A program made the translations under genes and the position numbers. Below are positions 1 through 64,000 of a stretch of DNA of 64,000 nucleotides, in pieces. The first letter of the stretch is position 1; every line of letters starts with the position of its first letter. The notes beneath the pieces are model-generated. The model had not been told where the DNA came from, searched no databases, and saw only the letters and a program-made list of their open reading frames with translations. Origin of the DNA: a bacterium (GTDB lineage Bacteria > Sysuimicrobiota > Sysuimicrobiia > Sysuimicrobiales > Segetimicrobiaceae); the NCBI GenBank assembly GCA_035691305.1, contig DASSJF010000082.1, positions 62,001 to 126,000 on the forward strand, read 5' to 3'.

Positions 1-201
1 CTGCCACGGCGACGGATCGCGGGCGATCGCCTCGCGCAGTTCCTGCGCCCGCGCTTCGAGGACGGTAATCTGGGCGTTGAGGTCCATCCGCTGCACGCTC
101 GTAATCTTGCGGAGCTCCCCGATCTGCCGCTCCACCTCGGCGACTTCGCGCTCGAGGGCCTCGCCCGCGGAGACCGGCGCGTCAGACGCTCGGCTGTTCA
201 C
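1..201 (-). CDS. accA: Acetyl-CoA carboxylase carboxyltransferase subunit alpha, N-terminal 67 residues (runs off the window edge)
   Basis: This is the N-terminal part of the alpha subunit of the acetyl-CoA carboxylase carboxyltransferase, which works with AccD to make malonyl-CoA for fatty acid synthesis in the cytosol. The GTG start at 201 lies inside the end of accD, so the two genes overlap by 20 bases and are probably translationally coupled. The visible 67 codons give the AccA helical N-terminus: a charged stretch ending in ELRKITSVQRMDL, then an alanine/glutamate-rich helix, and the conserved TPWQ-type ending (here SPWQ). The catalytic region is outside the window. Identity rests on this short stretch plus its position directly after accD. 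Confidence 0.85.
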   Translation of the reverse strand, partial: MNSRASDAPVSAGEALEREVAEVERQIGELRKITSVQRMDLNAQITVLEARAQELREAIARDPSPWQ

Positions 202-1102
202 CGGCAGGAACCTCCTCGGTCGGCCAGGCCGCGCCTCGGGCCGCGTCCGTCCAGGCGGCGTCGACCGGCGCGCCGCACAGACGCAGGAGGCGGCCCAGCG
301 TGGCGCGGAGCTCGGCGCGCGGGACGATCGCGTCGATCAGGCCGTGCTCGAGCACGAACTCGGACGTCTGAAACCCGTCCGGCAGCTTCTGGCGGATCGT
401 TTGCTCGATCACGCGCCGCCCGGCGAACCCGATCAAGGCGCCCGGTTCGGCGAGCACGACGTCGCCCTGAAACGCGAACGACGCGGCGACGCCGCCGGTC
501 GTGGGATCGCAGAGCACCGAGATGAAGGCGACGCCGGCGTCGGCGAGGCGCGCCAGCGCGACGCTGGTCTTCGCCATCTGCATGAGGGACAGCGTCCCCT
601 CCTGCATGCGCGCGCCCCCGGACGCCGAAAACACGACGAGCGGCGTCCGCGAGTCGGCGGCGCGCTCCGCCGCGCGGGCGATCTTCTCGCCTACGACGGA
701 CCCCATGCTGCCTCCGAGGAAGGCGAACTCCATCGCCGCGGCGACGAGACCAGCGCCCTCGATCGCGCCGGTGCCGGTCAGCACAGCCTCCGGCATCGAG
801 GTCCGCCGCTGTGCCTCGTCCACGCGCAGCGGGTAAGGCTTCTCGTCCACGAACGAAAGCGGATCGTCGGGCGCGAGGTGTCCGTCGAATTCGCGAAACG
901 ACCCCGCGTCCAGCACCAGCGCCAGGCGCTCGGCCGCGGACAGCCGGTGATGGTAGCCGCACCTCGGGCAGACGCGATAGGCGCGCTCCAACTCCCGGCG
1001 GTATACGAGGCCGGTACAGCGGGGACACTTGATCCAGAGGCCCGCGGGGATCTCCCGGCGTCCGGAGGAGGCGACCTTTGGCCGGTTCAGCCAGTTCAGC
1101 AC
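182..1102 (-). CDS. accD: Acetyl-CoA carboxylase carboxyltransferase subunit beta
   Basis: AccD transfers the carboxyl group from carboxybiotin to acetyl-CoA, the committed step of fatty acid synthesis, as an alpha2-beta2 complex with AccA. The 306-residue product matches the usual length (about 300). A four-cysteine zinc ribbon (C26, C29, C45, C48) sits at the N-terminus, followed by the crotonase-like carboxyltransferase core with the glycine-rich SASGGARMQEG and DPTTGGVAASF segments. The start is GTG. A good promoter (-35 TTGCCG, 17-base spacer, TATAAT) lies 36 to 64 bases upstream, so transcription of accD-accA begins here and diverges from the protease gene at 1251. Confidence 0.95.
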   Translation of the reverse strand: MLNWLNRPKVASSGRREIPAGLWIKCPRCTGLVYRRELERAYRVCPRCGYHHRLSAAERLALVLDAGSFREFDGHLAPDDPLSFVDEKPYPLRVDEAQRRTSMPEAVLTGTGAIEGAGLVAAAMEFAFLGGSMGSVVGEKIARAAERAADSRTPLVVFSASGGARMQEGTLSLMQMAKTSVALARLADAGVAFISVLCDPTTGGVAASFAFQGDVVLAEPGALIGFAGRRVIEQTIRQKLPDGFQTSEFVLEHGLIDAIVPRAELRATLGRLLRLCGAPVDAAWTDAARGAAWPTEEVPAGEQPSV

Positions 1103-1137
1103 GGCACGGCCCGCCCCGAGGGTTTCGCCACGGCGCG

Positions 1138-1166
1138 ATTATACCGTACGCCCTCCGAGGCGGCAA
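1138..1166 (-). promoter_or_regulatory. Sigma-70-type promoter of accD-accA
   Basis: On the minus strand, TTGCCG (1166-1161) and a perfect TATAAT (1143-1138) are separated by 17 bases. The predicted transcript starts about 30 bases before the accD GTG. Confidence 0.7.
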
Positions 1167-1207
1167 ACGCGCGCGGGAGCGTGAGGCGGAGGCGCCATCT
1201 TACCGGA

Positions 1208-1216
1208 TGTTATAAT
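1208..1216 (+). promoter_or_regulatory. Extended -10 promoter of the HtrA-like protease gene
   Basis: The sequence TGTTATAAT is a perfect extended -10 element; no clear -35 is visible. It overlaps an in-frame ATG at 1215, so that ATG would not be in the transcript, and it supports translation from 1251. The same TGnTATAAT form recurs at 43022 and 49325. Confidence 0.65.
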
Positions 1217-1250
1217 GGAAACGCCGGGACAGTTAGGGAGGGATACTTCA

Positions 1251-2447
1251 ATGGTTACCGATGCTCCGTCCGCGCCCCGCCGCGGCCGGCTGGGGTATAC
1301 CGCGGCGGTGGTGCTGGCCCTGGCCGCCGTGGTCGTAGGCGCGGGCGTTGGGGGCATGGTGCTTCCCCAATACTTTCATCCGGTCTTCGGGGGGCACCCC
1401 GCGCCGCCGGGCGGTCCGCAGCAGCTGTCCGCGCCGCCGGCCGGACAGGCGCCGGCCGCGAACCCGCCGGCCGCGCAGGCGCCGGCTCTTCCCACGCCGG
1501 TTCCGTCCGTCGGTCTCACGCAGGAAGAGAATACCGTCATCAACGTTGTGAAGCACGTCCGGCCGTCGGTGGTCAACATCGACACCGAAGCGCAGGTCCA
1601 GACGATGTTCGGCGTCTTCCCGCAGCAGGGCGCGGGCTCCGGGGTGATCGTGCGGCCCGACGGCTACATCCTCACCAACAACCATGTGGTGCAGGGCGCG
1701 CAGAAGATCAAGGTGACGCTGCTGAGCGGCAAGGTGTTGGCCGGCAAAATCGTCGGCACGGACCCGATCGCCGACCTCGCCGTGATCAAAGTCGAGTCGG
1801 CGGAGCCGCTGCCCGCCGCGGCCCTCGGCTCGAGCCGCGACCTCCAGGTCGGCCAGATCGCGATCGCGATCGGGAACCCGTTCGGGCTCGGCAGCACGGT
1901 CACGACCGGCGTCATCAGCGCGCTCAACCGCAACATTCAGCTGCCGAACCTGATCGTGGAGAACCTGATCCAGACGTCGGCGTTGATCAACCCCGGCAAC
2001 AGCGGCGGCGCGCTCGTCGACACGTCGGGGCGCGTCATCGGTATCAACACGGCGATCATCCCGAACGCGCAGGGGATCGGGTTCGCGATCCCGAGCGACC
2101 TCGCGCGGTCGGAGATGCAGCAGTTGATCGCCCTCGGCCACATCGTGCGGCCGTGGGTCGGCGTCGTGTACGGCGGCGACGTGGACGCGCAGACCGCGCG
2201 GGCCTACAGCCTCGGATCGAACCACGGCGTGCTGGTCCGCAGCGTGGAGAAGGGCTCGCCCGCGGAGAAGGCCGGCCTCGCGTCCGGCGACATCATCACC
2301 GCGGTGGGCTCCGAGCAGGTCGACACCTGGAGCGATTTCGTCCGTGACGTCATCAGCAAGAAGATCGGGGAGACCGTGACGCTGACGATCGTGCGCGGGA
2401 CGACGACGCGGAAGGTCCCGGTCGTTCTGGAGGAAAAGCCCGCCTAG
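1251..2447 (+). CDS. HtrA/DegP-family serine protease with C-terminal PDZ domain
   Basis: This is a membrane-anchored or exported trypsin-fold protease for quality control of envelope proteins. From the ATG at 1251 it has 398 residues: a hydrophobic N-terminal segment (about residues 4-32), a Pro/Ala-rich linker, the protease domain with the triad H145 (TNNHVVQ), D175 (ADLAVIKV) and S251 (PGNSGGAL), and a single PDZ domain from about residue 295 containing [14 protein letters not shown]. The start at 1251 is preferred because GGGAGGG lies 8 bases upstream and the earlier in-frame ATG (1215) overlaps the promoter -10. One PDZ domain and one anchor match the short S1C family of Gram-positive-like bacteria rather than the two-PDZ E. 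coli DegP. Confidence 0.9.
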
Positions 2448-2484
2448 CCGCGGAGCGTTACGGCGTACAGCCCGGAGGCCGCCG

Positions 2485-3456
2485 GTGGAGCAGACGCTCG
2501 TTCTGGATGTCGTGAAGGTCACCGAGGCGGCGGCGATCGCCGCCGCCCGCCACATGGGCGAGGGCGATACGACCCGCGCCGACCAGGCCGCCGTGACCGC
2601 GATGCGCGAGATGCTCACGGCGCTGCCGATTCACGGGCGGGTCGTGATCGGCGAGGGCGAACGCGACGAGGCGCCGATGCTCTTCATCGGCGAGGAAGTG
2701 GGCGCGGCGGGCCGGGGCCCGGCCGTAGACATCGCGGTCGATCCGGTCGAGGGCACCAACCTGGTGGCGAACGGCCTCCCGAACTCGATCGCCATGCTGG
2801 CCGTGGCCGAGCGCGGCGGCATCATTCACGCGCCCGACATCTATATGGAGAAACTCGTCGTGCCCCCGCAGGCGGCCGGCAAGGTGGACCTGCGCTGGCC
2901 GCCGCAGCGGAACCTGCAGGTGCTGGCGGAGTGCCTGCGCCGCCGGATCGAAGACATCACGGTCGTCATCCTGAGCCGGCCGCGCCACGCCGATCTGATC
3001 GCGGCGGTGCGGGCGGCCGGGGCGCGGATCAAGCTGATCTCCGACGGCGACGTGGCCCCGGCGATCTCGGCCGCGGTGTCCGGTACGGCGGTGCACGCCG
3101 TAATGGGCATCGGCGGTGCGCCGGAAGGGGTGCTCACCGCGGCCGCGCTGCGCTGCCTCGGCGGCGAGATCCAGGGCCGCTTCTGGTACCGCAACGACGC
3201 CGAACGCCAGCGGGCGCACGAGATGGGCATCACGGACCCCGAGCGCATTTTCCGAACCGACGAGCTGTGCTCCGGCGGCAACCTACTCTTCGCGGCGACC
3301 GGCATCACGGACGGCGAGCTCTTCCGCGGAGTCCGCTTTTTCGGCGGCGGCGTCCGCACTCACTCGATCGTCATGACCGCCCAGAGCCGGCAGGTTCGGT
3401 TCATCGACACCATTCACATCCAGGAACCGAGCCGCGTGGGCGAAATCCGGCTCTAG
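2485..3456 (+). CDS. glpX: Class II fructose-1,6-bisphosphatase (GlpX type)
   Basis: The enzyme hydrolyses fructose 1,6-bisphosphate to fructose 6-phosphate in gluconeogenesis; some family members also act on sedoheptulose 1,7-bisphosphate. The 323-residue product is of usual length and carries the metal-binding [12 protein letters not shown] and VDPVEGTNL motifs near residues 52-95 and the [14 protein letters not shown] phosphate-binding loop near residue 205. The start is GTG with CCCGGAGG about 10 bases upstream. argS follows after one base, so the two are probably cotranscribed; this pairing has no obvious functional meaning. Confidence 0.93.
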
Positions 3457-3457
3457 C

Positions 3458-5140
3458 GTGGTCACTCAGGAACTCCGGCGGCTCGTCGCGGACGCGATCG
3501 GACGGGCGGCGGCGGCGGGCGCCATTCCGGCGCCCCCGGAACCGCTGCCGCCGTTCGAGGTCGAACCGCCCCGGGACCCCAAGCACGGCGACTACGCCGC
3601 GAACGCGGCGCTCATGCTGGCGCGGATGCTCGGCCGCCCGCCGCGGGAGATCGCCGCCGCGATCAAGGCCCACCTCCCCGCGCCCTCGGACGATCTGCGC
3701 GCCGTCGAGATCGCCGGCCCCGGCTTCCTCAACCTGCACCTCGCGCCGGCGTTCCTCCACCGCTGGCTGCGCCGCGCGCACGCGGAGGACCGGCGGTTCG
3801 GGCGCACCGACGTCGGTCGCGGCCGCCGCGTGCTGGTCGAGTATGTGAGCGCGAACCCGACCGGCCCGCTGCACGTCGGCACGGGCCGGAACGGCGCGGT
3901 CGGCGAGACGATCGCGCGGCTCCTCGACGCGCTCGGTTATGCGGTGGCCCGCGAGTATTACGTGAACGACTACGGCACGCAGGTGGACACGCTCGCGCGC
4001 TCAGTCGAGGCGCGCTACCTCGAGCTGCTCAACCGGCCGGCCGAGTTCCCGGAGGACGGCTACCGGGGGGACTACGTCCGCGACATCGCGGGGCGGATCG
4101 TCGACGAGCACGGGGCCGGGCTCGCCGACGTCCCGTCCGCCGAGCGCCTGCCTTTGATCCGGGACACGGCGCTGCGTCTGCTGCTCGGCCAGATCCGCAC
4201 GACGCTGGAGGAATTTGGGATCACGTTCGACACCTGGTTCAGCGAGCGGACCCTGCACGAGAGCGGCGCGGTCGAGCGGTGTCTCGCCGAGCTGCGCCGC
4301 CGCGGCGTGGTGTACGAGCAGGACGGGGCGCTGTGGTTCCGCTCGACGCAGTTCGGGGACGACAAGGACCGCGTCATCGTGCGCAGCGACGGCCGCCCGA
4401 CGTACTTTGCCGCGGACGTTCCCTACCACATGGACAAGTACGCGCGCGGGTATGAGCACCTTATCGACGTGTGGGGCGTGGACCACGTCGGCGACACCGC
4501 CCGCGTCCGGGGCGGCCTGCAGGCGCTCGGGCACGACCCGGAGACGATGGAGTTTATCCTCTACCAACACGTGCGGCTCCGCAATGAGGGCGAGGCCGTG
4601 CGGATGAGCAAGCGCAGCGGGGAGTTCATCACGCTCGGCGAGCTGATTCAGGCCGTCGGCCGGGACGCGGCGCGGTTTTTCTTCATCCTGACGAGTCCGT
4701 CGGCGCCGATGGACTTTGATTTTGCGCTCGCGACGCGCCAATCCGCCGAAAATCCGGTATACTACGTACAGTACGCGCATGCCCGGATTTCGAGCATTCT
4801 CCGGGAAGCGGAGCGCCAGGGCGTCCCGCTCCCTGACGCCCGGCGCACGGATCTTCTCCCGCTGAGCACTCCCGAGGAATGGAGCCTCGCGAAACGGATC
4901 GCCGCGATGCCGGATGTGGTGTTCGCGGCCGGGACGCGGCGGGAGCCGCAGCGCCTGTGCGCGTACGCGAGGGAACTCGCCGAGGCGTTTCACGTATTCT
5001 ACGGACAGTGCCGGGTGCTGACGGACGACGCGGCCCTGACCGCGGCGCGGCTGGTGCTGGTCGGCGCCTCGCAGCGGGCACTGCGCAACACACTCGACCT
5101 CGCCGGCGTGACGGCCGTCGAGCGGATGGAGCGGCCGTAG
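3458..5140 (+). CDS. argS: Arginyl-tRNA synthetase
   Basis: This class I aminoacyl-tRNA synthetase charges tRNA-Arg with arginine. The 560-residue protein has the N-terminal ArgRS-specific domain (about 1-110), the HIGH-type signature in PTGPLHVGTGRN with H139, a KMSKS-type loop degenerated to VRMSKRSGEF near residue 383, and the C-terminal DALR anticodon-binding helix bundle ending in the LRNTLDLAGV region. Such loss of the first lysine of KMSKS is common in ArgRS. The GTG start lies one base after the glpX stop. The 240 bases after the gene hold no convincing gene. Confidence 0.96.
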   Translation: MVTQELRRLVADAIGRAAAAGAIPAPPEPLPPFEVEPPRDPKHGDYAANAALMLARMLGRPPREIAAAIKAHLPAPSDDLRAVEIAGPGFLNLHLAPAFLHRWLRRAHAEDRRFGRTDVGRGRRVLVEYVSANPTGPLHVGTGRNGAVGETIARLLDALGYAVAREYYVNDYGTQVDTLARSVEARYLELLNRPAEFPEDGYRGDYVRDIAGRIVDEHGAGLADVPSAERLPLIRDTALRLLLGQIRTTLEEFGITFDTWFSERTLHESGAVERCLAELRRRGVVYEQDGALWFRSTQFGDDKDRVIVRSDGRPTYFAADVPYHMDKYARGYEHLIDVWGVDHVGDTARVRGGLQALGHDPETMEFILYQHVRLRNEGEAVRMSKRSGEFITLGELIQAVGRDAARFFFILTSPSAPMDFDFALATRQSAENPVYYVQYAHARISSILREAERQGVPLPDARRTDLLPLSTPEEWSLAKRIAAMPDVVFAAGTRREPQRLCAYARELAEAFHVFYGQCRVLTDDAALTAARLVLVGASQRALRNTLDLAGVTAVERMERP

Positions 5141-5381
5141 GGAGGAGAAGTCTGCCGTGCGCCGAATACGCGGCGCAACATTGAGATGGTCTGTCCGCGC
5201 TTCGACCGATCGCGACGACCAACCTGCGTATGGCGAGATCTCCAGCCGGCGACGTCCTTCAGCCTCCGCGGCCGCACACGCCGCGCCGCCGCATCCGGGT
5301 CCGCGCGGCCGTAACTCGCGCGACGCCGGGCCGGTCTCCGGGACGGCGCCGGTGGGTAGAGTGAGGGGGAGGAGAAGCACG

Positions 5382-6644
5382 ATGAAAAAGATGATCGCAC
5401 CCGCGCTCACACAACGGTTCGCCGCCGTCGCGGCGGCGGCCGCGCTCGCGCTGACCCTTGCGGGACCCGCGGGCGCGGCGCTGTACTCGGACACGCAGGG
5501 CAGCGCGTACGCGCGCGCGATCGAAAAACTGTCGATCGTGGGTGTGATCGGCGGCTATCCGGACGGGACGTTCAAGCCGGACCAGCCGATCACGCGCCTC
5601 GCCGTCGTCGAGGCGCTCGCGCGCGGCCTCGACGTGAAGGGCAGCGGGCAGATCCCGAACTTCAAAGACCTCGCCGAAATTCCCGAGTCGGTGCGGCCGA
5701 CGATCGCCGCGCTGCTCAACACCGGCGCCGCGTCGGAACAGAAGGCCACGGTGACCCAGGACGACGTCACCTACACGTTGACGACCGACCGCTCCGTGTA
5801 CGGGATCGACGACCCGGTGGACCTGACCTTCACCATCACGAACACCGGCAAGGCGGACGTGAAGTTCGAGTTTCCGACGACGCAGTACTACGACTTCGTG
5901 ATCAAGCGCGGCGACGAGCAGATCGCGCGGTGGTCGCTCGGCCAGACGTTTGTGGCGAACCCGCAGCCGCTGTTCCTCGCGGCCGGAAAGTCGATGACGT
6001 TCAACACGCGCTGGCTGCAGAAGGACCAGGACAGCCACGTGGTGGGGCCCGGCACCTACAATATCTCCGCGATCTTTCCGCTGAAGGACAAGCCGGTGAC
6101 CGTGAACCTCGAGTTCCAGAAGGGCATCCTCACCGCGTTCCCCGACAACACGTTCCGGCCGCAGGCGCGGGTGACGCGGGCCGAATTCTCCGCGCTGCTC
6201 GTGCGGGCGCTCGGCCTCCAGGGCGAGGCGACGCAGAAGTCGCAGGCGCAGCTCGCGGTGAGCGACGCGGCGGACGTTCCCGCGCCGCTCCACGGCTACG
6301 TCGCCGTGGCGATCGATCACAAGCTGATGGCCGCGACGAACAACCAGTTCCGACCGAACGCGCCGACGACCCGCGGCGAGGCGGCGGGGGCGGTGGCGGC
6401 GATCATGGACGCCCAGAAGCGGTTCAACTATGTGTCGGGGACGCTCGCGTCCGTCAGCAAGAGCGACATCACGATCGCCAACGACCAGAAGGCGGTGACG
6501 AGCTACGCGCTGACGCCGCAGGTCGCGATCTACCGGAACGACAAGCCGGCCGCGGCCGGGGATCTCAAACCGAACGACAAGGTGCTGCTGCTGCTCACGG
6601 GCCCGCGGGGACGCGCCGGGTACGTCGAAGCGACCGGTCCCTAG
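5382..6644 (+). CDS. Secreted S-layer-homology (SLH) protein with an internal BsuPI-like domain
   Basis: A 420-residue exported, probably cell-wall-bound protein. A signal peptide (MKKM, Ala-rich core, end near AGAALYS) is followed by an SLH repeat at about residues 35-85 (IGGYPDGTFKP, ITRLAVVEAL). A second repeat starts at F94 (FKDLAEIPESV) but is interrupted near residue 120 by a beta-rich domain of about 120 residues (YTLTTDRSVYGIDDPVDLTF, VGPGTYNISAIF). That domain resembles the intracellular proteinase inhibitor BsuPI fold. The second half of the repeat resumes at about 247 (KGILTAFPDNTFRP). A third repeat covers about 295-345, then a 60-residue beta-rich tail. The ATG at 5382 is chosen because GGAGGAGAAG precedes it and the signal peptide begins there; a GTG at 5157 also has a ribosome site but would bury the signal. 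Role: surface anchoring; the inserted domain's ligand is unknown. Confidence 0.8.
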   Translation: MKKMIAPALTQRFAAVAAAAALALTLAGPAGAALYSDTQGSAYARAIEKLSIVGVIGGYPDGTFKPDQPITRLAVVEALARGLDVKGSGQIPNFKDLAEIPESVRPTIAALLNTGAASEQKATVTQDDVTYTLTTDRSVYGIDDPVDLTFTITNTGKADVKFEFPTTQYYDFVIKRGDEQIARWSLGQTFVANPQPLFLAAGKSMTFNTRWLQKDQDSHVVGPGTYNISAIFPLKDKPVTVNLEFQKGILTAFPDNTFRPQARVTRAEFSALLVRALGLQGEATQKSQAQLAVSDAADVPAPLHGYVAVAIDHKLMAATNNQFRPNAPTTRGEAAGAVAAIMDAQKRFNYVSGTLASVSKSDITIANDQKAVTSYALTPQVAIYRNDKPAAAGDLKPNDKVLLLLTGPRGRAGYVEATGP

Positions 6645-6724
6645 CGCGGAGCCCGCACCTCGCCGGCCGGCCGCGCCACCGCGGCGCGGCCCTCTAGGCC
6701 GGGAGGCGTGGAGGTGGCGCGGGC

Positions 6725-7984
6725 GTGCCAATCGCGGAGCTGGAGGGCAAGAATCTCAACGAACTGCAGGACCTCGCCAAAGAACTCAACGTCCAAAATG
6801 TTCGACGCTACCGTAAACAGGAGCTGATTATGAAGATCTTGCAAGCCCAAACCGAGCAGAGCGGACTGATGTTCCGCTCCGGCATCCTCGAGATCATGCA
6901 GGAGGGGTACGGCTTCCTCCGCACGAGCGGCTATCTGCCGGGATCCGAGGACATCTACGTCTCCCCCTCGCAGATCAAGCGGTTCGGCCTGCGCGTGGGC
7001 GACGAAGTGCTCGGGCAGGTCAGGGCCCCCAAGGACAACGAGAAGTACTACGCGCTGCTGCGGGTGGAGGCCGTCAACGGCCTCGACCCCGAGCAGGCGC
7101 GCTCGCGGCCCGATTTCGAAAAACTGACGCCGGTCTTCCCGCACGAGCGGCTCAAGCTCGAGCTGCCGCAGAGCGACCTCACCGTGCGGATCGTGGATCT
7201 CTTCGCGCCGATCGGCAAGGGCCAGCGCGCGATGATCGTCTCCCCGCCGAAGGCCGGCAAGACGACCCTGCTGAAGAAGATCGGCCAGAGCATCGTGCAG
7301 AACCACCAGGAAGTCTACCTGATGGTGCTGCTGCTCGACGAGCGGCCGGAAGAGGTCACCGACATGCGCCGCTCGGTGGAGGCCGAGGTGGTCGCGTCCA
7401 CCTTCGACCGGCCGCCGGAAGAGCACGTGCAGGTCGCCGACCTCGTCCTCGAGCGCGCAAAGCGCCTCGTCGAGGGCGGCCGCGACGTCGTCGTCCTGCT
7501 CGACAGCCTCACGCGCTTCTCGCGCGCGAACAACCTGGTCATCCCGCCGAGCGGCCGGACGCTCTCCGGCGGCCTCGACCCCGCGGCGCTGCACCGCCCG
7601 AAGCGGTTCTTCGGCGCGGCGCGGAAGATCGAGGAAGGCGGCAGCATCACCATCGTCGCGACGGCGCTGATCGACACCGGCAGCCGGATGGACGACGTGA
7701 TCTACGAGGAGTTCAAGGGCACCGGCAACATGGAGCTCCACCTCAACCGCAAGCTGCAGGAGCGCCGCACCTTCCCGGCGATCGACATCAAGCTCTCCGG
7801 GACCCGGCGCGAGGAGCTGCTGCTCACCGAGGAGGAGCTGCGGAAGGTCTGGGTGCTCCGCAAGAGCCTGGAGTCGCTGGACACCGTCGCGATGACGGAG
7901 CTGATCCTCGACCGGCTGCGCAAGACGCCGAACAACGCGGGCTTCCTGCGCTCGATCATCAAGAGCGCGGAGGAGGACGCTTAG
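6725..7984 (+). CDS. rho: Transcription termination factor Rho
   Basis: Rho is the hexameric RNA-dependent ATPase that ends transcription of untranslated RNA. The 419-residue protein has the Rho N-terminal helical domain (about 1-45), an OB/cold-shock RNA-binding domain (about 50-120, with EGYGFLRTSGYLPG) and the RecA-like motor with Walker A PPKAGKTTLLKK (K179), Walker B VVVLLDSLTR and the PSGRTLSGGLD Q-loop region. The GTG start at 6725 has GGAGGTGG about 10 bases upstream. In Bacillus-type genomes rpmE is close to rho; here rpmE lies 30 kb further on, beyond the accessory block. Confidence 0.97.
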   Translation: MPIAELEGKNLNELQDLAKELNVQNVRRYRKQELIMKILQAQTEQSGLMFRSGILEIMQEGYGFLRTSGYLPGSEDIYVSPSQIKRFGLRVGDEVLGQVRAPKDNEKYYALLRVEAVNGLDPEQARSRPDFEKLTPVFPHERLKLELPQSDLTVRIVDLFAPIGKGQRAMIVSPPKAGKTTLLKKIGQSIVQNHQEVYLMVLLLDERPEEVTDMRRSVEAEVVASTFDRPPEEHVQVADLVLERAKRLVEGGRDVVVLLDSLTRFSRANNLVIPPSGRTLSGGLDPAALHRPKRFFGAARKIEEGGSITIVATALIDTGSRMDDVIYEEFKGTGNMELHLNRKLQERRTFPAIDIKLSGTRREELLLTEEELRKVWVLRKSLESLDTVAMTELILDRLRKTPNNAGFLRSIIKSAEEDA

Positions 7985-8037
7985 CCCGTCCGGTCTGTCT
8001 GGGACGGCTCGACCGCAGTCGAGAGACACACGACACA

Positions 8038-8076
8038 GCCGGGGCCGCGCGGAGCAGGAATCCGCGCGGCCCCGGC
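8038..8076 (+). terminator. Strong hairpin downstream of rho
   Basis: A perfect 16-base-pair G+C-rich stem (8038-8053 with 8061-8076) closes a 7-base loop. It is followed by TTAA rather than a run of T, so it may be a factor-dependent terminator, an RNA-stabilising structure, or part of the leader of the next gene. Confidence 0.6.
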
Positions 8077-8205
8077 TTAAGCCCCCGATTGGGGGAGAGC
8101 CACCGGACATCGTTCGGACGCATGCCCGCGTCCGCCTCGCGCACGATCGCCTGCCGTTTTAACCCCCGCACCGTAACGCACAACCGAACTTCCATGGGAG
8201 GGTCA

Positions 8206-9054
8206 ATGCCGACCTCGTGGAGGCGGGTGGCCGCGGCCGTGGTGAGCGCGGTCTGCGCAGCGGTTCCGGCGCCGGCTTTCGCGCGGGAGCCGATCGGGGG
8301 GGACGGCCGGCATGCGCCGGCCGGCGTGACGGCGACTGTTCATCTCCGCATGCCCGCGCTGCCGCTGCCGGCCGCGCCGCAGCTTCAAGGCGCGGCCGCC
8401 CTGCCGGAGACTCGCCATACCATCGTCGCCGGCGACACGCTGTGGGCGATCGCCCTATCCGCCGGCGTCCGCGTCGATGCGCTGGCCGCCGCGAACGGTC
8501 TCACCGAAAACTCGGTGCTCAAGCTCGGACGCGTGCTGACCATTCCGCACCCGGCAACGCCGGTTCCCGCCCCGGCGGCGTCGGTTCGCCCGGCCGCGCC
8601 CGAACGCACCTCCGTCCCGTCGCGCGCGGCGGCATTGCCGGCGGCCCCCGGTTCCGGTGCGGCGAGCCATCTCGCGCTGCTGTGGCCGGCCGGCGGGATC
8701 GTCACCTCCCGGTTCGGCTGGCGGGTCCATCCAATTTTCGGCGGTCGCGAATTTCACACCGGCATGGATATCGCGACTCGGTACGGCTCCCCGGTCGTGG
8801 CGGCCTGCGCCGGTCTGGTCCGCTTTGTCGGCTGGAAGTCCGGCTACGGCCGAATCGTCGTGCTCGATCACGACGGCGGCATCGAGACGGCGTACTCGCA
8901 CCTGTCCGCGGCCCTCGTGAGCCCCGGTCAGCGGGTGACGCAGGGCCAGCTGATCGGCCGCATCGGCAACTCCGGCTGGAGCACCGGTCCGCACCTGTTC
9001 TTTGAGGTGCGGCGGAACGGCGTGCCGCTGGATCCCGCCCGTTACCTCAACTGA
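8206..9054 (+). CDS. Secreted LysM plus M23/LytM-fold protein, third zinc ligand replaced
   Basis: An exported peptidoglycan-associated protein of 282 residues: signal peptide (ends near APAFAREP), a LysM module at about residues 67-110 (HTIVAGDTLWAIA, LTIPHP) for glycan binding, a Pro/Ala-rich linker, and a C-terminal M23 domain from about 165. Of the LytM zinc and catalytic residues, H184 and D188 (HTGMD), H232 (YSHLS) and H263 are present, but the usual GPHLHFE is GPHLFFE, so the expected last zinc ligand is F265. The protein may be a weak or inactive endopeptidase or an amidase activator, as in EnvC/NlpD. The start at 8206 has GGGAGGG upstream and begins the signal peptide. A paralogue follows at 9228. 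Confidence 0.85.
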   Translation: MPTSWRRVAAAVVSAVCAAVPAPAFAREPIGGDGRHAPAGVTATVHLRMPALPLPAAPQLQGAAALPETRHTIVAGDTLWAIALSAGVRVDALAAANGLTENSVLKLGRVLTIPHPATPVPAPAASVRPAAPERTSVPSRAAALPAAPGSGAASHLALLWPAGGIVTSRFGWRVHPIFGGREFHTGMDIATRYGSPVVAACAGLVRFVGWKSGYGRIVVLDHDGGIETAYSHLSAALVSPGQRVTQGQLIGRIGNSGWSTGPHLFFEVRRNGVPLDPARYLN

Positions 9055-9057
9055 CCG

Positions 9058-9099
9058 GCAGGAATCTGCCCCGCTTCGCCCCAACAAGGTTGTCGGGGC
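9058..9099 (+). promoter_or_regulatory. Possible structured 5' leader of the second M23 gene
   Basis: Immediately after the first M23 stop, two adjacent inverted repeats can form: GGCAG/CTGCC around a GAAT loop (9057-9070) and an imperfect GCCCC...GGGGC stem (9078-9099). The whole 173-base gap to the next gene carries no ORF of note. The core GCAGGAATC also occurs in the rho-M23 gap (8054). It could be a leader RNA or the terminator of the first gene. Confidence 0.3.
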
Positions 9100-9227
9100 A
9101 AGTCACGAGACACTGCTCGGACACCGGCTCTCGCTCGCCCTGACTGGGCGGGACGTGGTGCCCGCTCACCGTACGGTTGCCAGTTGTGTTCGCCCCGCAA
9201 ATCCGCGGAAAGACTCCAGGAGGATCC

Positions 9228-9989
9228 ATGGCCTCGTCCGAGAGGCGCCGGGCCGCCGGCGTGCGGTTTGTCGCGGCCGCTGCCGCGACGTGCGGGATGC
9301 TGGTAATCGGGATCGGCGCGGCTGTCATCAGCTACGGAGGGACGCCGGCCATCGGGGATCGCCCGGCGGCGGCCGGCGGGGAGAACGTCACACCCGCCGT
9401 GATGAGAGCCCCGGCGCCCGGGGTCTTGCAGCTCGCGGCGGCCGTCGCTCTTCCATGGACTGGGCGCGAGGCGGCCCCGGCGGCGGCGAGGGGGGGCGAC
9501 GCCGAATTGTCCCCGCGCGCAAACGTTGCCGGCGGTGTGCCGGCGGAACGGGGGGCGGCCCCGTCCGCCGCGGCGACGCCACCGGCGGCGGCCGAGGCGT
9601 TGTCCCTCGCACTGCTGCGGCCGTCCGGAGGCGTCATCACGTCGCGCTTCGGCTGGCGCATGCACCCGATCTTTGGAACCAGGGAATTTCATACCGGGGT
9701 CGACATCGCTACGCGCTACGGGTCGCCGGTCATCGCGGCGCGCGCCGGTGTGGTCCTCTTTGTGGGCTGGAAGTCCGGCTACGGGCGCATCGTTGTGCTC
9801 GACCACGGCGGCGGGTTCCAGACGACGTACTCGCATCTCTCGGCCGCCCTCGTGAACCCCGGCGAGGAGGTTGAGCCGGGCCAGGCCATCGGACGCATCG
9901 GCAGCTCCGGCTGGAGCACCGGGCCGCACTTGTTCTTCGAGGTGCGGCGGAACGGCGTTCCCGTCGACCCCGCACGGTACCTCAACTAG
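9228..9989 (+). CDS. Secreted M23/LytM-fold protein without LysM, same zinc-ligand change
   Basis: A 253-residue paralogue of the preceding gene. An N-terminal hydrophobic segment (about residues 10-35) serves as signal or anchor, an Ala/Pro-rich stretch replaces the LysM module, and the M23 domain begins near residue 130. The two domains are nearly superimposable by eye (SRFGWR.HPIFG, FVGWKSGYGRIVVLDH, RIG.SGWSTGPHLFFEV). H155, D159, H203 and H234 are kept, while the last zinc ligand is F236. AGGAGGA three bases before the ATG at 9228 fixes the start. The shared substitution means it predates the duplication or is under selection. Confidence 0.85.
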   Translation: MASSERRRAAGVRFVAAAAATCGMLVIGIGAAVISYGGTPAIGDRPAAAGGENVTPAVMRAPAPGVLQLAAAVALPWTGREAAPAAARGGDAELSPRANVAGGVPAERGAAPSAAATPPAAAEALSLALLRPSGGVITSRFGWRMHPIFGTREFHTGVDIATRYGSPVIAARAGVVLFVGWKSGYGRIVVLDHGGGFQTTYSHLSAALVNPGEEVEPGQAIGRIGSSGWSTGPHLFFEVRRNGVPVDPARYLN

Positions 9990-10006
9990 CGTTTTTTCAG
10001 CCGCCC

Positions 10007-11389
10007 ATGGAATGTGACCTCGTGGTCCGCGGCGGGCGGGTTGTCACCGCCGCCGCGGACGGCGTCGCCGACATCGGTATCTGCGCCGGGAAAATCGCGC
10101 AGCTCGGCGGGGAGATGCGGGCGGGCCGGGAGATCGACGCGTCCGGCCTCTACGTCTTTCCAGGCGGCGTCGACGTCCACGTGCACCTCAGCCAGGCGGC
10201 GCGCCCCGAACCGGGACGCGAGCTGTGGGTGGATGACTTCTTCACCGGGTCGCAGGCCGCGATCGCGGGCGGCATCACCACGATCGGCAACATGACGTTC
10301 CAGTGGGCGGGCGAGCGCCTGCGGGATGCGCTGGAGCGCGATCTCGCCGCGGCTGCGCGCGACGCCGCCGTCGACTTCATCCTGCATCCTGTGCTCACCG
10401 AGCCGACGCCCGCCGCCGTGGACGAGGTGGCCGCGTTGGCGGCGCAGGGGCACGCCAGCCTCAAGCTCTTCATGAGCCGCGACAATTTCGACGCGGAAGC
10501 CGACATGTATCTGCGCGCGATGGACGCGGCCGCGAAGAGCGGCCTGATCGTGCTGATGCACTGCGAAGACGGCGCACTGCAGCGGTTTCTCAAGGGGCGC
10601 CTCGCGGAGGAAGGCCGCGCGGGTCTGCGATATTACCCGGACAGCCGTCCGATCTACACCGAGTCGGTCGCGACCGAGCGCGCGATCGCGCTCGCGCAGG
10701 CCACCGGGGCGCCGATTTACGTCGTGCACCTCTCGTCCGCGGCGGCGCTCTCCCGCTGCCGGGCGGCGCGCGCGGAGGGCCTTCCAGTGTACGTGGAAAC
10801 CCGGCCGCTGTACCTGTATCTCACGCGCGAGCGCCTCGAGGAGCCGGACGGTCCCAAGTACACCGGCGCGCCGCCGCTCCGTGATGCGACCGACGTGGCG
10901 GCGATCTGGGCCGGCCTGCGCAGCGGCGACGTCCAAAGCGTCTGCACCGACCACGCCCCCTGGACGCTGCGCCAGAAACTCGACCCGTCGCTCACCGTGG
11001 CCACGGTGCGCAACGGCGTCGCCGACCTCGAGACCTTGATGCCGATGCTGTACTCGGAGGGCGTGCGCGGCGGGCGGATTACGCTCTCCCGTTTCGTCGA
11101 GCTCACCAGCACGAACGTCGCCAAGCTCTTCGGTCTGTACCCGCGGAAGGGGACGATCGCGGTCGGCTCCGACGCCGACGTGGTGATCTGGGATCCCGAG
11201 GCATCCCGGACGATCGACGGCGCGTCGATGCGTTCGCGCGCCGGCTATTCCGTTTATGACGGGCGCGAGGTCCGCGGCTGGCCGGTCTACACGATCAGCC
11301 GCGGCGACGTCGTGTTCGATCGGAGCGGCGTCACGGCCGTGCGCGGGCGGGGCCGGTGGCTGCGCCGCGGCGCGACCGCCGCGTTGTAG
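10007..11389 (+). CDS. Dihydropyrimidinase / D-hydantoinase-type cyclic amidohydrolase
   Basis: The family opens cyclic amides (dihydropyrimidines, hydantoins, and in relatives allantoin) to carbamoyl acids. The 460-residue protein is of usual length and shows the complete binuclear site: H58 and H60 in DVHVH, the lysine expected to be carbamylated, K153 (ASLKLFMSR), the HCEDG and VVHLSS histidines, and CTDHAPW for the catalytic Asp. The substrate cannot be read from sequence. The context (hydantoinase A/B, amidase and asparaginase-like genes within 25 kb) suggests a nitrogen-heterocycle or amide substrate. The start ATG has only a weak ribosome site. It is the first gene of the accessory block. 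Confidence 0.88.
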   Translation: MECDLVVRGGRVVTAAADGVADIGICAGKIAQLGGEMRAGREIDASGLYVFPGGVDVHVHLSQAARPEPGRELWVDDFFTGSQAAIAGGITTIGNMTFQWAGERLRDALERDLAAAARDAAVDFILHPVLTEPTPAAVDEVAALAAQGHASLKLFMSRDNFDAEADMYLRAMDAAAKSGLIVLMHCEDGALQRFLKGRLAEEGRAGLRYYPDSRPIYTESVATERAIALAQATGAPIYVVHLSSAAALSRCRAARAEGLPVYVETRPLYLYLTRERLEEPDGPKYTGAPPLRDATDVAAIWAGLRSGDVQSVCTDHAPWTLRQKLDPSLTVATVRNGVADLETLMPMLYSEGVRGGRITLSRFVELTSTNVAKLFGLYPRKGTIAVGSDADVVIWDPEASRTIDGASMRSRAGYSVYDGREVRGWPVYTISRGDVVFDRSGVTAVRGRGRWLRRGATAAL

Positions 11390-11472
11390 GCGCCGCCCGG
11401 ACCGTCCGCCGACCGCGGCCGGCGGCCGTGCAGCGCTGTGGGAGTTTGGGGGCGACCGGCGAAGACCTACGT

Positions 11473-11892
11473 ATGAGGCGGCACCTCGTGGGGACGATCA
11501 CGGAGCTGCCGCCGGGAAGCCGGCGGATCGTTACGGTCGACGGACGTTCCATCGGGGTGTTCAACATCGGCGGTCGCTTCTACGCGCTGCGCAACCGCTG
11601 CCCGCATCAGGGGGCGCCGTTGTGCGAAGGCCGGGTGAAGGGCACCACGCTGCCGGGCCCTCCGTACCAGTACGTCTACGGCCGCGACCGGGAAATCATC
11701 CAATGTCCCTGGCACGGCTGGGAGTTCGAGATCGCCACCGGCCGCACGTACTTCAACCCGCACCGCATGCGTGTGAAAACGTACGATGTCACCGTCGAGC
11801 GGGGCGCCGCGGCGGCGCAACTCGAGGAGGACGTGACGCTGGAGACGTTTGAAGTCACCACCGAAGGCGATCTCGTCGTGTTGCACGCGTAA
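11473..11892 (+). CDS. Small Rieske [2Fe-2S] protein
   Basis: A 139-residue soluble Rieske protein with the two cluster-binding boxes C43-x-H45 (NRCPHQGAPL) and C78-x2-H81 (QCPWHGWEFEI). There is no signal peptide and no membrane segment, so it resembles a ferredoxin component of a ring-hydroxylating or demethylating oxygenase rather than the bc1 subunit. An unusual 30-residue insert rich in G/P/Y separates the two boxes; this insert occurs in Rieske proteins paired with amidohydrolases of unknown role. No oxygenase alpha subunit or reductase lies nearby. The ATG at 11473 is preferred over upstream in-frame codons because homology to the Rieske fold begins at once. The next gene follows after 14 bases. 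Confidence 0.85.
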   Translation: MRRHLVGTITELPPGSRRIVTVDGRSIGVFNIGGRFYALRNRCPHQGAPLCEGRVKGTTLPGPPYQYVYGRDREIIQCPWHGWEFEIATGRTYFNPHRMRVKTYDVTVERGAAAAQLEEDVTLETFEVTTEGDLVVLHA

Positions 11893-11906
11893 GGAGGAGG
11901 ACGGAC

Positions 11907-13025
11907 GTGACCGACGGTCTCAGGGCGATGCCGATCATCGATTGCGACGTGCACAACCGATTCAAGGACGGCAAGATGACCTCGCTGTGGCCGTACCTGC
12001 CCCGCGCCTACCAGGAAGACGTGCGGGAGTGGGGGATCAACCTCCCCGGCGTCGGCTACTTGAACGGCGGCGACCGCGGCTACCGCGGCGACTCCTGGCC
12101 GAAGGACGGGTTCCCCGGTTCCGACCTGGATCTCATGCGCGCGCAGCTGCTCGACCGTTTCCACGTCCGGTACGCGATCCTGCTCGGCCAGGAACTCCGG
12201 CCGCTCGGGACGCTGCCGAACGCCGACTACGCCGCCGCGCTCGCCCGCGCGTACAACGACTATCTGATCGAGCACTGGCTGGCGCGGGACGCCCGTCTTC
12301 GCGGCGCGATGCTGATCGCGACCCAGGACGTGCCGCAGGCCGTCCGGGAGATCGAACGGATCGGCCGCCATCCGGCCATCGTCCAGGTCCTGGTTGCGAA
12401 CGGCGCGCGGCTGCCGTACGGCAACCGCTACTATCAGCCGATCCTCGAAGCCTGCGAAGCGCTCGGCCTGCCGTTCGCGCTCCACACGGGCAGCGAAGGC
12501 GCCGGCATCAACGGCCAGCCGTCCGTGGCCGGCTACGGCTCCTACTACGTCGAGAACCGCCAAGTCCGGCCGCAGGGCTACATGACGCATCTCACGAGCA
12601 TGATCTTCGAAGGCGTCTTCGAGCGATTTCCGAAGCTCCGCGCCGTGTTCATCGAAGGCGGCTACGCGTGGCTCGCGCCGTTTCTCTGGCGGCTCGACGC
12701 CGACTGGCGCGGGCTGCGGCATCAGACGCCGTGGGTCAAGCGGCCGCCGAGCGAATACGTGTGGGAGCATGTCCGGTTCACGTCGCAGCCGCTCGAGGAG
12801 CCGGACCGGCCGGCCGATCTCCTCGAGGTGTTCAAGTGGAACCGCGCGGAGCGGACGCTCATGTTCGCGTCGGATTACGCGCACTGGGACTTCGACTCGC
12901 CGACGGACGCGTTCCCGCGCATGCCGGACGAGCTCCACCGGCGCATCTTTTACGAGACGGCGCGCGAACTGTACGGATTTCCCGAGGCCGCTGCGGCCCC
13001 GGAACACGCGGCGACGGCGGACTGA
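11907..13025 (+). CDS. Amidohydrolase-2 (ACMSD-like) family metal-dependent hydrolase/decarboxylase
   Basis: A 372-residue TIM-barrel metalloenzyme of the family that contains ACMS decarboxylase, gamma-resorcylate decarboxylase and related enzymes. The N-terminus has the metal motif in PIIDCDVH (D14, H16), a histidine in ALHTGSEG mid-protein, and the terminal FASDYAHWDFD aspartate region. These enzymes decarboxylate or hydrolyse aromatic or small carboxylic acids. The GTG start is fixed by AGGAGGAGG about 8 bases upstream and by its position 14 bases after the Rieske stop. Pairing of this protein type with a small Rieske protein suggests oxidation followed by hydrolysis/decarboxylation of one substrate, which is inference. 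Confidence 0.82.
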   Translation: MTDGLRAMPIIDCDVHNRFKDGKMTSLWPYLPRAYQEDVREWGINLPGVGYLNGGDRGYRGDSWPKDGFPGSDLDLMRAQLLDRFHVRYAILLGQELRPLGTLPNADYAAALARAYNDYLIEHWLARDARLRGAMLIATQDVPQAVREIERIGRHPAIVQVLVANGARLPYGNRYYQPILEACEALGLPFALHTGSEGAGINGQPSVAGYGSYYVENRQVRPQGYMTHLTSMIFEGVFERFPKLRAVFIEGGYAWLAPFLWRLDADWRGLRHQTPWVKRPPSEYVWEHVRFTSQPLEEPDRPADLLEVFKWNRAERTLMFASDYAHWDFDSPTDAFPRMPDELHRRIFYETARELYGFPEAAAAPEHAATAD

Positions 13026-13062
13026 CGCCGGTCGATCGCGACTCTCACCTACGGTGGTGCGC

Positions 13063-14244
13063 ATGCAGATTCCCAACCGCAAGATGATACCGACGCCCGA
13101 GCAGCGACAGAAGGCCCTCGAGATTCTCGAGACCGGAAGGACGTACGGCGGGGAAGAGACCGAGCGCTTCGAGATCGAGCTGGCCGCGTGGTGCGGCCGC
13201 CGGTACGGTGCGACCGCCAACTCCGGCACGTCGATTTGCCTGCTGGCCCTCGACGCGAAGGGCATTGGGCCGGGCGACGAGGTGATCCTGCCGGCGAACG
13301 GCTATGTCGGCGTGCTGGCGGCGGTGATAAAGCGCGGGGCGACCCCGATCTTCGCCGAGGCCGACGCCGACACGTCCAACGTCCGCCCCGACGCGATTGC
13401 CGCCGCGGTGACGCCGCGTACGCGCGCGGTCGTGGCGATTCACGACTACGGTTTTCCGTGCGACATGGATCCGATCATGGAAACCGCGCGGCGCCACGGG
13501 CTGTTCGTGATCGAAGATGCGGCCCATGCGCTCGGCGCGGAGTACAAGGGGCGGCGCGCCGGCGGCATCGGCGACATGGGGTTCTTCAGCTTCTCCGGGA
13601 AGATGATCACGGCGTTCGGACCCGGCGGCGGCGCGGTGACGGACGATCGGGACCTCGCCGAAGGGCTGGCGAGTCTGCGCGACCAGGGCCGCGTACGGGA
13701 CGAGCACATCAGTTTCGTGCGGCGGACGGACCCGACGTGGTACGACCAGCGGTGGGTCGGTTACAACATGCACATGACCGAGCTGTGCGCGGCGCTCGCG
13801 CGCATCGATCTCCGCATGCTGCCGTCGTTCGTCGCGCACCGGCGCCGCGCGGCGGCCTACTACACCGAGCGCTTCCGGGACGCGGGGCTGCCGCTGCGGC
13901 TGCCGCCGTCCCGGCCGTGGGCGGCGCCGTCGTACCTGCACTATACGGTCTGGACTCCCGAGCGCGAAGGGCTGCGCGAGGCGCTTGCCGCCCGCGGGAT
14001 CGAGGGGATCGCGCTCTACCCTACGCCGCTGCACCTGGCGCGTCCCGTCATGGAGCAGTACGGGACGCGGGCGGGACAGTTTCCGGTGGCGGAGCGGCTC
14101 TGCCGCGAGACGCTGTCGATCCCGGCCGGCCCGCACATGACGGACGAACTGCTGGCGTACGTCGCGGACGCGGTGATCGGCTACTTCAGGGCGAGGCCGT
14201 CCGCCGGAGCCGCCGGCGCCAAATCGGCCGTGACCGCGGATTAG
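13063..14244 (+). CDS. DegT/DnrJ/EryC1/StrS-family PLP aminotransferase, paralogue 1
   Basis: A 393-residue fold-type I PLP enzyme. D152 (VIEDAAHALGAEYKG) should hold the pyridine nitrogen and K180 (FFSFSGKMITAF) should form the Schiff base. Known family members transaminate nucleotide-linked keto-sugars or cyclitols, but no such pathway lies here. The lysine loop is one residue shorter than the usual S-F-x3-K form and lacks the EGG after it. Over the C-terminal half it is very similar to paralogue 5 at 26906 (shared TWYDQRW.GYNMH, HRRRAAAYYT, RLPPSRPW), so the two arose by recent duplication. The ATG at 13063 is the likely start; a GTG lies 6 bases before it. Confidence 0.87.
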   Translation: MQIPNRKMIPTPEQRQKALEILETGRTYGGEETERFEIELAAWCGRRYGATANSGTSICLLALDAKGIGPGDEVILPANGYVGVLAAVIKRGATPIFAEADADTSNVRPDAIAAAVTPRTRAVVAIHDYGFPCDMDPIMETARRHGLFVIEDAAHALGAEYKGRRAGGIGDMGFFSFSGKMITAFGPGGGAVTDDRDLAEGLASLRDQGRVRDEHISFVRRTDPTWYDQRWVGYNMHMTELCAALARIDLRMLPSFVAHRRRAAAYYTERFRDAGLPLRLPPSRPWAAPSYLHYTVWTPEREGLREALAARGIEGIALYPTPLHLARPVMEQYGTRAGQFPVAERLCRETLSIPAGPHMTDELLAYVADAVIGYFRARPSAGAAGAKSAVTAD

Positions 14245-14259
14245 GCCGAAGCCGCCGGC

Positions 14260-15915
14260 TTAGAGGTCTTCCGCCGGCTCGGGGACCGGCGCGCCGCGCG
14301 TCTGCCGTTCTTCGCGCGCGTCTCTCGCGAGGCGGTCCTCGGAACGGCGTTCGGCCGGTCCGTACCCTCCGCCGCCGCCCGCCCGCACGACGAGGCGGTC
14401 GTTGCGGCGCAGCGTCTCGTGCACCTTCGAGCCGAGGACGCGCGCCGCGCCGTCGCGCACCAGCACGCACGCGCCCGGCGCGCCGGTGCCGCCGCCAAAG
14501 AGGCCCGGCGCGCCGTGGCGGTGGCGGTCGGAATGCAGGCCGAAGGTGACGTCGTCTTCGAGGATCCGGTAGGCGCGCTCCATCCCGAGGCCGCCGCGGT
14601 ACTCGCCGTCGCCGCCCGAGTTCGGCACGAGCCGGTACCGCGTCACCTCCAGAAACGGGAACTCGATCTCCACCGACTCGACCGGCGTATTATGGCCGTT
14701 GGTGAGCGGCATGATCATCCCGTCGGCGCCGTCCTGGCACCACAGCGCGCCGTTGCCCGCGCCCAGCACCTCGGACAGGATGCGCGTGTGGCCGCCCGCG
14801 CGGTGGCCGAACGTAATGCCCGTCTGCGCGTCGAACCCCGGCGCCATGACCTGCCTCGGCAGCACCGGCGCGAGCGCCATGTTGATCGCGTCGAAGATCT
14901 TGTAACATGCGCTGGTGCGCGCCCGCGTCGCGGCCGGCCAGCGCGGATTGACGAGCGAACCGAGCGGCGCGGTGACGCGCACCGGCCGCATGCTACCCGC
15001 GTTGACGAGCATGTGCGTCACGCCGAGGATCGCGACCACCGTCGTCCGCACGCTCGACAGCGTCGAGCCCCACGGCACGTTGATGAAGCCCTTGGCCTGG
15101 CCGTCGGTGCCCGAGAAATCGATCGTCATCTCGCTGCCGGCGATGCGGACCGCGACGCGGACGTAGAAGGGGCCCGCGTCCGTGCCGTCGTCCTCCATGT
15201 ACGCCTCTCCGCGGTACTCGCCGTCGGGGATCGCGCTGATGGCCTGGCGCGAGATGCGTTCCGCGTAGTCCTGGACGTTCGTTGTGAACTCCGCGATCGC
15301 GTCCGGGCCGTACTTGCGCGCGAGCGCTTTCACCCGTGCCTCGCCGGTCCGGCAGGCGGCGATCTGCGCGTCGAAATCGGCCAGCACGGTGCGCGGCGCG
15401 CGGACGTTGGCGGCGAAGAACTTGCCGAACGGGCTGGCCCGCCACCCCGCGTCCAGCGGGATGCGCATCGGCGGGAAGACGATGCCTTCCTGGAAGACGT
15501 CGGTGGCGCGGGCGTTGCTGGCCGCGGCGCCGCCGCCGAGATCGAGGTGGTGGACGTTGGCGCATGTGACGCCGAGCAGCCGTCCGTCGAAGCGGATCGG
15601 GGTGAACAACAGCACGTCGTTGATGTGCTGGCCGCCGTGAAACGGATCGTTGGTGATGAAGGCCTCGCCGTCCTGGAGGCCGGCGAACTCGTACTGCTCG
15701 GCGATCGCGGCGGCGGCGGGGTCGATGGCGTTCAGCAGCTGCGGGATGTAGTTTGCGATCGCGACGGTGTTGCCGCGCGGGTCGAGGATCGCCGTCGCGA
15801 TGTCGCGCACTTCGCGGACGATCGTCGAGTGCGCCGAGCGGTAGAGGTTGACGCCCATCTCTTCCGCGGTCGCGGCGAAGGCGTGGCCGATGACGGACAG
15901 GGTCACGGGATTCAT
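14260..15915 (-). CDS. Hydantoinase B / oxoprolinase subunit B (HyuB type)
   Basis: A 551-residue protein of the hydantoinase B family, partner of HyuA in ATP-dependent opening of hydantoins or 5-oxoproline; related complexes carboxylate ketones. Recognisable segments are the N-terminal EEMGVNLYRSAHSTIVRE, the FITNDPFHGGQHINDV metal-site region, and GYRGGLGMERAYRI-like glycine-rich blocks toward the C-terminus. The start ATG at 15915 overlaps the hyuA stop (ATGA). The 3' end converges on paralogue 1, with only 15 bases between stops. Its 3'-terminal 30 residues are charged and probably disordered. Confidence 0.9.
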   Translation of the reverse strand: MNPVTLSVIGHAFAATAEEMGVNLYRSAHSTIVREVRDIATAILDPRGNTVAIANYIPQLLNAIDPAAAAIAEQYEFAGLQDGEAFITNDPFHGGQHINDVLLFTPIRFDGRLLGVTCANVHHLDLGGGAAASNARATDVFQEGIVFPPMRIPLDAGWRASPFGKFFAANVRAPRTVLADFDAQIAACRTGEARVKALARKYGPDAIAEFTTNVQDYAERISRQAISAIPDGEYRGEAYMEDDGTDAGPFYVRVAVRIAGSEMTIDFSGTDGQAKGFINVPWGSTLSSVRTTVVAILGVTHMLVNAGSMRPVRVTAPLGSLVNPRWPAATRARTSACYKIFDAINMALAPVLPRQVMAPGFDAQTGITFGHRAGGHTRILSEVLGAGNGALWCQDGADGMIMPLTNGHNTPVESVEIEFPFLEVTRYRLVPNSGGDGEYRGGLGMERAYRILEDDVTFGLHSDRHRHGAPGLFGGGTGAPGACVLVRDGAARVLGSKVHETLRRNDRLVVRAGGGGGYGPAERRSEDRLARDAREERQTRGAPVPEPAEDL

Positions 15916-17915
15916 TCGCCGGCCTCCAGCACCAGGTTCCCCAGTCGGTCCGCCCGGGCCGACCAGCCTTCGGGTACGTACGTGGTCGCCGTCGGCTCTT
16001 CGACCACGCACGGCCCCCGGAGGCGCGTGCCGGGTTCGATTTCGTCCCGCGGGTGGTATCCCGCGGCGGGCGGCGCGCCGCCGCGCCGCCCGCCGGGGGC
16101 CGAGCGGACGCTGCGGAGCGGAGACGGCGCCGCCGCGATCAGCCGGTAGCCGACCACCTCGACATCTTGATCGCGCACGGCGTGTCCGTACCGCGTCCGA
16201 TGGGCCTCGTGAAACGCTTCCACCACATCGGCGATCCGGAGGCCGTCGGCGGGCACGCTGATCTCGTACGCCTGGCCCGTGTAGCGAAGGTCCATCTCGC
16301 GGCGGCAGCGGACGTCGCTCCAGGGCCGTTCGTACGCTTCGAACTCGCGGCGCGCGCGGGCTTCGAGGTCCGCGAACACCTCCGCGGCCGCGGCGTCGCG
16401 GACCCGGCCGGCCGGCTGCACGCGGGTGATGGAAAAATCCTGGCGCGTGTCGGCGATCAGCAGGCCGTACGCGGAGAGGAGTCCCGGATTGACCGGCACG
16501 AGCACGCGCGCGATGCCGAGGTCCGCCGCCACCGCGGCCGCGTGCAGCGGCCCCGATCCCCCGAACGCCACGATCGTGTAGTCGCGCGGGTCGTAGCCGC
16601 GTTCGATCGACACCAGCCGCATCGCCTGCGCCATCGTGACGTTCACCAGCCGGAGCACGCCGTCGAGGGTTTCCCGGCGCGGCAGCCCGACGCGGTCCGC
16701 GAGCGAGGCGAGCGCCGACTCAGCCGCCCCGGCGTCGAGCCGCAGCCGGCCGCCGAAAAACGCCTCCGGCCGGATCCGCCCGGCCAGCACGTTGGCGTCC
16801 GTAACCGTGAAGGCCGTGCCGCCCTTTCCGTACGCCGCCGGCCCCGGGTTGGCACCGGCGCTCTCCGGGCCGACCTTGAGGATGCCTCCGCGGTCGACAT
16901 CCGCGATGCTGCCGCCGCCGGCGCCGACCGTCGCGATGTCGATCATCGGCACGTTGAGGGGCAGGCCGGCGATCCGGTACTCGCGCGTCACGCCGGGGCG
17001 GCCGTCCGTGACCAGGCAGACGTCGGTGCTGGTGCCGCCCATGTCAAACGTGATGACGTTCGGAAACCCCGCCTCGACCGCGGCGGTGGTGGCCCCCACG
17101 ACGCCGGCGGCCGGTCCGGATAGAATCATCTTCGCGGCGTGCCGGCGGATGGCGTGCGCCGGTACCGTGCCGCCGTTCGCCTGCACGATCGTCAGCGGCC
17201 CGCGGAACGCCCGCGCCCGCAAACCCTCTTCAAGGCGCGAAAGGTAGCGGTCCACGACCGGCTTGGCATAGGCGCTGATCACGCAGGTGCTGGTGCGCTC
17301 GTACTCCCGGAACTGCGGCAGCACGTCGGACGAGCGGGTGACGGCGACGCCCGGCAGCGCCGCGGTGAGCGCCGCTTCGACCGCGAGCTCGTGCGCGGGA
17401 TTCGCGTAGGCGTGCAAGAGGCAGATCGCGATCGACCGGACGCCTGCCCCGGCCGCCAAGCGGCGCACGTCGTCGACGAACCCGAAGTCCGTCAGCGCCC
17501 GCCGCACCGCGCCGTCCGGGCCGATGCGCTCGTCGACTTCGACGATGTGGTCTCGCGACACGAGCGGTTCGGGCTGACGGTAGAAGAGGTCGAAGAGGCG
17601 CGTCTTCGCCTGGCGCTGGATCAGCAGCACGTCGCGGAATCCCTTCGTCGTGAGGAGGCACGTGCGCGCGCCCTTGTGTTCCAGGACCGCGTTCGTGACG
17701 ACCGTCGATCCGTGGATCAGCGCGGCGAGGTCCGCCGGCGCCGCGCCGCACTCCTCGACGGCGGCCAGCACCGCGCGCTCCGGATCGGACGGTGTCGACA
17801 TGACCTTGCCGGTTGCTTCGATGCGGTCTCCGCGCGACAGCACCCAGTCGGTGAAGGTACCGCCGACCTCGATGCCGAGCCGCCGTCCGGTCGTGCCGAG
17901 ATGCCGTGTCTCCAT
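15912..17915 (-). CDS. Hydantoinase A / oxoprolinase subunit A (HyuA type)
   Basis: A 667-residue ASKHA-fold ATP-binding subunit. The N-terminal phosphate loop appears as GIEVGGTFTDWVL, and a second nucleotide site as NVITFDMGGTSTDVCLV (about residues 290-305). With HyuB it should phosphorylate and open a cyclic amide. GGAGG lies 6 bases before the ATG at 17915. It sits 33 bases after the ABC permease dppC-like gene, so uptake and ring opening are encoded together. The exact ring (hydantoin, N-methylhydantoin, 5-oxoproline) or ketone substrate cannot be told. Confidence 0.9.
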   Translation of the reverse strand: METRHLGTTGRRLGIEVGGTFTDWVLSRGDRIEATGKVMSTPSDPERAVLAAVEECGAAPADLAALIHGSTVVTNAVLEHKGARTCLLTTKGFRDVLLIQRQAKTRLFDLFYRQPEPLVSRDHIVEVDERIGPDGAVRRALTDFGFVDDVRRLAAGAGVRSIAICLLHAYANPAHELAVEAALTAALPGVAVTRSSDVLPQFREYERTSTCVISAYAKPVVDRYLSRLEEGLRARAFRGPLTIVQANGGTVPAHAIRRHAAKMILSGPAAGVVGATTAAVEAGFPNVITFDMGGTSTDVCLVTDGRPGVTREYRIAGLPLNVPMIDIATVGAGGGSIADVDRGGILKVGPESAGANPGPAAYGKGGTAFTVTDANVLAGRIRPEAFFGGRLRLDAGAAESALASLADRVGLPRRETLDGVLRLVNVTMAQAMRLVSIERGYDPRDYTIVAFGGSGPLHAAAVAADLGIARVLVPVNPGLLSAYGLLIADTRQDFSITRVQPAGRVRDAAAAEVFADLEARARREFEAYERPWSDVRCRREMDLRYTGQAYEISVPADGLRIADVVEAFHEAHRTRYGHAVRDQDVEVVGYRLIAAAPSPLRSVRSAPGGRRGGAPPAAGYHPRDEIEPGTRLRGPCVVEEPTATTYVPEGWSARADRLGNLVLEAGE

Positions 17916-17948
17916 TGAACCTCCCGTGTGCCGCCGGCGCGCGTGCGG

Positions 17949-18848
17949 CTATCGCGAACGAAAGCGCGGATCGAGCAGATCGCGCAGTCCGTCGCCGAGC
18001 ACGTTCATCGCCAACACCAGCGTCAGAATCGCGAGTCCCGGGAACGTGCTGATCCACCACTGGTCGAGATAGTTGCGCCCGGCGGCGATCATCGAGCCCC
18101 ATTCCGGGATCTGCGGCGGCGGGCCGAGTCCCAGGAAGCTCAGCGACGCGAAGGTGAGGATGGCGTGGCCCACGTCGAGCGTGCTGAGGATCACCACCGG
18201 CGAGATCGTCTGCGGGAGCACGTGCCGGAGGAAGATCCGCGGGCGCGAACCGCCGACCGCGCGCGCCGCGAGCACGTACTCGCGGTCCCGCAGCGCCAGC
18301 ACGAGGCCGCGGACGAGCCGGGCGTAGGACGGCCACCACGCGACCATGATCGCGATGATCGCGTTCCGGATGCCGGCGCCGAGCGCCGCCGTGATGACGA
18401 GGGCGAGGATGACCGTCGGAAACGCGAGCATCAGGTCCGTGCCCCGCATGATCGCCTCGTCGGCGACCCCCCCGAGAAAGCCGGCGGTCCCGCCGATCAG
18501 CGTGCCGAGCACGACCGCGAGCGCCACGGCCACGATGCCGACCGGGATCGAGAGGCGCGCGCCGTAGAGAATGCGGCTCAGGATGTCGCGCCCGAGCGGG
18601 TCCGTGCCGAGCCAGTGCTCGGGGCCCGGAGGCTGCAGGCGTCCGGCGATCGATTGCGCGAGCGGCGGGTACGGCGCGAGCGACGGCGCGAGCGCGGCCG
18701 CGGCGATCCAGCCGGCGACGATCGCGAGGGCAAGCAGCGCGAGCGGCGAGCCGGAGAGCTGACGCGGCAGCAGGCGGCGCCACCGGCGCCGTGCCCGCCG
18801 GGGCACGGGCGCCGTCTCCGTGGTGGTGACCGCGGCGTCCACGCTCAC
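17949..18848 (-). CDS. ABC transporter permease, DppC/OppC type
   Basis: A 299-residue inner-membrane permease of the peptide/nickel importer class. There is a hydrophobic segment near residues 28-60, an extracytoplasmic loop with the family signature HWLGTDPLGRDILSR, and five further membrane segments. The EAA-type cytoplasmic loop follows AVGGSRPRIFLRHVLPQT, which contacts the ATPase. The start overlaps the stop of the DppB-like gene (ATGA). No ATPase gene (DppD/DppF) is present in this operon or elsewhere in the window. Confidence 0.92.
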   Translation of the reverse strand: MSVDAAVTTTETAPVPRRARRRWRRLLPRQLSGSPLALLALAIVAGWIAAAALAPSLAPYPPLAQSIAGRLQPPGPEHWLGTDPLGRDILSRILYGARLSIPVGIVAVALAVVLGTLIGGTAGFLGGVADEAIMRGTDLMLAFPTVILALVITAALGAGIRNAIIAIMVAWWPSYARLVRGLVLALRDREYVLAARAVGGSRPRIFLRHVLPQTISPVVILSTLDVGHAILTFASLSFLGLGPPPQIPEWGSMIAAGRNYLDQWWISTFPGLAILTLVLAMNVLGDGLRDLLDPRFRSR

Positions 18849-19864
18849 GCGACCCGGATGCGCGGGTCGAAGAACGCGTAGGCCACGTCGACGACCAGAT
18901 TGACCATGACGTACACCGCGGCCACGACGATGCCGCTGCCCATGATCGCCGGGAAGTCGAGCGACGTGGCGCTGCTAAACGCGTAGAGGCCGAGGCCCGG
19001 CCAGCTGAACACCGTTTCGGTGACGACGGCGCCGGACAAGAGCCCGCCGAAGCTGAGGCCGACGATCGTGATGATCGGGATCAGCGCGTTGCGTGCCGCG
19101 TGCCGGACGATGACGGCCCAGCGGGTGACGCCCTTCGCCCGGGCGGTGCGGACGTACTCTTCGCCGAGCACTTCCAGCATGCTGCCGCGCATCATCCGGG
19201 TGACGATGCCGAGGCTGTAGGACGAGAGCACGACGGCCGGCAGGACGAGGTGCTGCAGCCAGTCGGCCGCCGCGTCCCAGCGATGGCTGAGGATCGCGTC
19301 GATGAGCACGAATCCGGTGACGAAGGGCGGTGGCGTAATCACCGGACTGAGCCGTCCCGGCGCCGGCGCCCAGCCGAGGTGCGCGTAGAAGACGACGATC
19401 GCGACGAGGCCGAGCCAAAACACCGGCGTGGAGACGCCCACGAGCGAGGTGACGCGGGCGGCTTGATCGATGGGCCGTTCGCGGTTGACCGCGGCCAGCA
19501 TCCCGAGCGGGATCCCGGCGACGAGGCTCAGCAGCATCGCGGCGACGGCGATCTCGATCGTCGCCGGTAGGTGCTGCCGCAGGTCGAGCAGCACCGGCTG
19601 GCGCGTGGAGATCGAGACGCCCATGTTGCCGTGGACGAGGTTCCAGAGATAGATCAGGTACTGCTTGTAGAGCGGCTGGTCGAGCCCCCAGCGATGGCGA
19701 AACGCGGCGACGATCGTCGGGTCCGCGGCGGCCTGGTCGCCGAGATTGGCCGCCACCGGATCGGCCGGGACGGCGTGGGACAACAGGAAACTCAGCAGCG
19801 TGATCCCGACCAGCATCGGGACCAGCAGCAGTACCCGCCGGACGATGTAGCGGAAGAGCGTCAT
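18845..19864 (-). CDS. ABC transporter permease, DppB/OppB type
   Basis: A 339-residue inner-membrane permease, the partner of the DppC-like protein. The N-terminal YIVRRVLLLVPMLVGITLLSF membrane segment and the DPTIVAAFRHRWGLDQPL region are typical of DppB; the EAA loop reads TARAKGVTRWAVIVRHAARN. Six membrane segments are expected. It lies downstream of the solute-binding protein gene, separated by 137 bases that carry two tandem hairpin repeats. Confidence 0.92.
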   Translation of the reverse strand: MTLFRYIVRRVLLLVPMLVGITLLSFLLSHAVPADPVAANLGDQAAADPTIVAAFRHRWGLDQPLYKQYLIYLWNLVHGNMGVSISTRQPVLLDLRQHLPATIEIAVAAMLLSLVAGIPLGMLAAVNRERPIDQAARVTSLVGVSTPVFWLGLVAIVVFYAHLGWAPAPGRLSPVITPPPFVTGFVLIDAILSHRWDAAADWLQHLVLPAVVLSSYSLGIVTRMMRGSMLEVLGEEYVRTARAKGVTRWAVIVRHAARNALIPIITIVGLSFGGLLSGAVVTETVFSWPGLGLYAFSSATSLDFPAIMGSGIVVAAVYVMVNLVVDVAYAFFDPRIRVA

Positions 19865-19900
19865 AAAATGCCGGACGGCGCCGCGTTCGTCCCGCGCGGG

Positions 19901-19980
19901 CGGGACCGGGTGGCGGGATGCGCCACCGTCGCCCCACTCGCGGGACTAGGTGGCGGGATGCGCCACCGTCGCCGGCGTCG
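19901..19980. repeat. Two tandem 40-base units, each with a small inverted repeat, between SBP and permease genes
   Basis: Units 19901-19940 and 19941-19980 share the 25-base core at 19909-19933 and 19949-19973. Each core holds GGTGGCG-GGATG-CGCCACC, a 7-base-pair stem with a 5-base loop. On the minus strand these lie just after the solute-binding protein stop, where stem-loops often stabilise the upstream message so that the binding protein is made in excess over the permeases. Confidence 0.8.
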
Positions 19981-20001
19981 TCCGGCCCGCGCCGCCTTTC
20001 T

Positions 20002-21657
20002 CTACGTCTTGCTGACCGTGTAGTAGTCGACCATCCAGGCGCTCGCGAAGGTAACGCCGCGCACGTTGGACCGGAACGCGTACGGCGTGACCGGCTGGAA
20101 CAGCGGCGCCCACGGACCGTACGAGGCAATCATCCGGTTGAGCCGCTCGTACAGCCCCACTCGCTTCGCCGTGTCGATCTCGGTTTCCGTCGTCTTGGCC
20201 AACTGCGCGATCTGCGCCGCCACCGGGCTGGCCTCCGGCATCCATCCTGTACGCTTGGCCACCGTGCGGCCCGGCACGAACACGAGGTAGTCGCTCACGT
20301 CGGGATAGTCGGCCGCCCACTGCCAGATGCCGAGCTGGTTCTTGCCGTCGCGGTACTGCTGGATCGCGACGCTGTACGGGAGGCCGTTGAGGTTGATCTT
20401 GATGCCGACCGTGGCGAGGTCTTCCTGTACCTTCTGCGCGATCAGGTTCGCCTGGATGCCGTAGAAGACGAGGTCGCCCGCGAACGTAAGCGTCCCGGAA
20501 ATCTCGCCGAGGTTGGCTTCCTTCAGCAGGCGCTTCGCGTGCTCGCGGTCGGTCCGCGCCGCCTCGGCGGCGGGCAGCGCGCCCGGGAAGTTGTTCGGGA
20601 TGATGCCGGCCTGGCGGAGCGCGCCCTTACCCGCGAGGGTCAGCATTCCCTTGTAGTCGATGGCGGACCGGACCGCCTCGACGACCTTCGGGTGCGCGAA
20701 CGGCCCGCCGACCTGCGGGTTTTGGTTCATCATCACGTACACGAGCGTCGAGGCCAGGCTGGTCTTCACGGTGACGCCGGGAACGCCGGCGAGGCTGCGG
20801 ACCTGGTCGGCGCCGATACCGGTCGCCACGTCAAGGTCGCCCTTCTTGATCATCAACTCCTGCGCCGACGGCTCGGCGACGTTGCGGAGGACGACACGGT
20901 CGATCTTCGGCGCACCGCGCCAGTGGTTGGGGTTCTTGACGAGCACGATCTCCTGCTTCGGGATGTAGTGGTCCAGGGTGAACGCGCCGGTGCCCGCGGA
21001 GTGCGCGTTCAAATAGGCCTCGGCTTGGTCCTTGGTCTTGGCGTCCGGGCTCGCGTCGCCGCCGTTGGCCGCCACGAGCTTGCTGTCGATCGCGCTCAGC
21101 ACCGGGCTGGAGAGGATCGGCAGGATCGCCGGGTGCGGCTCGGTCATCCGGATGACGACCGTGAGGGGATCGGGCGTCTGCACTTCGTCCAGGCCCTCGA
21201 GCAGAAACGCGGCGTTGCCCTTGAGGTACCGCACGCGGTCGATCGACCACTTGAAGTCCGCGGAGGTCAGAGGGTTGCCGCTCGCAAACTTGACGTTCGG
21301 CCGCAGCTTGAAGGTATACGTCTTGCCGTCCTGCGAGACGGTCCAGGCGGTGGCGAGCGAGGGCTTAGGCGTCTTCAGATCCTCGCCCTCGAACGTCACC
21401 AGCGAGTCGTACGTCGCGTGGTCGATGTTGTTGGCGCCGTTCTCCAACTCCCGACCGGGGTCCAGAGTCTTGATGTCGAACCCGGCCCCGCCCACGGTGA
21501 GCGTTGACGACGCGGCCGCGCCCAAGGCGGGGCGCGCCGCCTCGAGCAGGCCGAGGAACGAAAAGCCGGCACCGGCACCGGCAAGGCGGAGGAGGTCGCG
21601 CCGCGAGAGATCGCCCTTCCCATCAGACCTGTCAGACCTTCGGTACCCACGAGCCAT
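20002..21657 (-). CDS. ABC transporter substrate-binding protein, family 5, Tat-type signal
   Basis: A 551-residue periplasmic-type binding protein of the SBP_bac_5 (DppA/OppA) family. The N-terminus has a twin-arginine motif SRRDLLRLAG (R19, R20), a hydrophobic stretch and an ALGAA cleavage region. The body shows family signatures (PSLATAWTVSQDGKTYTFKL, VKFASGNPLTSADF). It is the first gene of SBP-dppB-dppC-hyuA-hyuB and probably captures the substrate that HyuAB opens. The ATG at 21657 is preferred over an upstream in-frame start because the Tat signal begins there. tatC is present at 48320. Confidence 0.9.
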   Translation of the reverse strand: MARGYRRSDRSDGKGDLSRRDLLRLAGAGAGFSFLGLLEAARPALGAAASSTLTVGGAGFDIKTLDPGRELENGANNIDHATYDSLVTFEGEDLKTPKPSLATAWTVSQDGKTYTFKLRPNVKFASGNPLTSADFKWSIDRVRYLKGNAAFLLEGLDEVQTPDPLTVVIRMTEPHPAILPILSSPVLSAIDSKLVAANGGDASPDAKTKDQAEAYLNAHSAGTGAFTLDHYIPKQEIVLVKNPNHWRGAPKIDRVVLRNVAEPSAQELMIKKGDLDVATGIGADQVRSLAGVPGVTVKTSLASTLVYVMMNQNPQVGGPFAHPKVVEAVRSAIDYKGMLTLAGKGALRQAGIIPNNFPGALPAAEAARTDREHAKRLLKEANLGEISGTLTFAGDLVFYGIQANLIAQKVQEDLATVGIKINLNGLPYSVAIQQYRDGKNQLGIWQWAADYPDVSDYLVFVPGRTVAKRTGWMPEASPVAAQIAQLAKTTETEIDTAKRVGLYERLNRMIASYGPWAPLFQPVTPYAFRSNVRGVTFASAWMVDYYTVSKT

Positions 21658-21799
21658 CGTTGTCCCGTCCCCCTTAACAGATGGTGACCGTATTATCAAA
21701 ACGCCATTTCGTTTTTCGGGATGAATACGGAAGATAGTAGAGGGGTTGTTTCTCTTTTCCTCGAACGATCTCCTTGCTCGTTTTCCTGGAGGGGAGACC
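21658..21799. promoter_or_regulatory. AT-rich divergent promoter region between SBP operon and DegT operon
   Basis: A 142-base gap in which 21680-21740 is strikingly AT-rich for this genome. It contains GTATTAT (+ strand, 21690) and, on the minus strand, TTGATAATAC, both plausible -10 regions. I cannot fix a -35 for either. It must hold the promoters of the leftward transporter/hydantoinase operon and the rightward DegT operon, and so probably any shared operator. Confidence 0.55.
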
Positions 21800-22969
21800 A
21801 TGGCGCGCGAGGCACCCGTCCGAGAGATCCGCTACAAGCCGGTCATGACCGACGAAATGATCGACGCCGCGACCCGCGTGCTGCGCAGCGGCAAGTACAT
21901 CCGCAGTTTCCCGCTGGAGGACTCCGAGGGCAAGCGCTTCGAGGACGAGTTCTGCGCCTACATCGGCGCGCCCCACGCCGTCAACATGTCGAGCGGCACC
22001 GCGGCGATGCACATCGCGCTGCTGGCGCTCGGCGTCGGGCCCGGCGACGAGGTCATCACGGTTCCGAACACGTTCTCCTCTGTCGCGGACGTCATCATCC
22101 TCTGCGGCGCGAAGCCGGTCCTGGTCGACGTCGAGCCCGACACCTACAACATGAACGTCGGGCAGGTCGAGGCCGCGATCACGCCGCGGACGAAGGCCAT
22201 CATGCCGGTGCACATGAACGGCCACGCGGTCGATATGGACCCGCTGATGGCGATCGCGCGGAAGCGCGGTCTGAAGGTGATGGAGGACGTCTGCCACGCC
22301 GCCGGCGCCAAGTACAAGGGCCGCTATCTCGGGACGTTCGGCGACGCCGGCTGCTTCTCGTTCGTGCAGAACAAGTGCATCTCCGTCGGCGGCGAAGGCG
22401 GCATGATGGTCACCTCGGACCCCAAGGTCTGGGAGACGGCGATGATGTTGTGCAACCACGGCCGCGGACGGCGGTGGTTCGAGGGGCACAAGGCCTACCA
22501 TATCTACCGCGCCCAGCAGATCGAGTTGGTGGGTTTCAACTACCGGCAGAACGAGCTTCACTCGGCGATTGGCCGGATCCAGCTCAAGTACCTCGACGGC
22601 TGGAACGCCCGCCGGCGCGAGAACGCGGCACTGTACGGGACGCTGCTGAGCCGATTCCGCCACGACCTGACGCTGCCGGCCGCCAAGCCGTACGCCGAGC
22701 ATGCGATGATGCGGTTCGTGGCGCAGACGCCGCGGCGCGACGAGCTGCGCGCGTATCTCGAGGCCCGCGGCATCCACGTCATGGTGGAGTACGGCACGCC
22801 GATTCACCTCGACCACGCCTACCAGCGCCACTGCGGAGCGCCCGAGGGGACGTTTCCGGTCACGGAGCGGCTCGCGCAGACGATCCTGACGTTGCCGTGC
22901 TATCAGACGCTCGACGCCAACGACATCGGATACGTCGCGGAGGCCATCCGGCAGTTCTACCGTGAGTAG
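21800..22969 (+). CDS. DegT/DnrJ/EryC1/StrS-family PLP aminotransferase, paralogue 2
   Basis: A 389-residue member of the family with the standard catalytic loop: D163 (MEDVCHAAGAKYKGR) and K192 (FSFVQNKCISVGGEGG). The N-terminal SGKYIRSFPLEDSEGKRFED block matches that of paralogue 7 (32857), so these two form one subgroup with the family's usual S-F-x3-K spacing and an intact EGG. CTGGAGGGGA about 8 bases before the ATG at 21800 sets the start. It is first in a run of eight overlapping or closely spaced genes ending at 30906. Confidence 0.88.
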   Translation: MAREAPVREIRYKPVMTDEMIDAATRVLRSGKYIRSFPLEDSEGKRFEDEFCAYIGAPHAVNMSSGTAAMHIALLALGVGPGDEVITVPNTFSSVADVIILCGAKPVLVDVEPDTYNMNVGQVEAAITPRTKAIMPVHMNGHAVDMDPLMAIARKRGLKVMEDVCHAAGAKYKGRYLGTFGDAGCFSFVQNKCISVGGEGGMMVTSDPKVWETAMMLCNHGRGRRWFEGHKAYHIYRAQQIELVGFNYRQNELHSAIGRIQLKYLDGWNARRRENAALYGTLLSRFRHDLTLPAAKPYAEHAMMRFVAQTPRRDELRAYLEARGIHVMVEYGTPIHLDHAYQRHCGAPEGTFPVTERLAQTILTLPCYQTLDANDIGYVAEAIRQFYRE

Positions 22970-24146
22970 CCGCGACCCGGCCGGCGGCGGGCCGCTTCCC
23001 GTGAAGTACCGGTGTCTCTGGACGCCGTTCGACGCCGAGATGCGGGACGCCATGCTGCGTCCCACGCCGGGCCCGGTGTACTACGACGGCCCCGAGGTCG
23101 AGGCGTTCGAGCGCGAGGCCGCGGCTTACCTCGGCGTCGCGCGCGGCGTCGGCGTTTCGTCGGGAACAACGGCCCTGTACCTCACGATGCTGGCGATGGG
23201 GATTGGTCCCGGCGACGAGGTCGTCTGCGCCGCGAACGGCTACGTGTGCGGCGCGGAATGCGCGATCCAGGCCGGGGCCAAGCCGGTCTACTGCGACGTG
23301 CTCGACGAGACCGCGAACCTGGACGCGCGGACCGTCGAACCGGTGCTGACGCCGCGCACGAAGGCGATCGTGGCCGTCCACCTCTACGGGCATCCCGTGG
23401 ACATGGATCCGCTCATGGATCTGGCGCGCCGCAGAGGCCTGTTCGTGATCGAGGATCTCGCGCACGCTTTCGGCGGGCGGTACAAGGGGCGTCCGCTCGG
23501 CTCGATCGGACACGCGAGTTTCACGAGCTTCGCGCGCAAGGGGATTACCGTCGCGGGACAGGGCGGCATGGCCTTTACCGCCGACCCGGAGTGGACGCGC
23601 CGCATCGCGCTGCTGCGGCGCCACGGTTGGGAACGCGGCCACGCGTACCGGAGCCGGATCAGCCTGGTTGGCTTCAACCATACGCTCGGCGAGTCGCTCG
23701 CCGCGGTGGGCCGCGTGTCGCTGTCGCGGCTCGACCGGCACAACGCCGTGCGCCGCGAGAACGCTCGCCGGTACACCGGCGGCCTCACCGCGCGCGGCCT
23801 CGGCGCGGCGGTCCCCGTCGAGTTGCCGTGGGCGTCGCACGCGTGGTTCCACTACGTGATCCGCGTGCCGCGGCGCGACGATCTCATCGCGTTTCTCCGC
23901 ACGCGCGGCGTCGAGGCCGGCATTCACTACAAGCATCCCGTGTACCGCGAGCCGGTGTACATCGCGCGTACCGGCGAGGACCCCGGGCCGCGGCCGGTGG
24001 CGGATCGAATCACGTCGCACATCGCCACGCTCCCGTCGCACCCGGAAATGGGCGGCGACGGGGTGGACTACGTGCTCGATCAGGTGGCCGAGTTCTACGG
24101 CGGGCGCTTGGACGAGGCGGCCGGCGCGGCCGCCGCCGCGCGGTAG
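22962..24146 (+). CDS. DegT/DnrJ/EryC1/StrS-family PLP aminotransferase, paralogue 3
   Basis: A 394-residue paralogue whose GTG start lies inside the last codons of paralogue 2 (8-base overlap), so translation is coupled. Catalytic residues are D165 (IEDLAHAFGGRYKGR) and K193 (FTSFARKGITVAGQGG). The lysine loop has one residue fewer than paralogues 2 and 7, and the usual glutamate of EGG is Gln. The N-terminal block is shorter (TPGPVYYDGPEVEAFER). The C-terminus ends in an Ala-rich tail. The acceptor is unknown; being cotranscribed with an amidase suggests an amide or amino-acid related substrate. Confidence 0.87.
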   Translation: MSSRDPAGGGPLPVKYRCLWTPFDAEMRDAMLRPTPGPVYYDGPEVEAFEREAAAYLGVARGVGVSSGTTALYLTMLAMGIGPGDEVVCAANGYVCGAECAIQAGAKPVYCDVLDETANLDARTVEPVLTPRTKAIVAVHLYGHPVDMDPLMDLARRRGLFVIEDLAHAFGGRYKGRPLGSIGHASFTSFARKGITVAGQGGMAFTADPEWTRRIALLRRHGWERGHAYRSRISLVGFNHTLGESLAAVGRVSLSRLDRHNAVRRENARRYTGGLTARGLGAAVPVELPWASHAWFHYVIRVPRRDDLIAFLRTRGVEAGIHYKHPVYREPVYIARTGEDPGPRPVADRITSHIATLPSHPEMGGDGVDYVLDQVAEFYGGRLDEAAGAAAAAR

Positions 24147-24152
24147 GGCCCC

Positions 24153-25550
24153 GTGGCGCCCGGTCTCGCGTACCGCTCGCTCACCGAACTCGGCCGTCTC
24201 TTGGACTCCCGGGAGGTGTCGCCCGTCGAGATCGTGGCCGAGGCGCTCGCGCGGATCGAGCGGTACAACGGCCGGTTCGTGAGCTACCTGACGGTCTGCG
24301 CCGAGGCGGCGACGGTGCAGGCCAGGCGCGCCGAGCAGGAGATGGCCGGCGGGCGCGGCCGCCGCACGCGGCTGCACGGTCTGCCGATCGCGCACAAAGA
24401 CATCAGCCTGACGAAGGGCGTCCGCACGACCGCGCACTCCCGCTGCCTGCTCGAGCACGTGCCGGACCGAGATGCGACGCACGTTCGCCGTCTCGCGGAG
24501 GCGGGCATGATCATCCTCGGCAAGACGAACACGACCGAGTACGCGTGCGGGACGATGGACGTTTTCGGCATCGCGCGCAACCCTTGGGATCCGGGCCGTT
24601 ACACCGGCGGCTCGAGCGCGGGGTCCGCGAGCGCGCTCGCCGCCGGCATGGCCCCCGCGGCCACCGGCTCCGACACCGGCGGATCGATCCGGGTGCCCTC
24701 GAGCTTCTGCGGCATCGTGGGCCTCAAGCCGACCTACGGGCGCGTCAGCCGGTACGGGCTGATTCCGCTGAGCTGGAGTATGGACAACGTGGGTCCGATG
24801 GCGCGGACGGTCGCCGACTGCGCGCTGCTGCTCGGCGCGATGGCGGGCCACGATCCGCTGGACCCCACCAGCGCGCGGGCCCCGGTGCCGGACTTCACCG
24901 ACGGGCTGGATGCCGGCCTGCGCGGCATGGTGCTCGGCGTCCCGAAGCAGCATTTCTACGACGGGCTCGATCCCGAGGTCGACGCGGCCGTGCGCGCGGC
25001 GCTGCGGCACCTCGAGAGCGCGGGGGCCCGCCTCGAGCCGGTCGATCTTCCGCTCGCCGGCCACCTCGCCGGACCCGGCGGCATTCTGATCATGGCCGAA
25101 GCCTACGGGCTGCACGCCGCGCAGCTGCGCGAGCGCGCCGCGGACTACGGCGCGCGCACCCGCCGGCGCATCGCGTCGGGCGCCTGCTACACGAGCGGCG
25201 AGTACGAGGCGGCGCTGCGGATTCGCGGGGCCTGGACGCGCCAGGTGGCGCGGGCGCTCGACCGCGTAGACGCAATCGTCACGCCGACGGTGCCGCACCC
25301 CGCGTTCACCGTCGAGGTGCAGCGGGCCGGGGAGCCGCCCGACACGAGTTGGGGGACGCGCCACTTCAATCTGTCCGGGCATCCCGCGCTGTCGCTGCCC
25401 TGCGGCTTCACCGCGGCGGGGCTGCCGGTCGGGATGCAGCTTGCCGGCCGGTACTTCGACGAGGCGACTCTGTTCCGCATCGCCCACGCGTACGAGCAGT
25501 CGACGCCGTGGCACAGCCGGCACCCGGCGCTTCCGGAGGCGGCGGCATGA
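24153..25550 (+). CDS. Amidase signature-family amidase (GatA/AtzE-like)
   Basis: A 465-residue amidase with the Ser-cisSer-Lys catalytic set: K82 (LPIAHKDIS), the glycine-serine motif GGSSAGSASALAAG (cis-Ser near 154) and S178 in GSDTGGSIRVPSSFCG. It hydrolyses a carboxamide to acid and ammonia; GatA-type members use ammonia for transamidation. It is 6 bases after paralogue 3 and overlaps the next small gene (ATGA). With no GatB in the window, a catabolic amidase with a small partner, as in AtzE/AtzG, is more likely than tRNA transamidation. The start is GTG. Confidence 0.92.
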   Translation: MAPGLAYRSLTELGRLLDSREVSPVEIVAEALARIERYNGRFVSYLTVCAEAATVQARRAEQEMAGGRGRRTRLHGLPIAHKDISLTKGVRTTAHSRCLLEHVPDRDATHVRRLAEAGMIILGKTNTTEYACGTMDVFGIARNPWDPGRYTGGSSAGSASALAAGMAPAATGSDTGGSIRVPSSFCGIVGLKPTYGRVSRYGLIPLSWSMDNVGPMARTVADCALLLGAMAGHDPLDPTSARAPVPDFTDGLDAGLRGMVLGVPKQHFYDGLDPEVDAAVRAALRHLESAGARLEPVDLPLAGHLAGPGGILIMAEAYGLHAAQLRERAADYGARTRRRIASGACYTSGEYEAALRIRGAWTRQVARALDRVDAIVTPTVPHPAFTVEVQRAGEPPDTSWGTRHFNLSGHPALSLPCGFTAAGLPVGMQLAGRYFDEATLFRIAHAYEQSTPWHSRHPALPEAAA

Positions 25551-25750
25551 GCGGTTCAACCGAACGCATTCGCGAGGAGCTCGGGCGCCTCGGCATCGCG
25601 GTGGACGGTGACGATCTTGCGATGATCGCGAAGATCGTCGAGGCGAACCGCGCGGGACTGGCCCGCGTGCCCGCCGAGGCCGTCGACGATCCCGAGGTGA
25701 GCCATGGGTTCCTGCCGCCGGCGGTACCGGGAGAGCCCCATGGCGTCTGA
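25547..25750 (+). CDS. Small putative amidase partner (GatC/AtzG-like), 67 residues
   Basis: This ORF begins at an ATG overlapping the amidase stop and ends 11 bases into the next DegT gene. The 67 residues are mostly two helices (TERIREELGRLGI, LAMIAKIVEANRAGLAR) and a Pro-rich tail ending in a GFLPPAVPG stretch. Size, position and helix-plus-tail layout recall GatC and the AtzG-like (DUF4089) proteins that stabilise amidase subunits by wrapping a C-terminal tail around them. I see no decisive motif, so the functional label is inference from context. Confidence 0.6.
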   Translation: MSGSTERIREELGRLGIAVDGDDLAMIAKIVEANRAGLARVPAEAVDDPEVSHGFLPPAVPGEPHGV

Positions 25751-26909
25751 GGCGCGCGCCGCGATGGAGATCCCGTACAAGTTCCCGTACCCGGTGACCG
25801 ACGAGATGCAGCGCGCGGTCGCCGACGTGCTGCGCCGGCGGATTCACTACTTCGGGCCGTACACCGACGCGCTGGAAGCGAAGCTGGCCGCGCTGAGCGG
25901 GACGAAGCGCGCCGTCGCGGCCTCGTCGGGCAGCGCCTGCCTGCTTCTCGGCCTGCACGCCTGCGGAGTGGGCGCCGGCGACGAGGTCGTCATGCCCGCG
26001 AACATCTACGCCGGCGTCCCCGAGGCCGCGCTGCAGCTCGGCGCCGCACCGGTCCTGGTCGACATCGACCCGCGGACATACAACATCTCGGTGGAGCAGG
26101 TGGAGGCGGCGCTCTCGCCGCGGACGCGCGCGATCGCGGTGCAGCACAGCTACGGCCACGCCGTCGACATGGATCCGCTGCGGCGCCTCGCCGAGCCGCG
26201 CGGGATTCGCATCCTCGAAGACGCGGCGCACGCGCTCGGCGGCCGGTACAAGGGACGGCCCACCGGCGGGCTCGGCGACGTCGGCGTGTTCGCGTTCAGC
26301 AACAAAGGGATCTCCGCGTGCGGGGTCGGCGGCGCCGCGACGGCGGCAGACGAGCGGATGGCGCAGGACCTGGTCGACCGCCGGTACCATGGCCGGCGCG
26401 CCGGCTACGAGACGCACGTCCTCGGCTACAACTTCCGCTTGACGGAGATGGTTGCCGCGGTCGCGTCGTGCCAGCTGGACCACCTGCCGGCGTGGAACGC
26501 GCAGCGCCGGCGCAACGCGGAGCACTATACGGTGCGCCTCGGCGACGCCGGCGTCCCGCTCGGACTGCCGGTCGAGCTGCCGTACGCCGAGCACACGTTC
26601 CTGCACTACGTCGTGCGGCTCGACGCCCGGGACGCGCTGATGGAATACCTCCGAGGACGGGGCGTCACGACCTCGGTGCACTATCCCGTGCCGGTGCACC
26701 GGCACGCGGCGTTTGCCGGCCGCCTGCCGTACCGCGAGGGCCAGTTCCCCGAAACGGAGCGGGCCTGCCGGGAGATTCTGTCGCTGCCGTGCCATCCGGC
26801 CGTGGGCGAAGCCGAGATCCGGTACGTCGTGGCGGGGGTCGCAGAGTTCTACCACGGCCGCGCCGACGCGCGGCGCCGGACGGAACACGGTGGAGGGGGG
26901 CGGGCATGA
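25740..26909 (+). CDS. DegT/DnrJ/EryC1/StrS-family PLP aminotransferase, paralogue 4
   Basis: A 389-residue paralogue from the ATG at 25740, which has GGGAGA just upstream and overlaps the preceding small gene; an ATG at 25764 (MEIPYKFPY) is an alternative. D161 (LEDAAHALGGRYKGR) and K189 (FAFSNKGISACGVGG) are present. The lysine loop is the short form. The N-terminal RRRIHYFGPYTDALEAKLA replaces the usual SG(W/K)-type block. The C-terminus has the family's HYPVPVHRHAAF histidine segment. The stop overlaps the next start (ATGA). Confidence 0.86.
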   Translation: MASEARAAMEIPYKFPYPVTDEMQRAVADVLRRRIHYFGPYTDALEAKLAALSGTKRAVAASSGSACLLLGLHACGVGAGDEVVMPANIYAGVPEAALQLGAAPVLVDIDPRTYNISVEQVEAALSPRTRAIAVQHSYGHAVDMDPLRRLAEPRGIRILEDAAHALGGRYKGRPTGGLGDVGVFAFSNKGISACGVGGAATAADERMAQDLVDRRYHGRRAGYETHVLGYNFRLTEMVAAVASCQLDHLPAWNAQRRRNAEHYTVRLGDAGVPLGLPVELPYAEHTFLHYVVRLDARDALMEYLRGRGVTTSVHYPVPVHRHAAFAGRLPYREGQFPETERACREILSLPCHPAVGEAEIRYVVAGVAEFYHGRADARRRTEHGGGGRA

Positions 26910-28054
26910 AGATTCCCTATCGCGCGCCGGTCGTCACGGACGAGATGCGGCGCAAAGCGCTCGAGGTGCTCGAGAGCGGGACGACGTTCGGCGGGCCCGA
27001 GACCGAGCGCTTCGAGGTGGAGCTCGCGGAGCGGTGCGGGATGCGCTACGGCGTCAGCGCCAACTCCGGCACGTCCGTCACAATGCTCGCGCTCGATGCG
27101 CGCGGCGTCGGCCCCGGCGATGAGGTTGTCATGGCGGCGAATGCCTACATCGGCGTCCTCGCCGCGGTCGTGAAGCTCGGCGCCGCGCCCGTGTTCGTCG
27201 AGGCTGAGGCCGGCACCGGCAACATCTGTCCGGACGCGGCGGCCGCCGCGATCACGGCGAAAACCCGCGCGATCGTGCCGCTCCATATGTACGGTTTTCC
27301 GTGCGATATGGACCCGATCGTCGCGGCGGCCCGCGCGCGCGAAGTGTTCGTGCTCGAAGACGCGGCCCACGCGCTCGGCGCCGAGTACAAGGGCCGCCAG
27401 GCGGGCGGCCTCGGCGACGCGGGGTTTTTCAGCTTCTCCGGCAAGATGATCACGGTGTTCAGCACGGGCGGCGCGGTCGTCACCAACGACCGCCGTCTCG
27501 CCGAAGGCATTTCCAGCCTGCGCGATCAGGGCCGTCTGCGCGACGAGAAGATCAGCTTCATCAGGCGCACCGACGCGACGTGGTACGACCAGCGCTGGAT
27601 CGGCTACAACATGCACCTCTCCGAGATGGCCTGCGCGCTCGGGCGCCTCCAGCTTCCCCTGCTCGCGCGGTTCACCGAGCACCGCCGCCGGGCGGCCGCC
27701 TACTACACAACACGGTTCACCGACGCGGCGCTGCCGGTGCGGCTCCCTCCGTCGCGGCCCTGGGCCAACCCGTCGTATCTGCACTACGCGATCTGGACCC
27801 CAAAGCGCGACGCGATGGTGGAGTTTCTGCGGGCGCGCGAGATCGGGGTCGGTGTGCACTATCCGCTGCCGCTGCATCTCCTCGAGCCGGTGCAGGCGCG
27901 GTACGGCACGCGCGAGGGGCAGTTCCCCGTGGCGGAACGGCTGTGCCGCGAGAACCTCTCCCTGCCGGTCGGCCCGCACATGACCGACGAGATGCTCGCC
28001 CGCGTCGCCGACGCCGTGATCGCGTTCTTCAAGGCAGACCGCGCCGCGGCCTGA
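26906..28054 (+). CDS. DegT/DnrJ/EryC1/StrS-family PLP aminotransferase, paralogue 5
   Basis: A 382-residue paralogue whose ATG overlaps the stop of paralogue 4. D152 (LEDAAHALGAEYKGR) and K180 (FFSFSGKMITVFSTGG) are kept. It is by far the closest relative of paralogue 1 at 13063, with long near-identical blocks in both halves (ETERFEVELA, GFPCDMDPI, RRTD.TWYDQRW, GPHMTDE). The two may act on the same substrate class or form a heterodimer. The catalytic loop lacks EGG. Confidence 0.88.
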   Translation: MKIPYRAPVVTDEMRRKALEVLESGTTFGGPETERFEVELAERCGMRYGVSANSGTSVTMLALDARGVGPGDEVVMAANAYIGVLAAVVKLGAAPVFVEAEAGTGNICPDAAAAAITAKTRAIVPLHMYGFPCDMDPIVAAARAREVFVLEDAAHALGAEYKGRQAGGLGDAGFFSFSGKMITVFSTGGAVVTNDRRLAEGISSLRDQGRLRDEKISFIRRTDATWYDQRWIGYNMHLSEMACALGRLQLPLLARFTEHRRRAAAYYTTRFTDAALPVRLPPSRPWANPSYLHYAIWTPKRDAMVEFLRAREIGVGVHYPLPLHLLEPVQARYGTREGQFPVAERLCRENLSLPVGPHMTDEMLARVADAVIAFFKADRAAA

Positions 28055-28069
28055 CGCGGACACGGAAGG

Positions 28070-29272
28070 ATGACTGCGCGCGACCGATCCGCCAAGCTGC
28101 GGCCCCGGAAGGTCCAGTCGAAGCGCATCGAAATCACGGACGAAATCCGGAAGGCCGTGTTGGCGCAGCTCGATCGCGGTGTGTACTACGGTGGCGAGCA
28201 GGCGTACCGGTTCGAGCAGGAGCTCGCAGCCTACCTCGGCGTACGGCACGTGCTCACGGTGAACTCCGGCACATCCGCGCTTCTCGCCGCGGCGATCGCG
28301 CTCGGAATCGGACCCGGGGACGAGGTGATCGTCCCGGCCAACGTCTATGTGTCGAGCGCGGAAGTGCCGGCGTTCCTCGGCGCGGTCCCGGTGTTTTGCG
28401 ACGTCGACGAGGCGACGGCCAACATGACGGCCGAGACGCTGCGCGCGCGGCTGTCGTCTCGCACGAAGGCCCTCATCGTCACGCACATGTACGGCCACGC
28501 GGTCGACTTGGACCCGATTCTCGAAATTGTTCGCGCCCGGGGGCTGCGCGTCATTGAAATCTGCGCCCACGGCCTCGGCGCGGAATACAAGGGCAAGAAA
28601 CTCGGGGCGTTCGGGGACGCCGCGGTCTTCAGCCTCGGGAGCAAGAACATCTCGATGTGCGCGACCGGCGGCGCCGTCGCCACGAATTCGGCGCGGCTCT
28701 ACGAGGAGGCGGCCAGAGTTTCACGGCACGGATGGGGGCGCCTCTCAGTTACGCCGTCGTTCTACCGGCAGATCGCCTTCGCCGATTCTCCGATGTCGGG
28801 TATGTCGCCGCTCGATCGCGACTCGGCCAGGCCGGGGCTAAATCTGCAATTGGACGAGATCCCGTGCGCGATTGGACGGATCGGCCTCCGGCATCTCGAG
28901 GAGTGGAACGCGCGCCGGCGCGAGGTCGCGGCGTTGTACACGCGTCTTCTGGCCGAGGCCGGCGTGCCCGTTCATGCGCCGGTCGTGCACCCGTGGACCA
29001 AGCACGCGTTCCTGCACTACGTGGTTCGCGCCCCCCGGCGCGATGGGTTGCGCGACTTTCTCGTCGAGACCGGCGTCGAGGCGTTGATTCACTATCCGCA
29101 GCCGCTTCCGGACATGCGGTATTATCGTGAGCACTATCCGACCAGCCCGGCGGTCTATCCCGTCGCGTCACGCCTCGCCGGAGAGATCCTCACCCTGCCC
29201 ATTCACCCGTGGCTTGACGACGCCGACGCCGAGTACGTGGTCGCTCGCATCTCCCAATTTTACCGCGACTGA
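28070..29272 (+). CDS. DegT/DnrJ/EryC1/StrS-family protein, paralogue 6, lacking the PLP-binding aspartate
   Basis: A 400-residue paralogue. The Schiff-base lysine K192 (FSLGSKNISMCATGG) is kept, but the motif that reads EDAAH in its neighbours is VIEICAHGLGAEYKGK, with Ile at position 164 where the aspartate that pairs with the PLP ring nitrogen should be. The bases at 28553-28561 read ATT GAA ATC, with no sign of a frameshift. A 15-residue insertion relative to its neighbours follows the lysine region (about residues 225-260). It may be a non-transaminating PLP enzyme, a partner subunit, or inactive. The gene follows paralogue 5 by 15 bases. Confidence 0.85.
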   Translation: MTARDRSAKLRPRKVQSKRIEITDEIRKAVLAQLDRGVYYGGEQAYRFEQELAAYLGVRHVLTVNSGTSALLAAAIALGIGPGDEVIVPANVYVSSAEVPAFLGAVPVFCDVDEATANMTAETLRARLSSRTKALIVTHMYGHAVDLDPILEIVRARGLRVIEICAHGLGAEYKGKKLGAFGDAAVFSLGSKNISMCATGGAVATNSARLYEEAARVSRHGWGRLSVTPSFYRQIAFADSPMSGMSPLDRDSARPGLNLQLDEIPCAIGRIGLRHLEEWNARRREVAALYTRLLAEAGVPVHAPVVHPWTKHAFLHYVVRAPRRDGLRDFLVETGVEALIHYPQPLPDMRYYREHYPTSPAVYPVASRLAGEILTLPIHPWLDDADAEYVVARISQFYRD

Positions 29273-29304
29273 CCACCGGCGGCCCGCGCCGCCGCATAGG
29301 GGGA

Positions 29305-30906
29305 ATGAACGGAATGATCTCAGCGGCTCCGACCGGCGCGACGCGCCGGGTGTTTGCCCTGATCGCGGCTTTGCTCGGCGTGGGTGTCCTGCTGACGCCG
29401 GGCGTCCGGCCCGCCTGGACCGCCGAGAGTCCGGCGCTCGTATGGGGGCTCGGTGGGGATCCGAACAGCCTCGACTATCCGGCCACGTACAACGGGGAGG
29501 CCGGTCCGGTCGTTACGCAGATCTTCAACACCCTGGTCCGAATGAAGGCGGGCGGTACCGCCCTCGAGCCCGACCTCGCAACCTCCTGGACGGTCTCGCC
29601 GGACGGCCGGACGTGGACGTTCGCCCTGAGGCAGGGCGTGATGTTCCACGACGGCACGCCCTGGAACGCCGAGGCGGCCAAGTTCAATGTCGACCGCTGG
29701 GCCGACCCGCACAATCCGTATCACGGCCAGGGCGTCGACTTCGCCTATTGGAACGACTTCATGGCGAAGGGCGTGGATGAGGTCCGGGTCACCGGGCCGT
29801 ACACGCTGCAGTTCGTCCTGAAGACGCCGCTCGGACCGCTGCTCAACAATCTCGCGATCCCGGCGTTCGACTTCGCCAGCCCCGCCTCACTGAGGCAGTT
29901 CGGCGCGGACGGGGCGGGGACGCATCCGGTCGGCACCGGACCGTACAGTTTCGTGGACTGGTCGCGGGCCGACCACATCACGCTGCAGGCCAACCCCCGG
30001 TACTTCCGCGCCGGCCTGCCCCGGCTTTCCCGCGTCGTCTATCGGATCATCAAGGACAACTCGGCGCGCTATCTCGCCCTGAAGGCCGGCGAGATTCAGG
30101 CGATGGAGTTGCCGGATCCCGACAGCGTGCAGGCCGCGGAATCGGATCCGGCGCTACGGGTCGGGCCGCGGCCCGCGTTTGGCACCGGGTGGCTCCAGTT
30201 CGACCTGCGTGATCCGCTGCTGCGGGACCGCCGCGTACGGGAGGCGATGGCCCGTGCGATCAACAAGACGGCGATCGTGCACGCATTGTACGGCAAGTTC
30301 GGCGAGGTGGCGGACCAGATCATGCCGCCGGTGATGTGGGGCCGTTCACGAAACGTGCCGGTGTATCCGTACAGCCCGGACGTCGCGCGAAAGCTGCTCG
30401 CCGACGCCGGATACGCCAACGGCGTCGCGCTGGACTTCTGGTACCTGCCGGTCAGCCGGCCGTATTTCCCCGACGCCAGGTCGATTGCGACGGCGATCGC
30501 GAACGATTTCGGGAGAGTCGGGATCCGCGTCCACTTGGTGACGGAGGATTGGGCCGCGTATCGGAAGGACCGCCTGACAAAATTGCCGCTGTGGATGTAC
30601 GGGTGGATCGGGGATACGGGCGATCCGGACGACTGGTTCAGCTTCTATTTCAGCGGCCACGACGACAGCGCGATTCATTCGTACGACAACCCGAAGGTGT
30701 TCGCGCTCATCGCCCAGGCACGGTCCCTCGGCAACCCGGCCGAGCGGGGGAGGCTCTACGCGCAGGCCCAGAATTTGATCGCGCAGGACATTCCGCTGAT
30801 TCCGATCGCCCACGCGGGCGTCCCGATTCTGATGAGCCGGCGGGTCGACGGGCTGGTGCCCCAGCCGGACGGGAACGAGCGGCTCGAGACCGTGACGATG
30901 CGCTAG
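29305..30906 (+). CDS. ABC transporter substrate-binding protein, family 5 (orphan)
   Basis: A 533-residue secreted binding protein (SBP_bac_5). The signal peptide includes RRVFALIAALLGVGVLL and ends near the AESPALVW segment. Family marks are WGLGGDPNSLDYP, PDLATSWTVSPDGRTWTF and the FHDGTPWNAEAAKFNVDRW block. It ends the DegT operon, 32 bases after paralogue 6, and has no permease or ATPase beside it. It may share the DppBC-like permeases encoded leftward at 17949-19864. ATG 29305 or 29314 could be the start; the latter has better spacing to GGGGGA. Confidence 0.9.
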   Translation: MNGMISAAPTGATRRVFALIAALLGVGVLLTPGVRPAWTAESPALVWGLGGDPNSLDYPATYNGEAGPVVTQIFNTLVRMKAGGTALEPDLATSWTVSPDGRTWTFALRQGVMFHDGTPWNAEAAKFNVDRWADPHNPYHGQGVDFAYWNDFMAKGVDEVRVTGPYTLQFVLKTPLGPLLNNLAIPAFDFASPASLRQFGADGAGTHPVGTGPYSFVDWSRADHITLQANPRYFRAGLPRLSRVVYRIIKDNSARYLALKAGEIQAMELPDPDSVQAAESDPALRVGPRPAFGTGWLQFDLRDPLLRDRRVREAMARAINKTAIVHALYGKFGEVADQIMPPVMWGRSRNVPVYPYSPDVARKLLADAGYANGVALDFWYLPVSRPYFPDARSIATAIANDFGRVGIRVHLVTEDWAAYRKDRLTKLPLWMYGWIGDTGDPDDWFSFYFSGHDDSAIHSYDNPKVFALIAQARSLGNPAERGRLYAQAQNLIAQDIPLIPIAHAGVPILMSRRVDGLVPQPDGNERLETVTMR

Positions 30907-30913
30907 CCGCGGG

Positions 30914-31654
30914 CTAGGGGAAGAGCCGTCCCTGCCACGGCGTGAGGCGCTGGAACGCCTCGGCGAACTTGATGCCGGGGTCGCCCGCGATGTACGCCGC
31001 CTGCGTGCCGCGCTGCTGCGACCGCGTGCGGTAGCGCTCCACGTGGTACGGCTGCGCCCGGAACTCCGCGGTGGCGCGCATCTTCACATCCATCACGTCC
31101 GTGATGTCGATGAAGTGGTCGGGGACGAACCCGGTCATCTCCGTGAGCGGCTGGGTCGGCTCGCACGCGAAGATCTGGGTCGGTGACAGGACCGGGAGGT
31201 CCGGCTCGACGCCGGCGAGTCCGGTGTAGTACGCCGCTTCCATCGTCGCCGCATATGCCGTCGTGTGGTCGGGATTGTAGGGTTCCTTGGCCGGGTGTGT
31301 GATGATGACCCGCGGTCGAAACGTCCGGATCTCGCGAACAAGCCGCATCAGCCGCTCGTAGTCGAAGGTGAGCGGCTGGTCGCGGTAGTCGTAGAAGACC
31401 AGTTCGACGCCCAAGATCTCGGCGGCCGCGCGCGCCTCCGCGCGGCGAACCTCGGCGACCTCGTCCTCCGTCGTTTTGCCCTGGCGTGCCTTCCAGAACT
31501 CGTTGGACTCGCCGCGCGCGCCGGGGCTGACGACGACGACGCGGACGTCGGCGCCCGACGCGGCGTACCGGGCCAGCGTTCCTCCCGCCCGCACGCAGAA
31601 ATCGGCGGCGTGCGCGCTGACGCACAACACGCGGTCCTTCATCGCTTTAGCCAC
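30914..31654 (-). CDS. PIG-L/LmbE-fold protein, GalB (4-oxalomesaconate hydratase)-like
   Basis: A 246-residue metal-dependent protein of the PIG-L/LmbE fold. Typical deacetylases have AHPDDE; here the motif is VSAHAADFCVRAGGTLA (H15, D18), losing the catalytic aspartate. This variant and the following SPGARGESNEFW block are as I recall them in GalB, the zinc-dependent 4-oxalomesaconate hydratase of gallate breakdown, rather than in N-acetylglucosamine deacetylases. A later THPAKEPYNPDH segment supplies the other histidine ligand. It lies 28 bases downstream of the D-2-hydroxyacid dehydrogenase on the same strand and is probably cotranscribed. The substrate assignment is tentative. Confidence 0.7.
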   Translation of the reverse strand: MAKAMKDRVLCVSAHAADFCVRAGGTLARYAASGADVRVVVVSPGARGESNEFWKARQGKTTEDEVAEVRRAEARAAAEILGVELVFYDYRDQPLTFDYERLMRLVREIRTFRPRVIITHPAKEPYNPDHTTAYAATMEAAYYTGLAGVEPDLPVLSPTQIFACEPTQPLTEMTGFVPDHFIDITDVMDVKMRATAEFRAQPYHVERYRTRSQQRGTQAAYIAGDPGIKFAEAFQRLTPWQGRLFP

Positions 31655-31682
31655 GATCGTTCCTCCTCCGCGGTAGCGGTCC

Positions 31683-32690
31683 TCAGCGGGCCGGCCGCTC
31701 GAGCACCTGCCGGTTCACGAGAAACGCGGGGGGCCGGCCTTCCATCGCCTCGACGACCTGCTCGGCCGCGTCGCGCTGCATCTGCTGGATCGATTCTTCG
31801 GAATAGAACCCGATGTGCCCGGACACGGTCACGTTGGGCAGCGCCAGCAGCGGATGATCCGTCGGCAGCGGTTCCGCCGCGAACACGTCGAGCCCGGCTC
31901 CGGCCAGGCGCCCGGAGCGCAGCGCGTCGATGAGCGCCGGCTCGTCCACGACCGGGCCGCGGGAGGTATTGACGAGGAGAGCACCCGGCTTCATCCATCC
32001 GAGCGCTTCCCTCGAGACGACGCCCCGTGTTTCGTCGGTGAGCGGCAGGTGAATCGATACCAAGTCGGCCTCGGCGAGGCACGTGCGGAAATCCACCGGG
32101 CGGACGCCTTCCTCGCGGAACACCGACTCGCTCAGGTACGGATCGTAGGCAATGACGTTGAGGCCGAGCGCCTTCCCTTTGCGTCCGGTGGCCCGGGCGA
32201 TGTTGCCGAATCCGAGGAGGCCGAGAGTCCGCCCCGCGATACGGTGGAGCGGCACGATCGGCTTGATGTGCCAGGCCCCGCCGCGGACTGCCCGGTCCGC
32301 GGCGACGATCTTCCGGGCGGCCGCAAGCAGCAGGGCGATCGCGTGCGACGATACCTCGTCCACGGCATACCGCGGTCCGTTGGTGACCCAAATGCCGCGT
32401 TCCGTGGCGGCGGCGACGTCGACCCGGTCTACACCCGTGCCGTAGTGCGCGATGATCCGGCAGCGGGTGAGCCGCGCGATCCGCGCGGCGTCCAGGACGC
32501 CTCGGGAGTGCAGAACGGCGTCGATCCTCGGGGCCACTCGGTCGAACGCCGCGGGGTCGTCCATGTCAATCGACTCGAGCCGGACGCCTTTGGCCTCGAG
32601 GATCTCGCGTTCGACCCGGATGTCGTACGACGGCAGGCGCCGGGACTCCGTGCGAATGCAGTACCACGGCGTGCTGGTCACCTCAGGCAC
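31683..32690 (-). CDS. D-isomer-specific 2-hydroxyacid dehydrogenase
   Basis: A 335-residue NAD-dependent dehydrogenase that interconverts a 2-keto acid and a D-2-hydroxy acid. The Rossmann motif is LGLLGFGNIAR (about residue 155), and the catalytic residues are Arg in NTSRGPVVDE, Glu in GLDVFAAEPL and His in SGHIGFYSEE. It resembles the phosphoglycerate dehydrogenase/CtBP branch. The GTG start at 32690 diverges from DegT paralogue 7 across 166 bases. It is probably the first gene of a two-gene operon with the GalB-like gene. Confidence 0.9.
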   Translation of the reverse strand: MPEVTSTPWYCIRTESRRLPSYDIRVEREILEAKGVRLESIDMDDPAAFDRVAPRIDAVLHSRGVLDAARIARLTRCRIIAHYGTGVDRVDVAAATERGIWVTNGPRYAVDEVSSHAIALLLAAARKIVAADRAVRGGAWHIKPIVPLHRIAGRTLGLLGFGNIARATGRKGKALGLNVIAYDPYLSESVFREEGVRPVDFRTCLAEADLVSIHLPLTDETRGVVSREALGWMKPGALLVNTSRGPVVDEPALIDALRSGRLAGAGLDVFAAEPLPTDHPLLALPNVTVSGHIGFYSEESIQQMQRDAAEQVVEAMEGRPPAFLVNRQVLERPAR

Positions 32691-32766
32691 CGTCCTTGCC
32701 GCTGTCCACCGTTGGGCGGGTTCTGGAACTGATATGTTGAAACCGAGGTTGGAGCGTGTCGTGCGC

Positions 32767-32779
32767 GAAACGGTGTTTC
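32767..32779. promoter_or_regulatory. Inverted repeat in the divergent gap before DegT paralogue 7
   Basis: GAAAC-GGT-GTTTC is a perfect dyad within a short AT-richer stretch; an outer TTGAAAC...GTTTCAA pair (32743 and 32775) overlaps it. The position, between the divergent dehydrogenase and DegT genes, suits an operator. The regulator is unknown; the IclR gene 2.3 kb away is a candidate. Confidence 0.35.
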
Positions 32780-32856
32780 AAAGTACGCAGGACTTCGGTG
32801 CGAGGCACCTGAACCCTCTTGGGGCCGTCCACGATCGCGCACCGCGGGAGGGTCGC

Positions 32857-34047
32857 ATGACCACTCGGATCGTCGCGTTCCGGCCCGTCGTCGACCAGGA
32901 AATGAAAGATGCCGCGTGCCGGGTGCTGGATTCCGGCCACTACATCCGGACGTCTCCGTACGAGGCATCAGAGGGCAAGGCCCTGGAAGAAGAGTTCGGC
33001 GCGTTCCTCGCGGCGCCCGGCGGGCCGCGTCCGCACGTCGCCAACGTCGCCAACGGCACCGCCGCGATGCACCTCGCGTGGCTCGCCCAGGGCGTCGGCC
33101 CGGGCGACGAGGTCATCATCCCGTCCAACACGTTCGTCAGCGTGGCTCACTGCGTGTCTCTCGTCGGCGCCCGGCCGGTGCCGGTCGACGTCGAGGCGGA
33201 CATCTACAATATGGATCCGGCCTCGGCCGCGGCGGCGATCACGCCGCGCACCCGTGCCATCATGCCGGTGCACACGGCGGGGCATCCGGCGGACCTCGAT
33301 CCGATTCTCATCCTGGCCCGGAAGCACGATCTGCTCGTCATCGAGGACGCGTGCCAGGCTATCGGCGCGCGCTACAAGGACCGTTCGGTCGGAACGTTCG
33401 GCGAGATGGGCTGCTACAGTTTCGTTCAGAACAAGGCGATGACGTGCGGCGGCGAGGGCGGAGCCGTCGGGTCGTTCGACGAGGTGCGGGTGCGCCGCGT
33501 CTTCAATCTCGCGAATCACGCGCGCGGGGAGCAGTTCCACCGCGGCCGTGACGACGAAACGGTCACGACCGCCCACGACGAGGTCGGATTCAACTACCGG
33601 CAGTCGGAGATTCTCTCCGCCATCGCGCGGGTGCAGCTGCGCCGGCTTCCGGCGTGGATCGAGCAGCGCCGCCGCCGGGCCGGCGTCTACCGGCAGATGA
33701 TCGCGGCGCGGGACCTGCCGATCGACCTGCCGGGCGAGCGGCCGTGGGCCCACCACTCGTACGTCCGGTTCGAGGTCCGCGTGCGCGAGCGCGAGCGGCC
33801 GGCGCTGCGGCGGTATCTCGACGAGCACGGCATCCGCACGCAGGTGCACTATCCGACGCCGATTCACCTGGACACGCCCTACCGTGAGCAACTGGGCCTG
33901 CGCGAGGGGGCGCTTCCGGTGAGCGAGCGGCTCGCCCGCGAGATCATGACGCTGCCGCTGTATCCGCAGATGACCGAGGACGACGTCGCGTACGTCGTCG
34001 ACCACCTGCACGCCTTCTTCCGGGGCCGGAAGTCGGCGACCGCCTGA
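32857..34047 (+). CDS. DegT/DnrJ/EryC1/StrS-family PLP aminotransferase, paralogue 7
   Basis: A 396-residue member with the most canonical active site of the seven: D164 in VIEDACQAIGARYK (Gln, as in most sugar aminotransferases, where the others have His) and K193 in YSFVQNKAMTCGGEGG with standard spacing. Its N-terminal DSGHYIRTSPYEASEGKALE block is shared with paralogue 2. GGGAGGG about 7 bases before the ATG at 32857 fixes the start, although the frame is open much further upstream. It stands alone on its strand, between the divergent dehydrogenase and the convergent asparaginase-like gene. Confidence 0.88.
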   Translation: MTTRIVAFRPVVDQEMKDAACRVLDSGHYIRTSPYEASEGKALEEEFGAFLAAPGGPRPHVANVANGTAAMHLAWLAQGVGPGDEVIIPSNTFVSVAHCVSLVGARPVPVDVEADIYNMDPASAAAAITPRTRAIMPVHTAGHPADLDPILILARKHDLLVIEDACQAIGARYKDRSVGTFGEMGCYSFVQNKAMTCGGEGGAVGSFDEVRVRRVFNLANHARGEQFHRGRDDETVTTAHDEVGFNYRQSEILSAIARVQLRRLPAWIEQRRRRAGVYRQMIAARDLPIDLPGERPWAHHSYVRFEVRVRERERPALRRYLDEHGIRTQVHYPTPIHLDTPYREQLGLREGALPVSERLAREIMTLPLYPQMTEDDVAYVVDHLHAFFRGRKSATA

Positions 34048-34056
34048 ACGGCTGCG

Positions 34057-35034
34057 CTACTGCCACTCCGCGTGAAATAGGGCGCGAATCTCTTCCCGCG
34101 GGAGGCCGGCGCTGAGCAGCGCCGTGAGTTTCACTCGCGCCTTGAGTCCCGACGTGCCCGTGAAGATCATGCCGAGCGACAGGAGGTGCGCTTCCGCGCC
34201 TTCGTGCCTATATGTGTCGCGGTGGAGCCGACCGGCGCCGTAGGGGTTGGCTACGACCACCGTCGTACCTCGGCCCATCGCCCGGGTCAGCAGGGCCACC
34301 TGCGCCGCGCTCAGCCGGCCGGACTCGACGACCACGCCGTCGGCCTCCCCGTCGACGGCCGCGCGCAGCAGCATGTCGCTTGAGTCCGCGGCGGAGGGGA
34401 TGCGCTCCACGCGGGCAGTCAGGGCCGGGGGCATCACCGCCCGGATCCGCGAGAACGGCCGCCGCGCGTAGAAGACGTAGTCCTCGTCGACGGCGCCGAG
34501 CGGACCGAACTCCGGGGACTGAAACGCCGCGGCGTTCGCGGAGTGCGTCTTCGTTACGTCCCGCGCGCAGTGAATCGCCCCGTTCATGACGACCAACACG
34601 CCGAGGCCTCGGGAGCGGTCGCACGCGGCGACTTGAATCGCGTTCAGCAGATTGAGGGCCCCGTCCTCGCTCGGCAGCGTCGGGTTGCGCATCGCGCCGG
34701 TGAATACGATCGGCCGGTCCTCGCCGAGCGTCACGTCGACGAAATAGGCGGTCTGCTCGAGGGTGGCGGTCCCGTGCGTGATGACGACGCCCGCGAGATC
34801 CGGATCCGAGAGCGCGGCTTTAACCCGGCGGGCGAGGCCGAGCATGTCGGTGAAGCGCATCGCGTTGCTCGGGATCGCCAGCCACGGGTCGACGTCGCAC
34901 CGCGCGTAGGCGGCCGCGGGGATGCGCGCGAGCAGATCCGCAGGCCCGAGGGCCGGCTCGACGGTGCCTGAGGCTCGCCGCGCGCCGGCGATCGTGCCGC
35001 CGGTTGTGACGACGAGGACCCGCGGGAGCGCCAC
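34057..35034 (-). CDS. Asparaginase-family protein with the substrate-binding aspartate replaced
   Basis: A 325-residue protein of the bacterial L-asparaginase fold. Nucleophile T14 (TTGGTIAG), T89 (ITHGTATLEQTAYF) and K162 (RDVTKTH) are in place, numbering as in E. coli AnsB for the latter two. The aspartate that normally follows T89 (HGTDT) and holds the substrate alpha-amino group is Ala at 90. The enzyme should therefore favour an amide without that amino group, or another acyl donor. The GTG start lies 2 bases after the iclR stop, so they form an operon; earlier in-frame codons run through iclR and are rejected. Confidence 0.85.
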   Translation of the reverse strand: MALPRVLVVTTGGTIAGARRASGTVEPALGPADLLARIPAAAYARCDVDPWLAIPSNAMRFTDMLGLARRVKAALSDPDLAGVVITHGTATLEQTAYFVDVTLGEDRPIVFTGAMRNPTLPSEDGALNLLNAIQVAACDRSRGLGVLVVMNGAIHCARDVTKTHSANAAAFQSPEFGPLGAVDEDYVFYARRPFSRIRAVMPPALTARVERIPSAADSSDMLLRAAVDGEADGVVVESGRLSAAQVALLTRAMGRGTTVVVANPYGAGRLHRDTYRHEGAEAHLLSLGMIFTGTSGLKARVKLTALLSAGLPREEIRALFHAEWQ

Positions 35035-35036
35035 TG

Positions 35037-35801
35037 CTACACGAGGTAGCCGAGGCGGCCGGACAGTTCGTACGCGGCGTCCTGGAGGAGCCGCGCGCGC
35101 TGCTCGATGTCCTCCTCGCGGATTTGGAAGACCGACCCCGACAGGCTCAGCGCCGCTTCGACCGTGCCGGACGGCCCGCGCACGGGCACGCCGATGCAGC
35201 GAATGCCGGCGAGGAACTCCTCCTCGTCGATGGCATAGCCGCGCTGCCGGGTGCGCCGCAGCTCCTGCGCGAGCGCGGCCCGGTCCGTGATCGTGCGCGG
35301 CGTGCAGGCCGCCAGATCGTCGGCGAGGATGCGGTTCACCTGGTCCTCCGGCAGAATGGCGAGCATCGCCTTGCCGAGCGCCGTCGCGTGCGCCGGAGCG
35401 CGCCGGCCGAGCGGCGTGTACATCCGCGCGCTCTTGGGGCCGTCGATGCGCGCGATATACATCACGTGCTGCTGGTGGAGGATGCCGAGGTTCGCGTTGC
35501 AGCTCGTCGCGGCGGTGAGGCGCTCGAGCAGCGAGATGGCCTGCTTGCGGATCTCGAGCTGGTTGAGCGCGGCGCCGGCGAGAATGATGCCCTGGAGGCC
35601 GAGCCGGTACTTCTCGGTGCGGGGATCCTGCGCCACGTAGCCTTCGGCCGCGAGCGTCGAGAGAATCCGGTAGACGGTACTCTGGCTCGTCTTGAGCCGC
35701 TTGCTCAGTTCGATCACGCCGATCTGGTTGCCGTCTTCCGCTAGCAAATTGAGAATGTCGATCGAGCGCTTGACCGTTTTGACGGAGTCGGATTTCGGCA
35801 T
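35037..35801 (-). CDS. IclR-family transcriptional regulator
   Basis: A 254-residue regulator with an N-terminal winged helix-turn-helix (about residues 8-62; recognition helix TSQSTVYRILSTLAAEG) and a C-terminal ligand-binding domain (GILHQQHVMYIARIDGP, HATALGKAMLA). Such proteins usually respond to aromatic or small organic acids and control adjacent catabolic genes. It is cotranscribed with the asparaginase-like gene and divergent from the SDR gene; likely targets are these and perhaps the DegT genes. The intergenic region contains dyads that could be its sites. Confidence 0.92.
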   Translation of the reverse strand: MPKSDSVKTVKRSIDILNLLAEDGNQIGVIELSKRLKTSQSTVYRILSTLAAEGYVAQDPRTEKYRLGLQGIILAGAALNQLEIRKQAISLLERLTAATSCNANLGILHQQHVMYIARIDGPKSARMYTPLGRRAPAHATALGKAMLAILPEDQVNRILADDLAACTPRTITDRAALAQELRRTRQRGYAIDEEEFLAGIRCIGVPVRGPSGTVEAALSLSGSVFQIREEDIEQRARLLQDAAYELSGRLGYLV

Positions 35802-35882
35802 TGGTCCCCCCGTGCGCCGGACGGATCTCCGGCCCTAGTAGCCGTTTCACCTTCCGAAATGAAATCCCCTTCCAATCCTGGC

Positions 35883-35928
35883 GTTTCTGGAAACACCACA
35901 GGCAGGAACCGAGATTTTGGCCACCAAA
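35883..35928. promoter_or_regulatory. Candidate IclR operator(s) between iclR and the SDR gene
   Basis: The AT-richer gap holds two dyads: GTTTC-TG-GAAAC at 35883-35894 and TTTGG-CCA-CCAAA at 35916-35928. A TTTCA...TGAAA pair (35847-35866) lies on the iclR side. IclR proteins bind short palindromes of TGGAA.../...TTCCA type, and divergent genes next to the regulator are the usual target. This is a positional argument; no site was confirmed. Confidence 0.4.
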
Positions 35929-35989
35929 TACGGAACGTCGTTTTTCTTCCCACGCGCAGAGCGTCCGCGAAAGGGGTGACCGCACGGGC

Positions 35990-36793
35990 ATGGGACTGTC
36001 GGCACGTCTCCCTACCCTGGAACTTTTCTCGCTCGCGGGCCGGGTCGCGATCGTGACCGGAGGCAACCGGAACCTCGGGTTGGGGCTGAGCCGCGGCCTC
36101 GCCGGTGCGGGCGCCCACGTCCTGATCGCAAACCGGGACGCAGGGAGCGGCGAGGCGGCGGCCGAGACGCTCCGCCGGGAAGGGTGGAGCGCCGCCGCGT
36201 GCGCGACCGACGTGAGCGATCCCGCGGCGTGCGAGCGGATGGCCGCGTTCGCCGCGGACCGGTGGGGCGGTGTCGACATCCTCGTCAACAACGGGGCCGT
36301 GCGCGTCGACAAAACGGCCGTCGAGCACACCGCGGCGGACTTCGACTGGATCATGGGCGTCAACGTCCGCGGGCTCTTTCACGCCTGTCAGGCGGTTTAC
36401 CCGCACATGCGCCGGCAGCGCCGGGGACGCATCGTCAACATCGGGTCGATCTCCGCGCGCAAGGGGATGGCGCGCCGCACGTCCTACAGCGCCTCGAAGG
36501 GAGCGGTGATTGCGCTCACGCGCGGCCTCGCGGTGGAATGGGCCGCGGACGGCATCACCGTGAATTCGATTTCGCCCGGATCCATCGCGTCGCCGGACCG
36601 GCCGGCCGACCCCGCATCGGCCCGCTACAAGATGACGCTCGATCTCATCCCGCTCGGGCGGGTGTCGAAGGCCGAAGACATCGTCGGTCTGTGCGTCTTT
36701 CTCGCCTCCGACGCGTCCGCGTACCTGACCGGCCAGGACGTGCTCATCGACGGCGGCTGGTCGCTCGTGATGCGCCCGATGTCGATGCCTTAG
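35990..36793 (+). CDS. Short-chain dehydrogenase/reductase
   Basis: A 267-residue classical SDR oxidoreductase. The cofactor motif is VTGGNRNLGLG (residues 22-32, TGxxxGxG form), the NNG motif is present as LVNNGAVR, and the catalytic Y166 and K170 lie in TSYSASKGAV with the Ser about 13 residues before. The C-terminal YLTGQDVLIDGGWS is typical of gluconate 5-dehydrogenase or 3-oxoacyl reductase-like members. The substrate is unknown. AAGGGGTGA upstream supports the ATG at 35990. Divergence from iclR suggests control by that regulator. Confidence 0.92.
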   Translation: MGLSARLPTLELFSLAGRVAIVTGGNRNLGLGLSRGLAGAGAHVLIANRDAGSGEAAAETLRREGWSAAACATDVSDPAACERMAAFAADRWGGVDILVNNGAVRVDKTAVEHTAADFDWIMGVNVRGLFHACQAVYPHMRRQRRGRIVNIGSISARKGMARRTSYSASKGAVIALTRGLAVEWAADGITVNSISPGSIASPDRPADPASARYKMTLDLIPLGRVSKAEDIVGLCVFLASDASAYLTGQDVLIDGGWSLVMRPMSMP

Positions 36794-36945
36794 GAGGGTG
36801 GGCGACTATCTCGTCTTTCTGCGATGCGCAGTGCCGGCCGCCTTCCGTTCGGGCGTCAAAGGCGTGACGGACGACAGCGGGTGGTGCGGGGACTACTCGA
36901 CGATCGGCACGGCATAGGCCGACACCGGTACCGGGAGGGAGAGCG

Positions 36946-38160
36946 TTGAGCGTCTCGCAAGACCGTTCCATGGCCGCGCGCGCGTCCAAGCGCGTCGCCG
37001 GTGTGCGCTCAGGCGAGCGCGAGCGGCTGCTCGCGCTCGCGCAGGGCCGTAAGGGCGTCGTGTCGCTTGGGCGCGGCGACCCCGATCTCCCGACGCCCGC
37101 CCATATCATCGAGGCCGCGAAGCGCGCCCTCGACACCGGCGCGACGCACTACACGCACTGGCAGGGGCGGCCGGACCTGCGCGACGCGGTGGCGGAGAAG
37201 TGCCGGCGGGACTACGGCGCCGAGGTGAGCGCCGCCCAAGTCGTCATCACGGCCGGTTCCCAGGAAGCCGTGTACGTCGCCTTTCAGACCCTGCTCGATC
37301 CCGGCGACGAGGTGCTGCTGGCCGACCGGCACTATACTTCATACTCCCGCGCGGTGCGCCTGGCCGGCGGCGTGCCGGTGTTCCTGCCGACGCGTGAGGA
37401 GACGGACTTCGTCATCGACCCGCGGGATGCGGAAGCCCGGATCACCCCCCGCACGAAGCTGCTCGTGGTCGTGACGCCGGACAACCCGACGGGCGCCGTC
37501 ATTCCGCCGGCGGTGATCGCGGAGCTCGGGCGCATCGCGCTCCGCCACGATCTCATGGTGATCGCGGACGACATCTACGAGAAATTCGTCTACGAAGGTC
37601 CGCCGCACGCCAGCATCGCGGCGGAGCCGGGCCTCTTCGGCCGCTCGATTGTGATCAACGGCTTCAGCAAGACCTACGCGATGACGGGATGGCGCATCGG
37701 CTACATGGTGGTGCCCGCGGAACTCGTTCCGGCGGTGGAGATCGTGAAACACACGTTGACGATCTGCGCCCCGGCGGTGTCGCAGGCGGCGGGGCTCGCG
37801 GCGCTGACCGGCCCGCAAGAGTGCGTCACGGAGATGCACGACATCTACGCGACGCGCCGCCGGATCCTGCTGGAGGGGTACGAGCGGCTGGGCATGGGAG
37901 GCCGGTGGTCGCGCGGCGCCTTGTACGTCTATCCCCGTGTTCCGGATGCGGGCCTGACTTCTTACGAGTTCTGCGTGAAGCTGCTGGAGCAGGCAAATGT
38001 GCTGGTGTTTCCGGGTACGGGCTTCGGCAGCGGCGAGGGATACGTACGCACGACGCTGCTGCAGCCGGAGGCGGTGTTGAACGAAGCGGTGTCGAGGATG
38101 TCGGCCGTGCTGCCCGCACAGCCGGGGAGTGGAGGGGAGCCGCAGGGACGCTCCCGGTAA
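36946..38160 (+). CDS. Class I/II PLP aminotransferase (aspartate aminotransferase-like)
   Basis: A 404-residue fold-type I aminotransferase that moves amino groups between an amino acid and a 2-keto acid. Landmarks are the VVVTPDNPTGAVIPP asparagine segment, the IADDIYEKFVYEG aspartate/tyrosine segment, the Schiff-base K242 in NGFSKTYAMTGWRIGY and a C-terminal arginine in GEGYVRTTL. The TTG start at 36946 has GGGAGGGA about 6 bases upstream; an ATG at 36970 is an alternative. It is the last gene of the accessory block, 90 bases before rpmE. The 152 bases between it and the SDR gene hold no clear feature. Confidence 0.9.
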   Translation: MSVSQDRSMAARASKRVAGVRSGERERLLALAQGRKGVVSLGRGDPDLPTPAHIIEAAKRALDTGATHYTHWQGRPDLRDAVAEKCRRDYGAEVSAAQVVITAGSQEAVYVAFQTLLDPGDEVLLADRHYTSYSRAVRLAGGVPVFLPTREETDFVIDPRDAEARITPRTKLLVVVTPDNPTGAVIPPAVIAELGRIALRHDLMVIADDIYEKFVYEGPPHASIAAEPGLFGRSIVINGFSKTYAMTGWRIGYMVVPAELVPAVEIVKHTLTICAPAVSQAAGLAALTGPQECVTEMHDIYATRRRILLEGYERLGMGGRWSRGALYVYPRVPDAGLTSYEFCVKLLEQANVLVFPGTGFGSGEGYVRTTLLQPEAVLNEAVSRMSAVLPAQPGSGGEPQGRSR

Positions 38161-38170
38161 CCGGTGCGCG

Positions 38171-38199
38171 TTGCGCAAGCTGTCCAGCCGTGATAAAAT
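38171..38199 (+). promoter_or_regulatory. Promoter of rpmE
   Basis: TTGCGC (38171-38176), a 17-base spacer and TAAAAT (38194-38199) preceded by TGA, giving both a -35 and an extended -10. It marks the return to housekeeping genes after the accessory block. Confidence 0.7.
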
Positions 38200-38250
38200 G
38201 CTGGTCGTTGTTCTTCGGCCTGTCCCATCGAAGACGCCAAGGAGTCCGCC

Positions 38251-38454
38251 ATGAAAACCGGCATTCATCCCAATTACCGCCAGACCACCGTCACGTGCGC
38301 CTGCGGCGAGACGTTTACGACCGGGTCCACTCGAGAGAACATCCGGGTCGAGATCTGTTCGAAGTGCCACCCGTTCTACACCGGGCAGCGCAAGTTCGTC
38401 GACTCCGAGGGCCGCGTGCAGAAGTTTGCCAAGAAGTACGGCCTCAAGATTTAA
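38251..38454 (+). CDS. rpmE: Ribosomal protein bL31, zinc-binding form
   Basis: A 67-residue large-subunit protein. The four cysteines C16, C18, C36 and C39 (TCACG and [10 protein letters not shown]) mark the zinc-containing form that is exchanged for a cysteine-free paralogue under zinc limitation in some bacteria. AAGGAGTCCGCC precedes the ATG. In Bacillus it is next to rho; here prfA follows after 40 bases but rho is 30 kb upstream. Confidence 0.97.
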
Positions 38455-38494
38455 GCCCGCGTCCGACGTCGCGCCCGCTCCGCGGGGGGTCTGA

Positions 38495-39580
38495 GTGCGC
38501 CAGGAGTATCTCGCACGGCTCGCCGCGCAGGAGTCCCGCTATCAGGAACTGACCCGCGCGATGGCCGATCCGTCCGTGCTCGGCGACCCGGCGCAGTATC
38601 GCCGGGTCGCTCGGGAGCACGCCGGCCTCGCCGAGATCGTCGACGCGTTCTCCGAGTACCGCCGCGTCGGCCGCGAGCTGGAGGAAGCCGAGCAACTCCT
38701 TCGCACCGAAACCGATCCCGAACTGAAGGCGCTCGCAGAGGCTGAACGCGCGGCGCTCACCGCGCGGCGCACCTCGCTCGAACAGCAACTCGAAGCGCTT
38801 CTGCTCCCGCGCGACCCCCGCGACGAACGCGACGTCATCATCGAGATCCGCGCCGGCACAGGCGGCGAAGAGGCGGCGTTGTTCGCCGGCGACCTCGCGC
38901 GCATGTACGGGCGCTACGCGGAGCGCCGCGGCTGGCGGTCCGAGATCCTGTCCAGCAACCCCACCGGCCTCGGCGGCTTCAAGGAAGTCGTGCTCGGCAT
39001 CGAAGGGCGCGGCGCCTACAGCCGGCTCAAGTACGAGAGCGGCGTCCACCGCGTGCAGCGCGTCCCCGCGACCGAAGCCAGCGGCCGGATCCACACGTCC
39101 ACCGCGACCGTCGCCGTCCTGCCGGAGGCCGAAGCGGTCGACATCGTCATCCGGCCGGACGAGCTGCAGATCGACACCTACCGCGCCGGCGGCGCCGGCG
39201 GCCAGAACGTCAACAAAGTCGAAACCGCCGTCCGCATCACGCACCTTCCGTCGGGGCTCGTGATCGCGTGTCAGGACGAGCGGTCGCAGCATCAGAATCG
39301 CGAGAAGGCGATGCGGATTCTGCGCGCGCACCTGCTCGAGCAGGCGATCGAGAAGCAGCACGCTGAGATCGCGGAGGCCCGCCGGAAGCAGGTCGGCTCC
39401 GGCGAGCGCAGCGAAAAGATCCGCACCTACAACTTCCCTCAGGACCGAGTAACCGACCACCGCATCGGCAAGACGGTGCACAATCTGCCGGACGTCCTCG
39501 ACGGCAACCTTGACGATGTCATCGAGTCGCTCGCCGCCGCGGACCGCCTCGAAAGTCTCGCCGCGTCCGCGGGGTCATGA
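38495..39580 (+). CDS. prfA: Peptide chain release factor 1
   Basis: RF1 ends translation at UAA and UAG. The 361-residue protein shows the PAT codon-recognition tripeptide in [11 protein letters not shown] and the catalytic GGQ (residues 235-237) in [12 protein letters not shown], with the conserved C-terminal DRVTDHRIG block. The Q of GGQ is the residue methylated by PrmC, encoded by the next, overlapping gene. The GTG start follows a G-rich ribosome site. Confidence 0.97.
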
Positions 39581-40548
39581 CGCCGCATCGGAGCGGGCCG
39601 GCCGCCCCGCGCGCGGAGCGGCCGGGTCTCGTCGCGGGCGAATTCGCCTCGCGTGAGGAGGCGCACGCCTGGGGCCGCGCCCGCCTGCGCGACGCCGGAT
39701 TGGACGTGCGCGCCGCGTGGGTGGAGGCCGACCTGCTGCTCCGGCACGCCGCGGGCCTGACGCGGGAGGAGACGCTGCTGCGTCCCCGCGCGCCGGTCGG
39801 CGATGCGTCCGGGGCCGCGTACGCGGCCCTCATCGCCCGCCGGGCGGCGGGTTGTCCGTCGGCATATCTCGTCGGACGCCGGGAGTTCTGCGGACTCGCG
39901 CTCGACGTCGATCCGCGCGTCCTGATCCCCCGTCCGGAGACCGAGCGGCTGGTGGAGGTCGTCGCGGCCGCGCTCGCGGCGCGTCCGGCTCCGCTCGTCG
40001 TCGACGTGGGCACGGGGAGCGGAGCGATCGCCCTGGCGCTTACGCACCTGCTGCCGGGCGCGCGCGCCGTCGCCACCGACGTTTCGCGCGGCGCGCTCGC
40101 CGTCGCGCGCGGGAACGCCGAGCGGCTCGGCCTCGCTGGCCGCGTTACCTGGCGGTGCGGCGACGGCCTCGGCGCGCTCGCCGGGGTGGTGCCCGCCGCC
40201 GGCGCCGACGCTCTCTGCGCCAACCCGCCGTACGTGCCGAGCGCGGACGTGGACGCGCTGCCGCGAGAGGTTCGCGACCACGAGCCGCGGGCCGCGCTCG
40301 ACGGCGGCCCGGACGGCCTGGGCGTTCACCGACGCATCATCGCGGGGGCGGCGTCGTATCTCAAGCCGGGCGGCCTCTTGGCGCTCGAGACCTGCGCCGA
40401 AGGGCACCAGGCTCGCGCGGTCGCGGCGCTCATCGCGACGGGCGGCGGGTTCGCTCCGGCGAGGATCGTCAAAGACTACGCGGGGCTCGATCGTGTTGTC
40501 GTCTCGACGCGGCTGGCGGCGCCCGCGGGATCGGGGGACACTCCGTGA
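39577..40548 (+). CDS. prmC: Release factor glutamine methyltransferase
   Basis: PrmC (HemK) methylates the glutamine of the GGQ motif in release factors using SAM. The 323-residue protein has the N-terminal helical domain, the SAM-binding motif [14 protein letters not shown] (about residue 140) and the catalytic CANPPYVP. The first 20 residues are an unusual Pro/Ala/Arg-rich extension, so a later start is possible, but the ATGA overlap with prfA supports 39577. Confidence 0.95.
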
Positions 40549-41219
40549 TCAGGGGACACCCGGCGCGCCCGATGCAGGTCATCGGCGTCCATCCGGCTTC
40601 GCAGGATGTGCCGCGCCAGGCGGTACGCGCGCTGCTCGACGGCGGGCTCGTCGCGTTTCCGACCGACACATACTACGCGCTCGGGGCGTGCGCCCTGGAC
40701 GGCGTGGCGGTGGCCCGGGTCTTTGCGGCGAAGCGCCGCCCGGAGACGGAACCGCTGCCCGTCTTTGTCGCCGACACGGGCCAGTGGCGGATGCTCGTGC
40801 CGGAGCTGCCGGAAATCGCGCTGCGGCTGGCGGAACGCTTCTGGCCGGGCCCGCTCACCATCGTCTGCCGGCGGGCGCCGCACCTTCCGCCGCTGCTCGC
40901 GGGCGGCGGCGATACCATCGGCGTACGCCTGCCGGGGTCCGTCCTCGCGGCCGCGTTGTGCCGCGCCCTCGGCATGCCCGTTACCGGCACCAGCGCCAAC
41001 ACGCACGGCAACTCGGCGCCGGTGACCGCCATCGAGGTCGGCATGGACCTCGGCGGCCACGTGGACCTGATCCTCGACGGCGGCGCGTGCCCCGGGGGCC
41101 ATCCGTCCACGGTGATCGATATCACCCGTACGCCGCCGCTGATCGTCCGCGCCGGCGGGGTGTCCGCGGACGAACTGCGCGAGGTGACGGGCCCCCTGGC
41201 CGAACCGGCGCAGGCCTAG
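40545..41219 (+). CDS. L-threonylcarbamoyladenylate synthase (Sua5/YwlC/TsaC family)
   Basis: The enzyme makes threonylcarbamoyl-AMP from threonine, bicarbonate and ATP for the t6A37 modification of tRNA. Family marks are VAFPTDTYYALGA, the KRRPETEPLPVFV lysine/arginine segment and TGTSANTHGN. At 224 residues it is a single-domain TsaC-type protein without the Sua5 C-terminal domain. The GTG at 40545 overlaps the prmC stop and has GGGGGAC 7 bases upstream; the ATG at 40572 gives a 215-residue alternative. Confidence 0.93.
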   Translation: MIRGHPARPMQVIGVHPASQDVPRQAVRALLDGGLVAFPTDTYYALGACALDGVAVARVFAAKRRPETEPLPVFVADTGQWRMLVPELPEIALRLAERFWPGPLTIVCRRAPHLPPLLAGGGDTIGVRLPGSVLAAALCRALGMPVTGTSANTHGNSAPVTAIEVGMDLGGHVDLILDGGACPGGHPSTVIDITRTPPLIVRAGGVSADELREVTGPLAEPAQA

Positions 41220-41291
41220 GCGGCGGCCCACCGAATCTTGAGTGAACGTCCTCCCGAGCGATCATCCTCGGGCTGGAAGGAGTGACGCGCT

Positions 41292-42548
41292 GTGGATGAA
41301 CTGCGCCGCACGGATCCCGAAGTCGCCGAGGCCATCGCGAACGACGTCGAGCGGCAGCGCTACTACGTCAATCTGGTCGCGTCCGAGAACTACGCCAGCC
41401 GCGCGGTGCTCGAAGCGCTCGGCAGCGTGCTGACCAACAAGTACGCCGAGGGGTACCCGGGCAAGCGCTACTACGGCGGCTGCGAGTACGTGGACGTCGT
41501 GGAGCGCCTCGCGATCGACCGCGTGCGCGCGCTCTTCGGCGCGGAGCACGCCAACGTGCAGCCTCACGCCGGGGCCCAGGCGAATATGGCGGCGTACTTC
41601 GCGGTGATCAAGCCCGGGGATCCGGTGCTCGCGATGAACCTTGCGCACGGCGGCCACCTGACCCACGGCAGCCCGGTCAACTTCTCCGGCCAGCTCTACC
41701 GCATCATCCCCTACGGGGTTCGCGCGGACACGGAGCTGATCGACTACGACGAACTGGCGAAGCTTGCGCGCGAACACCGGCCCAAGGTCGTCGTCTCCGG
41801 CGCGACGGCCTATCCGCGGCAGTTCGACTTTCCGAAGATCCGGACGATCTGCGATGAGGTCGGCGCCGTGATGATGGTGGACATGGCCCACTTCGCCGGG
41901 CTCGTGGCCGGCAGGGCCCATCCCGATCCGGTGCCGTACGCGGACATCGTCACCTCGACCACGCACAAGACGCTGCGCGGACCGCGCGGCGGCCTGATTC
42001 TCTGCAAGGAACGCCTCGCCGCGGCGATCGACAAGGCGGTCTTCCCCGGCATGCAGGGCGGGCCGCTCATGCACGTGATCGCGGGCAAGGCCGTGTGCTT
42101 CAAAGAAGCGCTGCACCCAGAGTTTCGCACCTACGCGGCGCGCATCGTGGAGAACGCGCGCACGATGGCGGAGGAGTTTCTGCGGCGCGGCTACCACGTC
42201 GTCTCCGGCGGCACGGACAACCACATGGTCCTGCTCGACGTCCGCAGCAAGAAGCTCACCGGCCGGAAGGCGGAACGGGCGCTCGAGGCCGCGCATATCG
42301 TCGCGAACAAGAACATGATCCCGTTCGATCCGGAGAAGCCGATGACGACGAGCGGCGTGCGCATCGGTACGCCGGCGCTGACGACGCGCGGCATGCGGGG
42401 CGCGGAGATGCGGATCGTTGCCGGCTGGATCGATACCGTGCTGAGCGCGCCGGACGACGAGGCGGTGCGGGCGCGCGTCCGGGCCGAGGTGCGCGCGCTG
42501 TGCGCGTCCTTCCCGATCTACCCCGAGCCGGTGGAGGCCCTGCGCTAG
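41292..42548 (+). CDS. glyA: Serine hydroxymethyltransferase
   Basis: This PLP enzyme interconverts serine and glycine with tetrahydrofolate, supplying one-carbon units. The 418-residue protein is of normal length and has the Schiff-base lysine in [15 protein letters not shown], the [11 protein letters not shown]-terminal block and [24 protein letters not shown] precedes the GTG start. It sits in the conserved prfA-prmC-sua5-glyA order; rpiB, often present here, is missing. Confidence 0.97.
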
Positions 42549-43003
42549 TGGCGCGTCCGTCCTGGGACGAGTACTTCATGAGCCTGGCGCACCTCGCGGC
42601 GACGCGGTCGACGTGCACGCGGCGGCACGTCGGCTCGATCATCGTGAAGGACCGTATGGTGCTCAGCACCGGCTACAACGACACTCCGCGCGGGCTGCCG
42701 AACTGCGGCGAGGGCGGCTGCGCGCGCTGCGCGTCGGCGGCCGCCTCCGGCACCTCGCTCGACACCTGCCTCTGTCTCCACGCGGAGCAGAACGCGATCG
42801 TGCAGGCCGCGTACCACGGCGTGCCGATCGCCGGCGGCACGATCTATTGCACGCACCAACCGTGCCTGACGTGCGCGAAGATGATTGTGAACGCGGGCCT
42901 CATTCGCATCGTCTACGACGAGCCGTACCCGGATCCCGTCGCCGAGCGGCTGCTGACTGACGCGTCGATCGCGTTCAGCCGGCTCGTGCCGGTGCCGGCG
43001 TAG
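42548..43003 (+). CDS. dCMP deaminase (ComEB-like)
   Basis: A 151-residue zinc deaminase that converts dCMP to dUMP for thymidylate synthesis. The zinc and catalytic residues are H78 and E80 (LHAEQNAI) and C106 and C109 (QPCLTCAK); an extra cysteine-rich segment between residues 50 and 75 (NCGEGGCARC) suggests the second zinc seen in some ComEB proteins. The GTG start shares one base with the glyA stop (TAGTG), so translation is coupled to glyA, which supplies methylene-THF for the same pathway. Confidence 0.93.
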   Translation: MARPSWDEYFMSLAHLAATRSTCTRRHVGSIIVKDRMVLSTGYNDTPRGLPNCGEGGCARCASAAASGTSLDTCLCLHAEQNAIVQAAYHGVPIAGGTIYCTHQPCLTCAKMIVNAGLIRIVYDEPYPDPVAERLLTDASIAFSRLVPVPA

Positions 43004-43021
43004 CACCGCGCCCCCGCTGAG

Positions 43022-43030
43022 TGCTATAAT
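43022..43030 (+). promoter_or_regulatory. Extended -10 promoter of rplY
   Basis: TGCTATAAT, a perfect extended -10, lies 37 bases before the rplY ATG; no good -35 is visible. Confidence 0.6.
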
Positions 43031-43066
43031 GTGCCGTCGTACCGAACGGATTGGAGGGGACCTGTC

Positions 43067-43813
43067 ATGGAACGGGTAAGCCTGAGCGCCCAGGTGCGCG
43101 CGGCGACCGGCAAGAGCGGCGCCAAGCGCGCACGCCGCGAGGGGCAGGTGCCGGCGGTAGTCTACGGCCGCGGCCGGACGCCGCGCCCGGTGTCGGTGGG
43201 CCGTAAGGAGCTCGTGTCGGCGCTGCAGACCGCCGGCCGGAACGCGCTGATCGATCTCAGGATCGCGCAGGACGGGAACGCGGAGACCGAGGTCGTGATG
43301 ATCGAGGAAATCCAGCGCGATCACATCCGCCGCGAGATCCTGCACATCGACCTTCATCTGATCAGCCTGACCGAGGCGATCGAGGTGAGCGTGCCCGTGG
43401 TGCTCGCCGGCACCCCCGAGGGTGTGACTTCCGGCGGCGGCGTACTCGAGCAAATCCACCGAGAGATCGAGGTCAAGTGCCTCCCGACGCGGATTCCCGA
43501 CCGCTTCACCGTCGACGTCAGCGGGCTGCGCGTCGGCGGGTCGATCCACGTTGGCGACTTGAAGGTCGAAGAGGGCATCGAGATTTTGACGCCGCCGGAA
43601 GAAGTGATCGCGGCGGTCTCCGCGCCGGCGGTCGAAGAGGAGGCTGCGCCGGCGGCGGCGGAAGGCGAAGCGCCGGCGGAGCCCGAGGTCGTGGGCCGCG
43701 CGGCCGCGGAGGGCGAGACGCCCGCCGAAGAGGCCGCCAAGGGCGGCGCGAAGGCGGAGGCCAAACCCGCCAAGGCCGAGGCGAAGCCGGCCAAGGCCGA
43801 GAAGAAGGAGTAA
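43067..43813 (+). CDS. rplY: Ribosomal protein bL25 (Ctc/TL5 type)
   Basis: A 248-residue 5S rRNA-binding protein of the long Ctc/TL5 form: N-terminal L25 domain (VYGRGRTPRPVSV, DHIRREILHIDLHLIS), then the C-terminal beta domain (EGVTSGGGVLEQIHREIEV, IHVGDLKVEEGIEIL). The last 60 residues are a low-complexity Ala/Glu/Pro/Lys tail containing repeated AKAEAKPAK, probably disordered. GGAGGGGA about 8 bases before the ATG sets the start. Confidence 0.93.
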   Translation: MERVSLSAQVRAATGKSGAKRARREGQVPAVVYGRGRTPRPVSVGRKELVSALQTAGRNALIDLRIAQDGNAETEVVMIEEIQRDHIRREILHIDLHLISLTEAIEVSVPVVLAGTPEGVTSGGGVLEQIHREIEVKCLPTRIPDRFTVDVSGLRVGGSIHVGDLKVEEGIEILTPPEEVIAAVSAPAVEEEAAPAAAEGEAPAEPEVVGRAAAEGETPAEEAAKGGAKAEAKPAKAEAKPAKAEKKE

Positions 43814-43843
43814 CGCGGTTCGGCTGCGCGTTCGTGGTTTGGT

Positions 43844-43880
43844 GCATGAGGGGCGTGGGATCGGGCCGCGCCCCTCATGC
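43844..43880 (+). terminator. Hairpin terminator after rplY
   Basis: A perfect 12-base-pair stem (43844-43855 with 43869-43880) with a 13-base loop follows rplY by 30 bases. Only TTAT follows, so it is not a classic T-run terminator. Confidence 0.55.
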
Positions 43881-43920
43881 TTATCGCCGAAAATTCATCG
43901 GTTGCACATGAGCGCATGAG

Positions 43921-44574
43921 ATGATCGCCATCGTGGGGCTCGGCAATCCGGGGCGGCGGTATCGAGGCACGCGGCACAACCTCGGCCGCGACGTGGTGGA
44001 CCGCGTGGCGGAGAAGCTCGGCGTGGAATTGAACGAAGACGGATTCGCCCGAACAGCGCGGACCCAGTTCGGCCGGGCCCCGGTGCTGCTCGCCATTCCC
44101 GAGACCTACATGAACGTCAGCGGACAAGCCGTCTCCGAGATCGCCCGGCGCCGCCGCGTGAAGCCGGAGAATCTGCTCATTATCTATGACGACCTCGACC
44201 TTCCCGTCGGCCGGTTGCGTCTCAGGCCGGCCAACGGCGCCGGCGGCCACAACGGCATCCGGTCGATCATCGAGCATCTCGGTACGAAGGCGTTCCCGCG
44301 CCTTCGGGTCGGCATCGGCCGTCCGCCGGCCGGCGTGGACGCGGAAGAGTTCGTCCTTCAGCGGTTCGCCCCCGGCGAGCGCACGGTGATCGACGAAGCC
44401 GTCGAGCGCGCCGCCGGCGCCGCGCTCGCCGTCGTCAGCGACGGGCTGGAGGCGGCGATGAACCGGATCAACGTCCGGGAGACGCCGGCCCGCCCGGCGG
44501 GCTCTCGCGAAGCCGGGCCGGACCCGGCCGGGGGCGTCCAAAGGTCCCCCCGGTCCGAAGACCCCCGTGTCTGA
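43921..44574 (+). CDS. pth: Peptidyl-tRNA hydrolase
   Basis: Pth recycles peptidyl-tRNA released during translation. The 217-residue protein has the conserved GLGNPG, the catalytic histidine H19 in GTRHNLGRDVVD, the YMNVSGQAV asparagine segment and LLIIYDDLDLPVG. The C-terminal 30 residues are Pro/Arg-rich and beyond the usual length. No clear ribosome site precedes the ATG, and the gene follows the rplY terminator, so its promoter is not visible to me. Its end overlaps the next start by 8 bases. Confidence 0.95.
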   Translation: MIAIVGLGNPGRRYRGTRHNLGRDVVDRVAEKLGVELNEDGFARTARTQFGRAPVLLAIPETYMNVSGQAVSEIARRRRVKPENLLIIYDDLDLPVGRLRLRPANGAGGHNGIRSIIEHLGTKAFPRLRVGIGRPPAGVDAEEFVLQRFAPGERTVIDEAVERAAGAALAVVSDGLEAAMNRINVRETPARPAGSREAGPDPAGGVQRSPRSEDPRV

Positions 44575-45244
44575 GGGGAACTTCCGGCCGGCCGGCAACG
44601 CTTCCGAAAAGGAGGCCGTTACCCGGGGGTCGGACGTGACGGAAGCCGTATCAGCGCTGAGCGTACTCAACGCGGGGGCGCAGGCCGCGGAGACCGGCGC
44701 GCACCGCCTGGCGGCGTTTGAGGAGCTGCTCAACCGCCACCTGCGCAGTATCTACCGCGTGGCCTACCGCCTCGCGGGCAACGCGGACGACGCGGAAGAC
44801 CTGATGCAGGAGGCCGTGGCGGAGGCGTTTCGCGCGTTCGACCGGTACCAGCCCGGCACGTACTTCGATCGGTGGGTCTACCGGATCATGCACCGTACCC
44901 ACATCGATTGGATCCGGCACCGCGGCCGCCGGCCCGAGGTGTCGTTCGACGCGCCCGCCTCGCCGGAGGGTGATCCGCTCCTCGCGCGGCTCGGCGACAC
45001 CGCGTCCGATCCGCAACATCTCACCGAGATCAAGGATCTCGACGGGCCGATTCAGGCGGCGCTCGAGAGCCTGCCGCCGGAGTTCCGGGCGGTCGTCGTT
45101 CTTGCGGACATCGAGGGACTCTCGTATGATGAAATCGCGGCCGCGGCCGAGTGCCCGGTGGGCACCGTTCGGTCGCGCCTGCATCGGGCCCGCGAAGCAC
45201 TTCGCACGGCGCTGCGGCCATACCTCAGGGGAGGGGAAGGGTGA
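44567..45244 (+). CDS. ECF-type RNA polymerase sigma factor
   Basis: A 225-residue group 4 sigma factor. Region 2 spans about residues 50-120 (IYRVAYRLAGNADDAEDLMQEA, FDRWVYRIMHRTHIDWIRH) and region 4 about 165-220 (LPPEFRAVVVLADIEGLSYD, CPVGTVRSRLHRAREALR). The first 45 residues are an extra, weakly charged extension; a GTG at 44636 would remove 23 of them. The start at 44567 overlaps pth. It is followed by its zinc anti-sigma factor and an RseB-like fusion protein with overlapping or one-base-spaced junctions, so it probably controls an envelope stress response and its own operon. Confidence 0.93.
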   Translation: MSEGNFRPAGNASEKEAVTRGSDVTEAVSALSVLNAGAQAAETGAHRLAAFEELLNRHLRSIYRVAYRLAGNADDAEDLMQEAVAEAFRAFDRYQPGTYFDRWVYRIMHRTHIDWIRHRGRRPEVSFDAPASPEGDPLLARLGDTASDPQHLTEIKDLDGPIQAALESLPPEFRAVVVLADIEGLSYDEIAAAAECPVGTVRSRLHRAREALRTALRPYLRGGEG

Positions 45245-45738
45245 AGGACCTGCACGTTGCCGACCACCTCTCGGCGTATCTCGACGGCGCCCTGCCGGCC
45301 TCCGATCTGGAGCACGTGCAGGCGCACCTCGAGGTATGCGGGACGTGCGGCCGGGCGTACGAGGAGCTGCGGAGTCTGCGCGGCCTTCTACGGGAGCTGC
45401 CGGAACCGGCGGTGCCCGCGGGACTGGCCGACCGGATCCATTGGCGGCTCACCCGCGAGGCAGCCCGCCGGCCGTCACCGTGGGCTGCGGCGTGGGCGGT
45501 ACTGCCGCGGCCCGTGGCGCGGCCGCTGCGGGTGGCGCTGGCGGCGGCGACGATGCTGGTCGTGATCGGATTGCCGGGGGGCTGGGTGTCGGGGCTGTTC
45601 GCTCCGCGTGGGACGACGTTCGATCCGGATGCGTACGTGCGTGACTATCTGCTGACCTCGTCCGATCGCCTGACGGACGACGTGACCCGAACCGTTATCG
45701 CCCATACGGCCCTCCCGGAGTCGACTGTCCAGAGGTAA
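45241..45738 (+). CDS. Zinc-finger (ZAS) anti-sigma factor, single membrane span
   Basis: A 165-residue anti-sigma factor. The N-terminal HxxxCxxC zinc motif is H29, C33, C36 (HLEVCGTC), followed by a helix, one membrane segment at about residues 96-116, and a 45-residue extracytoplasmic tail ending TALPESTVQR. It should hold the ECF sigma at the membrane until a signal, probably relayed by the next gene product, triggers release. Its GTG start overlaps the sigma stop (GTGA). Confidence 0.88.
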   Translation: MKDLHVADHLSAYLDGALPASDLEHVQAHLEVCGTCGRAYEELRSLRGLLRELPEPAVPAGLADRIHWRLTREAARRPSPWAAAWAVLPRPVARPLRVALAAATMLVVIGLPGGWVSGLFAPRGTTFDPDAYVRDYLLTSSDRLTDDVTRTVIAHTALPESTVQR

Positions 45739-45739
45739 G

Positions 45740-48283
45740 ATGATCCTCCGCCTTCGCCGCCGCCGGACCGCCTGCCGGCGGACTCGGCGGCCATCGTGCC
45801 ATCAAAGGCGGATCGCATTCCTCGCGGTTTGCGCGCTTCTAGCCGCCGTCGCTTCGGACCGTGCCGCGCTGGCGGCGCCGGGGTACCCCGCGACCGGCCA
45901 GACTGAGCCGATCCGCTGGCTGCAGGAGGCCGCGCTCGCGCCGCGCAGGGTGAGCTACTCCGGCACCAAGACCGTGACCGTGTGGGCGCAGACCGTGCGC
46001 GCGTCGGAGGTGCGCATCTACCATCAGGCGCCGGACCGGACGCGGCTGGATTACCTCGCGGCCGGCGATCAGCCCGAGCGGATCGTCGTGATCAACGGCG
46101 GGCGGCAGACCGAGTTCGTGCCGGGCCGCGGGCGGTACATCGAAGGCCAGGCGCCGCAGACCGACGAGGACGCTCTGATCCGCCAGTTTCTGCCGCAACT
46201 CGCCGCGAACTACGACGTCCGGTTCGCCGGCGCGGAGCGCGTCGCGGGCCGGCCCGCGCGCATCGTCGACATCCAGGGCCGCCTGCCCGGCCGGCCCCGC
46301 TTCACGCTGTGGCTCGACGTAGAGACGCGCCTGATTCTGCGCCTGGAGAGCTACGGCCCGGCCGGCGCGCTGCGGGAGACTTCCGCGTTCCTGAGCGTAC
46401 AGCTCAACCCCGTGCTGTCGGCGGGTCTGTTCATCGTCTCGCCGCCGGCGGGCGCTCACGTCCAGACGCGTCCGTCGCAGGCGGCCCCCCGCGCCGGACT
46501 CACGATCGAAGAGATCTCGCGGCGGGTCGGCTTCATTCCGCAGCTGCCCGCGTATCTGCCGCCCGGTTACCAGTTCATCCGGTCGAACGTCGCGACGATT
46601 CAGGGCACGCCGACGGCGACGTTCGTGTTCTCCGACGGCGTCGCGACCATCAGGCTGTTCGAGAGCCGCGGGGCGCAGATGGGGGGGGCCGGCGGACAGC
46701 CGGTGCGCATCGGCCCGTTCGAGGGCACGGTGCAGGCGCGCGGCCTTGCGACCGTCGTGCACTGGAACGCCAACGGCATCTCGATGACGCTCGTCGGCGA
46801 CGTCGCGTCCGTCGAGCTCGTGCGGGTCGGCAGGTCGGTGCCGCCGGCCGGCTCGTCGGATACACCGCTCCGGCTGGGCGGCACCGCCGCACGTGTCGAG
46901 AACGGGGCCCCGTCGTGGGTGGGGCGCGCCACGTGCTGGCTTCGCGCGGCGCTCGCTCCGGCCGTCGCGGAGGCCGCGCTGCCGGCGAAGGCTCAGCCAC
47001 CGTCCGGCTGGCCCGATGTTCCACCCGTGCCCGTCTCGCCCTACATCACGAACAACACCCACCCCATCGGGCCCGGCATCCACGCCGAAGAAACACCCAT
47101 CTGGCAGGCGTTCGTCGACCAGGGCCTTATGCCGGTCGTGGTCAAGGTGACGGTGGCGAGCGACGGGGTGACCAAGCTGCCCGACGGCCGGCTCGCGCGG
47201 CTGGCCTGGATCTGGTTCGTCTACGGAATGGACCGTACCGGGGCGTCCGGCGCCATGGCGCGGGAGGCCGCCGGCACCGCGCGGGCGCTCGCGGCCGTGG
47301 CCGCCCAGGCTGACCCCCGGGTCGACCGGATCACGCTCAGCGGCTACTATCACCTGGCGGGACGCTTCGACGGACGCCGCACCGACGCGACCTTCACCGC
47401 GGCCCTTTCCTCCGCGCGCCTGCTCGCGCTGCCTCCCGGCGGCGATCCGCGCGCGGCGCTCGAGGCGGCCGGACACGTCTGGCTCGCGCCCGAACTACTG
47501 GAAGGGGCGGTGGTCCCGCATTTGCCCGTCGCGCACGATCCGCACCTGCCGGCCGGCGCGCGGGCGCCGGTGCTTCCGGGCGACCGCACGTATGAAGCGG
47601 CCGAACGGTTCCAGGGCACGCTGCTCCAGCAGATCGTCGATGCCAAGGTGCGGCTGCAGGGTCTGCTTTTCGGCGCCGAGAGCCGCGGCATGCTGTGGCG
47701 CGGCAACCCGCGCCGGCGCGAGATCGCGCTGACCTTCGACGACGGTCCGAGTCCGCTGACGACGCCGCTCCTGCTGGCGGTGCTGCGCCGGTACCACGCG
47801 CATGCCACGTTCTTCGTCATCGGGCAGCACGCGCGCGCCTATCCGTACGTGGTCGCCGAAATGGTCGCCGAAGGCGACGAAGTGGGCAATCACACGTTCC
47901 ACCATCCCAACATGACGACCCTGCCCGCCCTCGTCGCCGACAGCGAGATCGCGGCCGCCGCCGCCGTGATCGACCGCGCGGCCGGCCGGCCGGCGGAGTG
48001 GTTCCGGCCGCCCGGCGGCGACTATACCGCCGGCGTCGCGGCGGACGCCCGGGGGCACCGGCTCGGCATCGCGATGTGGACGTCGAACTCCGGCGACTGG
48101 GCGCTGCCGGCGTACCGCATTGTGATCGACCGCGTGCTGGCCCGCGCCGAACCGGGCGCGATCATCCTGCTGCACAGCACGACGCTCAACACCGTGCGGG
48201 CGCTGCCGTCGATCCTCGTCGAGCTGCGGCGGCGCGGCTACGCCCTCGTCACGGTCTCCGAGCTCGCGCGCGACGCGCAATAG
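45740..48283 (+). CDS. Exported fusion: MucB/RseB-like sensor domain plus polysaccharide deacetylase (NodB) domain
   Basis: An 847-residue exported protein. After an Arg-rich start and signal segment (about residues 24-45), residues 55-235 resemble the LolA-like lipid-binding domain of MucB/RseB (RVSYSGTKTVTVWA, TLWLDVETRLILRLESY) and 250-365 its second domain (GLTIEEISRRVGFIPQLP). A central region (about 415-600) is unassigned. Residues about 655-847 are a NodB deacetylase with D667-D668 (LTFDDGPS), H718-x3-H722 (NHTFHHPN) and the RPPGG motif. RseB proteins restrain anti-sigma cleavage, and NodB enzymes deacetylate wall or capsule glycans. The ATG lies one base after the anti-sigma stop, so the three genes form a sensor-regulator-effector unit. 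I found no stop or frame break between domains. Confidence 0.85.
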   Translation: MILRLRRRRTACRRTRRPSCHQRRIAFLAVCALLAAVASDRAALAAPGYPATGQTEPIRWLQEAALAPRRVSYSGTKTVTVWAQTVRASEVRIYHQAPDRTRLDYLAAGDQPERIVVINGGRQTEFVPGRGRYIEGQAPQTDEDALIRQFLPQLAANYDVRFAGAERVAGRPARIVDIQGRLPGRPRFTLWLDVETRLILRLESYGPAGALRETSAFLSVQLNPVLSAGLFIVSPPAGAHVQTRPSQAAPRAGLTIEEISRRVGFIPQLPAYLPPGYQFIRSNVATIQGTPTATFVFSDGVATIRLFESRGAQMGGAGGQPVRIGPFEGTVQARGLATVVHWNANGISMTLVGDVASVELVRVGRSVPPAGSSDTPLRLGGTAARVENGAPSWVGRATCWLRAALAPAVAEAALPAKAQPPSGWPDVPPVPVSPYITNNTHPIGPGIHAEETPIWQAFVDQGLMPVVVKVTVASDGVTKLPDGRLARLAWIWFVYGMDRTGASGAMAREAAGTARALAAVAAQADPRVDRITLSGYYHLAGRFDGRRTDATFTAALSSARLLALPPGGDPRAALEAAGHVWLAPELLEGAVVPHLPVAHDPHLPAGARAPVLPGDRTYEAAERFQGTLLQQIVDAKVRLQGLLFGAESRGMLWRGNPRRREIALTFDDGPSPLTTPLLLAVLRRYHAHATFFVIGQHARAYPYVVAEMVAEGDEVGNHTFHHPNMTTLPALVADSEIAAAAAVIDRAAGRPAEWFRPPGGDYTAGVAADARGHRLGIAMWTSNSGDWALPAYRIVIDRVLARAEPGAIILLHSTTLNTVRALPSILVELRRRGYALVTVSELARDAQ

Positions 48284-48319
48284 CCGACACAGGGTCGCGG
48301 ACGCGGGCTTGACGAATCA

Positions 48320-49093
48320 ATGCAGGCCGTGACGGACGAACGTTCCGACACCCCGCGCGACCGGCCGATGACGCTCATCGAGCACCTCGAGGAGCTGCGC
48401 GTCCGGCTGACCCGGTCGATCATCGGCCTCCTGGTGGCGACGCTGGTCGGCTTCATCTTCGTCGATCCGCTGCTCGCGCTGCTGCTGCGGCCGACCGGGC
48501 ACATGAAGCTTACCACGCTCACGGTGCTGGAGCCGTTTCTCGTCAAGGTCAAGATCGCGTTCCTGTTCGGGCTCGCCGTCAGCATGCCGTGGATCATGTA
48601 CCAGGTGTACGCGTTCATCTCGCCGGCGCTGACGGACAACGAGCGGCGCAAGACCATTCCGCTCGCCCTGCTCGCCGGCGTGCTGTTCGCGATCGGGCTC
48701 GTCTTCGGGTACCTCTTCGTCCTGCCCATCAGCACGCACTGGCTGCTCGCGCAGGCCGGCAGCCAATTTCAGGTGCTGCTTACCGCGAACGCCTACATCT
48801 CGTATGTGTTGTTCTTTCTGCTGATCGTGGGGGGGACGTTCGAGACCCCCCTCGTCATCCTGTCGCTCGCGATGCTGGGGTTGGTCACGCCCCAGACGCT
48901 GAGGCGGGAGTGGCGCATCGCCTACATGATCATCGCGGCAATTGCCGTGTTCGGGACGCCGGATTGGAGTCCGGTCACGATGATGCTGGTCGCCGTCCCG
49001 ATGGCCATGCTCTACGAGTTCAGCATCGTCCTCTGCCGCATTTTCATCCGGCCGCCGGCCAAGACCGCCCAACCGGTCCGCTCGAGCGGGTAG
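48320..49093 (+). CDS. tatC: Sec-independent protein translocase TatC
   Basis: The core receptor of the Tat pathway, which exports folded proteins with twin-arginine signals. The 257-residue protein shows the N-terminal MTLIEHLEELRVRL signature with the conserved glutamates, six membrane segments, and the family's F/P-rich SMPWIMYQVYAFISPALTDNE loop. No tatA/B gene is adjacent. Likely clients in this window include the binding protein ending at 21657 and the small protein at 61573. Confidence 0.95.
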   Translation: MQAVTDERSDTPRDRPMTLIEHLEELRVRLTRSIIGLLVATLVGFIFVDPLLALLLRPTGHMKLTTLTVLEPFLVKVKIAFLFGLAVSMPWIMYQVYAFISPALTDNERRKTIPLALLAGVLFAIGLVFGYLFVLPISTHWLLAQAGSQFQVLLTANAYISYVLFFLLIVGGTFETPLVILSLAMLGLVTPQTLRREWRIAYMIIAAIAVFGTPDWSPVTMMLVAVPMAMLYEFSIVLCRIFIRPPAKTAQPVRSSG

Positions 49094-49333
49094 CGCCCCC
49101 GGCCGCCCCGCGCCGTCCGGGCCGTGCCCTTTCTATAGAACGTTCACACGTTTGGCGGAAAAGGGAAGACTGATAGTGTCCGAGGCGGCGACAGCCCTGC
49201 CGCGCTGCGCCGGCCCGGCCGGGGTTCTCCGCTTGGGAGTGCTTCAGACGGGAGGGGACTCGCCCGGGGCGGTATCCGCGCCGCGCGTCTCGGGTCCTCA
49301 CACTATTGCGGAGCGAACCGTCATTGTTATAAT
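49094..49333 (+). promoter_or_regulatory. Intergenic region with promoter for the exported FAD protein
   Basis: No gene is evident after tatC. A small dyad AACGT-TCAC-ACGTT lies at 49139-49152. At the end, TTGCGG (49306-49311), a 16-base spacer and TATAAT (49328-49333) preceded by TGT form a good promoter with an extended -10. A 63-codon open frame across 49152-49343 has no ribosome site or family features and is ignored. Confidence 0.65.
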
Positions 49334-49361
49334 GGCGTATTAAGCGGTACGAGAGGTCGCT

Positions 49362-49400
49362 ATGGCGCACTGGACGCCGTGGCGTCGGGGGGACGCATGA
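49362..49400 (+). CDS. Possible 12-codon leader peptide ORF overlapping the FAD protein start
   Basis: An ATG preceded by GAGAGGTC opens a 12-codon frame encoding MAHWTPWRRGDA, whose TGA overlaps the ATG of the next gene (ATGA). It lies just after the promoter, the usual place for a translational-coupling or attenuation leader. Two of twelve codons are Trp. Whether it is translated cannot be told. Confidence 0.35.
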   Translation: MAHWTPWRRGDA

Positions 49401-50953
49401 ATCTTGGGAGGTCGATGCCGGTGCGGCGCGGAGTCCGCGTGTTCGCGGCTTCCGTGCTCGCGTTTTGCGTGGCGGCTCCGCTGTCGATGGGCCCCGCGGC
49501 ACCGGTCGCGGCCGGCGTGGTGACGGATGCCTGCGACGTGCGGACGCCGCTCCTCGTGGTCGGCGGCACGCCCGCCGGCGTGGCGGCGGCCGTCGCGGCG
49601 GCCCGGACCGGGACGGCCGTGTACGAGACCGAAGCGCGGCCGTACCTCGGCGGCGACCTCACCGGCGCGATGCTGAACATGCTCGACATGGACTTCGGCC
49701 TCACGGGCGAGCATCTCGCGCGCGGCGTATTCTCCGACGTCTACAAACAGCTCGGCATGACCTTCGACGTCGAAACTGCCAAGCGCGTCTTTATGGACGA
49801 GGTCAAGCGGGAGCCGCTGATTACGCTGCGGCTGCACCGCAGGCCGGTCGAGGTCTTGATGAGCGGCCCGTGGGTGACCGCCGTCATATTCGACGACACG
49901 AAGAGCGGACAGCGTCAGACCGTGTGCGCGAAGCGCGTGATCGACGCGACCGACGACGGCGACATCGCGGCGATGGCCGGGGCGCCGTTTACGATCGGCC
50001 GAGAGGATTCGGGCATCGACCGCGCGATGATGTCGGCGACGCTCGTGTTCGAGGTCAAGGACGTCAACTGGCATCAGGTCACCAACTACGTGACGGGTGT
50101 GCGCGAGCAGCACATGCGGCGCGGCGGCGTCTACCAGGGCAACGTCTGGGGCTACGGGCCGATCATGCGGATGTACAAGCCGGTGGAGCCCAACGTCGCG
50201 ATCTACGACCTCAACATCGGGCTCCAGAACAATCACACAGTGCTGATCAACGGGCTCCTCGTCTTCGGCGTGGACGGCACCGATCCGGCCTCGGTCGCGG
50301 ACGGCATGCGGCGGGCGAAGGTCGAGCTGCCGACCCTGATGGAGTTCCTGCGTGAGACGGCGCCCGGCTTCGCGAAGGCGGATCTGGTCCGGACCGCCGA
50401 CTACCTCTACATCCGCGAAACGCGCCACGTCCGCGGGCTGTATGTGCTGACGGCGAACGACATCGTAAACAGCCGGGTGTTTTGGGACGCGGTCGGCGTT
50501 GCGAGTTACCCCATCGACATCCATCCGTACAAGATGGGCGAGTTCAATCCGTACGCGCCGAAGCGGTTCGTGTACACGATCCCGTTCCGCTCGCTGGTGC
50601 CGTACGGCACGGCGAATCTCTTGATGGCGAGCCGGTCGATCTCCGCGACGTACGCCGCCGCGGCGTCGTGCCGCGTTATCCCGACGACGATGGAAGAAGG
50701 CCAGGCCGTGGGCGTTGCCGCGGCCCTCTCGCTCGAACGGCGGGTGTCCGTGCCGCAGCTCGCCGAGCAGCCGTCGCTGATTCACGAGCTGCAGGCCGGT
50801 CTGCACGGGCAGGGCGCGTTCCTTCTGCCGGACACGCTCGAGTCGCTCGGCGCGGCAACGCCGCCGTGGTTCGACCGCACCGGCTCGGCCGCGCGGAACC
50901 CCGTGCTGCCGTCGACGGCGCCGGTCGACGGCGCCGGTCCCACCAAGCCGTAA
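49397..50953 (+). CDS. Exported FAD-dependent oxidoreductase (FAD_oxidored family)
   Basis: A 518-residue protein with an N-terminal signal segment (about residues 12-40, FAASVLAFCVAAPLSM) and directly after it a flavin Rossmann motif LLVVGGTPAGVAAAVAAART. The RVIDATDDGDIAAMAG and YAAAASCRVIPTTMEEGQAVG blocks are typical of the PF12831 family, whose substrates are mostly unknown. The start could be the ATG at 49397, coupled to the leader ORF, or the ATG at 49415 with GGGAGG closer. A flavoprotein outside the membrane is notable because FAD must be inserted before Tat export or acquired outside. Confidence 0.85.
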   Translation: MNLGRSMPVRRGVRVFAASVLAFCVAAPLSMGPAAPVAAGVVTDACDVRTPLLVVGGTPAGVAAAVAAARTGTAVYETEARPYLGGDLTGAMLNMLDMDFGLTGEHLARGVFSDVYKQLGMTFDVETAKRVFMDEVKREPLITLRLHRRPVEVLMSGPWVTAVIFDDTKSGQRQTVCAKRVIDATDDGDIAAMAGAPFTIGREDSGIDRAMMSATLVFEVKDVNWHQVTNYVTGVREQHMRRGGVYQGNVWGYGPIMRMYKPVEPNVAIYDLNIGLQNNHTVLINGLLVFGVDGTDPASVADGMRRAKVELPTLMEFLRETAPGFAKADLVRTADYLYIRETRHVRGLYVLTANDIVNSRVFWDAVGVASYPIDIHPYKMGEFNPYAPKRFVYTIPFRSLVPYGTANLLMASRSISATYAAAASCRVIPTTMEEGQAVGVAAALSLERRVSVPQLAEQPSLIHELQAGLHGQGAFLLPDTLESLGAATPPWFDRTGSAARNPVLPSTAPVDGAGPTKP

Positions 50954-50977
50954 ACGCCGCGGGTTCGCGGCATGAGA

Positions 50978-51010
50978 GACGGCGGCCGGGCGGCCGCCGT
51001 CTTCGCTTTT
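50978..51010 (+). terminator. Rho-independent terminator after the FAD protein gene
   Basis: A perfect 10-base-pair stem (50978-50987 with 50992-51001), a 4-base loop and a T-rich tail TTCGCTTTT. It separates the flavoprotein from the following three-gene operon. Confidence 0.8.
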
Positions 51011-51055
51011 CGGGGTTCGAGGGGCGCCGCCGCCCCGGGCCGAAGAAATGCCGCT

Positions 51056-51625
51056 ATGGACGCGTCCCGGCTGCCGCCCGGCCAGACCCTCACGGAGAAG
51101 TGGCCGGTCCTCCATTACGGCGGCATTCCCAAGATCGACACGGCCAAGTGGATGTTCACGGTGGAGGGCGAGGTCGAGACGCCGGCCGGCTGGACCTGGG
51201 ACGAGTTCATCGCGCTACCCCGCCGGAGCGCCCGCGCCGACATCCACTGCGTGACCGCGTGGTCGCGTTACGACAACCTCTTTGAGGGCGTGCCGGCGTC
51301 CGAGGTCGTCGCCCGGGCGCATCCGCGCCCCGGGACCGCCTTCGTCATGGTCCACTCGTACGGCGGCTATGCGACGAACCTCCGGCTCGACGACCTCACG
51401 CAGGAGGACGTGCTGTTTGCCTTCACCCACGACGGGCGGCCGCTCCCGCCCGAGCACGGCGGGCCGTGCCGCCTCGTCGTGCCGCGGCTGTATTTTTGGA
51501 AGAGCGCGAAGTGGGTCCGAGGACTCGAGTTCATGCGCGAGGAGCGCCCCGGCTTCTGGGAGCAGAACGGCTACCACATCCGCGGCGACCCCTGGAAGGA
51601 AGAGCGCTACTCCGATCCCTGGTGA
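51056..51625 (+). CDS. Sulfite-oxidase-like molybdopterin domain protein (YuiH type)
   Basis: A 189-residue protein of the oxidoreductase molybdopterin-binding family. The expected molybdenum ligand is C65 in IHCVTAWSRYDN, and the KWVRGLEFM and YHIRGDPWKEERY segments are typical of the small cytosolic YuiH-like group without signal peptide or heme domain. The true substrate is unknown. The ATG at 51056 begins at the family N-terminus; upstream in-frame sequence overlaps the terminator. The gene ends in a GTGA overlap with the MFS gene. Confidence 0.88.
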   Translation: MDASRLPPGQTLTEKWPVLHYGGIPKIDTAKWMFTVEGEVETPAGWTWDEFIALPRRSARADIHCVTAWSRYDNLFEGVPASEVVARAHPRPGTAFVMVHSYGGYATNLRLDDLTQEDVLFAFTHDGRPLPPEHGGPCRLVVPRLYFWKSAKWVRGLEFMREERPGFWEQNGYHIRGDPWKEERYSDPW

Positions 51626-52827
51626 CGTCCGGCACCGACACGGAGCGATCGACTCCCACCCGCCTGGCCGTGCTGTGGCTGGCCGGTGTCGACCTGCGGG
51701 TAACGATGCTGGCGCTGCCGCCGCTGCTCATCTTGATCCATCGCGACCTCGGTTTGAGCGAAGCGGCGGTCGGCGCGTTGACCACTCTGCCCGCCTTGAT
51801 GATGGCCGCCGCGGCCGTGCCCGGGTCGCTGCTGATCGCACGCGCGGGGGCGCGTCGGGCGGCGATCGCGGGCCTCGTCATCGTCGCGGTTTCGGCGGCG
51901 CTGCGCGGCGTCGGCCCGTCCGTCGTGACGCTGTTCGCGATGACGCTCGTCATGGGAGCCGGCATCGCCGTGATGCAGCCCGCGGTCCCGGCGCTGGTCG
52001 CGCGGTGGTGTCCCGACCGCGTCGGCTTCGCGACCGCGCTCTACGTGAACGGCCTGCTGGTCGGGGAGACTCTGAGCGCGGCGCTCACGCTGCCGCTCGT
52101 CCTGCCGGTGGTTCGTGGAAATTGGCCGGCCGCGCTCGCGGTGTGGTCGGTGCTGCCGCTCTTGACCGCCGGGTTGGTGCTGGGGTTCGGGGGGCGACTG
52201 CCGGACGCCGCGGTCGGCCCGGAGGCACGCTGGTGGCCCGACTGGGGGCGTCCGGAGACCTGGCGGCTCGGCCTCATCCTCGGCGGCGTCGGGACCGCGT
52301 ACTTCGGCAGCAACGCCTTCATCCCGGACTACCTGCGGACCGCCGGCCGCGCCGACCTCATCGGCCCGTGCCTCGCGGCGCTGAACGCCGGCCAGTTGCC
52401 GGCGTCGGCGATCGCACTGGTTGTCGCGCGCGCGATCACAGGACGCCGCGCGCCGCTCCTCGTCGTGCCGGCTGCGATTGCGTTGAGTCTCGCCCTGTTC
52501 CTGGCGGCGCCGCCCTCCCTGTGGGTGCCGGCTGCCGGGGTGATCGGCTTTTGCTGCGCCTTCGGGCTCGTGCTGTCGATGGCGCTGCCGCCGCTCGTCG
52601 CGGAAGCCGCGGAGGTGCATCACGTGTCGGCCGGTATGTTCGCCTCCGGCTACGCGTACTCGTTTCTGCTGCCGCTTCTCGGCGGCGTCGCGTGGGACGT
52701 CACGCGCCTGCCGGCGGCGGCCTTTCTGCCGGCGTTCGCCGGCGCGGCCACCACGTTCGCGGCGGCGCTCGGGCTGCCGCGCCGCGCCGGACCCGGAAGC
52801 GGCGAGATAAGGGAGGTCGCGGGATGA
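51622..52827 (+). CDS. MFS transporter (CynX/NimT-like)
   Basis: A 401-residue integral membrane protein with about 12 hydrophobic segments and the MFS layout. It begins at a GTG overlapping the preceding stop; the first segment is LAVLWLAGVDLRVTMLALPP and the first cytoplasmic loop has the ARAGARRAAIAG arginine motif. The pattern of short loops and DLGLSEAAVGALTTLPAL resembles the CynX/NimT group (cyanate, nitroimidazole and small-anion carriers). The substrate is unknown; it may be the organic acid activated by the next gene product. Confidence 0.88.
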   Translation: MTSGTDTERSTPTRLAVLWLAGVDLRVTMLALPPLLILIHRDLGLSEAAVGALTTLPALMMAAAAVPGSLLIARAGARRAAIAGLVIVAVSAALRGVGPSVVTLFAMTLVMGAGIAVMQPAVPALVARWCPDRVGFATALYVNGLLVGETLSAALTLPLVLPVVRGNWPAALAVWSVLPLLTAGLVLGFGGRLPDAAVGPEARWWPDWGRPETWRLGLILGGVGTAYFGSNAFIPDYLRTAGRADLIGPCLAALNAGQLPASAIALVVARAITGRRAPLLVVPAAIALSLALFLAAPPSLWVPAAGVIGFCCAFGLVLSMALPPLVAEAAEVHHVSAGMFASGYAYSFLLPLLGGVAWDVTRLPAAAFLPAFAGAATTFAAALGLPRRAGPGSGEIREVAG

Positions 52828-54143
52828 TCTGGAACCGGACCGCTGAGACGATGCCCCGTCCCGATCTGGAGGCGCTGCAGCGCCGGCGCCTCGCCGATCT
52901 CGTCGCCCGCGCCCACGCGCGGGTGCCGTTCTACCGCGCAACGCTGGACCGCGCCGGCGTCCGCCCGGAGCAGATCCGGTCGCTCGACGACCTGCGTCGG
53001 CTCCCGTTCATGCGGAAGTCCGATCTGCGGGATCACTATCCGTTCGGGCTGTTCGCGGTGCCCCTCGAGCAGGTGGTGCGCCTGCACGCCTCGTCCGGCA
53101 CGACGGGAAAGCCGACCGTGGTGGGCTACACGCGGGCCGACCTCGGGATGTGGGCGGAGGTCTGCGCGCGGTCGCTCGCGGCGAGCGGGGCGCGGCCGGG
53201 CGACGTGTTTCACAACGCGTACGGGTATGGCCTCTTCACCGGCGGGCTGGGCATGCACTACGGCGCCGAACTGCTGGGCATGGTCGTCGTGCCGGTGTCG
53301 GGCGGCAACACCGAGCGGCAGTTGCTGCTGCTCCAAGATTTCCAGCCGCGCGTGATCGCGTGCACCCCGTCTTACATGCTGACGCTCGCGGAGGCGGCCG
53401 CGGCGCGCGGCATCGATCCGCGGAGCCTGGCGCTGCGGTCCGCGGTGCTGGGCGCGGAGCCGTGGACGGAGGCGATGCGCCGCGAGATCGAGCGCGCGCT
53501 GCCGCTCAAGGCGGTCAACATCTACGGCCTCAGCGAAGTGATCGGCCCCGGCGTGAGCAACGAGTGCGTCGAGGCGCAGCACGGCTCGCACATTTTCGAG
53601 GACCACTTCCTCGTCGAGGCGGTGGACCCGCAGACCGGCGAGCCGGTGCGGCCCGGCGAAGTCGGAGAGCTGGTATTTACGACGCTCACGAAAGAAGCGC
53701 TGCCGGTGCTCCGCTACCGCAGCGGCGACCTCGCGTCGCTCGATCCCGCGCCGTGCGTCTGCGGGCGCACGCTCGTCCGGATGTCCCTCGTCGTCGGGCG
53801 GACCGACGACATGCTGATCATTCGCGGCATCAACGTCTTTCCGTCGCAGGTGGAAGCGGTGGTGGTCCAGTTTCCGGAGCTGTCCCCGCACTACCAGCTC
53901 GTCGTGACACGGGAGCGGACACTGGACGCGCTCGAGGTGCGGGTCGAGGTCGCATCCGGCGCCGCGGACGCGCTCGGCCCTCTCGGGGGGGACGCCGGCG
54001 GGGCGGACGACCTGAGGGAGCGGATCGCCGGACGGCTGCGGGGTGTCTGCGGCATCGCCGCGCGCATCACGCTGCAAGGGCCGGGAACCCTGCCGCGCAG
54101 CGAAGGCGGCAAGCTCCGCCGGGTCATCGACGAGCGGCGGTAA
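52824..54143 (+). CDS. Phenylacetate-CoA ligase (PaaK-like)
   Basis: A 439-residue adenylate-forming ligase that makes the CoA thioester of an aryl acid. The P-loop motif SSGTTGKPTVVGYT lies near residues 90-105, followed by YGYGLFTGGLGMHYG, YGLSEVIGPGVSNEC and the C-terminal DDMLIIRGINVFPSQ hinge that is diagnostic of PaaK. The ATG at 52824 overlaps the MFS stop (ATGA). No other paa genes are nearby, so phenylacetate itself is not certain. Confidence 0.93.
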   Translation: MIWNRTAETMPRPDLEALQRRRLADLVARAHARVPFYRATLDRAGVRPEQIRSLDDLRRLPFMRKSDLRDHYPFGLFAVPLEQVVRLHASSGTTGKPTVVGYTRADLGMWAEVCARSLAASGARPGDVFHNAYGYGLFTGGLGMHYGAELLGMVVVPVSGGNTERQLLLLQDFQPRVIACTPSYMLTLAEAAAARGIDPRSLALRSAVLGAEPWTEAMRREIERALPLKAVNIYGLSEVIGPGVSNECVEAQHGSHIFEDHFLVEAVDPQTGEPVRPGEVGELVFTTLTKEALPVLRYRSGDLASLDPAPCVCGRTLVRMSLVVGRTDDMLIIRGINVFPSQVEAVVVQFPELSPHYQLVVTRERTLDALEVRVEVASGAADALGPLGGDAGGADDLRERIAGRLRGVCGIAARITLQGPGTLPRSEGGKLRRVIDERR

Positions 54144-54195
54144 ACACGGCGGTGCGCCGTCCCGCCGGCGGCGCGCCACCCGATGGGCCGGCGGC

Positions 54196-54906
54196 TCAGC
54201 GCTCCAGCAGGTCCGCCTCGATCACGTCGTGCCAGGGTGCTCCCGACGGACCGGCAAACGGCGTCGAGAGGTAGAAGGGTCCGCTCACGCGGACGCGCTC
54301 ACCCTCCCGCACCGTCGAGCGGCCCCACGCGACCACTCCGACCGACCGGCCCCCGGCCTCGAGCCGGAACACCGTGAGGGGCGAGCCCTGCGCGTCGGCC
54401 GTCTGTTGGACCGCTGCCGCCGTCCCCGTGACGGTCACGACCGTCCGGTCGAAGCGCGCCGCCTGCGCGGCGAGTCCTGCGACCGTATCGTTCGGTACGG
54501 CGCCGGTCACGAGCGGAACGGCCGGCGGCGCAGCGACCGGAGGGGCCGGTGCCGTCGTTCCGGTGCCGGGTTGGATAACCGGCAACACGACCGGGCCGAC
54601 GATCGGCACCTCGAACTCCGGCGTTCCGACGACCGGCACACCGATTACGAAGGGGGCAGGCGGCGTCACCAGGGGCAGCGTCGCGCCGGGCGGACAGACG
54701 GTGATCTGCCGGGTCACCGTCGCGGCGGCCGGCACGAGGGGCACGGGAAACGCGATCGCATCGAGCGGCGTGACCGTGATCGGGCTCGACGTGCGCGTAG
54801 TCGCGATCAGGATCTGGCGGCACGTGGCCTGGGCGCCGGCCGGAACGGCGCCGCCGGCGGCGAGCACCGCCGCGGCCGCGAGCGCCCCGAACGCCCGTTT
54901 CACCAT
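54196..54906 (-). CDS. Secreted proline/valine-rich protein with a C-terminal beta domain, function unknown
   Basis: A 236-residue protein with a clear signal peptide (MVKRAFGALAAAAVLAAGG, cleavage near AGAQA). The middle (about residues 45-130) is made of Pro/Val/Thr-rich stretches such as VIGVPVVGTPEFEVPIVGPV; the last 90 residues look like an OB-fold (VVTVTGTAAAVQQTA, GGRSVGVVAWG, EGERVRVSGPFY). I do not recognise it. It is 56 bases downstream of the FabF-like gene on the same strand and may be the last gene of that run. Confidence 0.7.
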   Translation of the reverse strand: MVKRAFGALAAAAVLAAGGAVPAGAQATCRQILIATTRTSSPITVTPLDAIAFPVPLVPAAATVTRQITVCPPGATLPLVTPPAPFVIGVPVVGTPEFEVPIVGPVVLPVIQPGTGTTAPAPPVAAPPAVPLVTGAVPNDTVAGLAAQAARFDRTVVTVTGTAAAVQQTADAQGSPLTVFRLEAGGRSVGVVAWGRSTVREGERVRVSGPFYLSTPFAGPSGAPWHDVIEADLLER

Positions 54907-54962
54907 GGTCTCACCTCGGGGTCCTCATTCGCGACGCGCGCGCCGGGGGCCTGGGTCCGCGG

Positions 54963-56207
54963 TCAGGCCTGGCCGAACACGAGGGCCGCGTTGATCCCGC
55001 CGAACCCGAACGAGTTGCTCAAGATGTGACGCACCGGCATCGTGCGGCCGGCGCCGCGTACGTAGTCGAGATCGCAGCCCTCGTCCGGATCCTCCAGGTT
55101 CAGCGTGGGCGGAACGTAACGATGGAGCAGGCTGAGGAAGCAGCTCGCCGCCTCGATCGCCCCGGTCGCGCCGAGTGCGTGTCCGTGCATCGCCTTGGTC
55201 GCGCTGACCGGTATCCGGTAGGCGTGCGCGCCGAGGACCTGTTTGATCGCGAGTGTCTCCGTCGTATCGTTGAGCGGAGTGCCGCTGGCATGCGCGTTGA
55301 CGTAGTCGACGTCTTCCGCGGCGATTCCGGCTTCCGCGAGCGCCAGCCGCATCGCGCGGGCGGCCTGGGTGCCGGAGGGGAGCGGCGCCGTCATGTGGTG
55401 GGCGTCGTTCGACGCGCCGAAGCCGAGCACCGTGCCGTAGATGCGCGCGCCGCGGCGGCGCGCGTGGTCCCGCTCTTCGAGGACGAGCAGCGCCGCACCC
55501 TCGGCCATCACGAACCCGTTGCGCGTGCGGTCGAACGGCCGGCAGGCGCGCGCGGGCTCTTCGTTGTGCGTGGACATCGCCCGAATGATGTCGAAGGCGC
55601 CGAACGTCAGCGGCGCGAGCGGCACCTCCACGCCCCCCGCGAGCATCACGTCCGCGTAACCGTCGCGGACCGTCCGGAACGCCTGTCCGATCGCGATCGC
55701 GCCGCTCGAGCAGCTGTCGGAGTTCGCGCTGGACGGCCCGCGAAGGTCGTACTCGATCGCGACGTTGCACGAAGCGGCCCCGCAGAACACCGACAGCGCG
55801 AGCGTCGGCCGGATCCGGCGGACGCCCTGATTCAGGAAGATCGCGTGCTGCTCTTCGGCGAAGACCGCGCCGCCGAGCGCGGACCCGACGAAGCAGCCGA
55901 TCGCGTCGCGATCCTCGTCTTCCAGCCGCAGGCCGGCGTCGTCGATCGCCATACGCGCGCTCACGACCGCGAACTGCGCGTACCGGTCGAGACGCCGCAG
56001 GCGGCGCGCGTCGATGAACGCGGCGGGGTCGAACTCCGCGACTTCGCCCGCGACGCGGCTGCTGAACGGCGTCGCGTCGAACCGCGTGATCGGGCCGATC
56101 GCGGAGCGTTCGCGCCGCAGCCCTTCATATAGGCCGCCGGCGCCGGATCCGATGGGCGTGATCGCGCCGATGCCGGTTACGACGACCTGGCGTCTCGTAT
56201 CCGTCAC
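54963..56207 (-). CDS. Beta-ketoacyl-ACP synthase II-like (FabF family)
   Basis: A 414-residue ketosynthase that condenses malonyl-ACP with an acyl group. The catalytic set is complete: C166 (ANSDSCSSGAIAIG), H306 (VNAHASGTPLND) and H343 (MHGHALGATGA). The DSCSSG nucleophile elbow differs from the usual TACASG of housekeeping FabF and, with the neighbouring cyclase-like, flavoprotein and methyltransferase genes, suggests a specialised pathway. No ACP or malonyl transferase gene is in the window. The 5' side is 31 bases from the coiled-coil gene. Confidence 0.92.
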   Translation of the reverse strand: MTDTRRQVVVTGIGAITPIGSGAGGLYEGLRRERSAIGPITRFDATPFSSRVAGEVAEFDPAAFIDARRLRRLDRYAQFAVVSARMAIDDAGLRLEDEDRDAIGCFVGSALGGAVFAEEQHAIFLNQGVRRIRPTLALSVFCGAASCNVAIEYDLRGPSSANSDSCSSGAIAIGQAFRTVRDGYADVMLAGGVEVPLAPLTFGAFDIIRAMSTHNEEPARACRPFDRTRNGFVMAEGAALLVLEERDHARRRGARIYGTVLGFGASNDAHHMTAPLPSGTQAARAMRLALAEAGIAAEDVDYVNAHASGTPLNDTTETLAIKQVLGAHAYRIPVSATKAMHGHALGATGAIEAASCFLSLLHRYVPPTLNLEDPDEGCDLDYVRGAGRTMPVRHILSNSFGFGGINAALVFGQA

Positions 56208-56238
56208 GATTCACCCCCGCTGGGTTGCACCGCCGCCC

Positions 56239-56718
56239 TCAAAACAGCAGCTTGGCGCGGACGATCTTCTGGGTCATGCGGCCGATGTCGGCCTGCATCG
56301 CGCCGAGCGCCGCCTGCATCGTCTGCAGCGGCCCGCTCAGGGCGTCGAGCGTGCGGGTCATCGCCCCGAGGCGGTCCTGCATCTTGTCGACGCTCCGGCT
56401 CGTCCTGTTCGCCTCGACGAGCGCCGCCGACAATTTCGCGTTGGACGTCCGCAGCAGCACGTTGGTCGTGTCGAGCTTGCCGTTGACTTCCGTAAGGGTC
56501 CGGTCCATCGTCGTCAGAGTGTCGAGCTTGCCGTTCATCGCCGGCAGAGCGTTCAGCCGCGTGGTGAGGTCCGCCAGCTGCGCGGACATCTCGTGGACTT
56601 GAACGAGCAGAGAGACCCCGCCCACAAGGAGCGCGGCGAGCAGCGCAAAGACCGCCGCGGCCGCGACCGGCCACGGCACCGTCACCGACACGACGCGTCT
56701 GGGATAGGTTTCGTACAT
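56239..56718 (-). CDS. Single-span membrane protein with a long coiled coil, function unknown
   Basis: A 159-residue protein. Residues about 10-37 form one membrane segment (PVAAAAVFALLAALLVGGVS), and the rest is a heptad-rich helix with repeated K/N-L-D-T units (NGKLDTLTTMDRTLTEVNGK) and a later MQAALGAMQADIGRM stretch. Topology would place the coiled coil outside the membrane. The ATG at 56718 has GAGGTGA upstream; a GTG at 56727 is the alternative. The family is unknown to me; position suggests cotranscription with the FabF-like gene. Confidence 0.7.
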   Translation of the reverse strand: MYETYPRRVVSVTVPWPVAAAAVFALLAALLVGGVSLLVQVHEMSAQLADLTTRLNALPAMNGKLDTLTTMDRTLTEVNGKLDTTNVLLRTSNAKLSAALVEANRTSRSVDKMQDRLGAMTRTLDALSGPLQTMQAALGAMQADIGRMTQKIVRAKLLF

Positions 56719-56763
56719 CCCGATCACCTCGGTTCCGTTCCGGCACGCTTTTCCCCAGGCGTG

Positions 56764-57228
56764 TCACGAAACGGTATCCGGAGACCCCTCCGCCTCGACC
56801 AGTCGCTTGATGTGCCTGAGCGTGGTCCTCGCGGTCGGTTCGATGAACAGCGGGCCGATGATCGCCCGCGCGACGGCGCGCCCGACGAGCGGCCAGCGCA
56901 GATCCAGATCGTGCACGATCGACACCGCGACGTCGCCGCCGGCCGCCGGCTCGAACCGCCACTCGACCTCCATCCCGCGGGTCACCCCGCGGACGTGCGT
57001 GAAGCGGATACGCGGCGGTGCCGGTTCCACGCGCTGACGCGCCCACCACCAGATCGGGATCCAACCGCGGCGCGCCTTCATCTCGACGACCCGCGTGTCC
57101 CCCTCGGATGCGACCACCCGGACGGCGCGGTAGTGCGGGAGAATCCGGGGCCAGCTCTCCACGTGCGCGGCGTAGCGGAAAATCGTCTCGACCGACCCCC
57201 GAATCCGCACCGCGGTCTCGGTGTGCAC
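56764..57228 (-). CDS. SRPBCC-family (polyketide cyclase/START-like) protein
   Basis: A 154-residue hydrophobic-pocket protein. The START/aromatase fold is shown by IRGSVETIFRYAAHVESWPRI, the central MEVEWRFEPAAGGDVAVSIV strand and the C-terminal helix IEPTARTTLRHIKRLVEAEG. Members bind or cyclise polyketides, quinones or lipids. The GTG start abuts the stop of the flavoprotein gene with no gap, so they are translated in tandem. Confidence 0.85.
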   Translation of the reverse strand: MHTETAVRIRGSVETIFRYAAHVESWPRILPHYRAVRVVASEGDTRVVEMKARRGWIPIWWWARQRVEPAPPRIRFTHVRGVTRGMEVEWRFEPAAGGDVAVSIVHDLDLRWPLVGRAVARAIIGPLFIEPTARTTLRHIKRLVEAEGSPDTVS

Positions 57229-58443
57229 CTACGTCCACCCCAGGAAGCGCGGCAGCACCGCCGGATGCAGCACGCCGCCTACGCCGTCCGTGTTGCCGAT
57301 CACGCCGATGAGCCGGCGTCCGAGGTCTGGGTCGCGCGTCACCTGCGCCGCGGCGCGGCGAACGACCGCCGGACGGAAGGCGAGCACTTGGACGAGCCGG
57401 GCGGCGGTGAAGACGGGTCCGAACGCGCGCGCCCGCGCGAGCGTGTAGGCCCAGGGCGAGGGGACGCCGGCGCGATCGAGGGCCTCGGCGGCGGCCGCCG
57501 CGCACATCTCCGCGCCCCGGAGCGCGAGGTACACGCCCTGGCCGGTCATCGGGTCGAGATGGGCCGCGGCGTCGCCCACCAGTAAGATGCGGCCGCGCGC
57601 GGCGCGCCGGCGGTAGTATCCGAGCGGCCCGACGGTGATCAGTGGACCGACCCGCTCGGCGCGGTGAAGCCGGTCGCGGAGCCCCGGGCAGCCGCGCAGC
57701 CACGATCGGTAGCCCGCCTCCAGATCGCCGTGCCAAGCACGCACGGCATCGCGGCGGACCGCGATCGTCACGTTGGCGAGGCCGTTCGCGAGATGCGCGA
57801 CGCCGCAGTACCCGTCCTGCCGCAGGTGAATCTCGCCCCATGCCCGCGTTTCGGGGGTCGCGCGCTCAGGGCCGCCATCCACCGGCGCGAGACCCCCGAG
57901 ATACGCTCCGACGGTGTAGCGACCGTGCCGGACCGGAACGCCCATTCCGGCGACTCGCGCCACCGTCGAGCGCAGGCCGTCCGCGCCGACGAGGAGCCGC
58001 GTCGCGTACGACTCTTGCCGACCGCCGCGCTCGACGACGATGCGGATGTTCCGGCGTCCGGATTCTATCGCGGTGAGGCGCGTGGCGTCGTGGATCGTCG
58101 CCCCCGCGCGCCCGGCGTGATCGAGCAGCAACTGATCGAGGACCGCCCGGCGCAGCGCCCAGCCGTTCCGCCGGGGAAAGGCGAGCGGCGCGTCTTCGCC
58201 GTCGGCCGTCACGAGCCGCATGCCGCGCACCGGCGCGGCCGCCCGCCGCACGTCCGCGCGAACGCCCATGCGGTCGAAGAGTTCGTCGCAGCCCGGATTC
58301 AAATAGTCGCCGCACGGCTTGGCGCGCGGGAACACGGCGCGGTCGACGAGGAGGACCCGGCAGCCGCGCCGCGCGAGCAGCGCCGCGGTCGCACTGCCGG
58401 CGGGCCCGCCGCCGACGACGGCCACGTCGACGGGCGCCGTCAC
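57229..58443 (-). CDS. Geranylgeranyl-reductase-like FAD-dependent oxidoreductase
   Basis: A 404-residue flavoprotein. The N-terminal dinucleotide motif is VAVVGGGPAGSATAALLARRG, followed by KPCGDYLNPGC, typical of the geranylgeranyl reductase/halogenase-like group, and the second FAD motif GRILLVGDAAAHLDPMTGQG. Such enzymes reduce or oxidise isoprenoid, quinone or polyketide rings. The GTG start overlaps the methyltransferase stop (GTGA). A much longer open frame continues upstream but overlaps the methyltransferase and is not used. Confidence 0.9.
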   Translation of the reverse strand: MTAPVDVAVVGGGPAGSATAALLARRGCRVLLVDRAVFPRAKPCGDYLNPGCDELFDRMGVRADVRRAAAPVRGMRLVTADGEDAPLAFPRRNGWALRRAVLDQLLLDHAGRAGATIHDATRLTAIESGRRNIRIVVERGGRQESYATRLLVGADGLRSTVARVAGMGVPVRHGRYTVGAYLGGLAPVDGGPERATPETRAWGEIHLRQDGYCGVAHLANGLANVTIAVRRDAVRAWHGDLEAGYRSWLRGCPGLRDRLHRAERVGPLITVGPLGYYRRRAARGRILLVGDAAAHLDPMTGQGVYLALRGAEMCAAAAAEALDRAGVPSPWAYTLARARAFGPVFTAARLVQVLAFRPAVVRRAAAQVTRDPDLGRRLIGVIGNTDGVGGVLHPAVLPRFLGWT

Positions 58444-59117
58444 CCGAGCCGTTCCAGCACCGCCCGGAAGCCCGGCACGCGGCGCACCGTGAGTTTCGGG
58501 ATTCCGGCCGTCGCGGTCAGGGTTTGGTACTGCGCCCACGAATATGCCCGGCCGACCGAGCGCGGACCGTCGGTGCGGATGAGCGGATTGCGGAAGCACC
58601 GCGTCAGCAGCCACACACCGGCGTGCGCGGCGGGTGAGCGAACGAGGTCGACGACAAAGAAACCGAGGCGCCCGAGCCGGTCGAGTCGCCGCAGCAGCGC
58701 CGGCCGCTCCTCCGGCTCGAGATGGTGCAGCGAGATCGTGCAAAGGCAGGCGTCGAACGCGCCGTCGCGGAACGGCAGCGCGCGCGCGTCGGCCCGGACC
58801 ACCTCGATCGCCGGGAATTGGGCGGACGCCTCCGCGGCCAGGCGCGCCGTTGCCGGATGCCGGTCGACGGCGGCGATCCGCACCGGAACGCCGCGCCGCC
58901 CGGCCCACCGGACTACGGCACGCGGAATGTCCGCGCCGCCGGTCGCGACGTCGAGGAGCGCGAGTGGCGCGCCGAGCGTGCGGGAACGTCGCCACGCCGG
59001 CAGCAGGCGGTCGAGATAATCGCACACGAGATGCACCGCGCCCGTAAGCCGGTTGATGCGTCCGAGCGCGGCGAGATTCGGACGCATCAGCGCCTCGGGA
59101 CACGCCGGATCGTCCAT
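58440..59117 (-). CDS. SAM-dependent methyltransferase (class I, UbiE-like)
   Basis: A 225-residue methyltransferase with SAM motif I in LALLDVATGGADIPRAV, an acidic motif II in RIAAVDRHPATARLA and the ADARALPFRDGAFDACLCT loop. The ATG at 59117 with CCGGAG upstream is preferred; the frame is open to 59228, so up to 37 more residues are possible. Methyltransferase, FAD enzyme, cyclase-like protein and ketosynthase in one strand run recall small quinone or polyketide pathways. It is the first gene of this run. Confidence 0.85.
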   Translation of the reverse strand: MDDPACPEALMRPNLAALGRINRLTGAVHLVCDYLDRLLPAWRRSRTLGAPLALLDVATGGADIPRAVVRWAGRRGVPVRIAAVDRHPATARLAAEASAQFPAIEVVRADARALPFRDGAFDACLCTISLHHLEPEERPALLRRLDRLGRLGFFVVDLVRSPAAHAGVWLLTRCFRNPLIRTDGPRSVGRAYSWAQYQTLTATAGIPKLTVRRVPGFRAVLERLG

Positions 59118-59314
59118 CAACTCCGGGACGGGTCCGGCGGCCGGTTCCCTTAGATTCGCGCCCACGCGCCCTCTGCCGCCACGATGCGTCCTCCGCAGTT
59201 CCGTTCCAAGTATCCTGCCGGGCTGCAACGGCTCCGTAACGCCGCGCGGGCGCTCGCGGCGCCGCCGGTTCTCTGACTAGGCTTTCCCCATTCAATCGCG
59301 AAATCGGTCTCCCT

Positions 59315-60280
59315 ATGCGCATTGCGACCCTGCTGCCGAGCGCCACGGAGATCGTCGCCGCCCTGGGCCTCGCCGGCGACATCGTGGCCGTCACCCACGA
59401 GTGCGATTACCCGCCGGAGGTCCGCGGCCGCCCGGTGGTGGTCCGGCCCCGCGTCGACTCCTCGCTCGGCAGCGCGGCGATCGACGCGGCGGTTGAAGCC
59501 GCGCTGCGCCGCGGCGACAGTTTGTATCGGCTCGACGTGGATGCGCTCGCCGCGGCGCGGCCGGATCTGATCGTGACGCAGGACCTATGCGACGTTTGCG
59601 CCCTGCCGAGCCTTGATGTCGAAGCCGTCGTGGCCGGGCTTCCCGGACCGCCGCGTGTCCTGCGGCTTCACCCGCACACGCTCGAGGATGTCTTCGGCGA
59701 CATCGCGCGGGTTGGGGCCGCGGCCGGGCGCGCCCCCGAGGCCCGCCGGCTCCTTGCGTCGCTCCGGGCGCGCGTCGCCGAGGTGGCGCACGCGGGGCGC
59801 GACGCGGGACGGGCCGCCGCCGCGCCTCGTGTCTTCTGCATGGAATGGCTGGATCCGCCGTTCTGCAGCGGGCACTGGATGCCCGAACTCGTCGAGTTCG
59901 CGGGCGGCCGCGAGGTCGTCGGCCGACCCGGCCGTCCCTCGTTTCGCGTCGCGTGGGACGAGATCGCGGCGGCCGCGCCCGAGGTCGTTGTGCTGACCGT
60001 CTGCGGCTTCGACATCGCGCGGACGCGCGCGGAGTTGCGCACGATCGCAGAGCGGCCGGCGTGGCGGGCGCTGCCCGCGGTGGCCGCGGGCCGCGTGTAC
60101 GCGACCGACGGCGGGGCGTTCTTCAGCCGCTCGGGCCCCCGGCTCGTGGACGGCCTGGAAACCATGGCTGCGATCCTGCGCGACGCCGCCTCGCCGGCGC
60201 CCGTGCCGTCGCGCCGGGGAGGCGAGGGCCCTCGCGGCGGGGTCGCCGCCGGGCTGTGGGTCCGGGTCGAAGCGACGTAG
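59315..60280 (+). CDS. Cobalamin-binding-protein-like (BtuF family), no signal peptide
   Basis: A 321-residue protein of the periplasmic-binding fold used for cobalamin and siderophores. MRIATLLPSATEIVAALGLA starts the fold directly, with no leader peptide or lipobox; the LIVTQDLCDVCALP cysteine block and FCMEWLDPPFCSGHWMPELV are typical of the BtuF-like group found without partners. It diverges from the methyltransferase gene. The last 40 residues are Pro/Arg/Gly-rich. Its function outside an ABC importer is unknown; there are no btuC/D genes nearby. Confidence 0.88.
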   Translation: MRIATLLPSATEIVAALGLAGDIVAVTHECDYPPEVRGRPVVVRPRVDSSLGSAAIDAAVEAALRRGDSLYRLDVDALAAARPDLIVTQDLCDVCALPSLDVEAVVAGLPGPPRVLRLHPHTLEDVFGDIARVGAAAGRAPEARRLLASLRARVAEVAHAGRDAGRAAAAPRVFCMEWLDPPFCSGHWMPELVEFAGGREVVGRPGRPSFRVAWDEIAAAAPEVVVLTVCGFDIARTRAELRTIAERPAWRALPAVAAGRVYATDGGAFFSRSGPRLVDGLETMAAILRDAASPAPVPSRRGGEGPRGGVAAGLWVRVEAT

Positions 60281-60347
60281 GGCACAATGGCAGGGGGCGG
60301 CGTCGGCGTTTCGAACTACTTACGCCGACTTCCGCTGGGCGAAGCCG

Positions 60348-61460
60348 TTGGGGGGCGGTCGGATAAGCACGCTCGATCGGTGGGCCAAGGCGACGATGAT
60401 GGCCGTCGTCGCCGCGGCCGTCGCATTCATCCTGTGGCGTCTGCGATTCGTCCTGGTGACGGTCGCGCTCGGCGCGATGCTGGCCTATGCATTGATGCCG
60501 TTCGTGGAGCGCGCCGGCCGGCTGCGGCTGTGGGGCCGGCCCGTGCCGCGCCTCGTTGCGGTTCTCGCGGTGTTCGTGGCGGCGGCCCTGGCGCTGGGCC
60601 TTGTCGTCCGGCTGGCGATGCGGCCGCTCGCCACCGAAACTCGGCACTTTGCGCAGAACGTCGAGCAGTACCGCGACCAGGTGGGCGCGGCGCTGACGCA
60701 GCTGCAGCATGGGCTCCGCCGGAGCCTCCCGGCGCCGCTCGTACCACAGGTGGAGCGGGCCCTCGATCAAGCGGAAATGATCGCGCTCGGCGCCGCGACG
60801 GGCGCGCTGCGCGGTACCGCGCGCTGGATCTCCAAGGGCTTCGAAGTGCTGCTGATTCCCATCCTCGCATTTTACTTTCTGCTGGACCTGCCGGTCTTGC
60901 GCGACGAGCTGCTCGGCTTTCTGCCCTCCGGCGCGCGGCGGATCGTGCTGCTCGCCGGCCGCCGGGCGGACCGCATTGTAGCCGGCTACGTTCGCGCGCA
61001 ACTGATCCTGATGCTGATCGCGGGCACGGCGATCACGCTCGGCCTGACGATTCTGGGCGTGCGCTATCCGCTGCTGCTCGGCATCTTCGCCGGCCTGACG
61101 CGCGCGATTCCAATCATTGGCCCGGTGTTGGGCGCCATCCCGATCGTCGGCATCGCCGCGCTGCAGTCGCCGGCGACGGCGCTGACCGTGCTGACCTTCT
61201 TCACCATCGTGCAGCTCGCCGAGACCAAAATCATCCTGCCGAAAATCATCGGCCACGAACTGCGGCTGCACGCGGTCACCATCCTGCTTGCGCTGCTGGT
61301 CGGCAACGCGCTGTTCGGGCTGATGGGCATGTTCCTCGCGCCGCCCGCCGCGGCGCTGGCGAAGGCGCTGCGGGAGACCCTCGCGCCCGCGCCCGATGAG
61401 CCGGTGCCGGTCGAGTTGCCCGAGGCGCTCCCCGCCGCGGCCGCGGCTCGTCGACGCTAA
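60348..61460 (+). CDS. AI-2E family transporter (PerM-like)
   Basis: A 370-residue polytopic protein of the AI-2E (PF01594) family, whose members act as exporters or antiporters. Hydrophobic segments begin at about residue 17 (MMAVVAAAVAFILWRLR), and the family's C-terminal PIIGPVLGAIPIVG and IVQLAETKIILPKIIG blocks are clear. The TTG at 60348 gives the full first segment; an ATG at 60396 is the alternative. It lies 67 bases after the BtuF-like gene on the same strand. Confidence 0.87.
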   Translation: MGGGRISTLDRWAKATMMAVVAAAVAFILWRLRFVLVTVALGAMLAYALMPFVERAGRLRLWGRPVPRLVAVLAVFVAAALALGLVVRLAMRPLATETRHFAQNVEQYRDQVGAALTQLQHGLRRSLPAPLVPQVERALDQAEMIALGAATGALRGTARWISKGFEVLLIPILAFYFLLDLPVLRDELLGFLPSGARRIVLLAGRRADRIVAGYVRAQLILMLIAGTAITLGLTILGVRYPLLLGIFAGLTRAIPIIGPVLGAIPIVGIAALQSPATALTVLTFFTIVQLAETKIILPKIIGHELRLHAVTILLALLVGNALFGLMGMFLAPPAAALAKALRETLAPAPDEPVPVELPEALPAAAAARRR

Positions 61461-61572
61461 GCCGCTGAGTCGACCCCCGGAAGATCCCGCCGCCGCCGGG
61501 AACTGAGCGCGTCGGGCGCGCGCTATATCCGGTACAGCGAGCGGTGCGGGAACCACTGGGAGGTGGCGAATC

Positions 61573-61848
61573 GTGACGCGGAAAGAGTTTCTCGCGGGGG
61601 CAGGCGCGGCGGCCGCGACGTTCGCGGCGGCGGGCGCGGCGATGGCGCAGGTGCCGCCGGCGCGCGGCGAGGTCGGGAGCGGGCGGAATCTCGTGCACGT
61701 GCGGGCCGCGCTGGAAGGGATGATCGACCAGCTGCAGCACGACCAGACAGACTACGGCGGATTCCGGGTTCGCGCGATCGAGAACATGCAGCGCGCGCGC
61801 AACGACATCGTGGCGGCCCTGCAGTGGGACGCGACCCACAGCCACTGA
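61573..61848 (+). CDS. Small exported protein, function unknown
   Basis: A 91-residue protein. The first 25 residues are a signal peptide with a Tat-like TRKEFLAGAGAAA start and cleavage near AMAQV; the mature part is a single charged helical region (VHVRAALEGMIDQLQHDQTD, FRVRAIENMQRARNDIV) ending in histidines. GGGAGGTGG before the GTG supports it as a real gene. I do not recognise a family. A hairpin follows 25 bases after the stop. Confidence 0.7.
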   Translation: MTRKEFLAGAGAAAATFAAAGAAMAQVPPARGEVGSGRNLVHVRAALEGMIDQLQHDQTDYGGFRVRAIENMQRARNDIVAALQWDATHSH

Positions 61849-61872
61849 GCCGGCCGGAACGCCGGCTACATC

Positions 61873-61899
61873 GAGCCGCGGCGGACGACGCCGCGGCTC
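61873..61899 (+). terminator. Hairpin after the small exported protein gene
   Basis: A perfect 11-base-pair G+C stem (61873-61883 with 61889-61899) with a 5-base loop, followed by ATGTTGTGT. Likely a terminator or 3' stabiliser. Confidence 0.55.
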
Positions 61900-62202
61900 A
61901 TGTTGTGTCCGCCGTGGACCGGATCGGGTTCGGTCGGGATGGGGACGGGCCGCAGACTCTGCATCGCGCGCGTCAGCACGGGCATGTCGTCGCGCAGCCG
62001 CTCCGGCCGGGTCGCCGCCGGTTGACGGCGCGATCGCCGATAGCGCAGGGCCCCCTCGTGACAAGGTCGTCTTCCAAGCCCGCCGGGACGAACCGGCCCG
62101 CGAGATCGTGCACGGTCTTGTATGTGTCGGTTTATCCTTCCAAAACGGATAGCGGCGTCTCCGCGTGGCGCGTACCATCGGTGTGACGATGGAGGTGGTG
62201 GT
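61900..62202. other. Intergenic stretch before ada, no confident gene
   Basis: About 300 bases with no gene I can support. On the minus strand, two short readable segments in different frames (62104-62040, then 62010-61868, ending near a TAG at 61868) have protein-like composition and could be a decayed or unrecognised small gene. The promoter of ada should lie here; TTTATCC-type AT-rich sequence occurs at 62130-62150. Confidence 0.35.
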
Positions 62203-63399
62203 ATGCTGAACCTACACGACGTCGCGGCGCAGACGAACGGAGCGCGCGCGAGCGAGGATCACGTAAACGGGATGCGCACGGACAGGCTCCTTCGCGACGG
62301 CGTCCCCGCCGGTGGAACGCAAACGGGCGGCCGGAACGGCCTCGGCGCGAACGACGACCGCCGGTGGCAGGCGGTGCTCACGCGCGACGCGTCGGCCGAC
62401 GGCACTTTCGTCTTCGCCGTGCGCTCGACCGGCATCTACTGCCGGCCTTCGTGTCCGGCGCGCCGGCCGAAGCGCGACCGCGTCCGGTTCTTCCGGGAGC
62501 CCAGGCAGGCGGCGGAGGCCGGCTACCGCCCGTGCCGGCGATGCCGCCCCGACGTCCTCCGCGAACGCCGCGACGCCGTCGCGCTCGTCCAGCACGCGTG
62601 CCGGTTCATCGAGGCCCACCTCGACATGCCGCTCAAACTCACGTCGCTGGCCGGCGCCCTCGAGAGCCGGCCGCAGGCGATCCGCCACGCGTTCGCCCAG
62701 GTTCTCGGCATTACGCCGAAGCGGTACGTCGACGCGTGCCGGCTCGATATCGTCAAGGCCCGGCTGCGTGCGCAGGCGGCGGTGACGACCGCCCTCTACG
62801 ACGCGGGGTACGGGTCGAGCAGCCGGCTGTACGAACGCGCCGGGGAGCGGCTCGGCATGACGCCCGCGGCGTACCGCCGCGGCGGGGCCGGGGCGACGAT
62901 CCGATACACGACCGTGGCCACTCCGCTCGGGCGTCTGATGGTGGGCCGCACCGACCGGGGAATCTGCGCGGTGTCGCTCGGTGACGGCGACGCGGCTCAC
63001 GCCGCGGCGCTACGGACCGAATATCCGGCGGCGCGCCTCGTGCGGGATGATCGGGCGCTCGCGCCGGCGGTGCGGTCGATCCTGGGATACCTCGACGGCC
63101 GCGAGACGCGCCTCGATCTGCCCGTCGACATCCGGGCGACGGCGTTTCAGGCGCGGGTGTGGGAGGCGTTGCGCGCGATCCCGTACGGTGCGACGCGCTC
63201 GTACAGCGAGGTCGCGCGCGCCATCGGGCGACCGGCGGCCGTCCGCGCCGTCGCGCGGGCCTGCGCGGCGAACCCCGTGCCGCTCGTCATCCCGTGCCAT
63301 CGCGTCGTCCAGAGCGACGGCGGCCTCGGCGGCTACCGGCTTGGGGTCGAGCGGAAGCGGGCGCTGCTCGAGCGGGAGGCCGCGGCCGGGCACCGCTGA
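62203..63399 (+). CDS. ada: Ada-type methylated-DNA repair protein and AraC-family regulator
   Basis: A 398-residue Ada protein that removes methyl groups from DNA phosphotriesters and O6-methylguanine and switches on its own gene. The zinc site of the N-terminal domain is complete: C80, C84, C111, C114 (YCRPSC and PCRRC). It is followed by an AraC-type helix-turn-helix (about 125-225) and the O6-methyltransferase domain with acceptor C365 in IPCHRVV. The first 45 residues are an extra, probably disordered extension; GGAGGTGGT before the ATG at 62203 supports it. Transcription ends at the T-run terminator downstream. Confidence 0.93.
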   Translation: MLNLHDVAAQTNGARASEDHVNGMRTDRLLRDGVPAGGTQTGGRNGLGANDDRRWQAVLTRDASADGTFVFAVRSTGIYCRPSCPARRPKRDRVRFFREPRQAAEAGYRPCRRCRPDVLRERRDAVALVQHACRFIEAHLDMPLKLTSLAGALESRPQAIRHAFAQVLGITPKRYVDACRLDIVKARLRAQAAVTTALYDAGYGSSSRLYERAGERLGMTPAAYRRGGAGATIRYTTVATPLGRLMVGRTDRGICAVSLGDGDAAHAAALRTEYPAARLVRDDRALAPAVRSILGYLDGRETRLDLPVDIRATAFQARVWEALRAIPYGATRSYSEVARAIGRPAAVRAVARACAANPVPLVIPCHRVVQSDGGLGGYRLGVERKRALLEREAAAGHR

Positions 63400-63423
63400 A
63401 CGGTCACCCGCCGGAGCGATCTG

Positions 63424-63454
63424 AAGGGGAACTCGGCCGCGAGTTCCCCTTTTT
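63424..63454 (+). terminator. Rho-independent terminator after ada
   Basis: A perfect 12-base-pair stem (63424-63435 with 63440-63451) with a 4-base loop and five T. The clearest intrinsic terminator in the window. Confidence 0.9.
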
Positions 63455-63564
63455 GATGTCGGTTTGCGACCTCAATCGGGGCAACGTACACGGTAAGGTC
63501 GTGAGAGGATTCATCGCCGGGCGGCGGGAAGCCCCGCTCACTTCCTCGAGAGGAGGACCCGCCG

Positions 63565-64000
63565 GTGCGCGCCGCGGTCTTCTACGAAGTCGGCAAGCCG
63601 CTCGTCGTCGAGGACGTCGATCTCGAGCCGCCGCGTCCGGGCGAAGTGCTGGTCCGGATCGTCGCGACCGGCGTCTGCCACAGCGACCTCCACTATATCA
63701 AAGGGGACCTCACGATGCCGCTGCCGGTGGTGCTCGGGCACGAGGCGTCGGGCGTCATCGCCTCCGTCGGCGCCGGGGTCGAGTCGGTGCGCTCCGGCGA
63801 CCACGTGGTGCTCCTATTCGCGCCGTCGTGCGGCGCGTGTCGGTACTGCGACAGCGGCCGCCCCCATCTGTGCGAGATGCGGTATCGCGTCCGCGGCCGG
63901 ATGCCCGACGGGACCACGCGGCTGCGCCTGCGGGGCGAAGAGATCAACCATTTCACCTGTGTCTCCTCGTGGGCGGAGCAGGCGGTCGTCCCCGAATCGG
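63565..64000 (+). CDS. Zinc-dependent alcohol dehydrogenase, N-terminal part (runs off the window edge)
   Basis: The first 145 residues of a medium-chain dehydrogenase. The catalytic zinc residues appear as TGVCHSDLHYIKGD and LGHEASGVI, and the structural zinc as CGACRYCDSGRPHLC. The FAPSCGACRYC form and the RLRGEEINHFT segment suggest the group of NAD- or NDMA-linked class III-like alcohol dehydrogenases. GAGGAGGA about 8 bases before the GTG at 63565 sets the start. The NAD-binding domain is outside the window. Confidence 0.93.
   Translation, partial: MRAAVFYEVGKPLVVEDVDLEPPRPGEVLVRIVATGVCHSDLHYIKGDLTMPLPVVLGHEASGVIASVGAGVESVRSGDHVVLLFAPSCGACRYCDSGRPHLCEMRYRVRGRMPDGTTRLRLRGEEINHFTCVSSWAEQAVVPES

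Follow-up and report, generated by a model that had tools for sequence, protein, structure and literature searches.

The closest described relatives of the protein considered here are the sugar aminotransferases of the DegT/DnrJ/EryC1/StrS family. In the structure of Spr1654, the pyridine nitrogen (N1) of PLP stays protonated through contact with an Asp residue, the His residue three positions past this Asp contacts O3′, and Ser and Thr residues hold the phosphate (PMC5936713). The Asp has been called invariant in fold type I enzymes (PMC9309667). An Asp-to-Ala change in aspartate aminotransferase results in loss of activity because the quinonoid is no longer stabilized (PMC9105233), and alanine racemase functions with an unprotonated pyridine nitrogen (PMC6411801). 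The pairing of Asp with N1 is regarded as a standing rule for PLP chemistry in fold type I, and its effect has been studied mostly via engineered mutants and cofactor analogues. In the ColD/E1-type dehydratases, which have the same fold, it is the Lys that is replaced, by His, wherein the Asp is kept and the chemistry has moved away from transamination.

The window examined here is a stretch of 64,000 nucleotides from a bacterium of the family Segetimicrobiaceae, and it carries seven DegT paralogues within one 21-kb locus (nucleotides 13063 to 34047). One of these, called DegT6, reads VIE-I-CAH, wherein Ile164 occupies the position expected for the N1-pairing Asp. An earlier note on this DNA had claimed that the Asp is lost while Lys192 and the reading frame are intact, and the ORF, codons 164 and 192, and the paralogue alignment all agree. 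The span from 28553 to 28645 corresponds to codons 162 to 192 and reads I-E-I-C-A-H through G-S-K. As the same note also stated, the six other paralogues carry E-D at the aligned column (VIED, VMED, VIED, ILED, VLED, and VIED), and the Lys is kept in all. Ile164 likewise aligns without gaps to the Asp of VIED, LIED, or IVED in the nearest solved structures (7b0d, 3frk, and DesV 2oga). Among the PLP contacts of the Spr1654 type, the Asp is the only one missing from DegT6; the His, Ser, Thr, and Lys residues are all present. Conversion of an Asp codon (GAC or GAT) to ATC involves a minimum of two substitutions.

DegT6 matches Pfam family PF01041 over residues 22 to 394 with a score of 310 bits (cut-off 19.8), its AF2 model has a mean pLDDT of 92.6 (98 around Ile164), and the PDB matches listed by Foldseek are sugar aminotransferases and their close kin. 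By profile and predicted fold, DegT6 is an AAT-like PLP fold type I protein. Of the catalytic features of sugar aminotransferases, the Schiff-base lysine is present, whereas the N1 Asp is replaced by Ile164 in all three orthologues described below. No curated transaminase equivalog of NCBIfam (PseC, ArnB, WecE, DesI, and others) accepts the protein, for which the best score is 213 bits versus the PseC cut-off of 423.5. Because the defining catalytic Asp is absent and no curated equivalog accepts it, we do not file DegT6 as an aminotransferase. The His that takes the place of the lysine in ColD/E1-type 3-dehydratases is not found either, as this residue is Lys192, and no DNA-binding domain is detected in DegT6 by Pfam search.

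The search covered 43 genomes of the phylum, all of which belong to one order (class and phylum comprise the same 43). Two orthologues were found, one from another genus of the same family (L099, 76% identity) and one from another family (L121, 67% identity). These were assembled independently, and both carry Ile at the Asp column, encoded by ATC, as well as the GSKNIS lysine motif. Judging from the sequences of these three orthologues, the Asp-to-Ile swap is fixed in three genera and two families. A scan of genome contigs with DegT6 recovered relatives of at most 43% identity (best segment) and no orthologue. No further orthologue was found in 386 mixed relatives and approximately 1,300 genomes of four other phyla, which are samples, so orthologues may exist elsewhere. 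Viral contigs and plasmids yielded distant DegT proteins only, and Asp is found in every viral sequence that could be read at the column.

Estimates of dN/dS for DegT6 are 0.15, 0.17, and 0.27, compared with 0.14 to 0.19 for Asp-bearing paralogues from the same genome pairs, where dS is near 1 and the values are rough. By this sequence-based measure, DegT6 is under purifying selection and is constrained about as strongly as its Asp-bearing paralogues. In an alignment of the three orthologues, 227 of 386 positions (59%) are invariant, whereas 19 of 19 pocket positions are invariant (hypergeometric p = 3e-5), this list having been chosen by us from family knowledge rather than from a structure of DegT6 and including Ile164 itself. 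The lid-like segment formed by residues 222 to 258 is invariant at 19 of its 37 positions, and the AF2 confidence there is partly low.

The Asp column was read in 238 distinct homologues of the DegT family, drawn from whole genomes and from genome and viral contigs. This set is nonrandom, its members having been picked on the basis of resemblance to DegT6 and of short peptide patterns. Asp is present in 233, consistent with its previously claimed near-invariance, and the remaining five comprise the three DegT6 orthologues with Ile, one protein with Val (L235, LIEVLAH), and one with Asn (L241, VIENGCH). The lysine is kept in all five, whereas 26 of the 233 Asp-bearing homologues have His in its place, so that the Asp is the less variable of the two residues in this sample. 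The replacing residues (Ile, Val, and Asn) are all uncharged. Both the Val protein (C34:3171-4253) and the Asn protein (C553, about 18236-19306) are encoded in G023, which is also the source of the 67% orthologue. The completeness of this assembly is 72% and its contamination 5%, and the codons involved (GTC for Val, AAC for Asn) are each one base from Asp; thus, the Val and Asn losses stand on weaker ground than the Ile change.

All five Asp-less proteins reside in a subgroup in which the Lys lies four residues after the Ser (Ser188 and Lys192 in DegT6) rather than five as in ordinary sugar aminotransferases. This short-loop subgroup consists of DegT1, DegT3, DegT4, DegT5, and DegT6 of the window plus relatives, for a total of 28 sequences when one listed fragment with an unrelated frame (L120) is left out, and every member read keeps the Lys. 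The subgroup forms a clade (support 98/96) wherein the Ile, Val, and Asn proteins fall in three separate places, which indicates at least three separate losses of the Asp. The raw number of changes in the tree is four, the true number being three, because the tree holds an unlabeled duplicate of the DegT6 sequence from the window. Such recurrent loss looks like an evolved change in chemistry, not error. All short-loop members seen are from one bacterial order.

DegT6 adjoins a gene for a family-5 solute-binding protein (SBP) in three of three genomes (G000, G006, and G023). This neighbor is SBP2 in G000 and G006 (76% identity), and the neighboring SBP in G023 is closer to SBP2 than to SBP1. 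In G023, the SBP gene is on one side of DegT6 and two permease genes are on the other. The Val and Asn proteins, along with an Asp-bearing relative (L233), are also encoded beside SBP and permease genes, which for the Val and Asn proteins are peptide-type ABC-transporter operons of G023. Comparison of the DegT6-SBP2 segment of the window (28070 to 30906) with L124 and L123 reveals that both genes are missing between DegT5 and PIG-L in another genome of the same genus (G001), where about 60 bp are present, and that both lie at a different place within the same locus in G006. This joint absence and joint relocation indicate that DegT6 and SBP2 act as a module of two genes. DegT5 is the neighbor of DegT6 in the window alone; the two are apart in G006 and G023, and no recognizable DegT1, DegT3, or DegT4 is present in G006. 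This gene order argues for a link between DegT6 and substrate import and against a special link to DegT5.

The locus common to the family includes genes for hydantoinase A/B, a dihydropyrimidinase-like hydrolase, an amidase, PIG-L, a 2-hydroxyacid dehydrogenase, an asparaginase, and IclR, together with family-5 SBPs, permeases, and several DegT proteins. No sugar-nucleotide or glycosyltransferase genes were recognized between positions 13063 and 34047 of the window. The hydantoinase, amidase, PIG-L, and peptide-type transporter genes that neighbor the DegT genes suggest an uncharacterized catabolic pathway. Elsewhere in the window (8218 to 9989), inspection by eye identified two neighboring genes for secreted peptidase-like proteins whose C-terminal domains are near repeats of each other, and one of the two includes a LysM-like segment.

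Table 1. Positions in the window of the DegT genes, selected DegT6 residues, and transporter genes.
Feature	Position	Strand	Basis
DegT1, Asp-bearing, short-loop clade	13063..14244	+	alignment, tree
Two ABC permease genes of the locus	17949..19864	-	PF00528
DegT2, Asp-bearing, ordinary loop	21800..22969	+	alignment, tree
DegT3, Asp-bearing, short-loop clade	22962..24146	+	alignment, tree
DegT4, Asp-bearing, short-loop clade	25740..26909	+	alignment, tree
DegT5, Asp-bearing, short loop, immediately upstream of DegT6	26906..28054	+	alignment, locus comparison
DegT6, DegT/DnrJ/EryC1/StrS-family protein, 400 aa (400 codons), Asp absent, Lys present	28070..29272	+	ORF, Pfam PF01041, AF2
DegT6 codon 164, ATC (Ile), PLP-N1 Asp position	28559..28561	+	sequence and alignments
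DegT6 codon 167, His167, O3′-binding position (His173 in Spr1654)	28568..28570	+	sequence; invariant in the three orthologues; role from PMC5936713
DegT6 codon 192, AAG (Lys192), Schiff-base lysine	28643..28645	+	sequence and paralogue alignment
DegT6 codons 222-258, extended lid-like segment with partner-site Asn258 at its end	28733..28843	+	alignment, AF2
SBP2, family-5 solute-binding protein, moves with DegT6	29305..30906	+	PF00496
DegT7, Asp-bearing, ordinary loop	32857..34047	+	alignment, tree

We propose, with a confidence somewhat short of even, that DegT6 is a functional and selectively maintained Asp-to-Ile protein that conducts a PLP reaction without a quinonoid on an imported amino compound. 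Given the pocket residues that are kept, PLP would be bound as a Schiff base on Lys192, with its phosphate held by Thr68, Ser188, and Asn258′ of the partner subunit and its O3′ by His167. The hydrophobic side chain of Ile164 would face the pyridine nitrogen, and N1 would stay unprotonated. The ring would then be a weaker electron sink, such that the quinonoid used for efficient transamination would be disfavored. The reaction might be an epimerization or racemization by proton shift, or an elimination; the specific type is a guess based on what an unprotonated ring nitrogen allows (PMC6411801, PMC9105233). The adjacent transporter would probably supply the substrate, an amino compound. A broader and more tentative proposal is that the transporter-linked, loop-shortened DegT clade represents a natural branch of fold type I with an unprotonated N1, wherein the loss of Asp on at least three occasions (to Ile, Val, and Asn) marks a change in reaction type.

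That Ile164 instead reflects a sequencing or assembly error, or the recent decay of a redundant paralogue, is exceedingly improbable. The window does come from a draft genome (87 contigs) and DegT6 is one of seven related copies, but the window protein shares this Ile with orthologues of 76% and 67% identity from two further genomes, the frames are intact, at least two base changes separate the codon from Asp, and dN/dS is well below 1. The earlier note had tied this possibility to the presence of Asp in close orthologues. Both share the Ile and the Lys, and this rules out sequencing error and recent decay. Chance misreading of codon 164 is further excluded by the two substitutions needed, by the identical ATC in the orthologues, and by the column survey. 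It is also improbable, to a lesser degree, that DegT6 is an ordinary and perhaps slower aminotransferase in which the missing Asp is compensated. A water molecule, known to hold the nitrogen of PLP in certain enzymes (PMC9105233), or a neighboring side chain could stand in at N1. A candidate for the latter is the clade-invariant Thr138, which is invariant in the three orthologues and is Val, Ile, or Leu in most other homologues. The fold and cofactor pocket match those of sugar aminotransferases, including Lys192, His167, Ser188, Thr68, and Tyr93. However, the Asp is retained in 233 of 238 homologues, even in the 26 with His for Lys, the Asp site of DegT6 is occupied by a beta-branched hydrophobic side chain, and a ring nitrogen opposite a nonpolar residue is reported solely for engineered mutants in PMC9105233.

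Conservation of the pocket could also fit a ligand-binding pseudoenzyme. In this explanation, which we judge unlikely albeit a serious contender, DegT6 would bind PLP or a sugar-phosphate- or amino-phosphate-like ligand and would either serve as a sensor or pair with another DegT of the cluster as the silent member of a heterodimer, to which it would contribute residues such as Asn258 through the dimer interface. A catalytic residue is indeed gone from a protein whose fold and ligand pocket are conserved, the active sites of DegT proteins are formed by both subunits (PMC5936713), several close paralogues are present at the same locus, and other commonly conserved residues, among them Arg/His260, His347, and Glu367, are lost in a clade-specific manner. 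Yet the Schiff-base Lys, which would be needless in a silent protein, is found in every Asp-less protein. It is mainly this survival of the Lys, including in the independent Val and Asn losses, that leads us to rate altered PLP chemistry above a pseudoenzyme. Moreover, there is no constant partner gene, DegT5 and DegT7 are widespread without DegT6, and a DNA-binding domain is absent. The earlier note had offered non-transamination chemistry or a regulatory partner role, with DegT5 as the presumed partner. The first of these appears plausible on sequence grounds. The partner role is unsupported, and the choice of DegT5 conflicts with its separation from DegT6 in two other genomes, with its occurrence without DegT6 in most relatives, and with the identity of the conserved neighbor, which is an SBP gene.

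In a limited search of the open-access literature, we found no description of a natural DegT protein that lacks the Asp and keeps the Lys, and nothing on point regarding fold type I proteins without the Asp or inactive partners of aminotransferases. A clade wherein the Asp was repeatedly lost and the Lys kept, with Asp-bearing sisters in the same locus, offers a ready comparison for relating the state of the ring nitrogen to the type of PLP reaction. Such a clade may also point the way to new chemistry or to a transport-linked sensor based on PLP.

Among known systems, the sugar aminotransferases (ArnB, PseC, DesV, QdtB, GDP-perosamine synthase, and Spr1654) are closest to DegT6, with a Foldseek probability of 1.0 and TM scores of 0.82 to 0.87 by query for the nearest matches, at about 24 to 34% sequence identity to members of the DegT/DnrJ/EryC1/StrS family. 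They have in common the Lys, the O3′-binding His/Gln position, the phosphate-binding Thr and Ser, and a His-Tyr pair. Unlike these enzymes, DegT6 has Ile in place of the N1 Asp, a Ser-to-Lys loop that is one residue shorter, and a longer lid at residues 222 to 258, and its gene neighbors encode a peptide-type ABC transporter and amidohydrolase or amidase proteins. The closest solved relative is the Archaeoglobus veneficus sugar transaminase 7b0d, annotated as Glutamine--scyllo-inositol transaminase (E = 5.8e-67 by sequence and 3.7e-37 by fold), which in contrast retains the Asp (VIEDACQ) and an ordinary long Lys loop. Relative to the ColD/E1-type dehydratases, DegT6 represents the opposite case in that the Asp is changed and the Lys is kept, an arrangement found in 5 of the 238 homologues versus 26 with Asp and His. 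The unprotonated pyridine nitrogen proposed for DegT6 is shared with alanine racemase (PMC6411801) and with Asp-to-Ala aspartate aminotransferase (PMC9105233). The former is a fold type III enzyme that uses Arg and the latter is man-made, whereas DegT6 would be a natural example in fold type I.
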